64,000 bases of DNA from Amycolatopsis pretoriensis (lineage in GTDB: Bacteria > Actinomycetota > Actinomycetes > Mycobacteriales > Pseudonocardiaceae). A program made the position numbers and the translations under genes. Location: NCBI RefSeq assembly GCF_900107925.1, contig NZ_FNUJ01000005.1:682001-746000 (forward strand), written 5' to 3'. A model generated the notes under the pieces. The model was not told the DNA's origin. It worked only from the letters and a program-made list of their open reading frames with translations, and searched no databases. This document shows positions 1 to 64,000 of this stretch, piece after piece. Positions within the stretch are counted from its first letter, which is position 1; each line of letters starts with the position of its first letter.

Positions 1-154
1 GCCCGGTCTGCGGGTCTACGCAAAATCGACCGAACTGCCGTCCGTTCTCGGTGGGCTGGGCATCGCGATCATCTCGACGTCCGGTGGCCTGCAGACGGAC
101 CGTCAGGCCAAGCGCAACAGCGTGGGCGGCGAAGTCCTCGCCTACGTCTGGTAA
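1..154 (+). CDS. rpsH: 30S ribosomal protein S8, C-terminal part
   Basis: The frame beginning at base 2 reads to a TAA at 152-154 and gives the last 50 residues of S8, including the typical STSGGL segment and the C-terminal GEVLAYVW. S8 binds the central domain of 16S rRNA and helps assemble the small subunit. The 5' part lies outside the window. It is followed after 16 bases by rplF, the usual spc-operon order. Confidence 0.95.
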
Positions 155-170
155 GGAAGGGGGCACAGAC

Positions 171-710
171 ATGTCACGCATCGGAAAGCTGCCGGTCGCC
201 GTCCCCTCCGGGGTCGAGGTGACCATCAACGGTCAGCACATCAGCGTCAAGGGCCCCAAGGGGACCCTGGAGCACACCATCGCCGAGCCGATTTCGGTCG
301 AGCGCGACGACGACGGCACCCTGCTGGTCAAGCGCCCGGACGACGAGCGCACCAGCAAGGCTCTGCACGGCCTCACCCGCACCCTGGTGAACAACCTGGT
401 CGTGGGTGTGACCTCGGGCTACGAGAAGAAGCTCGAGATCCACGGTGTCGGTTACCGCGTGCAGGCCAAGGGCTCGGACCTCGAGTTCGCCCTCGGCTAC
501 TCGCACCCGGTGAAGATCGAGGCCCCGGAAGGCATCACCTTCAAGGTGGAGAGCCCGACCCGGTTCTCGGTCTCCGGTATCGACAAGCAGAAGGTCGGCC
601 AGATCTCGGCGGTCATCCGCCGGCTGCGGCGCCCGGACCCGTACAAGGGCAAGGGCCTGCGGTACGAGGGCGAGAAGATCCGCCGCAAGGTCGGAAAGAC
701 GGGTAAGTGA
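171..710 (+). CDS. rplF: 50S ribosomal protein L6
   Basis: The product is 179 residues, the normal length for L6, which binds 23S rRNA near the factor-binding site. It starts MSRIGKLPV and ends with the conserved C-terminal region rich in [10 protein letters not shown] and KVGKTGK. The frame stays open upstream to a GTG at 51, but that would overlap rpsH. The ATG at 171 has a purine-rich AAGGAAGGGGG site at 153-163 and matches family N-termini, so it is chosen. The gene lies between rpsH and rplR in the spc operon. Confidence 0.97.
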
Positions 711-712
711 TC

Positions 713-1111
713 ATGAGCGACACGACTACGAAGCGCAAGCCGGTGGGCAAGGACATCTCGACCCGCCGCCGCGTCGCGAAGGCCCGTCGGCACTTCCGCC
801 TCCGCAAGAAGGTCTCGGGCACGGACCAGCGTCCGCGTCTGGTCGTCAAGCGGTCCTCGCGGCACATCGCCGTGCAGGTCATCGACGACCTGGCCGGCCA
901 CACGCTGGCCTCGGCGTCCACCCTCGAGGCGGACGTCCGGGCGCTCGACGGCGACAAGAAGGCCAAGGCCGCCAAGGTCGGGGAACTCGTCGCCGCGCGT
1001 GCCAAGAACGCCGGGATCTCGGCTGTGGTGTTCGACCGTGGCGGCAACGCCTACCACGGCCGCATCGCCGCGCTCGCCGACGCCGCCCGCGAGGCGGGGT
1101 TGGAGTTCTGA
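713..1111 (+). CDS. rplR: 50S ribosomal protein L18
   Basis: The product is 132 residues. L18 binds 5S rRNA together with L5 and L25. Recognisable parts are the basic N-terminus ([18 protein letters not shown]), the [13 protein letters not shown] strand and the C-terminal [11 protein letters not shown] motif. A GTG at 707 is in frame and overlaps the rplF stop, but the ATG at 713 gives the standard MSDTTTKRK start. Two bases separate it from the rplF stop codon, so translation is probably coupled. Confidence 0.96.
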
Positions 1112-1145
1112 CGATGCAGAAGCTTGTTAACGGAAGGAAAGCCTG

Positions 1146-1790
1146 ATGCCGGGACGTACACGGCAATTCGGCGGCGGCCAGGGTGGACCCGGCGGGCAGG
1201 GCGGCAACGACCGCGGTGACCGTCGCGACCGCCGTGACCGGCGCGACAGCGGTCGTGGCGGGGCGGCCCAGGACAAGACCCCGCACCTCGAGAAGGTCGT
1301 GACGATCAACCGCGTCGCCAAGGTCGTCAAGGGTGGTCGTCGCTTCAGCTTCACCGCCCTGGTGGTCGTCGGTGACGGCGACGGTCAGGTCGGCGTCGGC
1401 TACGGCAAGGCCAAGGAAGTTCCCGCGGCCATCGCCAAGGGCGTCGAGGAAGCGAAGAAGAACTTCTTCCGCGTTCCCCGCGTCGGCGGCACCATCCCCC
1501 ACCCGATCACGGGTGAGGAGGCCGCCGGTGTCGTGCTGCTCCGTCCGGCGTCCGCCGGTACCGGCGTCATCGCCGGTGGCCCGGTGCGCGCGGTGCTGGA
1601 GTGCGCGGGCGTCCACGACGTGCTGTCGAAGTCGCTCGGCTCCGACAACGCGATCAACATCGTGCACGCGACCGTGGCGGCCCTGAAGGGCCTGCAGCGT
1701 CCCGAAGAGGTCGCGGCCCGCCGCGGTCTCCCGCTCGAGGACGTCGCGCCGGCCCGGATGCTGCGCCAGCGCGCGGGCCAGGGGGTCTGA
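1146..1790 (+). CDS. rpsE: 30S ribosomal protein S5
   Basis: The product is 214 residues. S5 lies near the decoding centre and affects translational accuracy. The core (double-stranded-RNA-binding-like N-domain with [15 protein letters not shown], then [12 protein letters not shown] and the C-domain) is intact. The first 40 residues are an actinobacterial-style disordered extension built of Gly-Gln and Asp-Arg repeats ([13 protein letters not shown]), encoded by near-repeat DNA at about 1209-1255. A GGAAGGAAAG site precedes the ATG. rpmD starts one base after the stop. Confidence 0.97.
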
Positions 1791-1791
1791 C

Positions 1792-1977
1792 ATGGCTCAG
1801 CTCAAGGTCACCCAGGTCAAGAGCAAGATCGGCACGAAGCACGCTCACCGCGAGTCGCTGCGCACCCTCGGGCTGCGCAAGATCCGCCAGAGCGTCGTGC
1901 GTGAAGACACCCCCCAGGTGCGCGGCCTGATCCACACCGTCCGCCACCTGGTGGAGGTCGAGGAGGTCAAGGCATGA
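1792..1977 (+). CDS. rpmD: 50S ribosomal protein L30
   Basis: The product is 61 residues, the standard length for bacterial L30. It has the [11 protein letters not shown] strand, the [11 protein letters not shown] turn and the final [10 protein letters not shown] helix. The ATG lies one base after the rpsE stop, and its last four bases overlap the rplO start (ATGA), so all three genes are translationally coupled. Confidence 0.96.
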
Positions 1978-2420
1978 CGGCCATCAAGATCCACCACCTG
2001 CGTCCGGCTCCGGGCGCCAAGCGCGAGAAGATGCGCGTCGGTCGTGGTGAGGGCTCGAAGGGCAAGACGGCCGGTCGCGGTACGAAGGGCACCAAGGCCC
2101 GGAAGAACGTGCCCGCCGGGTTCGAGGGTGGGCAGATGCCCATCCACATGCGGCTGCCGAAGCTGCGTGGCTTCAAGAACCGCTTCCGCACCGAGTACCA
2201 GCCGGTGAACGTGGGCGACATCGCCCGCGTGTTCCCGGACGGCGGCACCATCGGTGCCGACGAGCTGGTCCAGGGCGGCCTGGTTCGCAAGGGCAAGCTG
2301 GTGAAGGTCCTCGGCAACGGCGACGTGAACGGCGTCAAGCTGAACGTCACCGCCGACGCGTTCTCCGGCTCCGCCAAGGAGAAGCTCGAAGCGGCCGGTG
2401 GCACCGCCACCACCAACTGA
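1974..2420 (+). CDS. rplO: 50S ribosomal protein L15
   Basis: The product is 148 residues. L15 is a late-assembly large-subunit protein. The Gly/Arg/Lys-rich N-terminal extension ([17 protein letters not shown]), the FEGGQMP motif and the [11 protein letters not shown] segment are diagnostic. The start overlaps the rpmD stop by four bases. Unlike many bacteria, secY does not follow directly: a terminator and three unrelated genes intervene before secY at 5174. Confidence 0.96.
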
Positions 2421-2437
2421 GCTGGTTTTCTGAGTTC

Positions 2438-2469
2438 GAAGGCCCGTCTGGTTCGCCAGGCGGGCCTTC
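2438..2469 (+). terminator. rho-independent terminator after rplO
   Basis: A 14-bp stem (GAAGGCCCGTCTGG pairing with CCAGGCGGGCCTTC, one G-T pair) closes on a TTCG tetraloop, 17 bases past the rplO stop. There is no long T run, as is common in high-GC actinomycetes. It separates the ribosomal operon from the membrane genes. Confidence 0.85.
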
Positions 2470-2492
2470 GGCGTTTCCGAGGGGGGATGGTC

Positions 2493-3041
2493 ATGCGAGG
2501 TTTCGTGGCACCGGTGCTGGTCGTCGTCGCGTCGGTGTTGACGGTCGTGGGGACGTTCCTGCCGTTCTTCCGCACCGAGCAGGTGATCGGGCTGGAGCCG
2601 TCCGGGCTCGCGCGGACGACGACGCGGGCCTGGCGGATCGACTTCACGTTCCCGGGCCAGGGCGAGATCAGCTCGCCGTCGGCACCGCTGGGCGTCCCGC
2701 TGCTGCTGGCGGCCGCGATCCTGCTGGCGGCGGTGGTGCTCGGCGTGGTGAAGCGCCGGCCCGCACCGCGGACGACGCTGCTGGGGGCGGCGTTCCTCGG
2801 GGGAGCGGTGTGCACGGTCGTGGCCCAGAGCATGCGCGGCCTGTTCGACGACCGCGGCGAGCAGGTGACGACGACACCATTGGCCGGGACGTGGTTCCTG
2901 CTGGCAGCGGTGGCCGTGGCGGCGGTGGCGGCCGTTTGGGAGAGGCCCCGCGGCTGGGCGGACCCGGAGGCGGCGTACGCGGACACGCCGACGCCGCCGT
3001 CGGGAGTGGTGATTACGGTGCTGCCGCCCGAAGCGGACTGA
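2493..3041 (+). CDS. small four-helix membrane protein, paralogue of the next gene
   Basis: The product is 182 residues and of unknown function. Four hydrophobic segments are visible: about 3-25, 68-88, 92-115 and 130-150. A polar, probably extracytoplasmic loop (about 26-65) lies between the first two. The C-terminal tail WADPEAAYADTPTPPSG..ITVLPPEAD is nearly repeated at the end of the neighbouring protein, so the two are tandem duplicates. The ATG at 2493 is preferred over one at 2487 because the GGGGGG site at 2481-2486 is correctly spaced for it. I do not recognise a named family. Confidence 0.8.
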   Translation: MRGFVAPVLVVVASVLTVVGTFLPFFRTEQVIGLEPSGLARTTTRAWRIDFTFPGQGEISSPSAPLGVPLLLAAAILLAAVVLGVVKRRPAPRTTLLGAAFLGGAVCTVVAQSMRGLFDDRGEQVTTTPLAGTWFLLAAVAVAAVAAVWERPRGWADPEAAYADTPTPPSGVVITVLPPEAD

Positions 3042-3090
3042 CCGGACAGGTTCCTTGCCGCGGTGCGGGTCCGGACGGAGGATCTGAGGG

Positions 3091-4272
3091 GTGGACAGAC
3101 CGTCGCAGGAGCCGCCCGAGCCTTCGCCGTTGAGCTTCCCGGTGGAGGCGCCGAAGGTCGCCGGGGTGGAGCCGGGAGCGGGGTCGCCGGGGGGTGGGGA
3201 TCCGCTTGACTTCCCGGCCGAGGCCGCGTTGCCGGAGATCGGTGCCGGGGGATCGGTGGCCAACCCGCTCGCTTTCCCGGCTGAGGCCGCGCGGTCGCCG
3301 GAATCCGGTTCGCCGGCTGGCCCGGAGGGATCGGTCGCCAACCCGCTCGACTTCCCGGCCGAAGCCGCGTGGTCGCCGGATTCCGGCTCGCCGGTGGGTT
3401 CCGAGGGGTCGGTGGCCAACCCGCTCGCTTTCCCGGCTGAGGCCGCGCGGCCGCCGGAAACCGGTTCGCCGGCCGGCCCGGAGGGATCGGTGGCCAACCC
3501 GCTCGACTTCCCAGCCCAAACTCCGCCTCCGCCGGGCCAGGATCCACTTGCCTTCCCCGCCCAGGCCGCGGCCCCGCCGAGCGCCCCACCTCCGCCTATC
3601 ACGCCCCTGCCGTTCCCGGTCGCCCAACTGCCCGGCGCCGTCCCCGCACCTCAGCCCGCCCCGGCAGCCGCCGCCGCGCCCACTCCGGAGCCCCGCACCC
3701 CCGGCCTTCTCCGCTTCCTCCCACCGGCCCTCACCGCCACAGCGGCCCTCCTGGCCACCGGCGGCCTCTTCCTCCCCCTCTTCCTCGTCCAGCAGCACAT
3801 CAGCGTGCGCCAGCGGGTCTTCGACGCCCAGCTCACCGTCACCGAATCCGCCTGGGGCAGCCGGATCGAAGTCCCCGGCCAGGAAGCCGCCGACCAGGCC
3901 TCCTCGCCCGTCGGGATCCCGGTGGTCATCGCCGTCCTCCTGCTCGCCGTGGCCGCTTTCACCGCCTTCGCGCGGCCTCGCCACGGGCGGTGGCTGATCG
4001 GGGCCGGGGCCTTCTTCACCGGCGGGGTCGTCCTCACGGTCGGCATGAGCGGGCTCGGGTGGTCCGCCAAGGTGGACGGCCTGGACTTCGACGTCACCAC
4101 CGCCGCCGGCATGTGGCTGCTGATCGCGGCCGCCGCCGTGGCCACCGCGGCGGCGGTCATCGCCGCGTTGCCGGGCAGGGACTGGGCTGATCCGGCCCTG
4201 GCCTACGCGGACACCCCGACTCCGCCCACCGGTGTCGCCATCACGGTGCTCCCACCGGAAGAACCCGATTGA
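3091..4272 (+). CDS. membrane protein with Pro/Ala-rich 26-residue repeats
   Basis: The product is 393 residues and of unknown function. The first 195 residues are low-complexity and proline-rich. They contain three and a half copies of a 26-residue unit of the form SVANPLxFPAEAA..P.SGSP.G.EG. The C-terminal half has four hydrophobic segments and the same DTPTPPTGVAITVLPPE tail as the upstream gene, so it is that gene's paralogue with an added repeat domain. The start is a GTG at 3091, preceded by GGAGGATCTGAGGG. The repeat half is probably an unstructured cytoplasmic arm. Confidence 0.78.
   Translation: MDRPSQEPPEPSPLSFPVEAPKVAGVEPGAGSPGGGDPLDFPAEAALPEIGAGGSVANPLAFPAEAARSPESGSPAGPEGSVANPLDFPAEAAWSPDSGSPVGSEGSVANPLAFPAEAARPPETGSPAGPEGSVANPLDFPAQTPPPPGQDPLAFPAQAAAPPSAPPPPITPLPFPVAQLPGAVPAPQPAPAAAAAPTPEPRTPGLLRFLPPALTATAALLATGGLFLPLFLVQQHISVRQRVFDAQLTVTESAWGSRIEVPGQEAADQASSPVGIPVVIAVLLLAVAAFTAFARPRHGRWLIGAGAFFTGGVVLTVGMSGLGWSAKVDGLDFDVTTAAGMWLLIAAAAVATAAAVIAALPGRDWADPALAYADTPTPPTGVAITVLPPEEPD
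3253..3530 (+). repeat. tandem 78-bp coding repeat
   Basis: In-frame units begin at 3253, 3331 and 3409, with a partial unit at 3487. Each encodes 26 residues starting SVANPL. Units 1 and 3 resemble each other more than unit 2, so pairwise (156-bp) duplication is possible. Such arrays tend to vary in copy number. Confidence 0.85.
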
Positions 4273-4294
4273 CCCCGGCGGCTACCGTGAAGAC

Positions 4295-4918
4295 GTGTCG
4301 TGGCTGCTGGTCTTCTTCGGGGCTTCCGTCCTCATCGCGCTTACGCCCGGCGCGAACAACCTGCTCGGTCTCCACCACGGGATGACGCACGGTGTCCGCC
4401 GCGGCCTCGCCGGGCTGGCCGGCCGGCTGGCCGCGTTCACCCTGTTGATCGCGGCCGTCGCGGCCGGGTTGGGGCAGCTGCTGGCCGCTTCCGAGACCGC
4501 CTTGACGATCATCAAGTGGGCCGGTGCGGCCTACCTGCTCTACCTCGGCGTGCGCCTGCTGTGGTCGACTTTCCGGGGCAAAACGGACGTCCCCGAACCG
4601 GACACGCACCCGGCTTCCGCCTGGCGGGTGACGCGCAAGGAGTTCGGCGTCGCGATCACCAACCCGAAGGCCATCCTGATCTTCACCGCGTTCGTCCCGC
4701 AGTTCATCGACGCAGGTCACGGCCCATTTCCGGCGCAGATCGCGTTGCTCGGCGCCGTCTACCTGCTGGCCGAATTCCTGGCCGGCTCCGTCTACGTCGG
4801 CGTGGGCGCCGGCCTCAAGTCGATCAAGCTCACGCGGCGGACGCGGCGCAACGTGGACCGGGGGACCGGTGTGGTCCTCGTCGGCCTCGCCGGCGTGCTC
4901 GCGACGCCGAACGCCTGA
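4295..4918 (+). CDS. LysE/RhtB-family amino-acid exporter
   Basis: The product is 207 residues, the usual length for this family of inner-membrane amino-acid or small-metabolite exporters. It shows the family's N-terminal ALTPGANNLLG motif (normally TPGPN), about six hydrophobic helices and an ITNPKAILIFTAFVPQFI segment (NPK motif). The GTG at 4295 is chosen. The frame remains open to 4232, but that would run into the previous gene and add a non-hydrophobic tail. The substrate cannot be told from the sequence. The 22-bp gap suggests co-transcription with the membrane gene before it. Confidence 0.85.
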   Translation: MSWLLVFFGASVLIALTPGANNLLGLHHGMTHGVRRGLAGLAGRLAAFTLLIAAVAAGLGQLLAASETALTIIKWAGAAYLLYLGVRLLWSTFRGKTDVPEPDTHPASAWRVTRKEFGVAITNPKAILIFTAFVPQFIDAGHGPFPAQIALLGAVYLLAEFLAGSVYVGVGAGLKSIKLTRRTRRNVDRGTGVVLVGLAGVLATPNA

Positions 4919-5002
4919 CGCCCATCTGTCAAGGAATACGGCCAAGACGGCGATGTGGATCAACCCGCCGGAGCAACCTTGGTACGGAAAACGCACACGG
5001 AC

Positions 5003-5032
5003 TGCGGACACGCCCTGTGAAGCTGTTAGAGT
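5003..5032 (+). promoter_or_regulatory. secY: candidate secY promoter
   Basis: In the 255-bp gap before secY, GCGGAC (5004-5009) and TAGAGT (5027-5032) are spaced by 17 bp. The -10 fits the actinobacterial TAnnnT form, but the -35 is a weak match to TTGAC. This would give a 5' leader of about 135 bases. The rest of the gap (4919-5002 and 5033-5173) shows no gene. Confidence 0.4.
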
Positions 5033-5173
5033 CGGCGACACGCTTCGGGACGAGTGTGCCCCGAAGCGTTCCTGGCTTGCCTGCCAGTAGTGCTGTGTGT
5101 TCCCGCCGGCCCCCGTGCCGGCCAAGCCGATCGTCGGTTGAGGACGGCCGACGACGCCGAGGAGGTCCCCCGC

Positions 5174-6481
5174 GTGTTCAGCGCCTTCCGCTCGGCTCTC
5201 GCGACGCCGGATCTACGCAAGAAGATCCTGTTCACGCTAGCCATCGTCGCGGTCTACCGAATCGGTGCGACCATTCCGGCACCCGGGATCTCCTACGGGG
5301 CGGTACAGGCCTGTAGCTCCCAGGCGCAGCAGGAGGGCGTCTACCAGCTGCTGAACCTGTTCAGCGGCGGTGCGCTGCTGCAGCTGTCGCTCTTCTCGAC
5401 CGGCATCATGCCGTACATCACGGCGAGCATCATCATCCAGCTGCTGACCGTGGTCATCCCGCGGTTCGAGGAGCTGAAGAAGGAAGGCCAGTCCGGCCAG
5501 GGCAAGCTGACCCAGTACACCCGGTACCTGACGGTCGCCCTGGCGATCCTGCAGGCCACCGGCGTGGTCGCGCTCGCGGACCGCAAGCAGCTCTTCCCGG
5601 ACTGCGACCAGCCGATCATCCCGGACAACAGCGTCTACTCGCTGGCGATCATCGTCATCACCATGACCGCGGGCACCGCCGTCATGATGTGGCTGGGCGA
5701 GCTGATCACCGAACGCGGCGTCGGCAACGGCATGTCCGTCCTGATCTTCCTGAACATCGCCGCGCGCATCCCGGTCGAGGGCGGGAACATCCTGTCCAAC
5801 GGCGGTGGCATCGCGCTGACGATGATCTGCGTCTTCGGGCTCGTGATCATCGCGAGCGTCATCTTCGTCGAGCAGGGGCAGCGCCGGATCCCGGTGCAGT
5901 ACGCCAAGCGCATGATCGGCCGCCGGATGTACGGCGGCACGTCGACCTACCTGCCGATCAAGGTGAACCAGGCCGGCGTCATCCCGGTCATCTTCGCGTC
6001 GTCCCTGCTGTACCTGCCGGACCTGATCAGCCGCCTCGTCGGCGACCAGAACAGCAACTCCGGCTGGCAGGTCTTCATCAAGAACTACATCGTGAACCAG
6101 TCCAGCTGGGTGCACATCGCGCTGTACTTCGGCCTGATCATCTTCTTCACGTACTTCTACATCACGATCACGTTCAACGTGGACGAGCGTGCGGAAGAGA
6201 TGAAGAAGTTCGGCGGGTTCATCCCGGGCATCCGCCCGGGCCGCCCGACGGCCGAGTACCTGAGCTTCGTCCTGGGCCGGATCACCCTGCCCGGTTCGCT
6301 GTACCTGGGCATCATCGCGATCCTTCCGAACTTCTTCCTGTCGGTGACCGGTAGCGGGAACAACCAGAACTTCCCGTTCGGTGGCACGGCTGTGCTGATC
6401 ATGGTCGGTGTCGGGCTCGACACCGTGAAGCAGATCGAAAGCCAGCTGATGCAGCGCAACTACGAAGGGTTCTTGAAGTGA
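5174..6481 (+). CDS. secY: preprotein translocase subunit SecY
   Basis: The product is 435 residues with ten transmembrane helices. It is the channel of the Sec translocon. Typical features are the N-terminal LRKKILFTL, the plug region after the first helix ([11 protein letters not shown]), [10 protein letters not shown]-like loop text ([15 protein letters not shown]) and the cytoplasmic loop [16 protein letters not shown]. The GTG at 5174 follows a GGAGG site. An upstream in-frame extension to 5054 is rejected because it reads into the leader. Its stop overlaps the adk start by four bases (GTGA). Confidence 0.96.
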
Positions 6482-7032
6482 CGCGGCTGGTTCTCGTGGG
6501 TCCGCCCGGCGCGGGCAAAGGTACGCAGGCGGTGGCTCTGTCGGAGCAGCTGCGCATCCCGCACATCTCCACGGGCGAGCTGTTCCGCGCGCACGTCGGC
6601 CAGGAGACCCCGCTGGGCCAGGAAGCCAAGCGCTACCTGGACTCCGGCGAGCTCGTACCCGACTCGGTGACGAACGAGATGGTCCGCGAACGCCTGGCGG
6701 AGCCGGACGCGAAGGCCGGCTTCCTGCTCGACGGCTTCCCCCGCAACACCAAGCAGGCCGAGGTGCTCGGGGAGATCCTGGGTGACGCCGACGTCTCGCT
6801 CGACGCCGTGATCCAGCTGCAGGTGCCCGAGGACGTCGTCGTCGGGCGGCTCATGTCCCGCGGCCGCGCGGACGACACCGAAGAGGTCATCCGCCGCCGC
6901 CAGCAGATCTACGTGTCGGACACCGCGCCGCTGCTGGAGTACTACGCCGACATCCTGGTGACCGTCGACGGCGTCGGCAGCGTCGAGGAGATCTCCGGCC
7001 GAGTGCTGAAAGCGCTGCGCGACCGCACGTGA
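6478..7032 (+). CDS. adk: adenylate kinase
   Basis: The product is 184 residues and catalyses AMP + ATP to 2 ADP. The P-loop [10 protein letters not shown] (residues 8-17) and the DGFPRN motif are present. The LID is the short form: R-G-R-A-D-D directly replaces the long insert, as in Mycobacterium. It is coupled to secY by a GTGA overlap and followed by map. The secY-adk-map order is strongly conserved. Confidence 0.97.
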
Positions 7033-7058
7033 ACCTCGGAGGATTGCGTGTTCTGCAA

Positions 7059-7853
7059 GTGCTCCGCCGTGGGCGCATGATCGAGGTCAAGACCCCGGAC
7101 GAGCTGCAGGCGATGCGGGCCGCGGGGCTCGTCGTCGCCCGCACGCTCGCGGCGGTCCGCGCCATCGCGAAACCGGGCGTCAGCACGGCCGAGCTCGACG
7201 AGCTGGCCGAGCAGACGATCCGGGACGCCGGCGCGGTGCCGTCGTTCAAGGGCTACCACGGTTTCCCGGCGTCGATCTGCGCGTCGGTGAACGAGCAGAT
7301 CGTCCACGGCATCCCGGCGAAGACGCAGGTGCTGGCCGACGGCGACATCATCTCCGTCGACTGCGGCGCGATCCTCGACGGCTGGCACGGCGACTCCGCC
7401 GTCACGCTGGCCATCGGCAGCGTCGCCGACGCCGACCTGGCGCTGTCCGCGGCGACCGAAGCGGCGATGTGGGCCGGCATCGAGGCGGTCAGCGCCGGCG
7501 GCCGGTTGACCGACATCTCCTTCGCCGTCCAGTCGGCCGCCGAACGCGCGGGCCGCGACGACGGCATCGAGTACGGGATGATCGTCGAGTACGGCGGCCA
7601 CGGCATCGGCCGCCAGATGCACATGGACCCGTTCCTGCCGAACGTCGGCAAGCCGGGCAAGGGCCCGCGGCTGAAGGCCGGCATGGCGCTGGCGATCGAG
7701 CCGATGCTGACCGGCGGCGGCGGGGAGACCCTCGAGCTGGACGACGGCTGGACCGTGGTCACGGCCGACGGCTCCCGCGCGGCGCACTGGGAGCACACCG
7801 TCGCGATCACCGAAGAGGGCCCTTGGGTGCTGACGGCACCCGAAGAGAGCTGA
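7059..7853 (+). CDS. map: type I methionine aminopeptidase
   Basis: The product is 264 residues and removes the initiator Met from nascent proteins. The metal ligands of the pita-bread fold are visible: D in SVDCGAILDGW, D in HGDSAVT, H in YGGHGIGRQMH, and E in AIEPML and WEHTVAI. The start is uncertain. GTG 7059 gives MLRRGRMIEVKTPDEL, whose extra residues align with actinobacterial MapA proteins as I recall them. ATG 7077 is the textbook MIEVKTP start but lacks a binding site. GTG 7029 would overlap adk. Confidence 0.93.
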   Translation: MLRRGRMIEVKTPDELQAMRAAGLVVARTLAAVRAIAKPGVSTAELDELAEQTIRDAGAVPSFKGYHGFPASICASVNEQIVHGIPAKTQVLADGDIISVDCGAILDGWHGDSAVTLAIGSVADADLALSAATEAAMWAGIEAVSAGGRLTDISFAVQSAAERAGRDDGIEYGMIVEYGGHGIGRQMHMDPFLPNVGKPGKGPRLKAGMALAIEPMLTGGGGETLELDDGWTVVTADGSRAAHWEHTVAITEEGPWVLTAPEES

Positions 7854-7927
7854 CCTGCGCATTCACCCACACGAGGTGATCGCCATCACGTCCACCTGCA
7901 CGGTCCTTTAGCATGGTCACCCCCGGT

Positions 7928-7957
7928 TTGGGGGTCGCGACACGACCTGCGTACACT
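7928..7957 (+). promoter_or_regulatory. candidate promoter of the infA-rpoA operon
   Basis: The 200-260-bp gap before infA has TTGGGG (7928-7933) and TACACT (7952-7957) separated by 18 bp, the best sigma-70-like pair in the gap. It would leave a leader of about 150 bases. No coding signal is seen between 7854 and 8116. Confidence 0.5.
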
Positions 7958-8116
7958 GTCAAGTCGGCGCACTTATCGCGCCCGGATCCTGCGCGCTCGT
8001 GAATTCACGGTCTTGGGAGCCGGGCACCAGTGTGCCACGCAACACCCGACCCAGCACTAGTGCTCGAGTTGATCAGGTGTGGCGACAGACGATACCGACA
8101 GGGAAATGCGGAGGAC

Positions 8117-8338
8117 ATGGCGAAGAAAGACGGGGCCATCGAGGTCGAAGGCCGCGTAGTCGAGCCGCTCCCCAACGCGATGTTCCGCGTCGAGTTGGAG
8201 AACGGTCACAAGGTCCTGGCTCACATCAGCGGCAAGATGCGGCAGCACTACATCCGCATCCTGCCTGAGGACAGGGTTGTCGTGGAGCTTTCGCCCTACG
8301 ACCTCTCTCGTGGTCGCATCGTCTACCGCTACAAGTGA
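8117..8338 (+). CDS. infA: translation initiation factor IF-1
   Basis: The product is 73 residues ([16 protein letters not shown]...), an S1-like OB-fold protein that blocks the A site during initiation. The length and the [12 protein letters not shown] ending are standard. The ATG at 8117 has GGAGG immediately upstream. A longer in-frame reading from 8030 is rejected as leader. It heads the rpmJ-rpsM-rpsK-rpsD-rpoA-rplQ operon. Confidence 0.97.
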
Positions 8339-8372
8339 TCACGAGCAGCTCAGAAGCAGGAGAGCAGAAGAC

Positions 8373-8486
8373 GTGAAGGTTCAGCCGAGCGTCAAGAAGA
8401 TCTGCGACAAGTGCAAGGTGATCCGCCGTCACGGCCGGATCATGGTGATCTGCGAAAACCTGCGGCACAAGCAGCGGCAGGGCTGA
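8373..8486 (+). CDS. rpmJ: 50S ribosomal protein L36, zinc-binding form
   Basis: The product is 37 residues from a GTG start. The zinc ribbon is complete (C11, C14, C27, H32), so this is the C+ zinc-dependent paralogue. Actinomycetes often carry a second zinc-free copy elsewhere. It sits 34 bases after infA. Confidence 0.95.
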
Positions 8487-8540
8487 TCGCCAAGCACTCG
8501 AGCAGAGTGGATTGACGGCTACACAACCTCCCCGCACCTG

Positions 8541-8587
8541 CCGGGTCACGCGAGTGACCCGGTTCACCCCCGGACTTCAGGCCGGGG
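8541..8587 (+). promoter_or_regulatory. two hairpins in the rpsM leader
   Basis: The 206-bp rpmJ-rpsM gap holds a perfect 9-bp stem (CCGGGTCAC-GCGA-GTGACCCGG, 8541-8562). It is followed at once by a second GC-rich hairpin (CCCCGG...CCGGGG, 8568-8587). Neither has a T tract. They could be an attenuator or an r-protein binding site. Their regulatory role is inferred only from position. Confidence 0.5.
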
Positions 8588-8692
8588 CTGGGACACCCGA
8601 GGCGCAAGCCGAGGGCACGACAGGCGAGTCGGTCCCGGAACCGGACGGGGAGCAGACCTGAAGAGGAAACCCACGAAGGAGCATCAGCGCCA

Positions 8693-9073
8693 ATGGCACG
8701 ACTCGCTGGCGTAGACCTCCCCCGCGAGAAGCGGTTGGAGATCGCGCTTACGTACATCTACGGCATCGGCCGTACCCGCTCGAAGCAGCTCATCAAGGCT
8801 GCCGAGCTCAACGCGGACACCCGCGTCAAAGACCTCAGCGATGACGACCTCGCGAAGCTGCGTACGTACATCGAAGAGAACTTCAAGGTCGAGGGTGACC
8901 TTCGCCGCGAGGTGAACGCCGACATCCGTCGGAAGATCGAGATCGGGTGCTACGAGGGCCTTCGCTGGCGTCGCGGACTTCCCGTCCGTGGTCAGCGCAC
9001 GAAGACCAACGCCCGTACCCGCAAGGGTCCGAAGAAGACGGTCGCCGGCAAGAAGAAGGCTGGCAAGAAGTGA
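8693..9073 (+). CDS. rpsM: 30S ribosomal protein S13
   Basis: The product is 126 residues. S13 sits in the head of the small subunit and contacts the P-site tRNA and the B1 bridges. The N-terminal [14 protein letters not shown], the [10 protein letters not shown] turn, the [20 protein letters not shown] segment and the lysine-rich tail are diagnostic. An AAGGAG site is at 8676-8681. Its stop overlaps a GTG that opens the unrecognised 61-residue frame at 9070. Confidence 0.97.
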
Positions 9074-9255
9074 GCGTCCAGGGCAAGAAGGTCGTGCAGA
9101 TGGGCGGCGTCCAGCGCCGTGGCACGGCTTGCGTTTCGCCCAAGGCGCTCTACGCCCGCCCGATGGCGCTCCGCAACCTGTACACCGACGCCGGATCGAT
9201 CATCCGGCGCGGCCAGGCCGAAGCGGTCGCCGCTCACCAAGAGAACGCGCGCTAA
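9070..9255 (+). CDS. small basic protein between rpsM and rpsK, unrecognised
   Basis: A 61-codon frame starts at a GTG overlapping the rpsM stop (GTGA, 9070-9073) and ends in TAA 18 bases before rpsK. It fills nearly all of a gap that is short in most bacteria. Roughly 88% of codons end in G or C, as in neighbouring genes. The deduced protein begins [18 protein letters not shown] and is basic, with nine Arg or Lys in the first 50 residues, one Cys, and a helical-looking C-terminus. I recognise no family. It could be a lineage-specific ribosome-associated protein. The alternative is a chance frame in a spacer. Confidence 0.6.
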
Positions 9256-9273
9256 CAGGAGAACCCTCAGAAC

Positions 9274-9681
9274 ATGCCACCGAAGTCTCGTACTGCGGCC
9301 GGGGCCAAGAAGGTCCGCCGCAAGGAAAAGAAGAATGTCGCGCACGGTCACGCGCACATCAAGAGCACCTTCAACAACACCATCGTCTCGATCACGGACC
9401 CGACCGGTGCCGTGATCGCGTGGGCGTCGAGTGGTCACGTGGGCTTCAAGGGCTCGCGCAAGTCCACCCCGTTCGCCGCGCAGATGGCCGCCGAGAACGC
9501 CGCCCGCAAGGCCGCCGAGCACGGCATGAAGAAGGTCGACGTCTTCGTGAAGGGCCCGGGTTCGGGCCGCGAGACGGCGATCCGCTCGCTGCAGGCGGCC
9601 GGCCTCGAGGTCGGCACCATCCAGGACGTGACCCCGCAGCCTCACAACGGCTGCCGCCCGCCCAAGCGGCGCCGGGTCTGA
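9274..9681 (+). CDS. rpsK: 30S ribosomal protein S11
   Basis: The product is 135 residues. S11 lies on the platform near the mRNA exit and the Shine-Dalgarno helix. Key segments are [43 protein letters not shown] and the final [12 protein letters not shown]. An AGGAGA site at 9257-9262 precedes the ATG. Confidence 0.97.
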
Positions 9682-9704
9682 GGAACGGGGAGGAGTAAGA
9701 AGAA

Positions 9705-10310
9705 ATGGCTCGTTACACCGGCCCCGCGACGCGTATTTCGCGTCGCCTCAAGGTTGACCTCATCGGCGGCGACCAGGCTTTCGAGCGTCGCCCCTACCCG
9801 CCGGGCCAGCACGGCCGCGGGCGCATCAAGGAGTCCGAGTACCTCCTGCAGTCGCAGGAGAAGCAGAAGGCTCGCTACACCTACGGCGTTCTCGAGCGTC
9901 AGTTCGTCCGGTACTACAAGGAAGCCGTCCGGCGTCCCGGTAAGACCGGTGAGAACCTGCTGCAGATCCTCGAGTCCCGCCTGGACAACGTGATCTACCG
10001 CGCCGGCATCGCCCGCACGCGCCGCCAGGCGCGCCAGCTGGTGAGCCACGGCCACTTCCTGGTCAACGGCGTCAAGGTCAACGTTCCCTCGTTCCAGGTC
10101 TCGAAGTGGGACATCATCGACGTGCGGCCGAAGTCGTTCGCGATGCTGCCCTTCGTCGTGGCGAAGGAGTCCTTCGGCGACCGCCCGATCCCGGCGTGGC
10201 TGCAGGTCGTCCAGTCCAACCTCCGCGTGCTGGTCCACCAGCTGCCGGAGCGTGCGCAGATCGACGTTCCGGTTCAGGAACAGCTGATCGTCGAGCTCTA
10301 CTCGAAGTAG
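9705..10310 (+). CDS. rpsD: 30S ribosomal protein S4
   Basis: The product is 201 residues. S4 is a primary 16S rRNA-binding assembly protein and in many bacteria a translational repressor. MARYTGPATRISRRL, the YPPGQHGRG loop and the S4 domain (LESRLDNVIYRAGIA...RRQARQLVSHGHFLVNG) are present. There are no zinc-binding cysteines at the N-terminus (C- form). A strong hairpin follows before rpoA. Confidence 0.97.
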   Translation: MARYTGPATRISRRLKVDLIGGDQAFERRPYPPGQHGRGRIKESEYLLQSQEKQKARYTYGVLERQFVRYYKEAVRRPGKTGENLLQILESRLDNVIYRAGIARTRRQARQLVSHGHFLVNGVKVNVPSFQVSKWDIIDVRPKSFAMLPFVVAKESFGDRPIPAWLQVVQSNLRVLVHQLPERAQIDVPVQEQLIVELYSK

Positions 10311-10331
10311 TCCGGCCCCGGTCGGAATACG

Positions 10332-10361
10332 GGCGGCGGCGCAACAAGGTGCGCCGCCGCC
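10332..10361 (+). terminator. hairpin between rpsD and rpoA
   Basis: A perfect 11-bp stem (GGCGGCGGCGC / GCGCCGCCGCC) with an 8-base loop lies 22 bases after rpsD and 55 bases before rpoA. Having no T run and lying inside an operon, it is more likely an attenuator or an mRNA processing/stability element than a full terminator. Confidence 0.5.
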
Positions 10362-10415
10362 GCGCCATCCCTTCGACGTCATATGGCGGGCGTCGTCTGG
10401 AAAGGAAAACAAGGA

Positions 10416-11486
10416 ATGCTGATTTCCCAGCGGCCGGCTCTCGGCGAAGAGACGGTCAACGAGACCCGCTCCCGGTTCACCATCGAACCGCTGGAGCCCG
10501 GCTTCGGCTACACGCTCGGCAACTCGCTGCGTCGTACGCTGCTGTCGTCCATCCCGGGCGCGGCCGTGACGAGCATCCGCATCGACGGCGTGCTGCACGA
10601 GTTCACCACCGTTCCCGGGGTGAAGGAAGACGTCACCGACATCATCCTGAACCTCAAGGAGCTCGTGGTGTCCTCGGAAGAGGACGAGCCGGTCACCATG
10701 TACCTGCGCAAGCAGGGCCCGGGTGAGGTCACGGCGGCCGACATCGTGCCGCCGGCGGGTGTCACCGTGCACAACCCGGATCTGCACATCGCGTCGCTGA
10801 ACGGCAAGGGCAAGCTCGAGATCGAGCTCGTCGTCGAGCGCGGCCGCGGTTACGTTCCGGCCCTGCAGAACAAGCAGGCGGGCGCGGAGATCGGCCGGAT
10901 CCCGGTCGACTCGATCTACTCGCCGGTGCTCAAGGTGACCTACAAGGTCGAGGCCACCCGTGTCGAGCAGCGCACCGACTTCGACAAGCTGATCCTGGAC
11001 GTCGAGACCAAGCCGTCGATCACGCCGCGCGACGCGGTCGCGTCGGCCGGCAAGACGCTGGTGGAGCTGTTCGGTCTCGCCCGCGAGCTGAACGTCGACG
11101 CCGAGGGCATCGAGATCGGCCCGTCGCCGCAGGAAGCGGACACCATCGCCGCCTACGCGATGCCGATCGAGGACCTGGACCTCACCGTCCGGTCGTACAA
11201 CTGCCTCAAGCGCGAGGGCATCCACACGGTGGGCGAGCTCGTCTCGCGCAGCGAGGCGGACCTGCTCGACATCCGCAACTTCGGCGCCAAGTCGATCGAC
11301 GAGGTCAAGCTCAAGCTCGTCGGCCTCGGCCTCGCGCTGAAGGACAGCCCGCCCGGGTTCGACCCGACCGCGGCGGCCGCCAGCTACGACGGTGAAGGCT
11401 GGTCGGAGGGTGTCGGTGGCATCGCCGACGGGATTTCGGACGGCCACGACGATGGCCAGGACTACGCAGAGACCGAGCAGCTCTGA
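10416..11486 (+). CDS. rpoA: DNA-directed RNA polymerase alpha subunit
   Basis: The product is 356 residues. The N-terminal dimerisation domain ([18 protein letters not shown] at about 36-53) and the C-terminal DNA/activator-binding domain ([22 protein letters not shown] and [15 protein letters not shown]) are both complete. An acidic, aromatic tail of about 40 residues ([10 protein letters not shown]...DYAETEQL) is typical of actinomycetes. The ATG at 10416 has AAGGA upstream. The in-frame GTG or ATG further upstream lies in the spacer. Confidence 0.97.
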
Positions 11487-11527
11487 GGCCGTGTGCCTGG
11501 ACGCTGTGAGCTGAACTAGGAGAACCA

Positions 11528-12070
11528 ATGCCCACCCCTACCAAGGGAGCCCGGCTCGGCGGGTCGTCCGCGCACGAGCGGCTGATCCTGGCCAACTTGG
11601 CCACGCAGCTGTTCGAGCACGGCAAGATCACCACCACCGAGGCGAAGGCGAAGCGGGTCCGTCCGCTGGCCGAGAAGCTGATCACCAAGGCGAAGCGGGG
11701 CGACCTGCACAACCGCCGTCAGGTGCAGAAGGTCGTCCGTGACAAGGACGTCGTTCACAAGCTGTTCGCCGAGATCGGTCCGCACTTCGCGGAGCGCGAC
11801 GGTGGCTACACCCGGATCACCAAGACGATGCCGCGCAAGGGCGACAACGCCAAGATGGCGGTCATCGAGCTGGTGGCCGAGAAGACGGTGACTTCGGAAG
11901 CCGAGCGCGCTCGCAAGACGAAGTTCGCGAAGGACGAGAAGGCCGCCGCCCCGGCCGCGGAGGAGACCACCACCGAGGCTCCGGCCGAGGAGGCTCCCGC
12001 TGCCGAGGAGGCCAAGGCCGAGGAGACCGAAGTTCCGGCTTCGGACGACGCGGACGCCAAGAAGGACTGA
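11528..12070 (+). CDS. rplQ: 50S ribosomal protein L17 with acidic C-terminal extension
   Basis: The product is 180 residues. The first 118 form ordinary L17 ([25 protein letters not shown], then [17 protein letters not shown]). The remaining 60 residues are an Ala/Glu/Pro/Thr-rich disordered tail, common in actinobacteria and absent from E. coli L17. The end of the gene carries the GAAGGA sequence (12061-12066) that probably serves as the ribosome-binding site for truA. Confidence 0.96.
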
Positions 12071-12074
12071 CGTC

Positions 12075-12974
12075 CTGACGGCAGATTCGACACCGGACGA
12101 GCCCGCCACTCCCGCTGGGGAGGGCGGGCTCGTTCGTCTGCGCCTGGACGTCTCCTACGACGGCACGGACTTCTCGGGCTGGGCCCGCCAGCCGGGCCGC
12201 CGGACGGTCCAGGCGCTGCTGGAGGAGGCGCTGCAGCGGCAGCCGCCGGGGGCTTCGGTGCCCAAGTCCGTGGTCGTGGCGGGCCGCACGGACGCCGGGG
12301 TGCACGCGACGGGCCAGGTCGTGCACGTCGACGTCGTGCCGCTTTCGGAGCCCTCGGACCGGATTCCCGTGTCCCCCGACGGCATCCCGGACCTGGGCCG
12401 CATGACGGGCCGCTGGAACCGCCTCCTGCCCGGCGACGTCCGGGTACTGGGCGCCCGGGTCGCCCCGGAGGGCTTCGACGCCCGCTTCTCGGCGATCCGC
12501 CGGCACTACCGCTACCGGGTCTCGGACGCCCCGTGGGGCGTGGACCCGTTGCGCCGCAACGACACCCTGGCCTGGAACCGTCCACTGTCGACGGACGCGA
12601 TGAACGCGGCGGCCGCGGAACTGCTGGGCCTGCACGACTTCGCGGCGTACTGCAAGCAGCGTGACACGGGCACGACGATCCGCGAGCTGCAGCGCCTGGA
12701 GTGGGAGCGGGTGGACGAGCACCTGCTGGAGGTCCGGGTTTCGGCGGACGCGTTCTGCCATTCGATGGTCCGCAGCCTGGTGGGGGTCCTGCTCCTGGTG
12801 GGCGACGGCCGCCGCACCGACGGCTGGCCGGCGAAGGTGCTGGAGAGCGGAATCCGCGACAGCGCGGTGGCCCCGGCCCACGGCTTGACGCTGCTGGGTG
12901 TGGACTACCCGCCGGACGCCGAACTCGCGGCCCGCGCGGAGCAGACGAGGAACGTCCGCACCCCGATGACGTGA
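12075..12974 (+). CDS. truA: tRNA pseudouridine(38-40) synthase TruA, probable CTG start
   Basis: TruA converts uridines 38-40 of tRNA anticodon arms to pseudouridine. The catalytic motif AGRTDAGVHATGQ and the core ends (FCHSMVRSLVG) are present. The conserved N-terminal strand LRLDVSYDGTDFSGWARQP lies upstream of the first GTG in this frame (12258), and no ATG, GTG or TTG exists upstream in the open frame. A CTG at 12075, eight bases after GAAGGA and four after the rplQ stop, gives a normal 299-residue enzyme beginning LTADSTPDEP. A start at 12258 would remove about 60 essential residues. Confidence 0.88.
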   Translation: MTADSTPDEPATPAGEGGLVRLRLDVSYDGTDFSGWARQPGRRTVQALLEEALQRQPPGASVPKSVVVAGRTDAGVHATGQVVHVDVVPLSEPSDRIPVSPDGIPDLGRMTGRWNRLLPGDVRVLGARVAPEGFDARFSAIRRHYRYRVSDAPWGVDPLRRNDTLAWNRPLSTDAMNAAAAELLGLHDFAAYCKQRDTGTTIRELQRLEWERVDEHLLEVRVSADAFCHSMVRSLVGVLLLVGDGRRTDGWPAKVLESGIRDSAVAPAHGLTLLGVDYPPDAELAARAEQTRNVRTPMT

Positions 12975-13016
12975 ATGACCCATTCATGTCGTCAGGTGAC
13001 ATGAATGGGTCGTTCA
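12972..13016. repeat. paired palindromic repeat, copy 1
   Basis: Two 19-base arms (12972-12990 and 12998-13016) form an inverted repeat with one mismatch around GTCAGGT. Each arm is itself a near-palindrome centred on TGAATGACCCATTCA. The first three bases are the truA stop codon, so it probably also ends that transcript. Similar units occur at 13228 and 41376. Confidence 0.85.
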
Positions 13017-13069
13017 TGGCGTTTGGGGCGGGCGAGCGGGGGCAGCTGTCCTGCCAAAGCGCCTTTCGG

Positions 13070-13152
13070 CACCCCGAAGCTGTCATTGTGACTACGGCCG
13101 GCAACGCCGGGTGTGTTCTGGCTTCGGATCGGGGTGCGGGGGAGTCTGGGTT
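13070..13152 (+). repeat. dispersed long-palindrome element, copy A (short form)
   Basis: It runs from CACCCCGAAGC (13070) through CATTGTGACTACGGCCGG and GTGTTCTGGCTTCGGATCGGGGTG to GGAGTCTGGG. It shares both flanks with the elements at 41576-41698 and 57361-57482 but lacks most of their central hairpin. The ends are near-inverted copies of each other (CACCCCGAAGC / GCTTCGGATCGGGGTG). Confidence 0.8.
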
Positions 13153-13227
13153 CTCGTCGGTGTCTGTTCTCGGGGGCCTCTCGCCTTTGGCGGCGAGGCT
13201 GTGGGCGGTCAGCCTTCGGCGGATGGC

Positions 13228-13275
13228 ATGAACGAGTCGTTCACCTCGTCAGGTGCGATGAACGAGTCGTTCATG
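13228..13275. repeat. paired palindromic repeat, copy 2
   Basis: Two copies of the palindromic word TGAACGAGTCGTTCA (starting at 13229 and 13259) are separated by the CTCGTCAGGTGCGA spacer, which resembles the spacer of copy 1. It lies 28 bases beyond the end of the minus-strand gene at 13304 and may terminate it. The rest of the 329-bp spacer between truA and that gene shows no coding signal. Confidence 0.85.
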
Positions 13276-13303
13276 ACCACCGGAACTCGTCCCGCGGGCG
13301 GTG

Positions 13304-14023
13304 TCAGTCGCCGCGGCGGACGGGGCCGAGCAGCTGCTGCTCCTTGCCCGTCGTCACCAGCCGCAGCGGCCGCCACAGGTTGCGGCCCAACGCCACCACC
13401 TGGTCGTCCTGCAGCGTCGTCAGCTGCCGCATCATCTGCGGCGGCAGGCGCCAGATCCGCGCCGCCAGCTCGGCCTGGCCGGCCGGGAGGCGCTGCATCA
13501 GCACCAGGTCCGCCGCGTTGGCCGTCGCGCCCGCCTGCGGGTGCAGGTACGGGAGCACGTAGACCGTCGTCTGCCACGGCGACCGCGGCGGGAACAGGTC
13601 CTGCGGCGTCGGGCCGCCGTCGGTGACGACCAGCAGCGGTGCGTCCTCCGACGGCCGCGGCAGCTCGACCGGGGACAGGCGGCGGATCTGGACCAGCGGT
13701 GACGGCCGGCCGTCGCGGGTGCCGGCCGCGCGGGACAGCACCTGCCACTCCGTCGGGCGGCCCGTCGCCACCACGACCCACGCGCCGACCGCCATCGCGC
13801 GCATCGCCACCTGGCGGGCCAGGTACAGCCCGCCCACCAGCACGATGCGCGTCGGCGTCGACCGCAGCGCCGAGATCGTCAGCGGCTCGCCCTTGAGGCC
13901 CGAGCCGAGCACGATGCCACCACGGTCACCCGACGGGCTGACCGCGTCGAGCATCGCCGGGTCCACCGTGAACTCCGGTGCCACCCCGAGGTTCTGCCCG
14001 GCGTCGCGCATCCGCGAACTCAT
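13304..14023 (-). CDS. ESX-locus protein encoded after eccE, function unknown
   Basis: The product is 239 residues. Its ATG overlaps the eccE stop by four bases (ATGA), so it is translated with EccE. There is no signal peptide or membrane helix. A region around residues 55-95 (RIVLVGGLYLARQVAMRAM, then WVVVATGRP) looks like a beta-alpha-beta nucleotide-binding fold, and LLVVTDGG later resembles a Walker-B-type strand. No P-loop is seen. It may be a degenerate ATPase-like partner of the secretion machine. I cannot assign a family. Confidence 0.75.
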   Translation of the reverse strand: MSSRMRDAGQNLGVAPEFTVDPAMLDAVSPSGDRGGIVLGSGLKGEPLTISALRSTPTRIVLVGGLYLARQVAMRAMAVGAWVVVATGRPTEWQVLSRAAGTRDGRPSPLVQIRRLSPVELPRPSEDAPLLVVTDGGPTPQDLFPPRSPWQTTVYVLPYLHPQAGATANAADLVLMQRLPAGQAELAARIWRLPPQMMRQLTTLQDDQVVALGRNLWRPLRLVTTGKEQQLLGPVRRGD

Positions 14024-15654
14024 GCTGTTCCTCCGATCGGCAGCGTCGCGGCGAACGCCGAGACCTGCAGCCCGCGCAACGGGGTCAGGTCGACGCCCAG
14101 CCGCTCCGACAGCCCGTGCAGCCGCTGGTCGGCGGCTTCGAGCTCACGCGGGTTGCGCGCGCTCAGCCGGACCACGCCGCGCAGCCCGATCTTGCCTTCG
14201 TCGGACGCGGGGGAGATCGACATCGCGAGCGTCGCCGACAGCGCGCGGACGCTCGTCAGCGCGTCCAGGCTGCCGGTGATCTTGCCCTTCGGCCAGCCGG
14301 TGATCGCGTAGCTCGCGTGGCCGATGCCGGCCGCGGTCACGCCGGACCAGCGCTCCTGCAGCGTCACCTTGCTCGGCGAACCGGCGACGGACGTGAGCTC
14401 CGCGGCCGAAATGCTCGCGCGCAGCAGCTCGTCCGGGTCGAGCGGCCGGGTCGGCACGCCCTGGGACTCCAGCGCGTTGCGCACCCGCGAAAGCGCGCCG
14501 ATCAGCGCGCGGTGGGCGCCGACGACGCCGCCGCCGCGTTCCCGGATCGCCGCCGGGCAGCGCTTCGGGTCGAGCCGGATCGCCACCCACGTCGTTCGCC
14601 GCGCCGCCGCGGGCAGCGGGCCGAGCACCTCCATGTAGGAGCTGAGCGCGGGCGAGTCCGCCGGCAGCGCCGCGCTGCCCGGGTAGCAGTGCCAGATCGT
14701 CTGGATCGAGTCGAGGAGCACACCGCGGTCCTCGAGGCAGGGCGCGAGCGCCGACAGCGGCAGGCTCGGCGCGCCGCCGGCCTGGGTGATCAGCGCCGGC
14801 GTCGGCTCGACGAGCAGCACCGCCGTCCAGGTGCCGTCGTTCCAGGCGAGGCCGACCTGCTGGCGCTCGTGGTCGACGCCGTGCGCCACGACGAGGTCCG
14901 GGATCGCGACGCGCAGCAGGTTGACGCGGGCGTCGTCCGGGCCGGTCACCGTGGTCTCCTCGGCGGCCAGCTCCTCGACGGTGCTCGGCGGCAGCGGTTC
15001 GGCGACGCGGTCGTGGGACCGGAACGAATAGCGCAGCGTCAGGCCGATCCACTGGGTGAACCAGCGGCCGCGCCAGCGCAGCAGCGCGACGATGAGGGCG
15101 AAGCCGACGATGCCGACGCCGACCCACTTCAAGGACATGTCGATGGCGAGCAGCACGAGCCCGACCGCGAGGCCGACTTCGAGCACGACGAGGTTCGCGA
15201 CGGGCAGCGGGCCGAGGTTCACGCCCGAGGAGCGACGCCGGGCGGGCGGAGCCATCCGCACCGCGCCGGCCGCGGAAGCGGACGGACTGCTGTCGTCAGG
15301 TCCCTGGGGGCCACTGGGTCCACCGCCACCGGGACCACCGGGTCCACCCGGACCGCCACCACCGGGGCCGCCAGGTCCGCCGGGCCCACCCGGGCCGCCA
15401 GGTCCACCGGGGCCGCCAGGACGTCCGCCCGGGCCACCGGGTCCGCCGGGACCGGGGCCGCCGGGACCGCGCGGGGGCATGCCGGGTCCGCCGGGGCCAC
15501 CACCGGGTCCGCCGGGTCCACCAGGACCCCCCGGGACACCTCCGGGACCGCCGGGGCCACCGGGTCTCACCGGACGGGGTGGCGGGCCCGGCTGACGGCC
15601 GGGCGGCGGGGGCCCGGGCGGGCCAGGCGGACGTGGAGGGTTGGTGACGGACAT
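14020..15654 (-). CDS. eccE: type VII secretion membrane protein EccE with collagen-like N-terminus
   Basis: The product is 544 residues. EccE is a peripheral component of the ESX membrane complex. Residues 5 to about 120 are an extreme Gly/Pro run of GGPGGPG type triplets. Two hydrophobic helices follow (about 148-172 and 175-195), then the cytoplasmic EccE domain (WFTQWIGLTLRYSFRSHDR, RNALESQGVPTRPLD, YAITGWP). The ATG at 15654 (MSVTNPPRPPG) has an AGGGGAAG site. An in-frame start at 15744 would only add leader. It is divergent from eccB. Confidence 0.9.
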   Translation of the reverse strand: MSVTNPPRPPGPPGPPPPGRQPGPPPRPVRPGGPGGPGGVPGGPGGPGGPGGGPGGPGMPPRGPGGPGPGGPGGPGGRPGGPGGPGGPGGPGGPGGPGGGGPGGPGGPGGGGPSGPQGPDDSSPSASAAGAVRMAPPARRRSSGVNLGPLPVANLVVLEVGLAVGLVLLAIDMSLKWVGVGIVGFALIVALLRWRGRWFTQWIGLTLRYSFRSHDRVAEPLPPSTVEELAAEETTVTGPDDARVNLLRVAIPDLVVAHGVDHERQQVGLAWNDGTWTAVLLVEPTPALITQAGGAPSLPLSALAPCLEDRGVLLDSIQTIWHCYPGSAALPADSPALSSYMEVLGPLPAAARRTTWVAIRLDPKRCPAAIRERGGGVVGAHRALIGALSRVRNALESQGVPTRPLDPDELLRASISAAELTSVAGSPSKVTLQERWSGVTAAGIGHASYAITGWPKGKITGSLDALTSVRALSATLAMSISPASDEGKIGLRGVVRLSARNPRELEAADQRLHGLSERLGVDLTPLRGLQVSAFAATLPIGGTA

Positions 15655-15810
15655 CCGCGCTTTCTCTTCCCCTCGTGCTTGCTGCGTACCCGGAAGCCGG
15701 GTCCCGGGGTGTCCGACCCTAGCTTGAGTTGGTAGAAACCCCACACCAGACGGTCCCCGTACGGCTATCCTGCGGAACCGTACCGCGACGGGGAGAGCTG
15801 TAGGTCGAGA
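15655..15810. promoter_or_regulatory. divergent eccE/eccB promoter region
   Basis: This 156-bp gap must carry promoters for both directions. On the plus strand TATCCT (15766-15771) is a reasonable -10, with GGGGAGAG (15791-15798) as the eccB ribosome-binding site. No convincing -35 was found, and no operator-like palindrome stands out. Confidence 0.4.
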
Positions 15811-17454
15811 ATGCCATCAACACCCACGACTAAGTCTCAGGTTCAGGCGTATCAGTTCGTCCTGCGGCGGATGCAGTCGGCGCTGGTCCGGCGGGACGCC
15901 GTGATGCTGCACGACCCGATGCGCACCCACACGAGGGCGACCATCGTGGGTGTCGTGCTGGGCGCGCTCGGCATGATCGTGTTCGTCGTCTGGGGGCTGC
16001 TCAGCCCGGCGCCGTCGGTGCCCGATGCCGGGAACATCGTGATCGGCGAACAATCCGGCACGGTCTACGTGGTGATGGCGGGGAACCCGAAGACCCTTGT
16101 CCCGACGTTCAACCTCGCGTCGGCTCGGCTTCTCCTGCTGGCCCAGCAGAAGCAACAATCGAACACGGGTGGCGCGAGCGGCGCGACCGCGGCGGCCGCC
16201 CCGGCGTCGCCGAGCGCCGCGGCTGTGAAGAATCCCACGGTCGTTTCCGACGAGCAGCTGAAGGACATTCCGCGCGGAAAACTGACCGGAATTCCGGACG
16301 GACCGCAGCTGATGCCCTCGGATTCCCAGCGCATTTCCCCCAACTGGGCCGTGTGCGACCAGGTTCTGCTCGACCCGACCCAGCCGAACCCGGACATCGG
16401 CAAGACCGACACCTACGTCTTCGGCGGCGTCGCCCCGAGCGGTCTCGGCACCGAGCTGGGTGAGAAGGAAGCGTTGCTGGCGGCCGCGGACAACGGCAAG
16501 ACCTACCTGATCTACCGCCTGCCGAGCACGCAGAACCGCCCGAACGCCAACACGGTCCGCGCCGAGATCGACACCTCCGACTCGCACAACGCGGTGTCGA
16601 CGGCGCTGCAGCTGAACGAGAAGCCGCGGAAGATCACCCAGGGCCTGCTGAACGCGATCCCCGAAGTCTCGCGCCTGACCCCGCCGCAGATCCCGGACGG
16701 CGCGGCCCCGGGGGACTTCGGCGGGCTGAGCGCGGGAGACGTCTTCGCCACGCAGCCGGCCGGTGCGGACCCGGAGTTCTGGGCGATCACGACGAACGGG
16801 ATCCAGAAGGTGTCCAACGCGGTCGCCGACATCATGCGCGTGGCCAAGAACGGCAGCTCCGGCCGGATCCAGACGATGGGCCTCGACAAGCTGAACGGCG
16901 TCCGCGTCCTCCAGCCGACCGACCCGGACTACATCAAGGTCGACGACTTCCCGCGCTCGGTGCCGACGGTGCTCGACGCGACGAAGAACTCCGCGGTCGC
17001 CTGCCTCGGCTGGTCGGTGGTCGGCGACGGCGCCAACCGCGACGGCCACACTTCGGTGTACATCGACACGCAGCTGCCGGGCCAGAACAGCCACGGCGCC
17101 AAGTTCGCCACGACCAAGGTCACCACGCCGGGCCCGAACCGCGTGCCGATCACCGGCTTCTACCTCCAGCCCGGCTTCGCCGCGGTGGTGCAGTCCGCGA
17201 CCGGCCAGGCCAGCTTCGGCAAGGGTGCGATCCAGCTGATCTCCGACCGCGGGATCCGCTACAGCGTCCCGGACGCCGCGACCGCGGACGCGATCGGGCT
17301 GAACAACCGGCAGCCCGCGCCCGAGTCGATCATCGGCCTGCTGCCGACCGGCTCCTCGCTGAACACCCAGGACGTGCTCAAGCAGTTCGACTCGGTGCCG
17401 ATCGACCCGAACGCCGGCTCGTTCCCGACCCAGACGCAGCAGGCGGGCGGCTGA
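15811..17454 (+). CDS. eccB: type VII secretion protein EccB
   Basis: The product is 547 residues. It is a single-pass membrane protein of the ESX core complex with a large extracytoplasmic domain. The N-terminus carries the family motif SQVQAYQFVLRRMQSALVRRD, then R..RA-type DPMRTHTRA and a helix at about 48-68. The periplasmic part holds GSGTVYVV-like strands and two cysteines (about 189 and 395) that probably form the conserved disulphide. It is followed by two coupled secreted-protein genes. Confidence 0.95.
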   Translation: MPSTPTTKSQVQAYQFVLRRMQSALVRRDAVMLHDPMRTHTRATIVGVVLGALGMIVFVVWGLLSPAPSVPDAGNIVIGEQSGTVYVVMAGNPKTLVPTFNLASARLLLLAQQKQQSNTGGASGATAAAAPASPSAAAVKNPTVVSDEQLKDIPRGKLTGIPDGPQLMPSDSQRISPNWAVCDQVLLDPTQPNPDIGKTDTYVFGGVAPSGLGTELGEKEALLAAADNGKTYLIYRLPSTQNRPNANTVRAEIDTSDSHNAVSTALQLNEKPRKITQGLLNAIPEVSRLTPPQIPDGAAPGDFGGLSAGDVFATQPAGADPEFWAITTNGIQKVSNAVADIMRVAKNGSSGRIQTMGLDKLNGVRVLQPTDPDYIKVDDFPRSVPTVLDATKNSAVACLGWSVVGDGANRDGHTSVYIDTQLPGQNSHGAKFATTKVTTPGPNRVPITGFYLQPGFAAVVQSATGQASFGKGAIQLISDRGIRYSVPDAATADAIGLNNRQPAPESIIGLLPTGSSLNTQDVLKQFDSVPIDPNAGSFPTQTQQAGG

Positions 17455-17521
17455 GGCGGAACCGGCGGGCGGCAGCGGACGTCACACGCTCGAACGGTCT
17501 TCTGGTGAGCGGAGAGGTGCC

Positions 17522-17839
17522 ATGTCCGGCTTGAGGATGGACGGCGTGGTCGTCGCCGAGTACGCCCGGACCGCCGAGGAGGCCGCTGACGACCTCCACG
17601 CGGCCGCGGCGGAAGTGGGGGGCGAAGGCGTCTCCGGCGAGTCCTACGGCGCGCTGGGGACGCAAATCGGCCTCGGTGAGTCCTACGGCCGCGCGGCGGG
17701 TGCGCTGCGGCGTCAGCTGGTCGACGGCGCCGAGGCGCTGAAGTCGGCGGCGGAGGCGCTGCGGCACGTCACGGTCCGCCACAGCGGGCAGGACGCGGAG
17801 GCCGCGGAGCTGATCGAGCGCGCGGGCAGGACGGAATGA
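17522..17839 (+). CDS. small helical type VII secretion target (EspC-like)
   Basis: The product is 105 residues, predicted mostly alpha-helical with no signal peptide. It resembles the EspC/'type VII secretion target' group: short proteins with a DG..V..YA opening, a central GESYG glycine turn and a helical C-terminus. It overlaps the next gene by four bases (ATGA), and the two are probably exported as a pair. The assignment rests on size, helix pattern and location between eccB and a WxG-containing partner. Confidence 0.7.
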   Translation: MSGLRMDGVVVAEYARTAEEAADDLHAAAAEVGGEGVSGESYGALGTQIGLGESYGRAAGALRRQLVDGAEALKSAAEALRHVTVRHSGQDAEAAELIERAGRTE

Positions 17840-18954
17840 TGTTCGCCGAGCCGGAGGGTTCCACGGACTCCATCCCGCACCCGCTGGCGAAGCGCGCCGC
17901 CGCCCCGGTGGCCACCGCGCCCGCGGTGGCCTTCGCCCCGGACGCCGAAGGCGACGAGATCGCCGCCACCGCCGAGCCGTACCTGGCCTACCTCACCGAC
18001 GTCTCCCGGCAGCTGGGGCTGATCGACCCGGTCGAGACGTACTTCCGCCCGCTGCTCGGCCGCTGGGGTGACCTCGGTGCCGAAGCCGGGCGGTTGCGCA
18101 CCGCCGCCGCGGCGGCGGCCGACGTGTCCGCGCGGCTCGACGACCGCCTGGGCCGGCTCGACGCCGGCTGGGCGGGCCGGGACGCCGACGCGTTCGTCGC
18201 GTACATGCGGGAGATCGGCGCCGCGGGCGGTGACCTCCAGGAGGCGTTCACGGTCCTCGCGGACGCGCTCGACGAGCTGGTGACGACGCTGCGCCACGTC
18301 GTCGTCGACCTCGCCGAGGTCCTGGTCGACGCCGCGGACCTGATCTCGGAGACGATGATGCTGCCGAGCGGCGGCACCAAGCGGGCGCGGACGCAGCTGC
18401 GGGAGACGCAGGATTCGGCGAAGGCGCTGTACGAGACCGCGCGGGACGTCCTGGAGGCGTTCGACCGGCTCTGCGACGGCGTCGACGACCCCGACGCGAC
18501 CGCACGCAGCATCGAGATCGCGCACCGGTACCCGGGGGAACGTTTTCAGCTGCACGAACCGGAATCCGCCGCGACGACCACCGCGGCCGCCGGCTCTCCG
18601 GCCGGTTCCGACGAGGTGCTGACCCCCTCGTCGGCGAGCGGGGACCCGGCGGAGCCGAAGCACACGGGCGTGGGAACACCGGACGCGGCGCAGCCCGCCG
18701 ACGCGGCTCCGCAGCCGGCGCCGGCCCAGGACAGCGCGGCGAACCACAGCACGTCGGGCATGCCGATGATGCCGATGATGGGGTTCGGCTCGTTCGGCGG
18801 AGGCGGCGGCGGTCGCCGGCAGCCGAAGACACGCCCGACGACGTCGTCGTCGGAACTGCTGGGAGAGCCCGGTTTGGTGGCCCCGCCGGTGATCGGCGAG
18901 GACGAGAACGCGCCGCAGCAGAAGAAGAAACCGCCGGCCCCGCCGGCGAAGTGA
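17836..18954 (+). CDS. PPE-like/WxG secretion substrate with Pro-rich tail
   Basis: The product is 372 residues. Residues 45-220 form long amphipathic helices with a WAGRDADAF (WxG) turn near residue 115 between two helices, the hallmark of ESX substrates. Residues 235-372 are low-complexity and Ala/Pro-rich, with a MPMMPMMGFG methionine cluster and a basic KKKPPAPPAK end. It is translated with the small partner upstream. It could equally be an ESX-associated cytosolic scaffold. No hydrolase motif is seen. Confidence 0.7.
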   Translation: MMFAEPEGSTDSIPHPLAKRAAAPVATAPAVAFAPDAEGDEIAATAEPYLAYLTDVSRQLGLIDPVETYFRPLLGRWGDLGAEAGRLRTAAAAAADVSARLDDRLGRLDAGWAGRDADAFVAYMREIGAAGGDLQEAFTVLADALDELVTTLRHVVVDLAEVLVDAADLISETMMLPSGGTKRARTQLRETQDSAKALYETARDVLEAFDRLCDGVDDPDATARSIEIAHRYPGERFQLHEPESAATTTAAAGSPAGSDEVLTPSSASGDPAEPKHTGVGTPDAAQPADAAPQPAPAQDSAANHSTSGMPMMPMMGFGSFGGGGGGRRQPKTRPTTSSSELLGEPGLVAPPVIGEDENAPQQKKKPPAPPAK

Positions 18955-18959
18955 CCCGG

Positions 18960-18989
18960 ACCCGGCCCGCGGCGAACCGCGGGCCGGGT
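18960..18989. terminator. bidirectional terminator between convergent ESX genes
   Basis: A perfect 13-bp stem (ACCCGGCCCGCGG / CCGCGGGCCGGGT) closes on a CGAA tetraloop, then TTCGTT. It lies in the 40-bp gap between the plus-strand substrate gene and the end of mycP on the minus strand, so it probably serves both. Confidence 0.85.
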
Positions 18990-18994
18990 TTCGT

Positions 18995-20632
18995 TCAGCG
19001 GCGGGTCGAGACCGGTTCGGCCGGGCGGTTGCGGCGGATCGTGCGCATCACGAACAGCGTGATCAGCAACGCCACCAGACCACCGCCGGTGCCGGCCAGC
19101 GCCACGATCATCGGCGTCTTGTTGTTGTCGTTCGCCGGCGGGAGCTGGGCCACCTGCGGGGCCGGGATCGGCGCCAGGTTCCCCACCTCGGACGGGAGGC
19201 TCTGGGTCAGCGCGGCCACCGGGTCGATGACCCCGTAGCCGACGAAGTTGTCGCGCCCGCCCGGGGCCGCCGGGTGCTGGGCCGTCTCCTTGATCCGGTT
19301 GATGATGCCCTTCGCGTCCAGGTTCCGGTACTTGGCCTTGACCAGGGCCGCGAGGCCCGCCACGTACGGCGCCGCGAAGCTCGTTCCCTGGATCGCGCTG
19401 GCCTTGTCGCCGCTCTCGAACGTCAGGTTCGCCAGACCCGAGGAGTTCTCCGCGGGGTCGAGCGAGATGATCTGCGTCCCCGGCGCCGCGACGCCGACCC
19501 ACGGGCCGTGGACGCTGAACGGGGCCACGCCGCCGGTCTCGTCGATCGCGCCCACCGAGAGCACGTCGTCGGCGAACCACGGCGGCGTCACGATCGTCTT
19601 CGGCCGCCGCGCGTCCGGCTGGTCGTTCTGCGGGCAGGTGTCCGTCGCGTTGCCCGCGGCGGCGATGATCACGACACCCTGCGACGCGGCGAAGTGGACG
19701 GCGGCCTGGACCTGCTGCTCGCCGTCGGTGATGCGCCCGTCGGCGGGACGGCAGTTGTCGACCGACATGTTGATGATGTCGGCCTCGTGCCGCTCGGCGA
19801 TGCCGCGGATGATCTCGGCCAGCGTCTTCAGCGTGCCCGCCGTGCCGGCCTTCTCCAGCTGGCGCCCGCCGTTCGTCTGGCCGGGGGACGTCCGGTCGCC
19901 GTCGCCCGCACCGGAACCGCCGCCACCGCCTTCGGTGCTCGGCGGCAGCGAGGACTCCGACCCGGCGGGCGGGTTGGTGCTCGACGACGGCGTCCCGCTC
20001 GAACTGGCGGGCGGGTTCGGCGTCGAGGTCGACGTGTCCGGCTCGTAGTTCTCGCTCAGCTGGCGGTAGGACACGATCGTGGCGTCCGGGGCGACGCCGA
20101 CGAACCCGACCTCCGGGTCGTCCGGCTTGGCCGCGATGATGCCGGCGACCTCGGTGCCGTGGCCGTCGCAGTCCTCGAGGCCGGGCTGCTTCCCGTTCGG
20201 CGTCGCGACGTACTCGCCGCCGGACACGAGGCGGTTCTGCAGCCAGGGGTGCTTCGTCACGCCGGTGTCGACCACGGCGACCTTGACGCCCGCGCCGGCG
20301 CCGCCGTTCGTGGCGGCCCGGACGATCTCCTGGGCCTTGGAGATCTGCAGGTACTCCTGGCCCCACGGCCGGTTCTTCAGCACGATGTTCTGACCGAGCG
20401 TGCTGCGCTGGACGCAGCCCTTCGACTGCTTGTACTTCTTGTCCGGTCCCCGGGAATCGGGGATCAGCTTGCTCATGTCCACCGGCGGCGGCGTCGCGAA
20501 GTAACCGTCGGCCGGCGCCGCCTGGCCCCACGCCGGGACCGTCGCGCCCACCGGGACCAGGACGCCGAGCGTGCCGGCGATCAGGGCCGTCGTGGTTCGC
20601 CGGGTTGCGCCGAAACGGCGTCCTGGTGCCAT
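18995..20632 (-). CDS. mycP: mycosin, ESX-associated subtilisin-like protease
   Basis: The product is 545 residues. It is a membrane-anchored S8 serine protease that stabilises the ESX complex. The catalytic triad is complete: D122 (VAVVDTGV), H158 (DCDGHGT) and a Ser near 418 (QGTSFAAP). The oxyanion Asn is in AAAGNATD. A signal peptide (about 1-38) and a C-terminal helix followed by RTIRRNRPAEP anchor it. An inserted Ser/Pro/Gly-rich loop (about 195-255) is long. ATG 20632 is used. GTG 20656 overlaps the eccD stop (GTGA) and is an alternative. Confidence 0.93.
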   Translation of the reverse strand: MAPGRRFGATRRTTTALIAGTLGVLVPVGATVPAWGQAAPADGYFATPPPVDMSKLIPDSRGPDKKYKQSKGCVQRSTLGQNIVLKNRPWGQEYLQISKAQEIVRAATNGGAGAGVKVAVVDTGVTKHPWLQNRLVSGGEYVATPNGKQPGLEDCDGHGTEVAGIIAAKPDDPEVGFVGVAPDATIVSYRQLSENYEPDTSTSTPNPPASSSGTPSSSTNPPAGSESSLPPSTEGGGGGSGAGDGDRTSPGQTNGGRQLEKAGTAGTLKTLAEIIRGIAERHEADIINMSVDNCRPADGRITDGEQQVQAAVHFAASQGVVIIAAAGNATDTCPQNDQPDARRPKTIVTPPWFADDVLSVGAIDETGGVAPFSVHGPWVGVAAPGTQIISLDPAENSSGLANLTFESGDKASAIQGTSFAAPYVAGLAALVKAKYRNLDAKGIINRIKETAQHPAAPGGRDNFVGYGVIDPVAALTQSLPSEVGNLAPIPAPQVAQLPPANDNNKTPMIVALAGTGGGLVALLITLFVMRTIRRNRPAEPVSTRR

Positions 20633-20652
20633 CCGAGAGTCACCCGATCCGG

Positions 20653-22047
20653 TCACTTGAAGTTCAGGTGCCGCAGGGTGGTGTACAGGTCCATCACACC
20701 CAGGGCGAGCGGGAGCACCGACGCGATGCAGAGCGCTTCGATGATCTCCACCGTGCGCCGCAGCGGCGGCGAGAAGCGCTGGTTCGGGAAGATCACGCCG
20801 ACCACGAGCGCGCCCGCGGCCAGCAGGACCAGCGCGCCGAAGACGTAGAGCAGGCGGTTCTGCGCGCTCGCCGTGACGAGCCAGCCGATCCCGATGCCGG
20901 TCGCCGCGACCAGGCCGTTGGTGAGCAGGGCGATCGCCTGGCTGCCGTTCGCGTACGCGCGGGCGCGCAGGAGCAGCACGAGCGTCGCGACGACGCCGAG
21001 GATGATCCCGAACGCGCCGGGCGCGGTGGCGGCGATGATCGCGGCCAGCGCGACCGTGGCGCCGCAGCCGATCATCAGGCCGGTCATGTAGTTGTGCGCG
21101 ATCGCCGTGCGGCGCTCGATCGCGCGGTAGTCCGGGAAGCCGGAGTCTTCCTTCAGCTCCTCGGCGTTGCTCGGGACGTGCGGCAGCGGCAGCTTCGCGA
21201 GCCAGATCGTGGCGCGCGGCAGGATCGAGATGCAGGCGAGGGCGACCGCGACCGTGCCGGCCGCGATGCCGGCGCCCGGGTGCGCGACGAGCGTGCCGAA
21301 GAGGAAGGCCAGCGCGCCGAAGGTGCCCGCGGTGGCGGCGGCGATGAACGTCGTGATGCCGGCGCCGATGACCATGATGCAGACCGACGCGACGATGATG
21401 ACGAGGACCGCGCCGAGCAGCAGGTTCGCCCGCATGGACAGGCCGGGCACGATGTAGAAGCCGCTGACGAACGCCAGCGGCAGCCCGCCGGCCGCGGCGA
21501 TCAGGACGCCGGTGGCTTCCGCGTTGTAGGCCTTGGCGAGCGTGGCGCCGACCGCGACGCAGGCGATGGCGCCGATGCCGCCGGCGATGGCGGCGCCGAG
21601 CGCGTTGCCGCCGTAGAGCGAGCCGCTCATGAACAGCGCGACGGCGGCGGCGATCAGCGCCAGCCCGCCCGCGACGTGCCCGAAGCGGTTCGCCGTCTCC
21701 TTGGTCCACGGCCGGAAGCTGTCGGGCGAGGACTCGGCGATGGCGTCGACGACGTCGTCGTACAGCGGCGGCGGCGGGTTCTCGTTGCGCTTGCGCAGCT
21801 GCAGGAGCTCACCGTCGACGACGCCGAGCGAGGCGAGCGTCCGGCTCGGGTCGAGCGGGGCGTCGCCGAGCTTGGCGAGCGCCCAGCCGCCGTGCCGCGC
21901 CCCGCCATCGGGCGACGACTCCTTGGCCATGTCCAGGAGCATCGGCAGGAGATCGGCCACCGCGACGTCGGCGGGCAACGCCACGTCGATCCGGGTGGAC
22001 GGCGCGACGACCGTCACCCTGCTGAAAACTGTCGTGCCCGTAGCCAC
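20653..22047 (-). CDS. eccD: type VII secretion channel protein EccD
   Basis: The product is 464 residues. An N-terminal ubiquitin-like domain (about 1-90, FSRVTVVAPSTRIDVALP...) is followed by about eleven transmembrane helices, as in EccD, the main membrane vestibule of the ESX pore. The GTG at 22047 (VATGTTVFSR) is preferred. Upstream codons run into the intergenic region and would not fit the family. It is coupled to mycP downstream and divergent from eccC. Confidence 0.92.
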   Translation of the reverse strand: MATGTTVFSRVTVVAPSTRIDVALPADVAVADLLPMLLDMAKESSPDGGARHGGWALAKLGDAPLDPSRTLASLGVVDGELLQLRKRNENPPPPLYDDVVDAIAESSPDSFRPWTKETANRFGHVAGGLALIAAAVALFMSGSLYGGNALGAAIAGGIGAIACVAVGATLAKAYNAEATGVLIAAAGGLPLAFVSGFYIVPGLSMRANLLLGAVLVIIVASVCIMVIGAGITTFIAAATAGTFGALAFLFGTLVAHPGAGIAAGTVAVALACISILPRATIWLAKLPLPHVPSNAEELKEDSGFPDYRAIERRTAIAHNYMTGLMIGCGATVALAAIIAATAPGAFGIILGVVATLVLLLRARAYANGSQAIALLTNGLVAATGIGIGWLVTASAQNRLLYVFGALVLLAAGALVVGVIFPNQRFSPPLRRTVEIIEALCIASVLPLALGVMDLYTTLRHLNFK

Positions 22048-22322
22048 TGCACTGCCCCCGCTCGGTCGAGACTGCTCCCGGGGGAACTTATACCGAACGC
22101 CGGTGCGGGTATCACCGAACGTCCGAAAATCACCGCCATCCGCAGGTCGGGTCCCGGAACCGGGCGTTACTGTCGGTGGCAGGCCGTACACTCGCCTGGC
22201 GATGGCGGGCACGGTTCACGAGGGGTTCGGGCATCCGCCGGAATTCCTCCTGGCCGTTCGATAGGTTGTTCGCACACCTTGCGGTGGCCGCCATCGTCGA
22301 GTTTTGAATGAGGGGTCCTTCG
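22048..22322. promoter_or_regulatory. divergent eccD/eccC promoter region
   Basis: No gene is seen in this 275-bp stretch. On the minus strand TATAAG (22092-22087) is a good -10 for eccD, about 40 bases before its GTG. On the plus strand TACACT (22187-22192) is a candidate -10 for eccC with only a weak GCGTTA-type -35. The eccC binding site is GAGGGG at 22310-22315. Confidence 0.45.
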
Positions 22323-25300
22323 ATGAGCACGCTGCAGTTCAAGAAGTCGCCGCGGCTGGCGGCACCGCGCCCGCCGGGCGGTGAGGTGCACCTCGAGCCG
22401 CCGCCCGAGGTGCCCCGGGTCATCCCCGGCAACATCGTGATGAAGGCGCTGCCGATCGTCATGATCTTCGCGTCGCTCGGGATGATGGTCTTCATGTTCA
22501 CCGCCAGCGGGCGGAACCCGATGATGATGGCCATGGGCGGCATGATGGTCGTCGGGACGCTCGGGATGATGGCCGGCGGCGGGGGCAAGGGCGGCGGCGC
22601 CAAGCGCGCCGAGATGGACGAAGACCGCAAGGACTACCTGCGCTACCTGGGCCAGATGCGCGACCGCGCCCGCGAGGCGATGGTCGACCAGCGCGCCGCG
22701 CTGGAGTGGGTGCACCCCGACCCCCAGTCCCTCTGGCCGCTGGCCGCCAGCCGCCGCATGTGGGAACGCCGGCAGAACGACCAGGACTTCCTGCACCTGC
22801 GCGTCGGGCGCAGCTCGCACCGCCTCGCGACGCGGCTGGTCCCGCCGCAGACCGGGCCGGTCGACGAGCTGGAGCCGATCGCCACCCTCGCGCTGCGCCG
22901 GTTCGTGCGCGCGCACTCGATCGTGCCGGACCTGCCGACCCAGATCACGCTGCGCGGGTTCGCCGCGGTCAGCATGCAGGGCGACCGCGCCCTGACCCGC
23001 GGCCTGACCCGCGCGATGCTCGCGCAGCTGGTCACCTTCCACAGCCCCGACGACGTCCTGATCGCGATCGCCACCGCGGGCCGGGCGAAGGAGGAGTGGG
23101 AGTGGGCGAAGTGGCTGCCGCACGCCCAGCACCCCACGCTGTCCGACGGCATCGGCCAGCTCCGCATGATGGCCGGTTCGCTGGCCCAGATCGAAAACTG
23201 GCTCGACGAAGAACTGCGTGACCGCCAGCGGTTCTCCCGCAACGCCACCCCGGCGCCGGACCAGCCGCACGTCGTGATCATCGTCGACGACGCCGAGGTC
23301 ACCCGCGAAGAGCAGATCATCCTCGAGGAGGGCCTGGTCGGCGTCACGCTGGTCGACCTGTCCGACTCCATCGGCAACCTCGCCGCCCGCCGCGGCCTGC
23401 GGCTCGTCGTCGAACCCGACCGCCTGGGCGCGCGCAGCGCCGGCGGCGTCGAGTGGTTCGGCCGCCCGGACACGCTGTCCGTGGTCGAGACCGAGTCGCT
23501 GGCCCGGCTCATCTCGCCGTACCGCGTCGGCGGTGCGGCCGGCCAGGACGTCGGCGACGAAGAGCCGCTGCTGTCCAACCCGTCGCTGCTGGAGCTGCTC
23601 GGCATCCCCGGCGACCCGATGACCTTCGACGTCCAGCAGGCGTGGCGGCCGCGCCCGATCCGGGACCGCTACCGCGTCCCGTTCGGTGTCGGCGAATACG
23701 GCCAGCCGGTCGAGCTGGACATCAAGGAAGCCGCCGCGGAAGGCATGGGCCCGCACGGCCTGTGCATCGGCGCGACCGGTTCCGGCAAGTCGGAGTTCCT
23801 GCGCACGCTGGTGCTGGGCATGCTGGCCACGCACTCCTCGTCGACGCTCAACTTCGTCCTCGTCGACTTCAAGGGTGGCGCGACCTTCCTGGGGCTCGAC
23901 AAGGCCCCGCACGTCTCCGCGGTCATCACCAACCTCGCGGACGAGGTCACGCTGGTCGACCGCATGAAGGACGCACTCGCCGGCGAGATGAACCGCCGGC
24001 AGGAGGCGTTGAAGAACGGCGGCAACTTCAAGAACGTCTGGGAGTACGAGAAAGCCCGTGAAAACGGCGCCGACCTCGACCCGCTGCCCGCGCTGTTCAT
24101 CGTCTGCGACGAGTTCTCCGAACTCCTCGCGGCGAAGCCGGACTTCATCGACCTGTTCGTCGCGATCGGCCGGCTGGGCCGGTCGCTGCAGATGCACATG
24201 CTGCTCGCCTCGCAGCGCCTGGAAGAGGGCAAGCTGCGCGGCCTGGACTCGCACCTGTCCTACCGGATCGGCCTGAAGACGTTCTCCGCGGCGGAATCCC
24301 GCGCGGCGATCGGCGTGCCGGACGCGTTCGAGCTGCCGTCGGTCCCCGGTGGCGGCTACCTCAAGTTCGACACCTCGACGCTGGTGCGGTTCAAGGCCTC
24401 GTACGTGTCGGGTCCGTACCGGCCGGCCGGCATCCAGGCCGCCGGCCCGGCGGCAACGGTGGTGCGCGCGGACAAGCGGCCGCAGCTGTTCGTCCCGGAC
24501 TTCGTCGAACTGCCGAAGGAACCGGAACCGGAGCAGATCGAAGCCCCGGTGGCCCAGCAGCCGCAGTCCGAGGAAGCGGTCGAGCCGTCCGAGCTGGACG
24601 TGATCGTGTCGCGGCTGATCGGGCAGGGCCCGCCGGCGCACGAGGTGTGGCTGCCGCCGCTGAAGGAGCCGAACTCCCTCGACACGTTGCTGCCGAACCT
24701 GAATCCGACCGACGACCGCGGCCTGTCCCCGGTCGGCTTCTTCGGCAACGGGCGCCTGCAGGTGCCGCTGGGCATCGTCGACCGGCCGTACGAGCAGCGG
24801 CGTGACCCGCTGTGGGCGGACTTCTCCGGCTCGGCCGGCCACGGTGTGATCGTGGGCGGGCCGCAGTCGGGCAAGTCGACGATGCTGCGGACGCTGATCA
24901 TGTCGATGGCGCTGACGCACACGCCGGAAGAGGCGCAGTTCTACTGCCTCGACCTCGGTGGTGGCACGCTGGCAGGGCTGGCCGACCTGCCGCACGTCGG
25001 TGGCGTGGCGGTGGCCCGGCGCGAGCCGGACAAGGCCCGCCGGATCGTGGCCGAGCTGACCACCCTGCTCACCGAGCGGGAAGGCCGGTTCGGGGCGATG
25101 GGCATCGACTCGATGACCGAGTTCCGCAACCGCAAGCGCCGCGGGGAGATCCGGGCCGACCAGGACCCGTTCGGCGACGCGTTCCTCATCGTCGACGGCT
25201 GGCGCGCCCTGCGCGACGACTTCGAAGAGCTCGAGACCACGATCACCCGGATCGCGACCCAGGGTCTGTCCTACGGGGTGCACGTGATCGTGGCGGCGAA

Positions 25301-26333
25301 CCGGTGGGCCGACATCCGCCCGGCGATCAAAGACATGATCGGCACCCGGTTCGAGCTGCGCCTGGGTGACCCGACCGAGTCCGACATCGACCGCCGCGTC
25401 GCGGTCAACATCCCGGCGGGGCGCCCGGGCCGCGGCCTGACCCGCGAGAAGCTGCACATGCTGGGCGGCCTCCCGCGGATCGACGGCTCGAGCGACCCGG
25501 AGACGATCGCGGCCGGCGTGGCCGACGCGGTGGCGAAGATCAAGGGTGCCTGGCGCGGCCGGGTCGCGCCGCAGGTCCGCCTGCTGCCGGAGATGATCGG
25601 CTACGAGGACGTCCTCAAGCTCGACGCCCACCGGGATTCCAAGCTGATCCCGATCGGCGTCAACGAAGAGGACCTGCAGCCGATCTACCTGGACTTCAAC
25701 GCCGAGCCGCACTTCTACGCGTTCGCCGACGGCGAGTCGGGCAAGACGAACCTGCTGCGCCAGATCGCCCGCGGTATTTCCGAGCGGTTCACCAGCAAGG
25801 AAGCGCTGATCCTGCTGGTCGACTACCGGCGCACGATGCTCGGCTTCGTCCAGGGCGACTCGCTGCTGGGCTACGCGGTGTCGGCGGCGCAGCTGGAGAG
25901 CATGGTCGGCGACGTCTTCAACTCGATGACGCGGCGCCTGCCGGGCCCGGACGTCACGCAGGAGCAGCTGAAGACGCGGTCGTGGTGGAAGGGGCCGGAG
26001 CTGTTCATCCTGGTCGACGACTACGACCTGGTCGCGACCTCGTCGAACAACCCGCTGCGGAAGATCTCCGACTTCCTGCCCCAGGCCAAGGACGTCGGTC
26101 TGCACCTGGTGGTCGTGCGGCGCACCGGTGGTGCGTCGAAGGCGATGTACGACCCGATCATCGGCAAGCTGAAGGAGATCGCGGCGCCGGGCATGGTGAT
26201 GAACGGTTCCCGCGACGAGGGCGCGCTGGTCGGCAACATCAAGCCGAGCGCGATGCCGCCGGGCCGGGGCAACCTGCTGACCCGGAAGTCGGGCAAGCAG
26301 CTGATCCAGGTGTCGTGGATCAACCCCGACTGA
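22323..26333 (+). CDS. eccC: type VII secretion ATPase EccC (fused EccCa-EccCb)
   Basis: The product is 1336 residues and is the motor of the ESX system. Two transmembrane helices (about 40-60 and 63-83) precede three FtsK/SpoIIIE-type ATPase domains. Walker A motifs are GATGSGKS (483-490), GPQSGKS (846-852) and GESGKT (1137-1142). Walker B strands are FIVCDEF, FLIVDGW (altered, acidic pair lost) and FILVDDYD. Domain 1 is thus the canonical active one. The ATG at 22323 suits the GAGGGG site better than the ATG at 22308. All domains are in one chain, as in many non-mycobacterial systems. Confidence 0.95.
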   Translation: MSTLQFKKSPRLAAPRPPGGEVHLEPPPEVPRVIPGNIVMKALPIVMIFASLGMMVFMFTASGRNPMMMAMGGMMVVGTLGMMAGGGGKGGGAKRAEMDEDRKDYLRYLGQMRDRAREAMVDQRAALEWVHPDPQSLWPLAASRRMWERRQNDQDFLHLRVGRSSHRLATRLVPPQTGPVDELEPIATLALRRFVRAHSIVPDLPTQITLRGFAAVSMQGDRALTRGLTRAMLAQLVTFHSPDDVLIAIATAGRAKEEWEWAKWLPHAQHPTLSDGIGQLRMMAGSLAQIENWLDEELRDRQRFSRNATPAPDQPHVVIIVDDAEVTREEQIILEEGLVGVTLVDLSDSIGNLAARRGLRLVVEPDRLGARSAGGVEWFGRPDTLSVVETESLARLISPYRVGGAAGQDVGDEEPLLSNPSLLELLGIPGDPMTFDVQQAWRPRPIRDRYRVPFGVGEYGQPVELDIKEAAAEGMGPHGLCIGATGSGKSEFLRTLVLGMLATHSSSTLNFVLVDFKGGATFLGLDKAPHVSAVITNLADEVTLVDRMKDALAGEMNRRQEALKNGGNFKNVWEYEKARENGADLDPLPALFIVCDEFSELLAAKPDFIDLFVAIGRLGRSLQMHMLLASQRLEEGKLRGLDSHLSYRIGLKTFSAAESRAAIGVPDAFELPSVPGGGYLKFDTSTLVRFKASYVSGPYRPAGIQAAGPAATVVRADKRPQLFVPDFVELPKEPEPEQIEAPVAQQPQSEEAVEPSELDVIVSRLIGQGPPAHEVWLPPLKEPNSLDTLLPNLNPTDDRGLSPVGFFGNGRLQVPLGIVDRPYEQRRDPLWADFSGSAGHGVIVGGPQSGKSTMLRTLIMSMALTHTPEEAQFYCLDLGGGTLAGLADLPHVGGVAVARREPDKARRIVAELTTLLTEREGRFGAMGIDSMTEFRNRKRRGEIRADQDPFGDAFLIVDGWRALRDDFEELETTITRIATQGLSYGVHVIVAANRWADIRPAIKDMIGTRFELRLGDPTESDIDRRVAVNIPAGRPGRGLTREKLHMLGGLPRIDGSSDPETIAAGVADAVAKIKGAWRGRVAPQVRLLPEMIGYEDVLKLDAHRDSKLIPIGVNEEDLQPIYLDFNAEPHFYAFADGESGKTNLLRQIARGISERFTSKEALILLVDYRRTMLGFVQGDSLLGYAVSAAQLESMVGDVFNSMTRRLPGPDVTQEQLKTRSWWKGPELFILVDDYDLVATSSNNPLRKISDFLPQAKDVGLHLVVVRRTGGASKAMYDPIIGKLKEIAAPGMVMNGSRDEGALVGNIKPSAMPPGRGNLLTRKSGKQLIQVSWINPD

Positions 26334-26345
26334 CGGTGCCGTTGA

Positions 26346-26434
26346 TTCCCGATCCGGCCACAGTCACGGCCGAACGGTTTCGTGAAACGGTTACGTGGTC
26401 CGGCGGGGCGGCCTACTTTTGGCCGGATCGGGAA
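26346..26434. promoter_or_regulatory. long inverted repeat between eccC and the Hsp70-like gene
   Basis: Perfect 14-base arms TTCCCGATCCGGCC (26346-26359) and GGCCGGATCGGGAA (26421-26434) enclose 61 bases. That loop carries a smaller palindrome GTTTC-GT-GAAAC (26377-26388) and a direct repeat ACGGTT. A further GC-rich hairpin (GCGTCC...GGACGC, 26488-26506) lies just before the next gene. They could be a terminator plus operator. The function is inferred from position. Confidence 0.5.
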
Positions 26435-26539
26435 CAGGGTGGCCGGACGCGGGCCCGGCGGGGTGGGTAGGTTCCTCCCCGAGGGCGCGTCCGGCCGGAC
26501 GGACGCGGGGGATCGCGAACTTTACTGCGGGAGCTGCTG

Positions 26540-28549
26540 GTGACGGTCCGGGTTGCGGTGGACTTCGGGACGTCGAGCACCTGCGTCGTCGCCTCGGTGA
26601 ACGGGCGCGACCCGCAGGTCGTGGTGATCGACGGCCAGCCCCTGATGTCCTCGGCGGTGTTCGCGGCGGCGGACGGCACGCTGTTCGTCGGCCAGGAGGC
26701 CGAGCGGCAGGCGGCCGTCGACCCGTCGCGGTACGAGCCGAACCCGAAGCGCCGGATCGACGAGGGTGACCTGCTGCTCGGCGACAGCGTCCTGCGCGTC
26801 ACCGACGTCGTGCACGCCGTGCTGGGCCGCGCGGTCGCCGAAGCCCGCCGCCTCGCCGGCGAGGCTGAGGTCGACCTCCTGGTGCTGACCCACCCCGCGG
26901 ACTGGGGCGCGATCCGCACCCGGCTGCTGCGGCAGGCCGCGGGCGGGCTGGCGCGCGAGGTCGCCCTGGTGCCCGAGCCGGTCGCGGCGGCGGTCTACCA
27001 CGCGGCGACGTTCGCGCCGCAGGACGTGACGAACGACCGCACCGTCGAGTTCAGCGGCCGCCCCGGCGACGCGCTCGCGGTGCTGGACCTCGGCGGCGGC
27101 ACGGTCGACGTCAGCGTGGTGCGGCGGCTGCCGCCGGACACCGCGCGCGACCGGGCCGGCCGGCCGCAGCGCGGCGGCTTCCAGGTGCTCGCCACGCGGG
27201 GCGACCCCGCGTTCGGCGGCGCGGACATCGACCAGGCGCTGCTGGAGCACGTCGGCTCGCTCGTGGCCGGTGCCGACCAGGACGCGTGGCGGCAGCTCGT
27301 CGAAGGCCGCGAAATGGTCGACCGGCGCCGCCGCCGCGTGCTGCGTCAAGACGTGCGCGGGGCCAAGGAAACGCTTTCGCGGCACGCCTACACCGACGTG
27401 CCGATGCCGCCGCCGTTCGCCGACGCGCACGTCACGCGCGAGGACCTCGAGCGGCTGATCGCGGCGCCGCTGGGCCGCGCGGTGGAGCTGACGGTCGCGG
27501 CGATCGGCGACGCCGGCCTGCGGCCGAAGCAGCTCACGGCGATCTTCCTGGTCGGCGGGTCGAGCCGGATCCCGATGATCTCCCGGCTGGTGCACGAACG
27601 CACCGGCGTCGTGCCGACGAGCCTCGACCAGCCCGAGACGGTCGTCGCACGCGGCGCGCTGCGCGCGGTGCTGGTCGACCCGGACCGCACCGGCGCGCTG
27701 CCGGGCGAAGCCATGGCGCGCCTGGGCGCGGTGCCCGGCGGTGCCCTCGGCCCGGCCGCGCAGCGCACGGAGGTCGTCCGCCCCGGCGACGTCGCCCCGC
27801 GACCCGCGGACCAGCGCCCGGCGCCGCCGCGCCCACCCGCCGCCGTGCCCGGGCCGCCGGGGCCCACCGGGTTCCCGAACCGCGCGGCCCCGCCGTCGCC
27901 GCCCCACGGGCAGCCGGCCGCCCGGCCGTGGACCCCGCCCGCCGGCCAGCCCGCCCAGGGGCTCAGCACCCCCACCCGGCCCGCGCAGCCGGAGAAGAAG
28001 GGCCGCGGGAAGCTCTGGGGGATCGTCGCGGGCGCCGTGGTCGTCGTGGCCGCGCTCGTCGTCGGTTTCCTGGTGTTCAAGGACTCGGGCAGCCAGGCCG
28101 AGACCGGCCGGACGCTTTCGCAGTACGACTTCAAGTTCGTCTCGCCGGAGGACTGGGTCCAGACCGACGACCAGGTCGCCAAGAAGCAGGTCGTGATCCA
28201 CCCGCAGGAGTCCCGGGACGGCAACGACCTCGTGGTCGTGCAGGAGTACGTCATGGACTACGACGCGACGGCGGACCCGCAGAAGCTCGTGGACTACCTC
28301 CGGGGCGGCGCTGAAGAAAAACCCGATCAGTACAGCGCGTTCAACCCGAGCCTGTCGTACGCCGGCAAGACGGTGATCGGCTACCACGAGGTCAAGAAGG
28401 ACCGGCCCGACCTCCAGGTCGACTGGTACGTCGTCGCGAAGGGCCGGATCCGCGTCCACGTCGGCTGCCAGTACGCCACGGCGCAACTGCGCGACCGGGT
28501 CGCCGCCGCGTGCACGCAGGCCGTGCGCACGGTCGAGATCCTCGGCTGA
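26540..28549 (+). CDS. Hsp70-like ATPase fused to a type VII secretion-associated (Rv3446c-type) domain
   Basis: The product is 669 residues. Residues 1-385 are a DnaK-type actin-fold ATPase: VAVDFGTSSTCV phosphate loop 1, LDLGGGTVDVSV loop 2, FLVGGSSRIPMI adenosine motif, and PEPVAAAVYHA. There is no peptide-binding domain. A Pro-rich linker (about 395-485), a transmembrane helix (about 493-513) and a 155-residue extracytoplasmic domain follow. That last domain ends ...VGCQYATAQLRDRVAAACTQ, matching the type VII secretion-associated Rv3446c family as I know it. It is probably a membrane-tethered factor for substrate handling. GTG start. Confidence 0.85.
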   Translation: MTVRVAVDFGTSSTCVVASVNGRDPQVVVIDGQPLMSSAVFAAADGTLFVGQEAERQAAVDPSRYEPNPKRRIDEGDLLLGDSVLRVTDVVHAVLGRAVAEARRLAGEAEVDLLVLTHPADWGAIRTRLLRQAAGGLAREVALVPEPVAAAVYHAATFAPQDVTNDRTVEFSGRPGDALAVLDLGGGTVDVSVVRRLPPDTARDRAGRPQRGGFQVLATRGDPAFGGADIDQALLEHVGSLVAGADQDAWRQLVEGREMVDRRRRRVLRQDVRGAKETLSRHAYTDVPMPPPFADAHVTREDLERLIAAPLGRAVELTVAAIGDAGLRPKQLTAIFLVGGSSRIPMISRLVHERTGVVPTSLDQPETVVARGALRAVLVDPDRTGALPGEAMARLGAVPGGALGPAAQRTEVVRPGDVAPRPADQRPAPPRPPAAVPGPPGPTGFPNRAAPPSPPHGQPAARPWTPPAGQPAQGLSTPTRPAQPEKKGRGKLWGIVAGAVVVVAALVVGFLVFKDSGSQAETGRTLSQYDFKFVSPEDWVQTDDQVAKKQVVIHPQESRDGNDLVVVQEYVMDYDATADPQKLVDYLRGGAEEKPDQYSAFNPSLSYAGKTVIGYHEVKKDRPDLQVDWYVVAKGRIRVHVGCQYATAQLRDRVAAACTQAVRTVEILG

Positions 28550-28567
28550 GAGAAAGGGGGGCACCCG

Positions 28568-28924
28568 GTGCCGTCCGAAGAGTTCGACAGCGCCGCGGCG
28601 GCCTTCCGGCGCACCGGCGAAGACGCGGTGACCCACGCCCGGCGCGTCGCCGGCAACGCGAAGGCGCGCACCTACCGGCACCACAGCGAAAACGTCGAAC
28701 TGCTGAAGCGCAGCGGCCGCGGCGCGAAGTCCGGCGACCCGACGCCCGGCACGCTGCGTGCCGCCGCTGAACGGTTCCGCCGCGCCCGCGGGTTGCCGGT
28801 CCCGGCGGTTCCCGATCCCGCCGATTCGGTTCCTTCGCGTTCGCAATCCACCGCTCGTGCCCCTCGAACGGGTGACGAGGACGAAGACTTTTCCCAGATG
28901 CGAATCATGAAACGCGACGGCTGA
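28568..28924 (+). CDS. small charged ESX-locus protein
   Basis: The product is 118 residues from a GTG with an AAAGGGGGG site, 18 bases after the Hsp70-like gene. It is basic and helical in the first 75 residues, then Pro/Ser-rich, with an acidic end GDEDEDFSQMRIMKRDG. No signal peptide or helix pair is seen, so it is probably cytosolic. A similar acidic D-F-S tail closes the 152-residue protein at 40006. I do not recognise a named family. Confidence 0.7.
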   Translation: MPSEEFDSAAAAFRRTGEDAVTHARRVAGNAKARTYRHHSENVELLKRSGRGAKSGDPTPGTLRAAAERFRRARGLPVPAVPDPADSVPSRSQSTARAPRTGDEDEDFSQMRIMKRDG

Positions 28925-29050
28925 ACGCCGTCGCCGATTGCTGTGCGTGTGCTAACCACGCTGGTGGAGAACGCTTTTTCGAGTGACGCATCGCCAGGTC
29001 GGGGCGTTCGCGCAATACCCGTCGCGATCGGTTCCCGGAGAGAGCGTTCA

Positions 29051-29148
29051 CGCAAGCAACTACTTGCGGGCAAAGCACGACAAGGGGGAACCGGACGTGG
29101 CAGGGTCTGCGTCGTAGGGCCGTACAAACGAACAAGCTCACTACGGCC
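29051..29148 (+). promoter_or_regulatory. inverted repeats in the esx leader
   Basis: The 254-bp gap before the WXG100 pair has a palindrome CGCAAG-CAACTA-CTTGCG (29051-29068) and a hairpin GGCCGTA...TACGGCC (29118-29124 / 29142-29148). The hairpin sits just upstream of the AAGAAGGGGG binding site. No clear -35/-10 pair was found. They are candidate operator and mRNA-stability elements. Confidence 0.35.
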
Positions 29149-29178
29149 GACCAACACTCTTAAGAAGGGGGTACCGGC

Positions 29179-29508
29179 ATGACTTCCGCCGGAGCCGGAT
29201 TCCAGGGAACAGTCCAGCAGTTCAGCGAGGCCGAAGGCCGCGTGACCGAGGTCCGCGCCCAGATGGACACCAACCTCGTCACGCTGCGCGACCGCATCGA
29301 GGCCACCCGCGCCGGCTGGCAGGGTGTGGCGCAGAAGGCGTTCGACAACGTCATGACCCGGTTCGACGACGACGCCCGCCAGATGAACCAGGCGCTGCAG
29401 CGCATCGCGGAGCTCCTCCGCGAGGCCGGTTCGAAGTACGAGCGTTCCGAGCAGCAGCAGCAGGAGATCCTCGCGGCCGTCAACAAGGGCTTCGACGCAC
29501 TCGGCTGA
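29179..29508 (+). CDS. WXG100 secretion substrate (EsxB-like)
   Basis: The product is 109 residues, a helical hairpin with the W-Q-G turn (RAGWQGVAQ, about residues 46-54). Near the C-terminus is a YxxxE export motif (YERSE). WXG100 proteins are exported as heterodimers through ESX systems. The C-terminal YxxxE arm makes this the CFP-10/EsxB-like partner. The next gene is its likely mate. A strong AAGAAGGGGG site suggests high expression. Confidence 0.92.
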   Translation: MTSAGAGFQGTVQQFSEAEGRVTEVRAQMDTNLVTLRDRIEATRAGWQGVAQKAFDNVMTRFDDDARQMNQALQRIAELLREAGSKYERSEQQQQEILAAVNKGFDALG

Positions 29509-29569
29509 GCTCCACCCCTGAACTTCCTTTCGCACCACCAAAACTTTCTCTGTACAGAAGGAGCGCAGC

Positions 29570-29860
29570 ATGTCCGATGCGGGCATTGTCGTCAATTACG
29601 CCACCATCCACGCGGCGGCCGAAGACTGCAACAGCACCGGCGGCGAGCTTCAGGCGGCGTTCGACCGTCTGAAGGACGACCTCAAGCCGCTGGTCACGAC
29701 CTGGACCGGTTCCGCGAAGGAGCAGTACGACCAGGCCCAGCGCACCTGGGACCAGAAGTTCGAGGACCTCAAGCAGGTTCTGGCGCAGATCGCCGCCGCC
29801 CTGCCGGAGATCGCCAACGGCTACCAGGCCACGGACAACGCCGTCGAAGGCCTGTTCTGA
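29570..29860 (+). CDS. WXG100 secretion substrate (EsxA-like)
   Basis: The product is 96 residues with the W-T-G turn in TTWTGSAKEQY (about residues 43-53) flanked by two helices. A YQATD (YxxxD) sequence is near the end, before EGLF. It lies 61 bases after the other WXG100 gene, so the two should form the exported heterodimer. A strong terminator follows, closing the ESX plus-strand operon. Confidence 0.92.
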   Translation: MSDAGIVVNYATIHAAAEDCNSTGGELQAAFDRLKDDLKPLVTTWTGSAKEQYDQAQRTWDQKFEDLKQVLAQIAAALPEIANGYQATDNAVEGLF

Positions 29861-29880
29861 GCCGGTAACCCCGGAAACCA

Positions 29881-29917
29881 CGGCGGGCCCGCACTCCGGT
29901 GCGGGGCCCGCCGTTTT
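29881..29917 (+). terminator. rho-independent terminator after the WXG100 pair
   Basis: A 14-bp stem (CGGCGGGCCCGCAC / GTGCGGGGCCCGCCG, one bulged G) with a TCCG loop is followed by TTTTCGTTT. It sits 21 bases after the stop and before a convergent minus-strand gene. Confidence 0.9.
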
Positions 29918-29939
29918 CGTTTGCGCGGCAAGGGAAATC

Positions 29940-30626
29940 TCAGTGCGGCGCGCCGACTTCGTACTCGGGGCGGTCGTTGAGCACCCGGACCGTCACCTTC
30001 TTGTCCTGCCCGCCGATCTTCACCGTGCAGTCGAACGTCGTGCCGTTCTGGGCGGCTTCGTTCGCCGGGCACTGCGCGTTCGTCACGTCCGGTTCGCCGT
30101 AGCTCTCGTTGAGGACCTTGACCACACCGTCCTCAAGGGACTGTTGCTCCAGCACGTCGCCGCGGAACGCGCCGAGGAGCCAGGCCAGCCCGCCGCCGAT
30201 CGCGAGCACCAGGACCACCGCGACGGTGATCAGCAACGGCTTCTTCGACTTCGGCTTCTTCTCCGGTTCCACCGGGAACGCGCCCAGGCCGCCGTACTGC
30301 GCCGGCTGGAACCCGCCGCCGTACTGCGGCTGCGGAGCGGGAGCAGGCGCCGGCTGTCCGCCACTCGGCGTGCCCGGCTGCTGCCACGGACCGCTGCCCG
30401 GCTGACCCGGCTGCCACGGTCCCGAGAACGACCCGGAGCCCTGCTGCTGGGAAGGCGTCCACTGGCCCGTGTAGGAACCGGACGTCGCGCCCGGGTCGGC
30501 GTTCTGCTGCCACTGCCCGGCGTGCGGGCCGGTCGCCTGCTGCTCCTGCCACCCCGCCGGCGGGCCGGGCGGGTTGGTCGGCGGCTGCCACCACTGCGGC
30601 TGCTGCGGGCCGGGCGGTTGACTCAT
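29940..30626 (-). CDS. DUF4333-type membrane protein with Gln/Pro-rich arm
   Basis: The product is 228 residues and of unknown function. Residues 1-125 are cytoplasmic low-complexity Pro/Gln/Trp/Gly-rich sequence (QWWQPP, GQWTPSQQQ). A single helix spans about 131-152. The extracytoplasmic part resembles DUF4333, with one cysteine pair (NAQCPANE and TFDCTVKIG) that probably forms a disulphide. It is transcribed after the lipoprotein gene, 29 bases apart. It borders the ESX locus but no direct role is shown. Confidence 0.82.
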   Translation of the reverse strand: MSQPPGPQQPQWWQPPTNPPGPPAGWQEQQATGPHAGQWQQNADPGATSGSYTGQWTPSQQQGSGSFSGPWQPGQPGSGPWQQPGTPSGGQPAPAPAPQPQYGGGFQPAQYGGLGAFPVEPEKKPKSKKPLLITVAVVLVLAIGGGLAWLLGAFRGDVLEQQSLEDGVVKVLNESYGEPDVTNAQCPANEAAQNGTTFDCTVKIGGQDKKVTVRVLNDRPEYEVGAPH

Positions 30627-30655
30627 CGGAGATCACCTCGGGTCGTGGTCACGCG

Positions 30656-31549
30656 TCAGCTGCCCTGCGCTTCGCCGAGCCGGCGGTAGAAGTCGTTCAT
30701 CGCCGCGCGGTCGGGCAGCACCGTGATCTGCGCCGCGTCCGGCAGCTTCGGCATGTCCTGCAGGCTCGCCTTGCCGGTGAACCGGAAGTCGTACTTGAGC
30801 TCGACGTTGTGGCCGTCGCCGGAGAACTTGGCGTCCATCACGAACGAGACCAGGCTGCCGTCCGGGTTCAGCGTGATCGTGCTCGGCACCATGGCCTTCT
30901 TGAGCTCCGGCCCGACCTGGTCCGTGATGCTGGGCGGCAGGATCTCGACCTTGTTCTTGACGAAGACCCCGAACGGCACGTTGACGGTCAGCGCGGTCTT
31001 CCCGTCGCCGAGGCTCTTCGCCCCGCGGACCGCGCGCTTGTCGGCCTGGTAGGCGTCCACGGTCGAGTCGGCCATCCGGCACGGGGTCAGGACCCCGCCC
31101 CACACGCACGGCTGGACCAGGCCGGCCTCCGGCTTCGGCATCGACACCCAAGCCGTCGGCGAGACGCCCTTCTGGACGTACATCGGGCCGAGGTAGGTGT
31201 ACTCGACCGGGCCGTCGGCGGGCGTGTACGTGTCGATGATCTCGTCCGGGTTCTTCTGCGACCGGTGCCGCACCGCCCGGCTCTCCGGGCTGCCGGTGCG
31301 CGCCGACGTCACCGTGCTGTGGATCCACTTGTCGTCGAACTTGAAGTAGGCGTCCAGCGAGTTGGTGACGTCGCGCGTGTCGGTGATGGCGTTCCCGAGC
31401 TTGCCGATGACCTGCTCGAACTTCGCGCCGACGTAGTCCGCCGCGTCGTCGCCCTTCGGCAGCGCGGTGCCGGCCTTGGCGGTGCCGCAGGCGCTGACCA
31501 GGGCCAGGATGGCGCCCAGGACGAAGATCGCCGTCGGTCGTCTGCTCAT
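30656..31549 (-). CDS. putative lipoprotein
   Basis: The product is 297 residues. A short basic n-region (MSRRPT), a hydrophobic stretch and the lipobox LVSAC-G (Cys 21) mark it as a lipoprotein anchored to the outer face of the membrane. The mature domain has a central cysteine pair (QPCVWGGVLTPCRM) and beta-strand-rich sequence, loosely like mycobacterial LppX/LprG-type or sensor domains. I cannot name a family. It is first in a two-gene minus operon. Confidence 0.8.
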   Translation of the reverse strand: MSRRPTAIFVLGAILALVSACGTAKAGTALPKGDDAADYVGAKFEQVIGKLGNAITDTRDVTNSLDAYFKFDDKWIHSTVTSARTGSPESRAVRHRSQKNPDEIIDTYTPADGPVEYTYLGPMYVQKGVSPTAWVSMPKPEAGLVQPCVWGGVLTPCRMADSTVDAYQADKRAVRGAKSLGDGKTALTVNVPFGVFVKNKVEILPPSITDQVGPELKKAMVPSTITLNPDGSLVSFVMDAKFSGDGHNVELKYDFRFTGKASLQDMPKLPDAAQITVLPDRAAMNDFYRRLGEAQGS

Positions 31550-31739
31550 GCGCGTCCCCTGCTCGATGGTGCCGCCCGGATCGTCTCATCCTCGCGTGTC
31601 GGGGCGACGCGTGCAGGCACTTCGACGCGAAAACCGGGTAGAGTCCCGCTGCGCCCGGGCCGGTCGGAGCCTGGTAGGGGCGCGTCAACCCACCCCCGAT
31701 GCACGGGTACGGTGGGCGTGCGGGTATCTTTACGTGTCG

Positions 31740-31769
31740 TTGTGCGCTGCGGCGCGTAAGCGCTAGGCC
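31740..31769 (+). promoter_or_regulatory. candidate rplM promoter
   Basis: TTGTGC (31740-31745) and TAGGCC (31764-31769) are spaced by 18 bp, 42 bases before rplM. TATCTT (31725-31730) is another possible -10. Both are imperfect. The remaining 31550-31739 gap shows no gene and must hold the divergent lipoprotein promoter. Confidence 0.3.
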
Positions 31770-31810
31770 CGCACAGAACCCACACGCAATGTTGACGACG
31801 AGGTAGACCC

Positions 31811-32263
31811 TTGCCCACGTACAGCCCCAAGCCCGGCGATCTCACTCGTGCCTGGCACGTGATCGACGCCGAGGATGTCGTGCTCGGAAGGCTGGCGACC
31901 GAGGTCGCCACGCTGCTGCGCGGCAAGCACAAGCCGACCTACGCCCCGCACGTGGACACCGGTGACTTCGTCATCATCGTCAACGCCGAGAAGGTCGCGC
32001 TCACCGGTAACAAGCGCGAGCAGAAGTTCGCCTACCGGCACAGCGGTTACCCGGGCGGTCTGCGGAAGCGCTCGTTCGGCGAGCTGCTCGACACCAAGCC
32101 CGAGCACCTGGTCGAGAAGGTCGTCAAGGGCATGCTGCCGAAGAACAAGCTCGGCCGCGCCCAGGCGAAGAAGCTGAAGGTGTACGCCGGCCCGCAGCAC
32201 CCGCACGCCGCGCAGCAGCCGCAGGCGCGCGAGATCACCAAGATCGCGCAGGTCGCGCAGTGA
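31811..32263 (+). CDS. rplM: 50S ribosomal protein L13, TTG start
   Basis: The product is 150 residues ([22 protein letters not shown]...). L13 is an early large-subunit assembly protein. The [20 protein letters not shown] and [10 protein letters not shown] motifs are diagnostic. The only suitable start is a TTG with GAGG at 31800-31803. The family N-terminus begins exactly there. It overlaps rpsI by four bases (GTGA). Confidence 0.95.
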
Positions 32264-32799
32264 GTGAGGAACAGTCTGTGACCAGCACCGAGACCGAGAC
32301 CCCCGAGGTCGTCGAGGCCACCGAGGCGACCGAGACCGGCGCCGTCGCGACCAGCGAGACCCCGGTCGCCACCAGCGAGTCCGCTGCCGCGCCGCGCCCG
32401 TCGCGTGCCGCCGGCGGCAACGCGCAGACCGTCGGCCGCCGCAAGGAGGCCGTCGTCCGCGTGCGGGTCGTCCCGGGCACCGGTGTGTTCAAGCTCAACG
32501 GCCGCACCCTCGAGGAGTACTTCCCGAACAAGGTGCACCAGCAGCTCATCCGCGAGCCGCTGGTCACGGTCGAGAAGCCGGACTCGTTCGACATCTTCGC
32601 GAACCTCCACGGCGGCGGCGTCTCCGGCCAGGCCGGTGCGCTGCGCCTGGCGATCGCCCGCGCGCTCGTCGAGGTCGACGCGGACGACCGCCCGGCCCTC
32701 AAGAAGGCCGGCTTCCTGACCCGTGACGCGCGCGCCACGGAGCGGAAGAAGTACGGCCTCAAGAAGGCCCGCAAGGCCCCGCAGTACAGCAAGCGCTGA
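32260..32799 (+). CDS. rpsI: 30S ribosomal protein S9 with acidic N-terminal extension
   Basis: The product is 179 residues. The first 50 are Glu/Thr/Ala-rich disordered sequence, an actinobacterial extension. The S9 core follows ([44 protein letters not shown]) and ends with the conserved PQYSKR tail that reaches the P-site tRNA. A perfect terminator lies 22 bases downstream. Confidence 0.96.
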
Positions 32800-32820
32800 T
32801 CGCGCCTCTGGCGCAACCAC

Positions 32821-32864
32821 CCGGAGCGCCCATCCGTCCATCGGATGGGCGCTCCGGTGTTTTT
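32821..32864 (+). terminator. rho-independent terminator after rpsI
   Basis: A perfect 16-bp stem (CCGGAGCGCCCATCCG / CGGATGGGCGCTCCGG) with a 5-base loop is followed by TGTTTTT. It is the most canonical terminator in the window. Confidence 0.95.
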
Positions 32865-32962
32865 CAGGGGTGTGTCGTTTCCTGCCGAGGGAGCGACACT
32901 CAGGGAAGGCGGTCCGTCAGGGTCGCCAGGTTGTCGTGGTCATTCCACAAGGAGGTCGATCG

Positions 32963-34297
32963 ATGGCACGCCTGTTCGGTACCGACGGGGTACGTGGCCT
33001 GGCCAACGCCGAGCTGACGCCGGAACTCGCGCTCGCGCTGGCCGCCAGCGCCGCCCGCGTGCTCGCCGCGCACGACCGCTCGCACCGGCCGGTCGCGGTC
33101 GTCGGCCGCGACCCGCGCGCCAGCGGCGAGATGCTCGAGGCCGCGGTCGTCGCGGGCCTCACGTCCGCCGGGGCCGACGTCCTGCGCGTCGGCGTCCTGC
33201 CGACGCCCGCCGTCGCCTACCTGGTCGGCTCGCTCGAGGCCGACCTGGGCGTGATGATCTCCGCGTCGCACAACCCGATGCCCGACAACGGCATCAAGCT
33301 CTTCGCCGCGGGCGGGCACAAGCTCCCCGACGGCATCGAGGACGAGATCGAAGCCGGCCTCGCGGACGGCAAGGTCCGCCCGACCGGCGCCGGTGTCGGC
33401 CGCGTCCACGACGTCGACGACGCCCTCGACCGCTACGCGACCCACCTGCTGAGCGCGACGCCGCACTCGCTCGCCGGGCTGAAGATCGTCGTCGACTGCG
33501 CGAACGGCGCGTCGTCGGCCGCCGCGCCGGAGATCTACCGCCGGGCGGGCGCCGAGGTCGTGGCCCTGTTCGCCGAGCCGGACGGCGTCAACATCAACGA
33601 GCACTGCGGCTCGAACCACCCGGACAAGCTGCGCGAGGCGGTCGTCGCGCACGGCGCCGACCTGGGCATCGCCCACGACGGCGACGCCGACCGCTGCGTG
33701 GCCGTCGACTCCGCGGGTGAGCTCGTGGACGGCGACCAGATCATGGCGGTGCTGGCCCTCGCGCTGGCCGAGTCCGGCGAGCTGGTGAAGGACACGCTGG
33801 TCGCGACCGTGATGAGCAACCTCGGCCTGCACCTGGCGATGAAGGCCCACGGCGTGAACGTCGTCACGACGGCGGTGGGCGACCGGTACGTCCTCGAGGA
33901 GCTGCGCGCGAGCGGCTACGCCCTCGGCGGCGAGCAGTCCGGCCACGTCGTGCTGCCCGCCCACGCGACCACGGGCGACGGTCTGCTGACGGCCCTGCGC
34001 CTGATGAGCCGCATGGCCGAGACGGGCAAGTCCCTGGAGGACCTGGCCGCGGTGATGAACCGGCTGCCGCAGGTGCTGGTGAACGTCCCGGTCGCGGACA
34101 AGGCGGCGGTCGCCGACTCCACCGAGGTCCGCGACGCCGTCGGCGCGGTCGAGGCCGAGCTGGGCGAGGAAGGCCGGGTGCTGCTGCGCCCGTCCGGCAC
34201 CGAGCAGCTGGTCCGCGTGATGGTCGAGGCCCCGGCCCAGTCGACGGCCCAGGCCGCGGCCGACCGCCTGGCCGGCGTGGTTTCAGCGGTTTCCTGA
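32963..34297 (+). CDS. glmM: phosphoglucosamine mutase
   Basis: The product is 444 residues and converts glucosamine-6-phosphate to glucosamine-1-phosphate for UDP-GlcNAc synthesis. The active-site serine loop ISASHNP (Ser about 102), metal loop DGDADR, sugar loop GGEQSGH and phosphate-binding [12 protein letters not shown] are all present. ATG 32963 has a strong AAGGAGG site, and a long upstream in-frame reading through the terminator is rejected. It pairs metabolically with glmS at 41829. Its 3' end overlaps the convergent P450-like gene by 15 bases. Confidence 0.97.
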
Positions 34298-35164
34298 TCG
34301 GGTGACCACGGCCTTCGCCAGGCCGTGGAACACCGAGTGCGTCTTCCACACCACGTCTCGGACTTCGCAGCCGGGCTCAAGGTGCCGGGCGAGGGCCGTG
34401 AGCGCGACGTCGCCCTCGGCCAGCGCGACGCCCGAACCCGGGCAGGCGTGCCGGCCCAGGCCGAACGGCAACCCGTCGGCCAGGGACACCGCCAGCGGAC
34501 CGTCCGGCCCGAACCGCAGCACGTACCGGGCCGGGCAGACCGTCGTCACCAGCTCACGGACACTCCGCGGCCCGGAAGTCGCGAGCTCCAGCCCGGCACA
34601 GGCCAAGAAGTTCAACGAGTTCTCGTAGGCCGCGTGCGCCAGGACGACGGCGTTGAGCGCCAGCTCGTCCTCGTCGAGCCGGCCGGCCGAGTGGGCCGCC
34701 CGTAACGCCGTCAGCCCGCCCGGCCCCGCCGGGGTCCGGCTCAGCTGCACCGCGAGCCGGAACGCCGACGCCTGCCCCGCGCGGTCGGCGCCGCCGAAGA
34801 CGTCGAGGTTGGCCGTCGTCCGCTCCAGGTGGTCCAGGAAGACGTCGTCGAGGTCGACCCCGAGCACCGCCGCCGTCACCAAGCCCGCCACCGGCCGCGC
34901 GAAGTCGCGCACCAGGTCCAACGACGACCCCAGGCCGTCGACCACGGCTTCGATCCCGGTGCGCACCGGCGCCGGCAGGGGTTCCAGCCCGGCGATGATC
35001 TCCCGCAGCACCCCGCGGACCCGGGCGTGGCCGTCGCCGTCGCGCAGCAGCACGCTCGGCGACCCGCTGCCGGGATCCGACGTCAGCTCGGGGGAGCGCA
35101 GGGCCCGCGCGCACGCGTCGCGGCCGGTGACCACGCCGATCCCGTGCCGCTCGAAGTCGTCCAT
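34283..35164 (-). CDS. short, degenerate cytochrome P450-like protein
   Basis: The product is 293 residues against about 400 for bacterial P450s. The haem loop [12 protein letters not shown] (Cys 241) is intact, and DGDGHARVR (44-52) matches the helix-C D..H.R.R motif. The oxygen-activating helix-I motif (AGxxT) is replaced by HAAYENS (177-183). The K-helix ExxR is ELVT (204-207), so the structural Arg is missing. It may bind haem but lack normal monooxygenase activity, or be decaying. It is divergent from the acyl-AMP ligase with only 30 bp between starts. Confidence 0.8.
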
Positions 35165-35194
35165 CGCTTCGACACGGTAGGGCAGGATGAGCGC

Positions 35195-36739
35195 GTGCCG
35201 CCTGCAGACGTCCCGGAAGAGGTCCTGACCACCCCGTTCACGGACTACCTGCTCCGCAACGCCGCCGACGACCGGCCCGCGTTCACGTGCCGCACCTTCC
35301 CCGGTCCCGCCGATCACACCCTGACCTGGCCGCAGGTGCTCGCGCGCGTCCGCGGTGTCGCGCGGGAGCTGCGCCGCCGCACCGAGCCGGGCGACCGGGT
35401 GGCGATCGTCGCCCGGCAGGACCTCGGGTACGTCGTCGCGTTCCTCGGCACGCTCTACGCGGGCCGGATCGCGGTGCCGCTGTCCGTCCCGACCGGCCGC
35501 ACCGGCCGCGCCCGGATCGACTCGGCGTTCGCCGACGCCACCCCGGCAGCCTGCCTGACCTCGAAGGACCTCCTCGACAAGCTCCCGCCGGTGGTCGCCT
35601 TGGCCGTCGAGGACATCGAGCCGGACGACGCCGAGCCACCCGCCGAAGTGGCGATGGGCGATCCGGCGTACCTGCAGTACACGTCGGGCTCGACGAGCCG
35701 CCCGGCCGGCGCCGTGATCTCGCACCGCGCGCTGGCGGCCGCCTGCTGGCAGACGACCGGGTGCTACCACGCCGGCGCGTCGACCCACCTGGCCGGCTGG
35801 GTGCCGTTCTTCCACGACATGGGCCTGGTCCTGCTCATCGGCACGCCGGTGTTCCTCGGCGCGCACTCGGTGTTCTTCACCCCGATGGAGTTCGTCCGCG
35901 ACCCGCTGCGCTGGATCCGGCTGCTCGCCGAACACCCCGGCGCGATCACCGCCGCGCCCAACTTCGCCTTCGACCTGGCCGCGGACGCCGCGGGCGAGCT
36001 GGACGACGTCGACCTCTCGCACGTCAACTCGGTGCTCAACGGCAGCGAACCGATCCGCGCGGCCAGCCTCGACGCCTTCCATACCGCCTTCACGCGGTTC
36101 GGGCTGCCGCGCACCGCCCTGAAGCCGTGTTACGGCCTGGCCGAGGCGACGGTGTTCGTCGCGAGCGCGGGCGACGAGGGTCCGACGATCACGGCGTTCG
36201 ACGGCGAGCCGCACGTATCGGTGGGGCGGCCGTACGGCCAGCGGATCCGCATTGTCGACAAAGAGATCTGGGTGGCCGGCCCGAACGTCGCCGACGGTTA
36301 CTGGGGCCGGCCGGACCGCGGTGACACCTTCACCGAGGACGGCTGGCTGCGCACCGGTGACCTCGGGTTCGTCCACGATGGACAGCTGTACGTCACCGGC
36401 CGGCTCAAGGACCTGATCATCGTCGACGGCCGCAACCACCACCCGCAGGACATCGAGGCCACCGTCGAGGCCGCGCACCCCGCCATCCGCCGGGCGCGCG
36501 TCGCCGCGTTCGCCGTGCGGGACGGCGGCGGCGAGGGCGTCGCGGTGGTGGCCGGCTGCACGGCACCCGGCGACGACGTCGAGACGGCCGTGCGGCGGGC
36601 GGTGTCCGCGGGCCACGACCTGCCGCTGCGCGCCCTGTGGCTGGTGCCGCCGGGCGCGGTGCCGCGGACGTCCAGCGGCAAGGTGTCCCGCGCCGCGGCC
36701 CGCGACCGGTGGTGGGGCGAGAATGGGCGCCATGGATGA
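35195..36739 (+). CDS. fatty acyl-AMP ligase (FAAL-like)
   Basis: The product is 514 residues, somewhat short for FAALs. It is an ANL-superfamily enzyme that should activate a fatty acid as acyl-AMP for transfer to an acyl-carrier protein. Motifs: YTSGSTSRPAGAV (162-174), FHDMGLVLLIGTP, LNGSEPI, YGLAEAT, RTGDLG (386-391), GRLKDLII and the C-terminal catalytic lysine in SSGKVSR (about 496). LNGSEPI and FHDMGL are typical of FAALs rather than acyl-CoA ligases. The GTG at 35195 precedes PPADVPEEV. The acyl-carrier gene overlaps its 3' end. Confidence 0.85.
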   Translation: MPPADVPEEVLTTPFTDYLLRNAADDRPAFTCRTFPGPADHTLTWPQVLARVRGVARELRRRTEPGDRVAIVARQDLGYVVAFLGTLYAGRIAVPLSVPTGRTGRARIDSAFADATPAACLTSKDLLDKLPPVVALAVEDIEPDDAEPPAEVAMGDPAYLQYTSGSTSRPAGAVISHRALAAACWQTTGCYHAGASTHLAGWVPFFHDMGLVLLIGTPVFLGAHSVFFTPMEFVRDPLRWIRLLAEHPGAITAAPNFAFDLAADAAGELDDVDLSHVNSVLNGSEPIRAASLDAFHTAFTRFGLPRTALKPCYGLAEATVFVASAGDEGPTITAFDGEPHVSVGRPYGQRIRIVDKEIWVAGPNVADGYWGRPDRGDTFTEDGWLRTGDLGFVHDGQLYVTGRLKDLIIVDGRNHHPQDIEATVEAAHPAIRRARVAAFAVRDGGGEGVAVVAGCTAPGDDVETAVRRAVSAGHDLPLRALWLVPPGAVPRTSSGKVSRAAARDRWWGENGRHG

Positions 36740-36992
36740 CGCGGGCGCCTACGCCGACGAGATCCGCAAGATCGTCTGCACCGCGCTGGAGATCCCGCCG
36801 GAGCGGCTCGGCGACACGACCCCGTTCGACGACGTCGGCCTGACGTCCCGGCAGCGCGTCCAGCTGCTCGCCCGGGTCGAGGTGCGCTACGGCGTGTCGG
36901 TCGACCTCGACGAACTCGACCGGCTGGTGGACGTCCGCGGCGTCGCCGAGGTGATCTCCGAGGCGGTCGCGGCCCAGCGCCCCACCGGCTAG
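36723..36992 (+). CDS. acyl-carrier protein
   Basis: The product is 89 residues, acidic and helical. The phosphopantetheine attachment serine is in DDVGLTSRQRVQL (a Thr-Ser variant of the usual DSL). The start overlaps the ligase stop. ATG 36723 is used, and ATG 36732 (MDDAGAY) is as likely. It is presumably loaded by the ligase next door. No ketosynthase or NRPS gene is nearby, so the acyl acceptor is unknown. Confidence 0.88.
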   Translation: MGAMDDAGAYADEIRKIVCTALEIPPERLGDTTPFDDVGLTSRQRVQLLARVEVRYGVSVDLDELDRLVDVRGVAEVISEAVAAQRPTG

Positions 36993-37134
36993 GTGCACTT
37001 CCGCGAAGCCCAGGTAGGCCGCTCGCCCGAACGCTAGACTCTGTGTGCATCTGCGACGGCACCGAACGGCGGCCGGGCGCGTCACAGTCTCGAACACCGA
37101 GCAAGGGACTGTGGGATCGAAGGGGGCAGCGACC

Positions 37135-37446
37135 ATGCCAAACGGCTATGAAGCGAGTTCGGAGGCGATGACGCGGGCGCAGATCCGCCTCGCCGACGCC
37201 GCCGACGACCCGGCGACCGAGGCGTCGAAGGTCGCGCCGACCGAAATCGCCGCCGTCGACTTCGGCCGCGTGCACCAGGAGAGCTTCGGCAAGTACAAGT
37301 CGGGGATCGACCAGATCGGCGCCGGCATGACCGGGCTTTCGAACGCGCTGATGAACCTCAGCTCCGGGATCGGCACCGCGGGCTCCAAGTACAACGCGCA
37401 GGAGCAGGACGCCGGCGCACGGGCGAACGCGGCGGGGAGCAAGTAA
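37135..37446 (+). CDS. small type VII secretion target
   Basis: The product is 103 residues with helical character, no signal peptide and an AAGGGGG ribosome-binding site. A polar N-terminus, a glycine-rich middle (IGAGMTGLSNALMNLSSGIG) and a YNAQE (YxxxE) sequence near the C-terminus fit small ESX-exported proteins. Its TAA overlaps the ATG of the next gene by one base, so the two are probably co-exported or co-folded. Confidence 0.7.
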   Translation: MPNGYEASSEAMTRAQIRLADAADDPATEASKVAPTEIAAVDFGRVHQESFGKYKSGIDQIGAGMTGLSNALMNLSSGIGTAGSKYNAQEQDAGARANAAGSK

Positions 37447-39983
37447 TGGCCGACTGGGCGGAAATCAAGAAGGTCCTCGACGACCCGAACGTCTCCATGG
37501 AGAAGAAGTCGGCGCTCATGGAGGCGTACGACGACAACACCTGGAACTTCAACGAAGAGGAAGAGAAGTACGCCAAGGAATACATCGACGGGTATTCCGA
37601 CCGGACCTGGCTCGACGCGAAGACGCCGTCGATCGGTTCGGGCGAGGACGTCGACAACCGGTTGAAGGAAGCCCAGCAAGAAGGGGCGGCCAAGGGCAAG
37701 GAGCAGCAGGCCCAGACCGACCGCAAGAACCAGGCGAAGAAGAACCTCGACGGGATCGCGACCCCCACCCTGGGCGTCGGCGCGAAGACGTCGGACGAAA
37801 TGCTCGACCAGGGCAACATCACGGTCGACTTCCTGGCCCTGTGGACCGACGACATCTGGAACAAGATCAAGGGCGGGTCGGGCCACATCGACTCGCAGAA
37901 GGACCTCAAGGACAAGTTCCACGAGAACCGCGGCATCCAGTTCCAGAAGTTCCTCACCGAGGCCGACGACCTGAGCAAGGCGCACAAGGTCGTCGAGGAC
38001 ACCCTCGGCAAGAGCGACACCGAGCTCCAGACCCTCTTCGGGGAGTGGAAGGGCAAGGGCGCGAACGCGGCGGAGATCAAGTACGACGAGACCGTCAAGC
38101 CGCACGCCCAGGAGCTGTCGAAGCAGATCGACGGCGCCGCGAAGCTGATCCCGCAGACCGTGACGCACGTCTACGACGCCGTCAAGAAGAAGGTCGACGA
38201 GGTCCTGCAGCTGCACCGCACGACGATCGCCCAGGCCGACATCAACATGGCCCGGGACGTCCTCAAGATCGCCAACGGCGAGACCGAGGAGTTCGACGAC
38301 TTCATGAAGGTCGCCGGCTGGGTCGACGCCGTCAACGCGAAGAACGGCAATCAGACCAACCTCGCCGAGCGGCTGCAGAACGACGACTGCGGCTTCAACG
38401 ACGAGAACAAGGAGTACGGCCGCAACGTCTGCCGCTACTGGCGCGACGGCGCGTTCACGACCGAGTACCAGAGCCTGATCACCGCCTTCAACGGCTCGTG
38501 CAAGTCGGCCAAGGACACGATCGACCAGCAGTTCGGCGCGCTGGCGAAGTTCATGGACGGCTACCGCAACCAGCTGACCGAGGCCAAGAGCGACCCCGGC
38601 AAGGGAACCGACGACGGCGGCAAGGAGAACACCGGTGGCCCCGGCAAGAACGACAACGGCGGCGGCACGGGCGGCGGCACCGGGGGCGGGACCGGCGGCG
38701 GTACGGGCGGTGGCACCGGCGGCGGGGGCAGCACGACGCCGTCGGCGGCCGAGCCGCCCAAGACCGAAGACCCGGCCAAACCCGACGACGGCAAGAACCC
38801 GATCACCGGGAAGCCGCTCGAGATGGACCCGGACACCGGCAAGCCGTACCCGATCGACCCGACGACCGGCGAGGCCATCAAGGACACCGACGACACCGAC
38901 ACGGTGTCGGTCAAGAAGGGCGACAACACGATCGAGATGTCCGAGCCCGACAAGGAGGGCAAGCAGGACATCTCCGTCGACGACGGCCACGGCAACAAGA
39001 AGGACTACCACCTCGACTGGGGTGACGACGACAAGGCCGATGCGGGCAAGGACGGCAAGGACGGCGCCAAGGACGGCTCGACCTTCGGACCCCAGGGCTC
39101 GCAGGCGGTCAAGGAGGGCCAGCCCTCCGCCGACGGCAGCTACAAGCCGGGCCCGGACGGCAAGATCCACATCCAGGACGGCAACCTCAAGATCACGGCC
39201 GAGCGGCCGGAGGGGCCGGACGGCCCGACGATCGTGACCGTCGACGACGGCAAGGGCGAGCCGACGACGTACACGCTCGACGAGAAGGACGATCCCAAGG
39301 CGAGCGACCTCAAGACCGATCCGGCGTCGACCGACGGCAGCAGCTCCGCGATCAAGCACGACGCGAGCGCCGAGTCGGCCGTCACGAAGGACCCGGCGCC
39401 GGACAACCCGGACCCGGGCTTCACGCGGAGCGCGTCGAGCGAGGGCGGGTTCGTCGCCCCGGGCGGCCAGGACTTCTCCGGCGACTTCGGCGGCAGCGGA
39501 AGCGTCGGCGCGGAGCCGGCGGTGGCCGTGGCCGACGCGGGTGCCGGCGGCGACTCCGGGGTGGCCGGCGGTGGCGGCGGCGACGCGACGACCACGGCGG
39601 GGGCGAGCGACTTCGGGTCCGCCGTCACCGGCGGCGGGTCCGCGGACTTCGCCGGCGCGGTGTCGCTCGACCCGGGCGCGCAGACCGGCAGCGACACGTC
39701 GCTCCCGATGTCCGACGGCGGCGGGCTCGGTGCGACCCCGGTCGACCCGGGCGCGCACCAGGCCGCCGCGAGCTCGTCGGGCATGAGCGGGATGAGCGGC
39801 ATGGGGGGCATGGGCATGATGGGCGGCATGGGCGGTTCGCCGGGTGGTGGCGGTGGCGACCAGCAGCGCGGGCCGAGCCAGTACCGCATCGAGGGCGGCG
39901 TCTTCGAGACGAGCGGCGCCAAGGGCCGGATCAGCGGCTCGCTCGACGACGAGGGTGACCGTTCGATCCGGTACGACCGGTGA
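37446..39983 (+). CDS. large putative type VII secretion substrate, 845 residues
   Basis: The N-terminal 385 residues are mainly helical and Lys/Asp/Glu-rich, with a W-K-G turn (FGEWKGKGANAAEIKYDE, about 200-215) and two cysteines (about 317 and 327). Residues 390-430 are a GGGT repeat linker. Residues 430-620 contain DPDTGKPYP-type and DDGHGNKKDYHLDWGDDDK acidic beta-like segments. Residues 640-810 are Gly/Ser/Ala-rich with a MGGMGMMGGMGG cluster. There is no signal peptide, enzyme motif or membrane helix. Secretion is inferred from the WxG turn and the small partner. Confidence 0.75.
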   Translation: MADWAEIKKVLDDPNVSMEKKSALMEAYDDNTWNFNEEEEKYAKEYIDGYSDRTWLDAKTPSIGSGEDVDNRLKEAQQEGAAKGKEQQAQTDRKNQAKKNLDGIATPTLGVGAKTSDEMLDQGNITVDFLALWTDDIWNKIKGGSGHIDSQKDLKDKFHENRGIQFQKFLTEADDLSKAHKVVEDTLGKSDTELQTLFGEWKGKGANAAEIKYDETVKPHAQELSKQIDGAAKLIPQTVTHVYDAVKKKVDEVLQLHRTTIAQADINMARDVLKIANGETEEFDDFMKVAGWVDAVNAKNGNQTNLAERLQNDDCGFNDENKEYGRNVCRYWRDGAFTTEYQSLITAFNGSCKSAKDTIDQQFGALAKFMDGYRNQLTEAKSDPGKGTDDGGKENTGGPGKNDNGGGTGGGTGGGTGGGTGGGTGGGGSTTPSAAEPPKTEDPAKPDDGKNPITGKPLEMDPDTGKPYPIDPTTGEAIKDTDDTDTVSVKKGDNTIEMSEPDKEGKQDISVDDGHGNKKDYHLDWGDDDKADAGKDGKDGAKDGSTFGPQGSQAVKEGQPSADGSYKPGPDGKIHIQDGNLKITAERPEGPDGPTIVTVDDGKGEPTTYTLDEKDDPKASDLKTDPASTDGSSSAIKHDASAESAVTKDPAPDNPDPGFTRSASSEGGFVAPGGQDFSGDFGGSGSVGAEPAVAVADAGAGGDSGVAGGGGGDATTTAGASDFGSAVTGGGSADFAGAVSLDPGAQTGSDTSLPMSDGGGLGATPVDPGAHQAAASSSGMSGMSGMGGMGMMGGMGGSPGGGGGDQQRGPSQYRIEGGVFETSGAKGRISGSLDDEGDRSIRYDR

Positions 39984-40005
39984 TCAGGGCTGAGGAGGGT
40001 CGGCG

Positions 40006-40464
40006 ATGACCAGCGCCGAAGACCGGTACCGCGCGGCGATCTCGACGATGGACGCCGCGGCGCGGGAGCAGGACGAGCAGCGGGGCCTGCGCGAACGCCG
40101 CGTCGCCGAAGCGGAGACGCAGGCCCGCGAGGGGCTGAAGAACGAGCTGGCGGCCGCGCAGAAGTACGCCGAGCACATGGACGAGCTCAACAAGCGCAAG
40201 CAGAGCGCGGGTGGCTGGGCGACGGAGAAGACGCTGGCCGACAAGGGCCGCGAGTCCCTGATGGAGTTCGGCGTCGCCGACGAGGAGGCCGACACCGGCC
40301 GCACGCCGTACCCGACGCCGAGCTACGGGACCCCGGTCCAGGCCGCGCCTCCCGCACCGGAGCCGCCCGCGCCGCCGCCGGCGCCGGAGCAGCCGAAGCG
40401 GGGCCGCCACGCGCGTCAGCCCGACGACGAGGACGACTTCTCCAGCACCAGCTGGCTGGTCTGA
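40006..40464 (+). CDS. small protein ending the second ESX cassette
   Basis: The product is 152 residues. Residues 1-75 form a charged, probably coiled helix (RAAISTMDAAAREQDEQRG...). Pro/Ala-rich sequence (PEPPAPPPAPEQP) follows, then a basic KRGRHARQP patch and the acidic end DDEDDFSSTSWLV. The tail resembles that of the 118-residue protein at 28568. It is probably cytosolic and perhaps a substrate-specific chaperone or adaptor, but this is inference. Confidence 0.7.
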   Translation: MTSAEDRYRAAISTMDAAAREQDEQRGLRERRVAEAETQAREGLKNELAAAQKYAEHMDELNKRKQSAGGWATEKTLADKGRESLMEFGVADEEADTGRTPYPTPSYGTPVQAAPPAPEPPAPPPAPEQPKRGRHARQPDDEDDFSSTSWLV

Positions 40465-40474
40465 CCCGCAGGGG

Positions 40475-41299
40475 TCAGTGCGCGGGTTCTTCCTCGCGCT
40501 CGATGGGGGCGCGCTTGACGTCCGCTTCGAGGAGGGGCCGGTACTTGTCGGTGCCGGTCAGGTGGGTGAGGAAGAACGCCGTGAACAGGGCCCGCGTGAG
40601 CTGCTGGGTCTTGCGGTGCGGCTTGCCGTGCATGATCAGCTGGGACCAGTGCTTGCCCTCGGTGACGCCCAGGTGGGTCGATTTGCCGAGCGTGCGCAGC
40701 TGAACGTCTTCGCCGCCCCAGGCGTCGGTGATGGCCTCGGCGTGCCCGACCTTGGGGGCGACGAGGTCCTCTTCGGCGGCGAGGTGCAGCCCGGGGACGG
40801 TGATGGCCTTGGCCGCCTCGGTGGCGGGCGGCATCGTCTGAGCGGCGGTGATGGTGGCGACGGCCTTGATCCGAGGGGTTTCGGCCTGGGCGTCCGTCGC
40901 CGCGGCGAGGACGGCGGAGCCCCCACCGGTCGAGTGCCCGGCGAGGCCGAGCTTGGCCGGGTCGACGCTGATGCCGTCCGGCCCGAGCCGCACGGTCGTG
41001 ACGACGTCGAGGGTGGTCAGCAGATCGGCGCCGAGCAGCCGGTGCGAGGGCAGGGGCCCCCGTTGGGTGGCGGGCGCGGCGGCGACGATGCCCCAGCTGG
41101 CGAGGTGGTGCAGCAGCTGCCGGTACCGATCGGGCGGCTGCAGCCAACCGTGCCCGAAGGCCAGGGCGGGCAACCCGAGCCCGGCGCGTGGTGTGTAGAC
41201 GACGCCGGGCAGCCCGACCAGGGCGAGGTTGCCCCGCAGGACCTCGTGCGGACCCGGGTGCGTCAACTCCGCGAGCAGCTGCTTGGGCTTGCTGGCCAT
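40475..41299 (-). CDS. alpha/beta hydrolase (dienelactone-hydrolase/chlorophyllase-like)
   Basis: The product is 274 residues with no signal peptide. The nucleophile elbow is GLAGHSTGGG (Ser about 126). The oxyanion region LAFGHGWLQPP and a likely catalytic His in KSTHLG follow the PET-hydrolase/dienelactone-hydrolase layout. The substrate is unknown. It converges with the second ESX cassette, with only 10 bases between stops. Confidence 0.8.
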   Translation of the reverse strand: MASKPKQLLAELTHPGPHEVLRGNLALVGLPGVVYTPRAGLGLPALAFGHGWLQPPDRYRQLLHHLASWGIVAAAPATQRGPLPSHRLLGADLLTTLDVVTTVRLGPDGISVDPAKLGLAGHSTGGGSAVLAAATDAQAETPRIKAVATITAAQTMPPATEAAKAITVPGLHLAAEEDLVAPKVGHAEAITDAWGGEDVQLRTLGKSTHLGVTEGKHWSQLIMHGKPHRKTQQLTRALFTAFFLTHLTGTDKYRPLLEADVKRAPIEREEEPAH

Positions 41300-41375
41300 G
41301 CGGGAACCCTACTGTGCGGGAGGGACCGGGGCGCGCTCGCCGCCCGGCGCGCCGCTCGCAGCCTGGGCGCCGACG

Positions 41376-41427
41376 ACATGAACGACTCGTTCATGTCGTC
41401 GGGCGAGGTGAACGACTCTTTCATGAC
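41376..41427. repeat. paired palindromic repeat, copy 3
   Basis: ACATGAACGACTCGTTCATGT (from 41376, shown in part) and a second arm GTGAACGACTCTTTCATGAC flank a CGTCGGGCGAG spacer. This repeats the layout of copies 1 and 2 near truA. It lies 77 bases upstream of the divergent hydrolase start. Confidence 0.85.
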
Positions 41428-41575
41428 ATTCCGGCAGGAGTCGGCTCACGTCCGGCCGGCTCGGCCGTCAGGCCGTCGCCCTCGCCGCAGGCGAGACCGG
41501 CAGAGCGGCCGTCAGGCCGCAGCTTTAGCTGCCCCAGGCAAGACCGGCAGCAGGAGAGCACAACAGGCACTCCAC

Positions 41576-41698
41576 CCAGACCCTCCCCCCCCCACCCCGA
41601 TCCGAAGCCAGAACACGGACGGCAGGGCCGGGTCAAGGCATCTTTCCCGCCTTGACGCGGCGCTGCCGTCCGTAGTCACAATCGGGCTTCGGGGTGGC
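41576..41698 (-). repeat. dispersed long-palindrome element, copy B
   Basis: Read on the minus strand it runs CCACCCCGAAGC, ATTGTGACTACGGACGGCAG, an inner hairpin GTCAAGGC-loop-GCCTTGAC, CTGCCGTCCGTGTTCTGGC and TTCGGATCGGGGTGGG. This is nearly the same as 57361-57482 in opposite orientation. Outer and inner arms pair, with compensating changes in the outer stem relative to copy C. Confidence 0.85.
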
Positions 41699-41828
41699 GG
41701 GAACCAGAGGCCACACATGTGGGTGACGGAGGCATTGGTCCGGACCACCACCACAACGATCCTCGCAGGTCAAAACCCCTTTCCGGACCCCATCAACCCG
41801 CCGAATATCCCTCGTTAGGCTGGAGCGC

Positions 41829-43688
41829 GTGTGTGGAATCGTGGGATATGTCGGGCACCGCCCGGCTCTGGACGTCGTCCTCGGCGGGCTCCGGCGCATG
41901 GAGTACCGCGGGTACGACTCGGCCGGCATCGCCGTGCTGGACGGCGGCGAACTGACCGTCGAGCGCAAGGCCGGCCGCCTGGCCAACCTGGAAGCCCAGC
42001 TCGACAAGGTCGGCCGGGAGACCATGAGCGGCACCGCCGGCATGGGCCACACCCGCTGGGCCACCCACGGCGCGCCGATCGACCGCAACTCGCACCCACA
42101 CCGGGACACGACCCAGCGCGTCGCCGTCGTGCACAACGGCATCATCGAAAACTTCGCCGGCCTCCGCGCCGAGCTGGAAGCCGATGGCGTCGAGATGGCC
42201 AGCGACACCGACAGCGAGACCGCCGCGCACCTCGTCGCCCGCGCTTACACCGACGGCGACACCAAGGGCGACCTCGCCGCGAGCGTCGCCGCTGTCTGCC
42301 GCCGTCTCGAAGGGGCCTTCACCCTGGTCGTGACGCACGCCGACGAGCCGGACACCATCGTCGCCGCGCGGCGGTCGTCGCCGCTGGTCGTCGGGGTCGG
42401 GGAAGGCGAGCACTTCGTCGCCTCCGACGTCGCCGCCTTCATCGAACACACCCGCGAGGCCGTCGAACTGGGCCAGGACCAGCTCGTCGTCATCACCCGC
42501 GAGGGCTACGAGGTCACCGACTTCCACGGCGACGCCGCCCAGGCCAAGCCGTTCACCGTCGACTGGGACCTCTCCGCCGCCGAAAAGGGCGGCCACGAGT
42601 ACTTCATGCTCAAGGAGATCGAGGAGCAGCCCGAAGCGCTGGCCAACACGCTGCGCGGCCACTTCGAGTCCGGCCGGATCATCCTCGACGAGCAGCGCAT
42701 CTCCGACCAGGACCTGCGTGACGTCGACAAGGTCTTCGTCGTCGCCTGCGGGTCGGCCTACCACTCCGGCCTGGTCGCGAAGTACGCCATCGAGCACTGG
42801 ACGCGGCTGCCGGTCGAGGTCGAGCTGGCGTCCGAGTTCCGCTACCGCGACCCGGTCCTCGACCGCGACACGCTCGTCGTCGCCGTGTCCCAGTCCGGCG
42901 AGACGGCGGACACGCTCGAAGCCGTCCGGCACGCGCGTGAGCAGAAGGCGCGCGTCCTGGCCGTCTGCAACACCAACGGCGCGCAGATCCCGCGTGAGTC
43001 CGACGCCGTCCTCTACACCCACGCCGGCCCCGAGATCGGCGTCGCCTCGACGAAGGCGTTCCTCGCCCAGATCGCGGCCAACTACCTGGTCGGCCTGGCG
43101 CTGGCGCAGGCGCGCGGCACGAAGTACCCGGACGAGGTCGCCCGCGAGTTCGCCGAGCTGGAGGCCATGCCCGCGGCCGTCCGGAAAGTACTGTCCACTG
43201 TGGAGCAGACGCGCGACCTCGGCCGGCGCATCGCCGACTCGCGCGCGGTGCTGTTCCTCGGCCGCCACGTCGGCTTCCCGGTCGCCCTCGAAGGCGCGCT
43301 GAAGCTCAAGGAACTCGCGTACATGCACGCCGAGGGCTTCGCGGCCGGCGAACTCAAGCACGGCCCGATCGCGCTGATCGAAGAGGGCCTGCCGGTCGTC
43401 GTCGTGATGCCCTCGCCCAAGGGCCGCGCGGTGCTGCACTCGAAGCTCGTCTCGAACATCAGCGAGATCCAGGCACGCGGTGCTCGCACGATCGTGATCG
43501 CCGAAGAGGGCGACGAGACCGTCCGGCCGTTCGCCGACGAGCTCATCGAGGTCCCCGCGGTGCCGACGCTGCTGCAGCCGCTCGTCTCCACGGTGCCGCT
43601 GCAGGTGCTCGCCGCGGAGATCGCCCGCGCCCGCGGGTACGACGTCGACAAGCCGCGTAACCTGGCGAAGTCCGTCACAGTCGAGTAA
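41829..43688 (+). CDS. glmS: glutamine-fructose-6-phosphate aminotransferase
   Basis: The product is 619 residues and makes glucosamine-6-phosphate from fructose-6-phosphate and glutamine. The N-terminal nucleophile Cys2 is present (GTG start, then CGIVGYVG). HTRWATHG in the glutaminase domain and two SIS domains (SQSGETADT, then LGRHVGFPVALEGALKLKE) complete the enzyme. The C-terminus is ...NLAKSVTVE. No glmS ribozyme is expected in this group and none is evident. It is followed after 17 bases by nnr. Confidence 0.97.
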   Translation: MCGIVGYVGHRPALDVVLGGLRRMEYRGYDSAGIAVLDGGELTVERKAGRLANLEAQLDKVGRETMSGTAGMGHTRWATHGAPIDRNSHPHRDTTQRVAVVHNGIIENFAGLRAELEADGVEMASDTDSETAAHLVARAYTDGDTKGDLAASVAAVCRRLEGAFTLVVTHADEPDTIVAARRSSPLVVGVGEGEHFVASDVAAFIEHTREAVELGQDQLVVITREGYEVTDFHGDAAQAKPFTVDWDLSAAEKGGHEYFMLKEIEEQPEALANTLRGHFESGRIILDEQRISDQDLRDVDKVFVVACGSAYHSGLVAKYAIEHWTRLPVEVELASEFRYRDPVLDRDTLVVAVSQSGETADTLEAVRHAREQKARVLAVCNTNGAQIPRESDAVLYTHAGPEIGVASTKAFLAQIAANYLVGLALAQARGTKYPDEVAREFAELEAMPAAVRKVLSTVEQTRDLGRRIADSRAVLFLGRHVGFPVALEGALKLKELAYMHAEGFAAGELKHGPIALIEEGLPVVVVMPSPKGRAVLHSKLVSNISEIQARGARTIVIAEEGDETVRPFADELIEVPAVPTLLQPLVSTVPLQVLAAEIARARGYDVDKPRNLAKSVTVE

Positions 43689-43705
43689 TCGCTGGAGGCC
43701 TCGCC

Positions 43706-45145
43706 GTGCAGGGAATCTGGACCACGGAACGGATTCGCGAAGCGGAGGGGCGGGCGTTCGCCGTCACGCCGGAAGGCGAGCTGATGCGGCGGGCGTCCTT
43801 CGGGCTCGCGGTACAGCTCGCGGACTTCCTCGAAGACCACGCCGGCGGCGTTTCCGGCCGCCGGGTCGTGCTGCTGGTCGGCTCCGGCGACAACGGCGGT
43901 GACGCGCTCTGGGCCGGAGCGTTCCTGCGCCGGCGCGGAGTGGCCGTCACGGCGATCCTGCTCAAGCCCGAGAAGACGCACGCCAAAGGCCTCGCCGCCC
44001 TGAAGCGGGCCGGCGGCCGGGCGGTGCCCGCCGAGGACGGTCCACAGTGGATCGCCCGCGCCGATGTCGTCGTGGACGGCATCATCGGCATCTCCGGCAA
44101 GGGCTCGCTGCGCCCGGACGCCGCGCGGCTCGTCGACCTCGTCGAGGCCCCGATCGTCGCGGTCGACCTGCCCAGCGGCGTCGACCCGGACACCGGCGCG
44201 GTCGACGGCCCCGCGGTGCGGGCCGCCAAAACCGTCACGTTCGGCGCGCTCAAACCGGTGCACGCGCTCGCGCCCGCCCACTGCGGCGAGGTCGTCCTCG
44301 TCGACATCGGTCTCGAACTCACCGAACCCGATCTGCGCCGGCTCGACATCGTCGACGTCGCCGCCGCGTGGCCCGTCCCGGGCCCGGAGGACGACAAGTA
44401 CAGCCAGGGTGTCGTGGGCATCGCGGCGGGCTCGGCGACGTACCCGGGCGCGGCGGTGCTGGCGGCGGGCTCGGCGGTCCGCGCGACGGCGGGCATGGTG
44501 CGTTACGCGGGCCACGCGGCCGACGTCGTCCGGCAGCAGTGGCCGGAGATCATCGCGACGGGCACGGTCGCGGACGCGGGCCGCGTGCAGGCGTGGGCGG
44601 TCGGGCCGGGCATCGGCACGGGTTCGGAGGGGCGTGACGTCCTGCGGTACGTGCTGGGCCAGGGCGTCCCGGTCTGCGCGGACGCCGACGCGACGACGAT
44701 CATCGCGAAGTCCCCGGACGTCCTCGACGCCCGCGACCCGGACACGCCGCTGGTCCTGACCCCGCACGCGGGCGAGTACGAGCGCCTGATGGGCCGGGCG
44801 CCGGGCGCGGACCGCGTGACGGCGGCGCGCGAAGCGGCGAAGAAGTACAACGCGGTGGTGCTGCTGAAGGGCCATGTCACGGTGGTCGCGGCTCCGGACG
44901 GCCGGGTCGCGGTGAACAAGCCGCACGGCGCTTGGCTGGCGACGGCGGGCTCGGGCGACGTGCTGTCCGGCCTGGTCGGAGCCCTGCTGGCGGCCGGGCT
45001 CGACCCGTGGCTGGCGGCCTCGGCGGCGGCCCACGTGCACTCGCTGGCGGGCGCGATCGCGGCCCAGAACGCCCCGACGTCGGCATCGGGCCTGGTCTAC
45101 GCGATACCGGAGGCGATCCGGGCGATCCGCTCTCTAACGTCCTGA
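43706..45145 (+). CDS. nnr: bifunctional NAD(P)HX epimerase/dehydratase
   Basis: The product is 479 residues and repairs hydrated NAD(P)H. The N-terminal YjeF epimerase domain (1-215) has GSGDNGGDALW and VDLPSGVDPDTG. The C-terminal ADP-dependent dehydratase domain (about 225-479) has LTPHAGEYERL, LLKGHVTVV and TAGSGDVLSG. GTG start. The glmS-nnr order is common in actinobacteria. Confidence 0.95.
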   Translation: MQGIWTTERIREAEGRAFAVTPEGELMRRASFGLAVQLADFLEDHAGGVSGRRVVLLVGSGDNGGDALWAGAFLRRRGVAVTAILLKPEKTHAKGLAALKRAGGRAVPAEDGPQWIARADVVVDGIIGISGKGSLRPDAARLVDLVEAPIVAVDLPSGVDPDTGAVDGPAVRAAKTVTFGALKPVHALAPAHCGEVVLVDIGLELTEPDLRRLDIVDVAAAWPVPGPEDDKYSQGVVGIAAGSATYPGAAVLAAGSAVRATAGMVRYAGHAADVVRQQWPEIIATGTVADAGRVQAWAVGPGIGTGSEGRDVLRYVLGQGVPVCADADATTIIAKSPDVLDARDPDTPLVLTPHAGEYERLMGRAPGADRVTAAREAAKKYNAVVLLKGHVTVVAAPDGRVAVNKPHGAWLATAGSGDVLSGLVGALLAAGLDPWLAASAAAHVHSLAGAIAAQNAPTSASGLVYAIPEAIRAIRSLTS

Positions 45146-45166
45146 GAAGAGTTATCGAGTTCTCTG

Positions 45167-45195
45167 TTAACTCCGGGCGTTAAATCTGGTAAGAA
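45167..45195 (+). promoter_or_regulatory. operator and possible leaderless promoter of the DeoR-type gene
   Basis: TTAAC-N7-GTTAA (45167-45183) is a perfect short inverted repeat in an otherwise GC-rich gap. TTAACT (45167-45172) and TAAGAA (45190-45195) with 17-bp spacing could be -35/-10, placing the transcript start at about the GTG (45202) with no leader. No ribosome-binding site is seen. The repeat would let the regulator block its own promoter. Confidence 0.5.
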
Positions 45196-45201
45196 TGCCG
45201 T

Positions 45202-46035
45202 GTGAGCGGCGGCACAGCACCCGGAGACCGGAAGACCCGGCCGTCCGATGCCGTCGTCGAACAGCGGCGGCAGGACATCCTCGACCACGTCATCGAGCAC
45301 GGCGAAGCCCGCATCGACGACCTCACCAGCCGCTTCAAGGTCAGCCTCATGACCATGCACCGCGACCTCGACGACCTCGCCGAGCGCCGCCTCCTGCGCA
45401 AGCTGCGCGGCAAGGTCGAGGCCTACCCCGCGCTCACCATCGAGAGCGCCGCCCGCTTCCGCGACACGCTGCACCACGACGAGAAGGACGCCCTCGGCGA
45501 AGCCGCCGCGAACCACGTCCAACCCGGGCAGACCGTCTTCGTCGACGACTCCACCACCCTCCTCCCGCTGGTCAAGCGCCTCGCCGAGATCGACGCCCTG
45601 ACCGTCGTCACCAACTCGCTGCACGCCGCGCGCCTGCTGGGCCCGAAGAACGACGTCGTGCTCGCCGGGGGCCGGTACTCGCCGGAGTACGACTCCTGCG
45701 CCGGTCCCGAGGTCCTCAACCTGCTCGACTCCATCCGCGCCGACGTCTCGTTCGTCTCGGTCACCGCCGTCGCCGTCGGGCGGCTCTTCCACCCCGACCG
45801 CGACTACGCCGAGCTCAAGAAGGCCGCGCTGAAGGTCGCGAACCAGAACGTCCTCGTGGTCGACCACTCGAAGTTCGGCCGCACCGCCACCTACGCGCAC
45901 GGCGACGTCGGCGACTACGACCTGCTGATCACCGGCCAAGCCACGCCCACCGAGGAGATCGAAGCCGCGCTCAACGCCGGCACCACGATCGAGATCGTCG
46001 AACACGTCGCAGAGGGGCAGCCCTATGACAGCTGA
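45202..46035 (+). CDS. DeoR-family transcriptional regulator of sugar metabolism
   Basis: The product is 277 residues. An N-terminal winged helix-turn-helix ([20 protein letters not shown], about 37-56) is followed by the DeoR sugar-phosphate sensor domain ([32 protein letters not shown]). It overlaps xylB by 11 bases and likely controls the xylB/ABC-ATPase operon in response to a phosphorylated sugar. GTG start. Confidence 0.9.
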
Positions 46036-47455
46036 GCTGGTCGCCGGCATCGACTCGTCCACGCAGTCGACCAAGGTCGTCGTGTGCGACGCCGAAACCG
46101 GCGAAATCGTCCGCACCGGCCGCGCGCCGCACCCCGAGGGCACCGAAGTCGACCCCGCCGCCTGGTGGGACGCCTTCCAAGAGGCCACGAAGGGCCTGCT
46201 CGACGACGTCAAGGCCATCGGCGTCGGCGGGCAGCAGCACGGCATGGTCACCCTCGACGAAGCCGGCGAGGTCGTCCGGCCCGCGCTGCTCTGGAACGAC
46301 ACCCGGTCCGCGCGCTCGGCCCTCGACCTCGTCGACGAGCTCGGCGGCCCGTCGGTCTGGGCGAAGTCCGTCGGCTCGGTGCCCGTCGCCAGCTTCACCG
46401 TGACGAAGCTGCGCTGGCTGGCCGACAACGAGCCCGAGCTCGCCGACCGCGTCGCCCGCGTGCTGCTCCCGCACGACTGGCTGACCTGGAAGCTCACCGG
46501 CGGCGACCCGGTCACCGACCGCGGCGACGCGTCCGGCACCGGCTACTTCTCGCCGTCCGACAACGCCTACCGCCTCGACGTCCTGAGCCACGCCTTCGGC
46601 GGCCGGACGCCGGAGCTGCCCACCGTGCTCGGCCCGGCCGACGCCGCGGGGCACACCGCGAACGGCGTGCTCGTCTCGGCGGGCACCGGCGACAACATGG
46701 CCGCCGCGCTCGGGCTCGAACTCACGCCCGGTGACGTCGTCGTCTCGCTCGGCACCAGCGGCACCGTGTTCGGCGTCGCCGAGGCCGGCGCGGCGGACGC
46801 GTCCGGCGAGGTCGCCGGGTTCGCCGACGCGACCGGCCGGTTCCTCCCGCTGGCCTGCACGCTCAACGCCGCCCGCGTCCTGACCGCGACGGCGTCGATG
46901 CTCGGCGCGACGCTGAGCGAGTTCGACCGCCTCGCCCTGACCGCCGAACCGGGGTCCGGCGGCCTGACCTTCCTGCCCTACCTGGACGGCGAGCGCACCC
47001 CGAACCTCCCCGGCGCGACCGGCTCCCTGAGCGGGCTGACCAGGGACAACATGACCCCGCAGAACCTCGCGCGCAGTGCCGTCGAAGGCATGCTCTGCGG
47101 CCTCGCCGCCGGGCTCGACGCGGTGCGCGCGCACGGCATCGACGTCCACCGTGTCCTGCTGATCGGCGGGGGCGCGCAGTCGGCCGCCGTCCGCGCGGTC
47201 GCGCCGCTGGTGTTCGGCGTGCCCGTGCAGCTGCCCGAAGTCGCCGAGTACGTCGCCATCGGGGCGGCGCGCCAGGCGGCCTGGGCCCTGACGTCCAGCG
47301 CGGAACCCCCGTCCTGGCAGAAGAACCAGAAGCTCCGGCTCGAGCTGGACGAGCCGACCGAGGCGCAGCGCGCCGAGGGCCACCGGATCCAGCAGCGCCA
47401 CCTCGAAGCCCGCGAAGCGGCGCACGGGGTCCGGCGGAATCTCGGAGAGGACTGA
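46025..47455 (+). CDS. xylB: xylulokinase-like FGGY carbohydrate kinase
   Basis: The product is 476 residues. FGGY-family motifs are visible: [14 protein letters not shown] (phosphate 1), GGQQHGMV and LWNDTRSA (xylulose site), [11 protein letters not shown] (phosphate 2) and LIGGGAQS (adenosine). It phosphorylates D-xylulose or a related ketose. It lies between a DeoR regulator and a sugar-transporter ATPase, but no permease or isomerase gene is in this operon. Confidence 0.9.
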
Positions 47456-47458
47456 CCG

Positions 47459-48547
<1,089 letters not shown>

Positions 48548-48576
48548 CCTCGGGTCATGGGAAACTGGGAGGCGTT

Positions 48577-49692
48577 ATGTCTTCCAGTTTCCCCCGCGCC
48601 CAGGTCGACATCGACCTCGACGCGATCCGCCACAACCTCACCTTGCTGGGCGCCCGCGCGCCCGGCGCCGAGGTGATGGCCGTGGTGAAGGCCGACGCCT
48701 ACGGCCACGGCGCGCTGCCGGTGGCGCGCGCCGCGGTCGAGGCCGGCGCGGGCTGGCTCGGCACCTGTTCGCTCGGCGAAGCCCTCGCCTTGCGCGAAGC
48801 CGGCATCACGGCCCGGCTGTTCAGCTGGCTGGACACCCCGGACGTCGACTTCGCGCCGGGCATCGAAGCCGGCGTCGACCTGGCGGCCAGTTCGCTGGGT
48901 GAGCTACACCGCATCGCCAGTGCCGCGAAGCCGGGTACCCGAGCGCGTGTGCACCTCAAAATCGACACCGGGCTCTCGCGCAACGGCTGCCCGCCGGCCG
49001 CCTGGGCCGAGCTGGTCGAGGCGGCGGCCGCCGAACCGCGGGTCGACGTCGTCGCGATCTGGTCCCACCTCGCGTGCGCGGACGAGCCGGACCACCCGGC
49101 GACCGACCTGCAGGCCAAGCGCTTCGCCGAGGCCTACGACGTCGCCCGCGCCGCCGGGCTCGACCCGAAGCGGCACCTGGCGAACTCCGCGGCCCTGCTC
49201 ACCCGGCCCGACCTGCACTTCGACGTCGTGCGCCCGGGCATCGCGATGTACGGGCTGAACCCGGTGCCGCAGGCCGAAGACCTGCGCCCGGCCATGACGT
49301 TCCGGTCCGCGGTAGCGCTGGTCAAGCGCGTCGAAGCCGGGGAGTCGGTGTCCTACGGGCACACCTGGACGGCTCCGCGCGACACGAACCTCGCGCTGGT
49401 CCCGGCCGGGTACGCCGACGGCGTCCCGCGGTCGCTGTCCGGGCGGATGGACGTGTGGCTCGGCGGGCAGCGGCGGCCGGTCGCCGGACGCGTCTGCATG
49501 GACCAGCTGGTGGTCGACTGCGGTGACTACGAACCGGCCGTCGGTGACGAAGTCGTGCTGTTCGGGGCCGGCGCGCACGGCGAGCCCACGGCCCGGGAAT
49601 GGGCCGACAAGCTGGGCACCATCGACTACGAGATCGTGACTTCGATGTACCGCCCGCGGGTCCGGCGCCGGTATCCGGGGGAACGCTCGTGA
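48577..49692 (+). CDS. alr: alanine racemase
   Basis: The product is 371 residues and is a PLP enzyme that supplies D-alanine for peptidoglycan. The PLP lysine is K38 in AVVKADAYGHG. The second catalytic residue is the Tyr in SYGHTW, and VCMDQLVVD is also typical. It is coupled to the downstream hydrolase by GTGA. Confidence 0.96.
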   Translation: MSSSFPRAQVDIDLDAIRHNLTLLGARAPGAEVMAVVKADAYGHGALPVARAAVEAGAGWLGTCSLGEALALREAGITARLFSWLDTPDVDFAPGIEAGVDLAASSLGELHRIASAAKPGTRARVHLKIDTGLSRNGCPPAAWAELVEAAAAEPRVDVVAIWSHLACADEPDHPATDLQAKRFAEAYDVARAAGLDPKRHLANSAALLTRPDLHFDVVRPGIAMYGLNPVPQAEDLRPAMTFRSAVALVKRVEAGESVSYGHTWTAPRDTNLALVPAGYADGVPRSLSGRMDVWLGGQRRPVAGRVCMDQLVVDCGDYEPAVGDEVVLFGAGAHGEPTAREWADKLGTIDYEIVTSMYRPRVRRRYPGERS

Positions 49693-50786
49693 CACCTTCA
49701 CGACGACTGCTGGCCATCGCCGGCGGGGTCGGAGCCCTCGCCACCGGGACCGCCGCCGCCGCTATCGTCGCCGCGCAGCAGCGGCGGCACAGTGAGGATC
49801 CGTACGTGGACGAGCCGCTGGGGGAGCTGAAGCCGGACCGTGCCTCCACGGTCGCGGCCGAGGACGGCACGCCGCTTTCGGTCGAGGAGATCGACCCGGA
49901 GGACGGCGGCAAGCCGGAACTGACTGTCGTGGGGGTGCACGGCTTCGCGCTTTCCCGGCGCTGCTGGCACTTCCAGCGCCGTGACCTGGCTTCCCTGAGG
50001 CTGCCGCGCGTGCGTCAGGTGTACTACGACCACCGCGGCCACGGCCTGTCCGGCGCGGCGTCCGCGGAGAACTCGACGATCGAGCAGCTCGCACGCGACC
50101 TCGACGTCGTTCTGCGGTCGGTGGTCCCGGAGGGACCCATCGTGCTGATGGGGCACTCGATGGGCGGCATGGTCATCATGGAGCTGGCCGCCGAGTTCCC
50201 GCAGCTGTTCGAAGAGCGGGTCGAGGGTGTTGCCTTCATCGCGACGGCGGCGGGCGAAGTGGGCGCACGCGGGTTGCCGCGTTCGCTGCTCTCGAAGTAC
50301 AACCCGCTGACGCGCGCCGCCGGCGGTCTCGCCGGCTGGCAGCCGGGGCTGGTCGAGTTCGTCCGCGCGGCGGGCGGCCAGCTGACGCGCCAGGCCGTGC
50401 GGCGGCTGGCGTTCGGCAGCCGCGACGTCGCACCGCGGCTCGTCGACTTCATGCTCGAGATGCTGGAAGTGACGCCGGTGCGCGGGCTCGTGAACTTCGT
50501 CGACACGCTCGGCAGCCACAACCGCTACGCCGCGCTGGCCGGGCTGAAGCACGCGGAAGTGCTGGTCATCGGCGGCGATTCGGACCGGTTCACGCCGTTC
50601 TCGCACGCCGAGCGGATCGCGGCCGAGCTGCCCGACGCGGAGCTGGTCCGCGTCCGCGGCGCCGGCCACATGGTCCAGCTCGAGCAGCCGGAGCTGGTGA
50701 ACAGCCATCTGATCGATCTCCTGCAACGCTGTTCCGGTGTGGACGGCGAAAACTCGTCCCGGCGAAACTGGTGGTGGCAGCGTTGA
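49689..50786 (+). CDS. membrane-anchored or secreted alpha/beta hydrolase
   Basis: The product is 365 residues. An N-terminal hydrophobic segment (about 6-27) acts as signal or anchor. The alpha/beta core has GVHGFALSRRCW (oxyanion), YYDHRGHGLSG, MGHSMGGMV (nucleophile Ser about 155), GDSDRFTP (Asp) and GAGHMVQLEQP (His). This alr-hydrolase-tsaE order is common in actinobacteria as I recall it, but the substrate is unknown. It overlaps tsaE by 16 bases. Confidence 0.85.
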   Translation: MTPSRRLLAIAGGVGALATGTAAAAIVAAQQRRHSEDPYVDEPLGELKPDRASTVAAEDGTPLSVEEIDPEDGGKPELTVVGVHGFALSRRCWHFQRRDLASLRLPRVRQVYYDHRGHGLSGAASAENSTIEQLARDLDVVLRSVVPEGPIVLMGHSMGGMVIMELAAEFPQLFEERVEGVAFIATAAGEVGARGLPRSLLSKYNPLTRAAGGLAGWQPGLVEFVRAAGGQLTRQAVRRLAFGSRDVAPRLVDFMLEMLEVTPVRGLVNFVDTLGSHNRYAALAGLKHAEVLVIGGDSDRFTPFSHAERIAAELPDAELVRVRGAGHMVQLEQPELVNSHLIDLLQRCSGVDGENSSRRNWWWQR

Positions 50787-51244
50787 CGTTCGTTTTTCCC
50801 ACGCCCGAAGAGACCATGGACTTCGGGCGCGTGCTCGGCCGCGCGCTGCGCGCCGGTGACCTCGTGCTGCTGGCGGGCCCGCTCGGCGCGGGCAAGACCA
50901 CGCTGACGCGCGGCATCGCGGACGGTCTCGGTGTCGGTGGCCGGGTGAGCTCCCCGACGTTCGTCCTGGCCCGCGTCCACCCGGCGGGTGCGCCGGGGGT
51001 GCCGTTGGTGCACGTGGACGCGTACCGGCTGGGCGGGGACCTGTCCCAGCTGGACGACCTGGACCTGGACACGGACCTGGAGCGCTCGGCCATCGTCGTC
51101 GAGTGGGGCGAGGGGTCCGCGGAGCGGCTGTCTTCCGACTACCTGGTGGTCCGGCTGGACCGCCGCGAGGACGACGTCCGCGAGGTGACGCTCGAACCGC
51201 ACGGCACCTGGGCCGGCCGGGTGCCGGACCTGGTGCGGGTGTAG
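50771..51244 (+). CDS. tsaE: tRNA t6A-biosynthesis ATPase TsaE
   Basis: The product is 157 residues and is the ATPase partner of TsaB-TsaD in making t6A37 of ANN-decoding tRNAs. Walker A GPLGAGKTTL, SSPTFVL, HVDAYRLG and VEWGEG are diagnostic. The start is among clustered GTG/TTG codons (50771, 50774, 50783). The first is used. tsaB and tsaD lie 4 kb downstream, separated by a minus-strand block. Confidence 0.94.
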   Translation: MVAALTFVFPTPEETMDFGRVLGRALRAGDLVLLAGPLGAGKTTLTRGIADGLGVGGRVSSPTFVLARVHPAGAPGVPLVHVDAYRLGGDLSQLDDLDLDTDLERSAIVVEWGEGSAERLSSDYLVVRLDRREDDVREVTLEPHGTWAGRVPDLVRV

Positions 51245-51257
51245 GTCCGCACCAGGT
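51228..51257. terminator. hairpin across the tsaE stop codon
   Basis: A perfect 11-bp stem (ACCTGGTGCGG / CCGCACCAGGT) with an 8-base loop that contains the tsaE stop. It separates convergent tsaE and the serine hydrolase gene, so it may terminate both. Confidence 0.6.
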
Positions 51258-51265
51258 CGCCGCCC

Positions 51266-52264
51266 TCAGCCGCCGTTGTACTGCCGGTAGGCCGGTGCCC
51301 GGAAGGCCTTGGTGCCGGCGCCCGCGATCTTGTCGACCGCGCGCAGGAACTTCGGTCCCATCTTCGCGCTCGCCTGCCGGACCGGGTGCGTGGCCCCGAA
51401 GTCGTCCGGGTTCGCCTGGCCGTGGGCGAACATCGAGTAGATCACCACGGGCTTGCCCGCGGCGTCGAACATGATCCCCGCCTCGTTGCGGCCGTCGTTC
51501 AGCCAGCCCGCCTTCGTGGCGATCCTCGCCCGGTCGGCGGACGACATCTCCCGGCGGATGCCGTCGGTGAACGCCACCTGCGACCGCAGGATGGACAGCA
51601 GGTACTCCGTCGACGCCGGGCTCAGCAACGTGCCCGCGACCAGCGCCTTCAGCAGGTCGTGGGTCTCGCGCGGAGTGGTCTGGCCGAGGAAGTAGCGGTT
51701 CGGGTTGGCCACCGGCGTGACCTGGGTCTTGGGGAAGCCCTTGCTCACCAGGATCTGGTTGATCTCGGCCGCCGGCACCACGAGCCCCACCAGCCGGACA
51801 CACGTGTCGTCCGAAACCGTGAGGAACAGCGACAGGACGTGGCCCAGCGTGAACGCGCTCGGGTACGCCTTGTCCAGGATGATGATGCCGTCGCCACCCG
51901 GCACGACGATGCTCTCCGGCACCTGGACCTGCTGGTCCAGCGTGAGCAGGCCACGGTCGATCTTGTCCATCAAGGTGACCGCGACGGCCACCTTGTTGAC
52001 GCTGTAGGCCTCGACGACCTCGTCGGACGCCACGTCGACGGCCACCTGGTCGGCCACGCTGATGTAGGAGTTCCAGGTGCCGCCCGCCTCGGCGGCCGCG
52101 TCGTCGTAGACGCGCTTCACCTTCTGCCTGGCCCGGTCCGGGGTGGCCGGGCTGGCCTCGATGTCTGCTTCCTGCGCGAACGCGGGAGAGCCGGTCAGAA
52201 CGCTTCCGGCGACGACAGCGGTCCCCACACCGAACGCCGCTCGCCTGTTGAGTCGATACCCCAT
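51266..52264 (-). CDS. secreted class A beta-lactamase-like serine hydrolase
   Basis: The product is 332 residues. A twin-Arg N-terminus (RLNRRAAFGVG) and AFA-Q site suggest Tat export. The penicilloyl-enzyme motifs are S88-V-N-K91, S-D-D (in TVSDDTC) and K-A-G (TKAGWLND) in place of KTG. The omega-loop ExxLN carrying the deacylating Glu166 is not visible, and that loop looks short. It may therefore be a penicillin-interacting or other serine hydrolase rather than a true resistance enzyme. ATG 52264 is used. A TTG at 52276 is also in frame. Confidence 0.82.
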   Translation of the reverse strand: MGYRLNRRAAFGVGTAVVAGSVLTGSPAFAQEADIEASPATPDRARQKVKRVYDDAAAEAGGTWNSYISVADQVAVDVASDEVVEAYSVNKVAVAVTLMDKIDRGLLTLDQQVQVPESIVVPGGDGIIILDKAYPSAFTLGHVLSLFLTVSDDTCVRLVGLVVPAAEINQILVSKGFPKTQVTPVANPNRYFLGQTTPRETHDLLKALVAGTLLSPASTEYLLSILRSQVAFTDGIRREMSSADRARIATKAGWLNDGRNEAGIMFDAAGKPVVIYSMFAHGQANPDDFGATHPVRQASAKMGPKFLRAVDKIAGAGTKAFRAPAYRQYNGG

Positions 52265-52306
52265 CGCAAGATCCAACCACGGACCTCGTGAGTGGGAAAC
52301 AGTGTT

Positions 52307-53638
52307 CTAACCCTGCTTCTCACTCACGACCGCGCGGGCGACCCCCAGGTCCACCAGGTCCTGAGGCCGCAGGTGCAGCTGGTTGGCGATGTCCGGGACC
52401 TCCGAAGCCGGCCGCTTGAGGATCGCCGCCGCGGCCTCGGGGGACGTCACCGAGAAGTACGCGTCCGGCGCCACCCACGTCGACCCCAGTGCCGCGAACG
52501 CCAGCGCCCCACCTGAGCCGCCTTCGCCGATCACCAACGTCGTCACCGGGATCGACGCCGTCGCCACCGCCTCGAACATCGCCGCGATCGCGCCGCCCGC
52601 GCCCGACTGCTCGGCCGCCGCGTCGTTCGCCGCGCCCGGCGTGTCCACCAGCGTCAGCACCGGGATCCCCAGCCGGGACGCCAGCTGCACCAGCCGCGCC
52701 GCCGTCCGGAAGCCCGCGGGTGACGTCGGCGTGCCGCACTGCGCCGCGTACGCGATCGTCCGGCCGTCGCGCCAGCCGAAACCGCACGCCACCCCGGAGT
52801 CGACGCCGCCGGCGCGGTCGCCGCTGACGTCCTCGCGCCAGTCGAAGTACGCGTCCAGGTACTCGACCGCCCGCGGCCGCCGGGGCGATCGCGCCGCCTG
52901 CACCGCTTCCCAGCCCGTCGACGGCAGCGAAGCCGCTCGAAGCGCGGAAGGCGGGGGAGCCGCCGCCGTCGAACGGGCCGTCAGCAGCCGCAGCCAGCGC
53001 TCCAGCGTCACGCCGAGGTCGTCCGGCGAAACGATCGTGTCGACCTGACCCCACTCGAGCTTCGCTTCGGCGGTGTACGCCTCCGGCGAGCCGGCCGGAC
53101 GCACCCGCGAACCCGCGAAGCCGACCTGGGCGTCCGGCAGCGCGAGGATGACGTCGGCGCCCGCGCCGAGCGTCGCCCAGCCGCCGCCGGTCGTCGGGTC
53201 GCGCAGCACGGAAATCTGCGGGATGCCCATCGACCGCGTCAACGCCGCCGCCCGCGCCACCCGCTGGAGCTGCAGCAACGCGCGCATGCCCTGCTGCATG
53301 CGGCTGCCGCCGGTCGAAATCAGCGACACGACCGGGAGTCGCGCATCGCGCGCGTGCGCGAAGGCGGCCTCGATCCGGTCGCCGGTGCGCTGCCCGAGCG
53401 AGCCGCCGAGGAACCCGAACTCGAACGCGATCAGCACGGCTTCGACGTCGCCGATCTTCGCCGTCCCGCAGACGACCGACTCCTTCTCGCCGGTGCGCTG
53501 CTCCGCGGCGGCGCGCGCGGCGCGGTAGCCCGGCCAGTTGATCGGCCCGTCGGCCGGTTCGTCGCGCAACGGCGTGGGGAACTCCGTGAACCCGTTCGCG
53601 ATCGCGCCGACGACTTCGCGCGCCGGCTGCCTAGACAC
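52307..53638 (-). CDS. acyl-CoA carboxyltransferase, beta-alpha fused (AccDA-like)
   Basis: The product is 443 residues from a GTG overlapping the matB stop. Two crotonase-fold halves are visible: the N-half (VVSLISTGGSRMQQGM, DPTTGGGWATLG) and the C-half (PVLTLVDTPGAAND, VIGEGGSGGALAF). No zinc-finger cysteines occur. It resembles fused acetyl-CoA carboxylase carboxyltransferase proteins. Being translated with a malonyl-CoA synthetase suggests a role in malonyl-CoA supply or turnover. The biotin partner is not in the window. Confidence 0.83.
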   Translation of the reverse strand: MSRQPAREVVGAIANGFTEFPTPLRDEPADGPINWPGYRAARAAAEQRTGEKESVVCGTAKIGDVEAVLIAFEFGFLGGSLGQRTGDRIEAAFAHARDARLPVVSLISTGGSRMQQGMRALLQLQRVARAAALTRSMGIPQISVLRDPTTGGGWATLGAGADVILALPDAQVGFAGSRVRPAGSPEAYTAEAKLEWGQVDTIVSPDDLGVTLERWLRLLTARSTAAAPPPSALRAASLPSTGWEAVQAARSPRRPRAVEYLDAYFDWREDVSGDRAGGVDSGVACGFGWRDGRTIAYAAQCGTPTSPAGFRTAARLVQLASRLGIPVLTLVDTPGAANDAAAEQSGAGGAIAAMFEAVATASIPVTTLVIGEGGSGGALAFAALGSTWVAPDAYFSVTSPEAAAAILKRPASEVPDIANQLHLRPQDLVDLGVARAVVSEKQG

Positions 53639-55055
53639 CGAGCGCCCGCTTCATGACCTTGCCCATGTCGTTGCGCGGCAACGCGTCCAGGTACCGCACG
53701 ACCCGCGGGCGCTTGTGCGGCGCGAGCAGCTTGGCGACGTGGTCGGCCAGCTCTTCGGCCGACGGCGGCTCCCCGTCGGGCACGATCCACGCGACGATCC
53801 GCTCGCCGAGGTCGTCGTCCGGCTCGCCGGTGACGGCGGCTTCGGCGACGCCGGGGTGTTCGAGCAGCGCGTTCTCGATCTCGCCCGCGCCGATCTTGTA
53901 GCCGCCGCTCTTGATCAGGTCGGTCGCCTTGCGCCCGACGATCTTCACGTAGCCGTCGGGGTCGCGGGTGGCCATGTCGCCGGTGCGGAACCAGCCGCCG
54001 TCGAACGCGGCTTCGGTCGCGTCCGGGCGGTTGAGGTACTCGGTGAACAGGTTCGGCCCGCGCACCTGGATCTCGCCGACGGTCTCGACGTCCTCGATCA
54101 CTTCGCCGGCTTCGCCGACCAGCCGCAGTTCGACCCCGCTCAACGGCACGCCGACCGTGCCGGGCTTGCGTTCGCCGTCGGCGCGGACGCTCGTGTTCAT
54201 CAGCGTCTCGGTCATCCCGTAGCGCTCGACGACCTGCTGGCCGGTCGCCGCGGTGATCCGCTGGTGGTCGTGCACCGGCAGCGCGGCCGACCCGGAAACC
54301 AGGAGGCGCGCGCCGCGCAGGGCGTCCGCCAGCGCGGTGTCCGTGCCGACTTCGCCGGCGATGCGGTGGTACATGGTCGGGACGCCGAACAGCATCGTCG
54401 CGCCGTTCGCCAGCTCGCGCGCGACGCCCTCGGTCGAGAACCGGCCGAGGTGGCGCACCGAGCCGCCGCGGCGCAGCGGGCCGAGGATGCCGAGGATCAG
54501 GCCGTGCACGTGGAACAGCGGGAGCGCGTGCACGAGGACGTCATCGGCGCTCCAGCCCCAGGCGTCTTCGAGCGCGTCGAGCGTCGTCGCGAGCGAGCGG
54601 CGGGGAAGGACGACGCCCTTCGGCGGCCCGGTGGTGCCCGACGTGTAGACGATCAGCGCGGGTGCCTCGGGGTCCGGCTCGGCCGCGAGCGGCGTCTTCT
54701 CGCCGGTCAGCGGGATGTCGCGGCGCGGCAGGCCGGCCAGGCCCGCGGGCAGCTCGACGCCGGGTTCGGCGAGCACCAGCTGGGGCTCGCTGTCGGCGAG
54801 GATGTGCGCGAGCTCGCGTTCGCCGATCTTCGGGTTGAGCGGCACGGCCGGGACGCCGGCCAGCAGCGCGGCGACGACGGCGACGCTGGTGTGGACGGTC
54901 GGGGTCGCCCAGACGGCGACGCGGCCGCGCGGCAGCTCGGCGGCGAGCCCGCCGGCGACGGCGGCGAGGCCGTCGTAGGTGAGAACGTGGTCGCCGAAGC
55001 GGAGGGCTTCCTTGCCCGAACCTGACAAGAGGGTGGGGAACATCGGGTCGGGCAC
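53631..55055 (-). CDS. matB: malonyl-CoA synthetase (MatB type)
   Basis: The product is 474 residues. The enzyme ligates malonate (or methylmalonate) to CoA using ATP. Motifs: YTSGTTGPPKG (A3), LPLFHVHGLILGILGPL, LVSGSAALPVHDH, ERYGMTETLMNTS, RTGDMA, SGGYKIGAGEIE and catalytic Lys in NDMGKVMKR. Several of these are, from memory, nearly identical to Streptomyces MatB. The GTG at 55055 has GGGAGG eight bases upstream. Longer starts reach 55079. Confidence 0.92.
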   Translation of the reverse strand: MPDPMFPTLLSGSGKEALRFGDHVLTYDGLAAVAGGLAAELPRGRVAVWATPTVHTSVAVVAALLAGVPAVPLNPKIGERELAHILADSEPQLVLAEPGVELPAGLAGLPRRDIPLTGEKTPLAAEPDPEAPALIVYTSGTTGPPKGVVLPRRSLATTLDALEDAWGWSADDVLVHALPLFHVHGLILGILGPLRRGGSVRHLGRFSTEGVARELANGATMLFGVPTMYHRIAGEVGTDTALADALRGARLLVSGSAALPVHDHQRITAATGQQVVERYGMTETLMNTSVRADGERKPGTVGVPLSGVELRLVGEAGEVIEDVETVGEIQVRGPNLFTEYLNRPDATEAAFDGGWFRTGDMATRDPDGYVKIVGRKATDLIKSGGYKIGAGEIENALLEHPGVAEAAVTGEPDDDLGERIVAWIVPDGEPPSAEELADHVAKLLAPHKRPRVVRYLDALPRNDMGKVMKRALGV

Positions 55056-55154
55056 CGCGGGGACCTCCCAGAGTCGCACTCGTCCCGCACGTTACCGTGC
55101 GGATCAGTCCCCTGCAGCAAGCGGCCGAAGACCCTGGTCGTACGCTTGCTTACC

Positions 55155-55820
55155 GTGTTGGTACTGGCGATCGATACCTCGACCCCGGCGGTGACCGCGG
55201 GCGTCGTCGCGGTGGACGACAGCGGGGTCGAGACGCGCGGAGACCGCGTCACGGTCGACCCCCGCGCCCACGGCGAACTCATCACGCCGCACGCGCTGGC
55301 GGCCGCCGAAGCGGCCGGCGTGACCTTCAAGGACCTCGACGCGATCGTCGTCGGCGTCGGCCCCGGGCCGTTCACCGGCCTGCGCGCCGGGATGGCCGCC
55401 GCCGCCGCCCTCGGGCACGCGCTCGGCCTGCCGGTGTACCCGGTCTGCAGCCTCGACGCGCTCGCCGCCGACGTCGCCCCGGGCGACAGCGCTTTCCTCG
55501 TCCTCACCGACGCCCGCCGCCGCGAGGTCTACTGGGCGGCCTACGACGGCGCCGGGACCCGCACCGACGGCCCGCACGTCCAGCGGCCGGCCGACCTCGA
55601 GACCGACGTCAAGGTCGCGGCGGGTGACGGCGCCCTGCTGTACGCCGACGCGCTCGACGTCCGGCCGATCGAACCGCGGTTCCCGTCGCCCGCCGGGCTC
55701 GTGAAGGCCGCTCGCGCCGCGTTGCTCGCGAAGGAAACGCCCGCGCCGCTGACCCCCCTGTACCTGCGCCGTCCCGACGCCGCCGAGCCGACGGCGCCGA
55801 AACGGGTGACCGCGCAGTGA
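55155..55820 (+). CDS. tsaB: tRNA t6A-biosynthesis protein TsaB
   Basis: The product is 221 residues, an ASKHA-fold scaffold of the t6A complex. [27 protein letters not shown] and [10 protein letters not shown] are typical. GTG 55155 is preferred over TTG 55146. There is no ribosome-binding site, and TACGCT at 55140-55145 could be a -10 for a leaderless message. It overlaps rimI by four bases. Confidence 0.93.
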
Positions 55821-56296
55821 GACTCGAGCCGCTGCGCCGCCGGGACATCGCCCGGTGCGTCGAGATCGAGCAGATCCTCTTCCCCGGCGACGACCCGTGG
55901 AGCTCGCGCGCGTTCCACTCCGAGCTGGACATGGGCAACTTCTACCTGGCCGCCCGCCCGGACGAGAGCGACGAGCTGCTCGGGTACGCCGGGTTGGCCG
56001 TCGTCGGGCGGCGCCGCGGCGAGTACGAGGCGACCGTGCACACCATCGGCGTCGCGCCCGAGTACCAAGGTCAGGGCATCGGCAAGGCGCTGTTGCGGGC
56101 GCTGCTGGAACGGGCCGACGAGTTCGAGGCGCCGGTGTTCCTCGAGGTCCGCACGGACAACGAGACGGCGCTCGGGCTGTACGAAAACCACGGCTTCGAA
56201 CGGCTCGGCATCCGGAAGCGCTACTACCAGCCTTCCGGCGCCGACGCGTACACGATGGTCCGCCCCGCGCGGACGCGAGACGAGGTGGCGGGCTGA
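55817..56296 (+). CDS. rimI: ribosomal-protein-alanine N-acetyltransferase RimI
   Basis: The product is 159 residues, a GNAT acetyltransferase. The acetyl-CoA loop Q-G-Q-G-I-G-K ([12 protein letters not shown]), the [18 protein letters not shown] segment and [12 protein letters not shown] are the RimI pattern. It is coupled at both ends (GTGA with tsaB, one-base overlap with tsaD). The tsaB-rimI-tsaD order is widespread. Confidence 0.95.
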
Positions 56297-57342
56297 TGTC
56301 ACGCATCATCATGGGCATCGAAAGCTCGTGCGACGAGACCGGCGTCGGCCTGGTCCGCCTGCACGACGACGGCACGGTGGAGCTGCTCGCCGACGAGGTC
56401 GCCTCCAGCGTCGAGCAGCACGCGCGCTTCGGCGGCGTGGTGCCCGAAGTCGCGAGCCGTGCGCACTTGGAAGCGATGGTCCCGACGACTGAACGGGCGT
56501 TCGCCACGGCCGGTCTTTCGCTGTCCGATGTGGACGCCATTGCGGTGACGGCCGGGCCGGGTTTGGCGGGCGCGCTGCTCGTCGGTGTCTCGGCGGCGAA
56601 GGCGTACGCGACGGCGCTGGACGTGCCGCTCTACGGGGTCAATCATCTCGCTGGGCACATCGCGGTGGACACGTTGCAGCACGGGCCGTTGCCGACGCCG
56701 TGCTTGGCGTTGCTGGTGTCCGGTGGGCACACGCAGCTTCTGCGCGTCGACGACATCGCGTCGGAGATCACCGAGCTGGGGTCCACTGTGGACGATGCTG
56801 CGGGGGAGGCGTACGACAAGGTCGCCCGCGTGTTGGGCCTGCCCTACCCGGGCGGGCCGCCGATCGACAAGGCGGCGAAGAACGGCGACCCGGCGGCGAT
56901 CGCGTTCCCGCGCGGGATGACCGGTCCGCGGGATGCGAAGAACGACTTTTCCTTCTCCGGTTTGAAAACGTCGGTCGCGCGCTGGGTCGAAGGCGCTGGG
57001 CGGCGCGGCGAAGAGATTCCGGTGGATGATGTTGCGGCGTCCTTCCAGGAGGCCGTTGCGGATGTGCTGACTATGAAGGCGGTTCGCGCGGCGAAGGAGT
57101 TGGGGATCGGCACCATTGTGATTTCTGGTGGGGTGGCTGCTAATTCGCGGTTGTCCTCGCTGGCTGCCGAGCGCTGTGCTGCTGCGGGGATCGAGTTGCG
57201 GGTTCCGCGGCCTCGGCTGTGTACCGATAATGGTGCGATGATCGCCGCTTTGGGGGCGCATGTTGTTGCGGCCAAGCGGCCGACTGCTCCGTTGGACTTC
57301 AGTGCCGATCCGGCGTTGCCGGTGAGCGTGGTTTCGCTCTAG
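56296..57342 (+). CDS. tsaD: tRNA N6-adenosine threonylcarbamoyltransferase TsaD
   Basis: The product is 348 residues and is the catalytic subunit for t6A37. Metal ligands are in NHLAGH, with [18 protein letters not shown] and [11 protein letters not shown] all present. From about 56950 to the stop, T-ending codons (GTT, GCT, GAT, TTG-rich runs) become much more frequent than in the first half or the neighbouring genes. The protein sequence itself looks normal. It is followed by dispersed repeat copy C. Confidence 0.96.
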
Positions 57343-57360
57343 GGCGGTTCGGCTCTGACC

Positions 57361-57482
57361 CGCCACCCCGCTCGCCCATTGTGACTACGGCCGGCAGCAC
57401 CGCGTCAAGGCGGGAAAGATGCCTTGACCCGGCGCTGCCGGCCGTGTTCTGGCTTCGGATCGGGGTTGCGGGGGGTCTGGGT
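57361..57482 (+). repeat. dispersed long-palindrome element, copy C
   Basis: The outer stem is CGGCCGGCAGC (57388-57398) with GCTGCCGGCCG (57434-57444). The inner stem is GTCAAGGC (57404-57411) with GCCTTGAC (57421-57428) around GGGAAAGAT. It is flanked by CCACCCCG...CATTGTGACTA on the left and GTTCTGGCTTCGGATCGGGGT on the right. It sits between convergent tsaD and wecB and may also terminate both. No other feature is seen in 57343-57524. Confidence 0.88.
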
Positions 57483-57524
57483 TCCGAGATTCCTGGGTTT
57501 GCGTGTCCCCTTGCGTCTCGCTCG

Positions 57525-58676
57525 TCAGGAAGCTGCTGCGTGCTTGTGCGCCGGGGCGCCTACACCCAGCAGTTCTTCGATCGCCGCGACCGCTAACGCT
57601 GCCGCATTCCCTTCGCCGTACGGGTTTCCGACCTGGGCCGGCCGTAGCTCGCCGCTCAGCAACCGCGCTGCGGTGTCGGCTATCCGGGATGTCTCCGTGC
57701 CCACCAGCCACGCGCACCCCGCCTCCACGACCTCCATTCGCTCGGTGACGTCCCGCAGGACCAGCACCGGCGTTCCGAACGTCGGGGCCTCCTCCTGGAT
57801 GCCGCCCGAGTCCGTCAGCACCAATGACGCCAGCCGCAGTGCTCGGACCAGGTCCGGGTACTCCAGCGGGTCTGTCACCGTCACCCGTGGCAGGCCGCCC
57901 AACGCCGCCTCGACCTGGGTGCGGACCTGGGGGTTCGGGTGCGCCGGGAACAGCACCTGGACGTCCGGGTGCTCCGCCACGATCAGCTGCACCGCGGCGA
58001 GCGTCCGCTCCAGCGGCTCGCCCCACGACTCGCGCCGGTGGGACGTCACGAGCACCAGCCGCTCGCTCGCCTCCGCGATCTCCATCTCCAGCAACGCCAG
58101 TGCCGTGTCGCGCGCCGGGAGGTCGCGCGCCGCGATCTCCAGCACCGCGTCCACCACCGTGTTGCCCGTCACCGCGATCCGTTGCCGTGCAACGCCTTCC
58201 GCGCGCAGCTCGGCCGCCGCGGCGAGGGTCGGGGCCAGGTGCAGCGCCGCCAGGCGGGACACCATCTGCCGGGCGCCCTCCTCCGGGAAGGGCGCGGTGA
58301 GGTCGTGCGTGCGCAGCCCGGCTTCCAGGTGCACCACCGGGATGCCCAGCCAGAACGCGGCGAGCGCGCCCGCGAGCGTCGTCGTGGTGTCGCCCTGGAC
58401 GACGAGCGCGGCCGGCGCGTGCCGGCGCAGGACGTCGTCGAGCGCCGGCAGCAGGCCCGCGACCAGCTCCGCCTGACCGCCGGTCACGCGCGGCGGCACG
58501 TCCAGCCACTCGTCCGCGACCAGGCCGAACGGCGAGAGGGCCTGCTCGACCATGCCCGCGTGCTGCCCGCTGTGGACCAGGATCGGCCGCAACGCGGGGT
58601 GCGCCTCCAACGCCAGCGCCAGCGGCGCGAGCTTGAGCGCTTCCGGCCGCGTCCCGGCCAGCAACATCACATCCAC
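57525..58676 (-). CDS. wecB: UDP-N-acetylglucosamine 2-epimerase, non-hydrolysing
   Basis: The product is 383 residues and interconverts UDP-GlcNAc and UDP-ManNAc for surface polysaccharides. AGTRPEALKLAPL, VVQGDTTTTLAGALAAF, HLEAGLRT, TSHRRESWG, HPNPQVR and LTDSGGIQEEAP are family signatures. The GTG at 58676 (VDVMLLAGTRPE) has GAGAAGGGG upstream. Start codons further up are poorer. It stands next to an exosortase and glycosyltransferase, suggesting surface glycan use. Confidence 0.94.
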   Translation of the reverse strand: MDVMLLAGTRPEALKLAPLALALEAHPALRPILVHSGQHAGMVEQALSPFGLVADEWLDVPPRVTGGQAELVAGLLPALDDVLRRHAPAALVVQGDTTTTLAGALAAFWLGIPVVHLEAGLRTHDLTAPFPEEGARQMVSRLAALHLAPTLAAAAELRAEGVARQRIAVTGNTVVDAVLEIAARDLPARDTALALLEMEIAEASERLVLVTSHRRESWGEPLERTLAAVQLIVAEHPDVQVLFPAHPNPQVRTQVEAALGGLPRVTVTDPLEYPDLVRALRLASLVLTDSGGIQEEAPTFGTPVLVLRDVTERMEVVEAGCAWLVGTETSRIADTAARLLSGELRPAQVGNPYGEGNAAALAVAAIEELLGVGAPAHKHAAAS

Positions 58677-58729
58677 CCCGCGGTGCCCCTTCTCCACATA
58701 GCCCAGTGTCCAGCAAATATCTCCCAAAG

Positions 58730-58770
58730 GGGCCGCCGGCGTGCGAGGGGCGCACGCCGACGGCCCTTTT
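58730..58770. terminator. hairpin between wecB and the LAATG mini-gene
   Basis: A 16-bp stem (GGGCCGCCGGCGTGCG / CGCACGCCGACGGCCC, one mismatch) with an AGGGG loop is followed by TTTT on the plus strand. On the minus strand it follows the 59-residue gene by a few bases and so separates it from wecB. Confidence 0.75.
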
Positions 58771-58772
58771 CG

Positions 58773-58952
58773 TTACTCCCGCGCCTGGGAGAGACGGCGG
58801 TTGCGGCGGTGGACGGCGATCAGCGCGACGGTCCCGAGCAGGACCAGGAGCACGCCGACGGCCAGCCACCACCCGACGTCGGCCCCGGTGGCGGCGAGGG
58901 TGCCCACCCCGCCACCGGCCACGCCGACGCCCGCGCCCGGCATCTTGTACAT
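58773..58952 (-). CDS. 59-residue stand-alone LAATG sorting-signal protein
   Basis: The protein begins MYKMPGAGVGVAGGGVGT, then LAATG (residues 19-23), a hydrophobic helix (27-47) and a basic tail HRRNRRLSQARE. LAxTG is the recognition motif of actinobacterial class E sortase, and the whole protein is little more than a C-terminal cell-wall sorting signal. There is no N-terminal signal peptide of its own. The ATG at 58952 is 11 bases after the stop of the anchored protein gene and has a GAGCGAGG site. It may be a split-off anchor or a small membrane protein. Confidence 0.75.
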   Translation of the reverse strand: MYKMPGAGVGVAGGGVGTLAATGADVGWWLAVGVLLVLLGTVALIAVHRRNRRLSQARE

Positions 58953-58963
58953 GCGGGCCTCGC

Positions 58964-59734
58964 TCAGGCCTGCGCGGAGCGCCGGCGGTAGATGCGCGTG
59001 CCGACCGGCACCGCGACGGCGCCGAGCAGCCCGAGCCCGATCCACAGGCCCGCGCCGGACGCCAGCGGCATCGGCGGCGCGGCCGGCCCGCAGGTCGCCG
59101 ACGACACGATCACGTCACCCGAGCCCAGCGAGCCGACGACCCCGCCGAGCAGCTTCACGTGGATGGCGTTGACCGTGAGGCTGCCGTCCTGGTTCTTGAT
59201 CTGCTCGTTGAGGATGACCGTCGCGATGTTGATGCCGGCGATCGCGACCTTGACCTGCGTGTTCGCCGCGGGGTTGGCGTCGACGGTGCCGACGCTGCCG
59301 AGCTTCGCGTCGGCCAGCGTGCTGCTGCCCTTGACGCCCGCCTGGGTCGCGGTGCACACGGCCTCGACGGTCTTGATGCCGACGTCGCCGAGCGCGGCCT
59401 TGAGCAGCGGCAGGCCGACGTTGGCGGTGGTCGCCTTCGCGGTCACCGCGCCGGAGTTGTCGTCGCGCTTGGCTTCGGTCGCGATCACACCGGCAGTCAG
59501 GACGCCGGGCACGGCGGCGCTCGCCAGCGTGCTCGTCGTCGGGCCCGCGGTGCTGGCGGCCGCGAGCGGGCCCGCCTTCACCGCCTGCTGCCCGAGCAGC
59601 TTGACGTCGACCTTCACGCCGTACGCCGACCCGTCACCGGGCGCGGCCGACGCGGGGGCCGCGCCGGCGAGCACGAAGCTCGCCACGACCGCGGCGAGCA
59701 GGCCGCCGCGGCGCACGAGGGAGCTCTTCTTCAA
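58964..59734 (-). CDS. secreted protein with C-terminal membrane anchor (choice-of-anchor P-like)
   Basis: The product is 256 residues. A TTG start at 59734 with GGAGG five bases upstream gives MKKSSLVRRGGLL and a signal peptide ending ASA-A. The mature part is Ala/Val/Thr-rich beta sequence with two cysteines (EAVCTAT and SSATCGP). It ends PPMPLASGAGLW, a hydrophobic helix and RIYRRRSAQA. This layout fits the choice-of-anchor P group as I recall it and makes it the likely substrate of the divergent exosortase. Upstream in-frame readings to 59872 are leader. Confidence 0.82.
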   Translation of the reverse strand: MKKSSLVRRGGLLAAVVASFVLAGAAPASAAPGDGSAYGVKVDVKLLGQQAVKAGPLAAASTAGPTTSTLASAAVPGVLTAGVIATEAKRDDNSGAVTAKATTANVGLPLLKAALGDVGIKTVEAVCTATQAGVKGSSTLADAKLGSVGTVDANPAANTQVKVAIAGINIATVILNEQIKNQDGSLTVNAIHVKLLGGVVGSLGSGDVIVSSATCGPAAPPMPLASGAGLWIGLGLLGAVAVPVGTRIYRRRSAQA

Positions 59735-60064
59735 CTGGTCCTCCGAAATTCGCTGGGTTTCCCTGGAGTTCGCGTGACGGCGGCGCGGATCGAACCGGCT
59801 TGCCTCGACTCGGCACGCGAATCGACTATCGCGAACAGCGGCGCGAATAGCACACGAAATTTCCCGAATCACCGGATCGGGTATTCCGCGACGCCGTTTC
59901 CGCTGGTCGTGCCGACGTCACTCGAACGGCGTAACAAGTTCGGCGAAGAACCAGCCGAATGGGGCCGCCTTTCCACCCCTCCGAGTGGAAAGGCGTGGCA
60001 CACATGTCCTACGCTCGCCCGGGGTCCGCAGCTGGAACGAAAAACCGACACCGAGAGGACCGTC
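59735..60064. promoter_or_regulatory. divergent promoter region with perfect hairpin
   Basis: This 330-bp gap between the anchored-protein gene and the exosortase gene has no coding signal. It is less GC-rich than its surroundings. A perfect 11-bp stem CGCCTTTCCAC / GTGGAAAGGCG (59966-59995, 8-base loop) lies 70 bases before the exosortase GTG, and TACGCT (60013-60018) is a possible -10. GAGAGG precedes the GTG. Confidence 0.55.
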
Positions 60065-60604
60065 GTGGCCGTAGCGAGCGCTCCGAACTCTGGCATGACA
60101 AGGTTTCCGCTGGTCATAGCGCTGAGCGCGCTGGCGGCCGCGGGGGTCGTGGTGGTGCTGGCCGAGCGGTTCTACCGCGAACTGGAAGTGCGCCTGGCCG
60201 GCGCGATCCTCGACGTCATCACTACATCGGGTGTTTATGTGGCACCCGATCGGGAGTCCGTTTACTTTGGGTTGAGCAGTGCTGCTCCATTCGGGTTGAG
60301 AATGACTCCGGAATGCTCTTCGGCGTTCCTTCTGCTCCCGCTGGTCGTTGTGACCATGGCCATGTTGTATTTCCGGCCGTCGAATGCGAAGCGCCTGTTC
60401 TTTTCGCTCGGTATTTCCGCACTCGTCGTCGTACTGGTGAACCAGCTGCGCATTCTCACGATCGTCGGCCTGGTGCACTGGTTCGGCACCGACGAGGGCT
60501 ACTACTGGGGCCACACGCTGCTCGGCTCGATGGTCAGCGTGTTCGGCGGCGCCGTCTCGATCGTCCTGTTCGTCTGGCTGGCCACCCGGAAGAAGAAGGC
60601 ATGA
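60065..60604 (+). CDS. exosortase/archaeosortase-family transpeptidase (XrtP-like)
   Basis: The product is 179 residues with about five membrane helices. The family's catalytic residues are all visible: Cys84 in MTPECSSAF, Arg129 in NQLRI and His150 in YYWGHT. Exosortases cleave and re-attach proteins carrying C-terminal motif-helix-basic tails. The codon use is less GC-biased than neighbours (many T-ending codons between 60220 and 60410). It is coupled to the glycosyltransferase by ATGA and faces its probable substrate gene. The XrtP label is from memory of actinobacterial subfamilies. Confidence 0.85.
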   Translation: MAVASAPNSGMTRFPLVIALSALAAAGVVVVLAERFYRELEVRLAGAILDVITTSGVYVAPDRESVYFGLSSAAPFGLRMTPECSSAFLLLPLVVVTMAMLYFRPSNAKRLFFSLGISALVVVLVNQLRILTIVGLVHWFGTDEGYYWGHTLLGSMVSVFGGAVSIVLFVWLATRKKKA

Positions 60605-61977
60605 GCGTCAAGGTCCTGCTGGCGATCACGCAGGCGTTCGCGCTCACGATGAGCGTGGCGTTCCTGGTGTACGTCGTGGTCATCGTGGTGCCGTACCTGC
60701 GCCGCAAGCCCGCGCCGGTCGGCGACCCCGCGGACTTCACGTGGCACTTCTTCGTCCCGTGCCGCGACGAGCAGACGGTCATCCGCGAGACGATCCGCTA
60801 CCTGCGCACGACGTTCCGCAAGGCGCACGTCTGGGTCGTCGACGACGACTCGGAGGATCGCACCGCCCGCGTCGTCCGGATGCTGTGGCGGCGCCACGGC
60901 GGCTACGACCCGTACCTGCACCTGGTGCCGCGGGTGCGGCCCGAAGCCCGGACCGGCAAGGGGGACGCGCTCAACGCGGCCTACCGGGCCCTCAACGACT
61001 GGATGGGTTCGGACGCGTCGCGCGACGACGTCGTCGTGGTGGTCGTCGACGCCGACGGCCGCCCGGCCCCGAACTGCCTGGAGGTCTGCGCGGCGGACCA
61101 CCTCTTCGGCGACCCGGAGATCGGCGCGGTCCAGCTCGACGTGTGGATGAGCAACGTCGAAACGCCGCCGCCGTCGCGCAACCCGGTCGGCCGCTGGTTC
61201 GGCCTGAAGCTCGCGCAGCTGCAGGACCTGGAGTTCCGGACGGCGATCGCGGCGATCCAGACCTCCCGCGGCTTCACCGGCACGATCTCCATGGGCGGCA
61301 ACGGCCAGTTCACCCGGCTCACCGCCCTCGACTCCATCGCGGGCGACGCCGAGGAGCCGTGGCGCGGCTCGCTGCTGGAGGACTTCGAGCTCGGCGTCCA
61401 CCTGCTGACGGCGGGCTGGCGCACCGGGTTCACCCCGGATTCCCATGTGGCGCAGGAGGGTCTGTACAGCCTGCGCCGGTTCCTGGTGCAGCGCACGCGC
61501 TGGGGCCAGGGCACCATGCAGTGCGCCCGCTACCTGCGCCGGATCTGGGATTCGCCGCACGTCAGCACGCTCGGCGCGGCGGAGATGATGTACTACCTCG
61601 CCCAGCCGTGGCTGCAGCTGCTCGGCTCGCTGCTGTACCCGATCCCGTTCATCCTGCTGGTGGTGAGCACCGCGGGCGACCCGGCGCAGATGTGGACGTG
61701 GTTCACCGGCGGCGCGTGGATCCTGTTCGCCATCTACGGCTCGTTCGGGCTGCTGCCGTTCCTCGTCTGGGGCCCGATCTACCAGCTGAAGTGCCTGCGC
61801 AGCCGGAACGTCCTGCGCGGCATCGGGCTGGGCTTCGCGTACGCGGCGTACATCTACACGTTCTACGTGACGTCGTGGCGCGCGCTCTTCCGGCTGGTCC
61901 GCGGCCGCAACGGCTGGGCGAAGACGCGGCGCAACACCGAGCAGGCGGCGGGGGCGAAGGTCGCGCTCGACGCTTGA
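60601..61977 (+). CDS. membrane family 2 glycosyltransferase
   Basis: The product is 458 residues. One N-terminal helix (about 8-30) is followed by a cytoplasmic GT-A domain with VVDDDSED, DADG (150-153), LLEDFELG and QRTRWGQG (Q-x-x-R-W). Three or more C-terminal helices follow. This is the processive cellulose/hyaluronan/poly-GlcNAc synthase layout. Encoded in one operon with the exosortase, it may glycosylate the anchored protein or make a polymer linked to it. No PilZ domain is present. Confidence 0.88.
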   Translation: MSVKVLLAITQAFALTMSVAFLVYVVVIVVPYLRRKPAPVGDPADFTWHFFVPCRDEQTVIRETIRYLRTTFRKAHVWVVDDDSEDRTARVVRMLWRRHGGYDPYLHLVPRVRPEARTGKGDALNAAYRALNDWMGSDASRDDVVVVVVDADGRPAPNCLEVCAADHLFGDPEIGAVQLDVWMSNVETPPPSRNPVGRWFGLKLAQLQDLEFRTAIAAIQTSRGFTGTISMGGNGQFTRLTALDSIAGDAEEPWRGSLLEDFELGVHLLTAGWRTGFTPDSHVAQEGLYSLRRFLVQRTRWGQGTMQCARYLRRIWDSPHVSTLGAAEMMYYLAQPWLQLLGSLLYPIPFILLVVSTAGDPAQMWTWFTGGAWILFAIYGSFGLLPFLVWGPIYQLKCLRSRNVLRGIGLGFAYAAYIYTFYVTSWRALFRLVRGRNGWAKTRRNTEQAAGAKVALDA

Positions 61978-62043
61978 GCTCTTACCCCCGGCGTGAGTTT
62001 CTGGTTAGGTTCTGACCGTCTGGCACCTGAACCCTGGGGGTTT

Positions 62044-63909
62044 ATGCCCATGTCCCTCCCAAGATCGGCCGCGCTCATCGCCGCCGCCACGCTCCTGACC
62101 GGTCTGGCCGCCGCGCCGGCCCAAGCCGCCGCCGGTGACCAGCGGCAACGCGACTTCGCCGCCGCCGCGAGCGAGTTCGGCGTCCCCGAGAACGTCCTGC
62201 TCGGCGTCTCCTACCTGGAGTCCCGGTGGGACTTCAACGCCGGCACGCCCAGCACGTCCGCCGGCTACGGCCCGATGCACCTCACCGACGTGCGCGAGGC
62301 CGGGGTGGCGACCAGCCACCACGACGAAGGCACCGAGGACCCGCGCGGCGACGACGCGCGTCCGGCGCTGCACCCGCAGGCCGGGCCCGCCACGCCGCCG
62401 GCCGGGCTGCAGACCGTGGACGAGGCAGCGCAGCTCGTGGGCGAGGACGCCGCGACCCTGCGCACCGACGCGACCCAGAACATCCGCGGCGGCGCCGCCC
62501 TGCTCGCGAAGTACCACGCCGGCCAGAGCGGCTGGTACGACGCCGTCGCGCGGTACAGCGGATCCACCGGCGACGCCGCGCGGACGTTCGCCGACGAGGT
62601 CTTCGAGACCATGAAGAGCGGCATGTCCCGGACCACCGATGACGGCCAGCAGGTCACCCTCGCCGCGTCGCCGGACGTGCAGCTGCCGGCGCACAGCGGG
62701 AACCCGGCGGACGTCGAGTGCCCGCGGACCGTCGCCTGCGAGTCCGTCCCGGCGCCGTATGAGGAGCTGCCGAACGACGACTACGGCAACCACGACCTCG
62801 CGAACCGGCCCGAGAGCCAGAAGATCGACCACATCGTCATCCACGACACCGAGGGCTACTGGGACAGCGTCCTCAAGCTCGCCCAGGACCCGACGTACGT
62901 GAGCTGGCACTACACGATCCGCTCCACCGACGGCCTGATCGCGCAGCACGTGCCGACCAAGGACGTCGCCTGGCACGCGGGCAACTGGTACGTCAACGCG
63001 AAGTCCATCGGCATCGAGCACGAGGGCTTCGCCGCGAAGGGCACCTGGTACACCGAGGCGATGTACCGCTCGAGCGCGAAGCTCGTCGGCTACCTCGCGC
63101 GCAAGTACGGCATCCCGCTCGACCGCGCGCACATCATCGGCCACGACAACGTGCCGGGCACGATCCCGTCGACGATCAAGGGCATGCACTGGGACCCGGG
63201 ACCGTACTGGGACTGGTCGCACTACTTCGACCTGCTGGGCGCGCCGCTCGGCGGGTTCGGGCTGCCGGGCTCGTCGCTGGTCACGATCGACCCGGACTTC
63301 GCGAAGAACCAGCCCGCGTTCACCGGCTGCGACAGCCCCGGGACCCCGTGCGCGCCGCGCGGCTCGGAAGCCGTGGTGCTGCACTCGGAGCCGAGTGAAG
63401 CTTCGCCGCTGCTGAAGGACATCGGCCTGCACACCGACGGCTCGGCGTCCACAATGGACGTTTCCGACGTGGGCAGCCGCGTCGCGACGGGGCAGCGGTA
63501 CGCGGTCGCCGGCGTCAGCGGCGACTGGACGGCGATCTGGTACCTCGGCCAGAAGGGCTGGTTCCACAACCCGCGCGGGGCTCGCGTGGCCAAGCCGGCG
63601 ATCGGCTGGGTCGTGACGCCGAAGCCGGGCCTGGCAACGGTGCCGGTGTACGGGCGCGCCTACCCGGAGCCGGAGGCCTACCCGGCGAACGTGCCGGTCC
63701 AGACCATCACCCCGCTGCCGTACACGTTGTCGGCGAGCCAGAAGTACTCGTCCGCCGGCACGGTCGGGTCCGAGTACTACTACGCGGTGACGTTCGACCT
63801 GGCCGACCATGTCGTGGTCAAGGGCAAGCTGAAGTACGTCCAGATCCAGTTCGGGCACCGGATCGCGTTCGTCAAGGCGGACGACGTCCGGGTGCTGCCG
63901 GCGTTCTAG
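62044..63909 (+). CDS. secreted N-acetylmuramoyl-L-alanine amidase
   Basis: The product is 621 residues. A signal peptide (MPMSLPRSAALIAAATLLTG..., cleavage near AQA-A) is followed by a lysozyme/transglycosylase-like region (SYLESRWDFN, SAGYGPMHLTD, about 35-190). An amidase_2/PGRP domain (about 262-400) has zinc ligands in VIHDTEG, a later His and HWDPGPYWDW. The C-terminal 200 residues look like SH3-type wall-binding strands (WYLGQKGWFHNP). ATG 62044 has GGGGG upstream. It cleaves or remodels peptidoglycan. Confidence 0.9.
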   Translation: MPMSLPRSAALIAAATLLTGLAAAPAQAAAGDQRQRDFAAAASEFGVPENVLLGVSYLESRWDFNAGTPSTSAGYGPMHLTDVREAGVATSHHDEGTEDPRGDDARPALHPQAGPATPPAGLQTVDEAAQLVGEDAATLRTDATQNIRGGAALLAKYHAGQSGWYDAVARYSGSTGDAARTFADEVFETMKSGMSRTTDDGQQVTLAASPDVQLPAHSGNPADVECPRTVACESVPAPYEELPNDDYGNHDLANRPESQKIDHIVIHDTEGYWDSVLKLAQDPTYVSWHYTIRSTDGLIAQHVPTKDVAWHAGNWYVNAKSIGIEHEGFAAKGTWYTEAMYRSSAKLVGYLARKYGIPLDRAHIIGHDNVPGTIPSTIKGMHWDPGPYWDWSHYFDLLGAPLGGFGLPGSSLVTIDPDFAKNQPAFTGCDSPGTPCAPRGSEAVVLHSEPSEASPLLKDIGLHTDGSASTMDVSDVGSRVATGQRYAVAGVSGDWTAIWYLGQKGWFHNPRGARVAKPAIGWVVTPKPGLATVPVYGRAYPEPEAYPANVPVQTITPLPYTLSASQKYSSAGTVGSEYYYAVTFDLADHVVVKGKLKYVQIQFGHRIAFVKADDVRVLPAF

Positions 63910-63916
63910 CGGTGGT

Positions 63917-63948
63917 GGCGCCGGCGGGGTTCAGCTCGCGCCGGCGCC
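63917..63948. terminator. hairpin between convergent genes at the right edge
   Basis: A perfect 10-bp stem (GGCGCCGGCG / CGCCGGCGCC) with a 12-base loop follows the amidase stop. It overlaps the end of the partial minus-strand gene. No T tract is present. Confidence 0.5.
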
Positions 63949-64000
63949 GCCCGGCCGGACGGCGCGGATGATCGCCGAGTGCAGCTTGCCGCCGACTTCG
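63931..64000 (-). CDS. C-terminal fragment of a minus-strand gene
   Basis: Read on the minus strand from the window edge, one frame gives EVGGKLHSAIIRAVRPGG and AGAS, then TGA at 63931-63933. All 23 codons but the stop end mostly in G or C. Its position convergent to the amidase with a hairpin between supports a real gene end. The fragment is too short to identify. Confidence 0.45.
   Translation of the reverse strand, partial: EVGGKLHSAIIRAVRPGGAGAS

Follow-up and report, generated by a model that had tools for sequence, protein, structure and literature searches.

A divergent five-gene locus in the window, by which we mean the whole 64,000-nucleotide stretch of Amycolatopsis pretoriensis DNA that was analyzed, probably directs the building of a surface sugar polymer and the attachment to the cell surface of two proteins, of which one is very small. 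It belongs to an already curated kind of system: NCBIfam names exist for its gene families, and in a curated profile search every gene scored above its cut-off. Our best reading, to which we give an even chance, is that these genes form a module for a cell-surface polysaccharide and for two proteins anchored there, in which a synthase, a mini-protein, and WecB would form an old core and an exosortase and its substrate a dedicated add-on. The locus would then be a compact one-enzyme, one-substrate exosortase case in soil actinomycetes, and the polymer of the neighboring synthase may be the acceptor.

Gene products of the locus

All five genes of the initial annotation were present and read as it had described them, by gene calls and profile scores. 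On the minus strand lie the genes for a WecB-type nonhydrolyzing UDP-GlcNAc 2-epimerase (57525 to 58676; start uncertain, 58670 to 58727; TIGR00236, 364 bits, cut-off 210), a mini-protein of 59 amino acids (58773 to 58952; NF058583 LAXTG_small_WW, 94 bits, cut-off 65), and CoaP, which has a TTG start and 256 residues (58964 to 59734; NF040603, 94.1 bits, cut-off 27; NF053845 CoaP_CTERM, 64.8 bits, cut-off 35). By the gene calls, a divergent intergenic region of 330 bp with putative promoters (59735 to 60064) separates this run from the plus-strand genes for the exosortase XrtP (60065 to 60604; 179 amino acids; NF012139, 271.5 bits, cut-off 200) and an XrtP-associated family 2 glycosyltransferase (60601 to 61977; NF053846, 723 bits, cut-off 520). 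The ATG of the glycosyltransferase gene overlaps the TGA of XrtP by 4 bases, which, with the family score, bears out the proposal of a membrane glycosyltransferase coupled to the exosortase.

The exosortase had been described as carrying all three catalytic residues, and the family score and the trio Cys84, Arg129, and His150, conserved in 95, 98, and 97 of 99 aligned exosortases, respectively, agree with this. The protein falls outside the XrtG family (25 bits; TIGR03110 cut-off, 102.75) and scored 22 bits against the EpsH model (cut-off, 105.55). The implied novelty of an exosortase in a Gram-positive organism did not stand: NCBIfam already contains XrtP, XrtR, XrtS, and XrtG, and an XrtG set is named for Lactiplantibacillus in the accessible part of one report (PMC12854382). 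Among the literature matches listed, none dealt with the biology of XrtP or CoaP, in a search that mostly lay outside subscription journals and does not prove absence.

CoaP consists of a signal peptide, an all-beta domain, and a C-terminal tail made up of PMPLASGAGLW, a helix, and RRR; it has both the choice-of-anchor P domain and the CoaP_CTERM tail, adjoins XrtP, and gave the single tail match in the genome. Across 100 genomes, with at most 68 candidate places scored in each, the tail exceeded its cut-off in 50, once per genome and always adjoining XrtP; among 60 genomes of the genus, 9 had no XrtP above the cut-off, and none of these 9 had the tail. We infer from these sequence matches that CoaP is a dedicated XrtP substrate, as the initial annotation had suggested. 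Its structure model is all-beta (mean pLDDT, 83), and the fold search gave no confident match (best Foldseek E value, 0.0028; best Z score, 4.4), so that no fold class was assigned.

An acidic core and a Q..RW motif mark processive membrane polysaccharide synthases. Both are found in the glycosyltransferase, the motif as QRTRW, and the columns D81, D82, D150, D152, E260, D261, Q297, R298, R300, and W301 were invariant in 17 aligned rows. The top Foldseek matches of its structure model, which is of moderate confidence (mean pLDDT, 67), were hyaluronan synthase (the best; E value, 1.3e-10; TM score, 0.58), a mannosyltransferase, and cellulose synthase. The enzyme thus looks like a membrane polymer synthase, and for this reason an anchored polysaccharide fits better than a glycosylated protein, the other product that had been proposed. 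Which sugar is used can be guessed at only from WecB and DUF2334, because the synthase scored far below the curated model for the poly-N-acetylglucosamine (PNAG) synthases PgaC/IcaA (37 bits; TIGR03937 cut-off, 422). Enzymes of the WecB family convert UDP-GlcNAc to UDP-ManNAc. DUF2334, which we take to be a deacetylase, adjoins or is fused to distant synthase relatives; it scored 20 bits against the one curated deacetylase model that it touched (cut-off, 280), and all 27 DUF2334 loci were without an exosortase and without a sortase. Nothing therefore indicates deacetylation in the window locus.

Conserved module, core, and add-on

The initial annotation had proposed neighborhood conservation as a check on its grouping, and the genes were indeed found together, so that the refuting condition it had named, a lack of co-occurrence in other genomes, does not apply. 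A scan that detects only loci carrying one of two peptide patterns retained 80 named XrtP loci, and every one of them had the complete five-gene module, a Met-Tyr start being required of the mini-protein in this check; 79 of these loci are recorded in Pseudonocardiaceae genera. Since all 80 hold all five genes, the arrangement is far from chance. The module was also complete in 50 of 50 further loci from the genus of the window, a count that is not independent of the first, because the named loci and the genus genomes overlap in species. The setting is conserved as well: 49 of the 50 genus loci that were fetched include tsaD, which in 44 lies no more than 1 kb from the module, and in one genome without the module (G043) glycosyltransferase fragments remain at the same site. 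With a locus G+C content of 68 to 73%, within the 64 to 75% range of the window, these findings do not favor a recent horizontal arrival. No XrtP relative that might point to a viral origin was found among viral contigs in one scan with XrtP.

The wider comparison covered 151 loci of the glycosyltransferase family, which were not sampled at random: the 50 genus loci are among them, and the others were chosen from synthase matches in three scans that scored only the best candidates per genome (up to 15, 4, and 7). For gene calls we used a codon-based caller of our own, whose training set was seven genes of the window; one exosortase (L071) and two sortases (L041 and L042) escaped it and were recovered by six-frame search, and it gave a shortened exosortase in L051. 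The locus counts were drawn up after the data had been seen; they include the degenerate loci L048, L050, L110, L177, and L178, which were left out of the tree, and exclude L115, which had no synthase call.

Judged by gene content across these loci, the core is the synthase, the mini-protein, and WecB. A wecB gene lay within the fetched stretch of 136 of the 151 loci, on which ground we rejected WecB as a chance neighbor; it was missing from that of the other 15. On the same comparative evidence, the exosortase and CoaP are an add-on, lost in some lineages that retain the mini-protein, so that the five-gene grouping first proposed is real as co-occurrence but is built around a smaller core. 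Five loci (L032 and L038 to L041) have the synthase, mini-protein, WecB, and a sortase and no exosortase; L033 to L037 have the synthase and mini-protein, also without an exosortase, and wecB in L037 only. In a tree made by a quick method, with long branches flagged and 8 of the 50 genus loci included, the synthases of L033 to L037 nest within a clade that otherwise has XrtP and CoaP, save for the degenerate locus L176. The comparative data also hold natural experiments: among the 86 loci that have both CoaP and a called exosortase, Cys-Arg-His was kept in 85, the exception being a truncated gene call, whereas in the three loci of the XrtP clade that have no CoaP the exosortase has lost catalytic residues (N-R-A, V-H-H, and H-R-A).

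The mini-protein and the proposed mechanism

The mini-protein is composed of a Met-Tyr start, a Gly/Ala-rich N-terminal tail, LAATG, a single hydrophobic helix, and an Arg-rich C-terminal end. Like a canonical sortase substrate, it has LAxTG, a helix, and a basic tail (TIGR01167, 19.3 bits; cut-off, 15.9); unlike one, it has no N-terminal signal peptide and no cargo domain. The one hydrophobic segment in a hydropathy scan starts about 28 residues in, and an orientation with the N terminus outside appears likely. In a motif control over the 151 loci, 113 LAxTG/LPxTG mini-ORFs, in as many loci, lay no more than 2.5 kb from the glycosyltransferase gene, and none was found in the 1.18 Mb of the 151 loci that lies farther away; one LAGTG case (L164) was assigned to the "other" minis by judgment. 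Elsewhere in the 64-kb window, one further ORF (18995 to 19219) matches a loose mini-protein pattern.

LAxTG is a class E sortase signal, according to PMC5148588. Because of this motif, and because the mini-protein is present without an exosortase and CoaP, we rejected it as an exosortase substrate in the main reading; in gene content, it travels with the polymer enzyme and not with the exosortase. Of 99 exosortase loci, 98 retain the motif, as do all 10 sortase loci, including divergent ones. Every one of the 10 sortase loci has an LAxTG mini-protein; 7 of the 10 sortases were called solely by a profile built from four sequences, and all three that were tested were class E. No sortase gene adjoins the module in the window, and Pfam sortase matches, of whatever class, number 10 elsewhere in the genome.

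In the favored reading, WecB, as its family suggests, would convert UDP-GlcNAc to UDP-ManNAc, and the glycosyltransferase, by family and fold, would polymerize an amino-sugar polymer and export it through its own channel. The mini-protein may insert beside the synthase with its short Met-Tyr tail outside, where a housekeeping class E sortase would cut it at LAxT|G, so that a short peptide would stay attached to the peptidoglycan. XrtP, whose translation is probably coupled to that of the synthase, would strip the C-terminal tail from its single substrate, CoaP, and link this protein to an acceptor at the surface; the likeliest acceptor is the polymer itself or a lipid-linked form of it. To our knowledge, the acceptors of exosortases are largely unknown. 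The comparative data suggest that exosortase and CoaP were a later addition to the old core.

The mini-protein invites two other explanations. We consider it unlikely that the synthase has the mini-protein as a small membrane subunit, with LAxTG secondary. IcaD is such a subunit for IcaA. MatA has been likened to IcaD in the available text of one study (PMC5972031), and 11 of 27 DUF2334 loci have a motif-less single-helix ORF of 40 to 80 amino acids directly adjoining the synthase, so that a partner helix can occur without the motif; however, our own search found no mini in 13 of these 27 loci, and the near-complete retention of the motif in exosortase and sortase loci argues against a secondary role. 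It is unlikely, too, that the mini-protein is a minimal sortase-borne polymer handle, with the chain begun on or joined to Tyr2 or the N terminus and a class E sortase tying both to the peptidoglycan. Its tracking of the synthase rather than the exosortase favors this, as does the finding that little is conserved beyond Met-Tyr, a spacer, the sortase motif, the helix, and basic residues; the shortest mini-proteins, which adjoin DUF2334-fused synthases, have 38 to 39 amino acids (MYxxLLPVTG...). When starts were set from the ribosome-binding site and the ATG and nothing else, 105 of 112 loci had a Met-Tyr start, and 6 of the remaining 7 offer one in the same frame (111 of 112), but roughly half of these loci are close relatives within one genus. 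A tyrosine-primed product is putative, and Tyr2 may instead serve membrane insertion or sortase access; moreover, three minis (L170, L172, and L173) have Met-Tyr without the motif, and Tyr2 and the motif are therefore separable. If the mini-protein does carry the polymer, cell-wall attachment of a polysaccharide by this route would be new. The fuller proposal, that a class E sortase acts alongside the exosortase, with the mini-protein tyrosine bearing or receiving the polymer for wall anchoring and a lineage-specific exosortase and CoaP adding a protein to the same polymer, we regard as quite doubtful.

Most improbable in our view is direct glycosylation of CoaP or its lipid anchor by the glycosyltransferase, in which case the module would yield a single sorted glycoprotein without a free polymer. 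The 4-base overlap with XrtP and the single CoaP tail per genome are consistent with it, but the glycosyltransferase family also occurs without XrtP and CoaP, yet with the mini-protein and often WecB; its best structural matches include polymer synthases, and its catalytic domain should be cytoplasmic, whereas CoaP is predicted to be exported.

Relation to known systems

The locus fits the NCBIfam families for XrtP, CoaP, and the XrtP-associated glycosyltransferase (NF012139, NF040603 with NF053845, and NF053846) without departure, and the family names themselves link the exosortase with the glycosyltransferase. The Lactiplantibacillus set, described in the accessible part of PMC12854382 as exosortase G, a Firmicu-CTERM protein, and two glycosyltransferases, likewise combines a Gram-positive exosortase with a C-terminal-signal protein and glycosyltransferases; it differs in that the window exosortase lies below the XrtG cut-off and in that an LAxTG mini-protein and WecB are not named in that part of the report. 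With the PEP-CTERM/EpsH system, as presented in the sections available of PMC1569441, the locus shares the membrane family, the conserved Cys, Arg, and His, and the linkage to exopolysaccharide genes, but that system has outer-membrane hosts and a median of eight substrates, in contrast to the one of the window exosortase. Class E sortase substrates of the LAXTG type, as outlined in portions of PMC5148588 and PMC13251363, resemble the mini-protein in LAxTG, helix, and basic tail, and a sortase occurs in the 10 related loci; the mini-protein, however, lacks a signal peptide and carries next to no cargo, and no sortase adjoins it in the window. Streptomyces MatAB, compared by description, pairs a family 2 glycosyltransferase with an extracellular deacetylase domain to make a PNAG polymer and so recalls the DUF2334-fused relatives, but MatB has a CE4 domain, and neither an exosortase nor an LAxTG mini-protein is mentioned in the available text (PMC5972031).

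A curated locus conserved in the family

The five genes at 57525-61977 lie in two divergent runs, with wecB (UDP-GlcNAc 2-epimerase), a 59-aa mini-protein and the choice-of-anchor protein CoaP on the minus strand and the exosortase XrtP and a glycosyltransferase on the plus strand; the glycosyltransferase ATG and the XrtP stop overlap. The initial annotation had described these genes as an exosortase-glycosyltransferase surface module, and the gene identities are borne out by NCBIfam, where every gene exceeded its curated cut-off: XrtP as exosortase P (score 271.5; cut-off, 200), the glycosyltransferase as XrtP associated (723; 520), CoaP as choice-of-anchor P (94; 27) and by its C-terminal tail (65; 35), the mini-protein as LAXTG small protein (94; 65), and WecB (364; 210). 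The locus therefore belongs to a known kind that curators have already named, although its core needs redefining. No publication on an XrtP-type locus was among the literature matches listed. An N-acetylmuramoyl-L-alanine amidase gene is on the plus strand in the window (62044-63909) but convergent to the module in most genus loci.

Profile searches placed XrtP, the CoaP tail and the LAXTG mini-protein over their cut-offs in 51, 50 and 52, respectively, of 60 genomes of the genus and in none of 40 other genomes. Conservation of the gene neighborhood, which had been proposed as a check, was confirmed: all five genes occur together in 50/50 extended genus loci fetched besides the window (wecB on the opposite side in one; the exosortase of another, L071, recovered by six-frame search) and in all 80 relatives kept of the 84 found by an XrtP-alignment pattern scan of species genomes. 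Of these 80, 79 are recorded in Pseudonocardiaceae genera (Amycolatopsis, Lentzea, Saccharothrix, Actinokineospora, Kutzneria, Actinosynnema, Umezawaea, Actinophytocola, and Solihabitans) and one as Nocardia; the Cys-Arg-His catalytic residues are present in 79, the other being a gene call with a gap at Cys. At locus L050 (genome G043, 6289-6962), glycosyltransferase gene fragments persist at the usual site, where the remaining module genes were not found.

A mini-protein that probably outlasted the exosortase

The wider glycosyltransferase (synthase) family was sought in 396 phylum genomes, with a match at 1e-60 in 13, including the window's own, and in 249 family genomes, with a match in 82; the loci fetched gave a comparison set of 151, 50 of them from the genus. 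Within the fetched stretches, wecB was found in 136/151, an exosortase in 99, a sortase in 10, and both enzymes in 5. The LAxTG mini-protein accompanies 98/99 exosortase loci, all 10 sortase loci, and 8 of the 47 loci lacking both. Three of the 10 sortases were tested against the class E model and scored 189 to 218 bits (cut-off, 160). Five of the eight loci with a mini-protein but neither enzyme (L033 to L037) have synthases that nest in a clade that otherwise has XrtP and CoaP, except for one degenerate locus; in these five, the mini-protein thus probably survived a loss of both exosortase and CoaP. The first interpretation is partly supported: it stands as to the co-occurrence of the five genes in relatives and needs revision as to the core, which comprises synthase, mini-protein and WecB, with exosortase and CoaP as an add-on. 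In L033 to L037, a 1,171- to 1,222-aa protein with a signal-peptide-like start adjoins the mini-protein or lies one gene away; the L033 copy had no Pfam or NCBIfam match.

A DUF2334 protein, presumably a sugar deacetylase (the curated-model match is sub-threshold), adjoins or is fused to the synthase in 27 other loci, all devoid of exosortase and sortase. Four phylum relatives of family f41 (L112, L113, L114, and L117) encode the fusion as a single protein of 855 to 1153 aa, the DUF2334 domain being recognized by Pfam in three and by our own profile in L114. Close to the fused gene in L112 to L114 is a 38- to 39-aa mini-protein, MYxxLLPVTG plus helix, the shortest form seen.

The mini-protein has a single hydrophobic helix followed by basic residues and no signal peptide, so its short N-tail should lie outside the cell. 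Motif-bearing copies occur in 112 loci (103 distinct sequences). With starts chosen from ribosome-binding site and ATG alone, 105 begin with Met-Tyr; such a start is available in frame for six more and absent from one doubtful mini-protein (L164). Met-Tyr mini-proteins without the motif in three loci count against a strict link between Tyr2 and motif. Farther from the synthase, 1.18 Mb of the 151 loci held no motif-bearing mini-ORF.

Exosortase, substrate and catalytic decay

CoaP and a called exosortase occur together in 86 loci; 85 of these keep the catalytic trio, and in the remaining one the call is truncated. By our own profile, CoaP is missing from 12 loci with a called exosortase. Nine of these retain the catalytic residues; in seven of them a simple test found a protein with a C-terminal anchor no more than 6 kb away, and in L031 and L158 it found none. 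The two exosortases scanned (L031 and L047) scored best to exosortase S, and in L111 the anchored protein exceeds the choice-of-anchor P cut-off (38 versus 27).

The other three (L042, L043, and L137), within the XrtP clade, have lost catalytic residues. Catalytic decay goes together with substrate loss most clearly in L042 and L137, both with a sortase and neither with an anchored protein by the same test, because in L043 a 445-aa C-terminally anchored protein adjoins the synthase. The synthase tree places L043 apart from the other two, which suggests that decay occurred twice separately. In all three homologues the reading frame has stayed open and overlaps that of the glycosyltransferase; they could possibly be pseudo-enzymes with a structural role.

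The window's own genome also encodes, at G000:C23:368213-368773 and 369018-369440 (locus L183), a CoaP-domain paralogue over the choice-of-anchor P cut-off that ends in PQTGDGSLAEG and has no CoaP-tail match, with a sortase gene directly after it. Here a CoaP domain is combined with another anchor.

A possible role for the mini-protein

Gene content, conservation and motifs were observed directly; the following working steps are inferred. WecB would supply UDP-ManNAc to the polymer synthase, which is predicted to resemble hyaluronan synthase. A class E sortase would cleave the mini-protein, while XrtP would process CoaP and link the product to an acceptor at the surface, for which the polymer is a candidate. 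In a more novel and less probable reading, the mini-protein would itself serve as a handle fixing the polymer to the wall. This idea on the mini-protein's role is new and testable, beside the redefined core of an already curated kind of locus.
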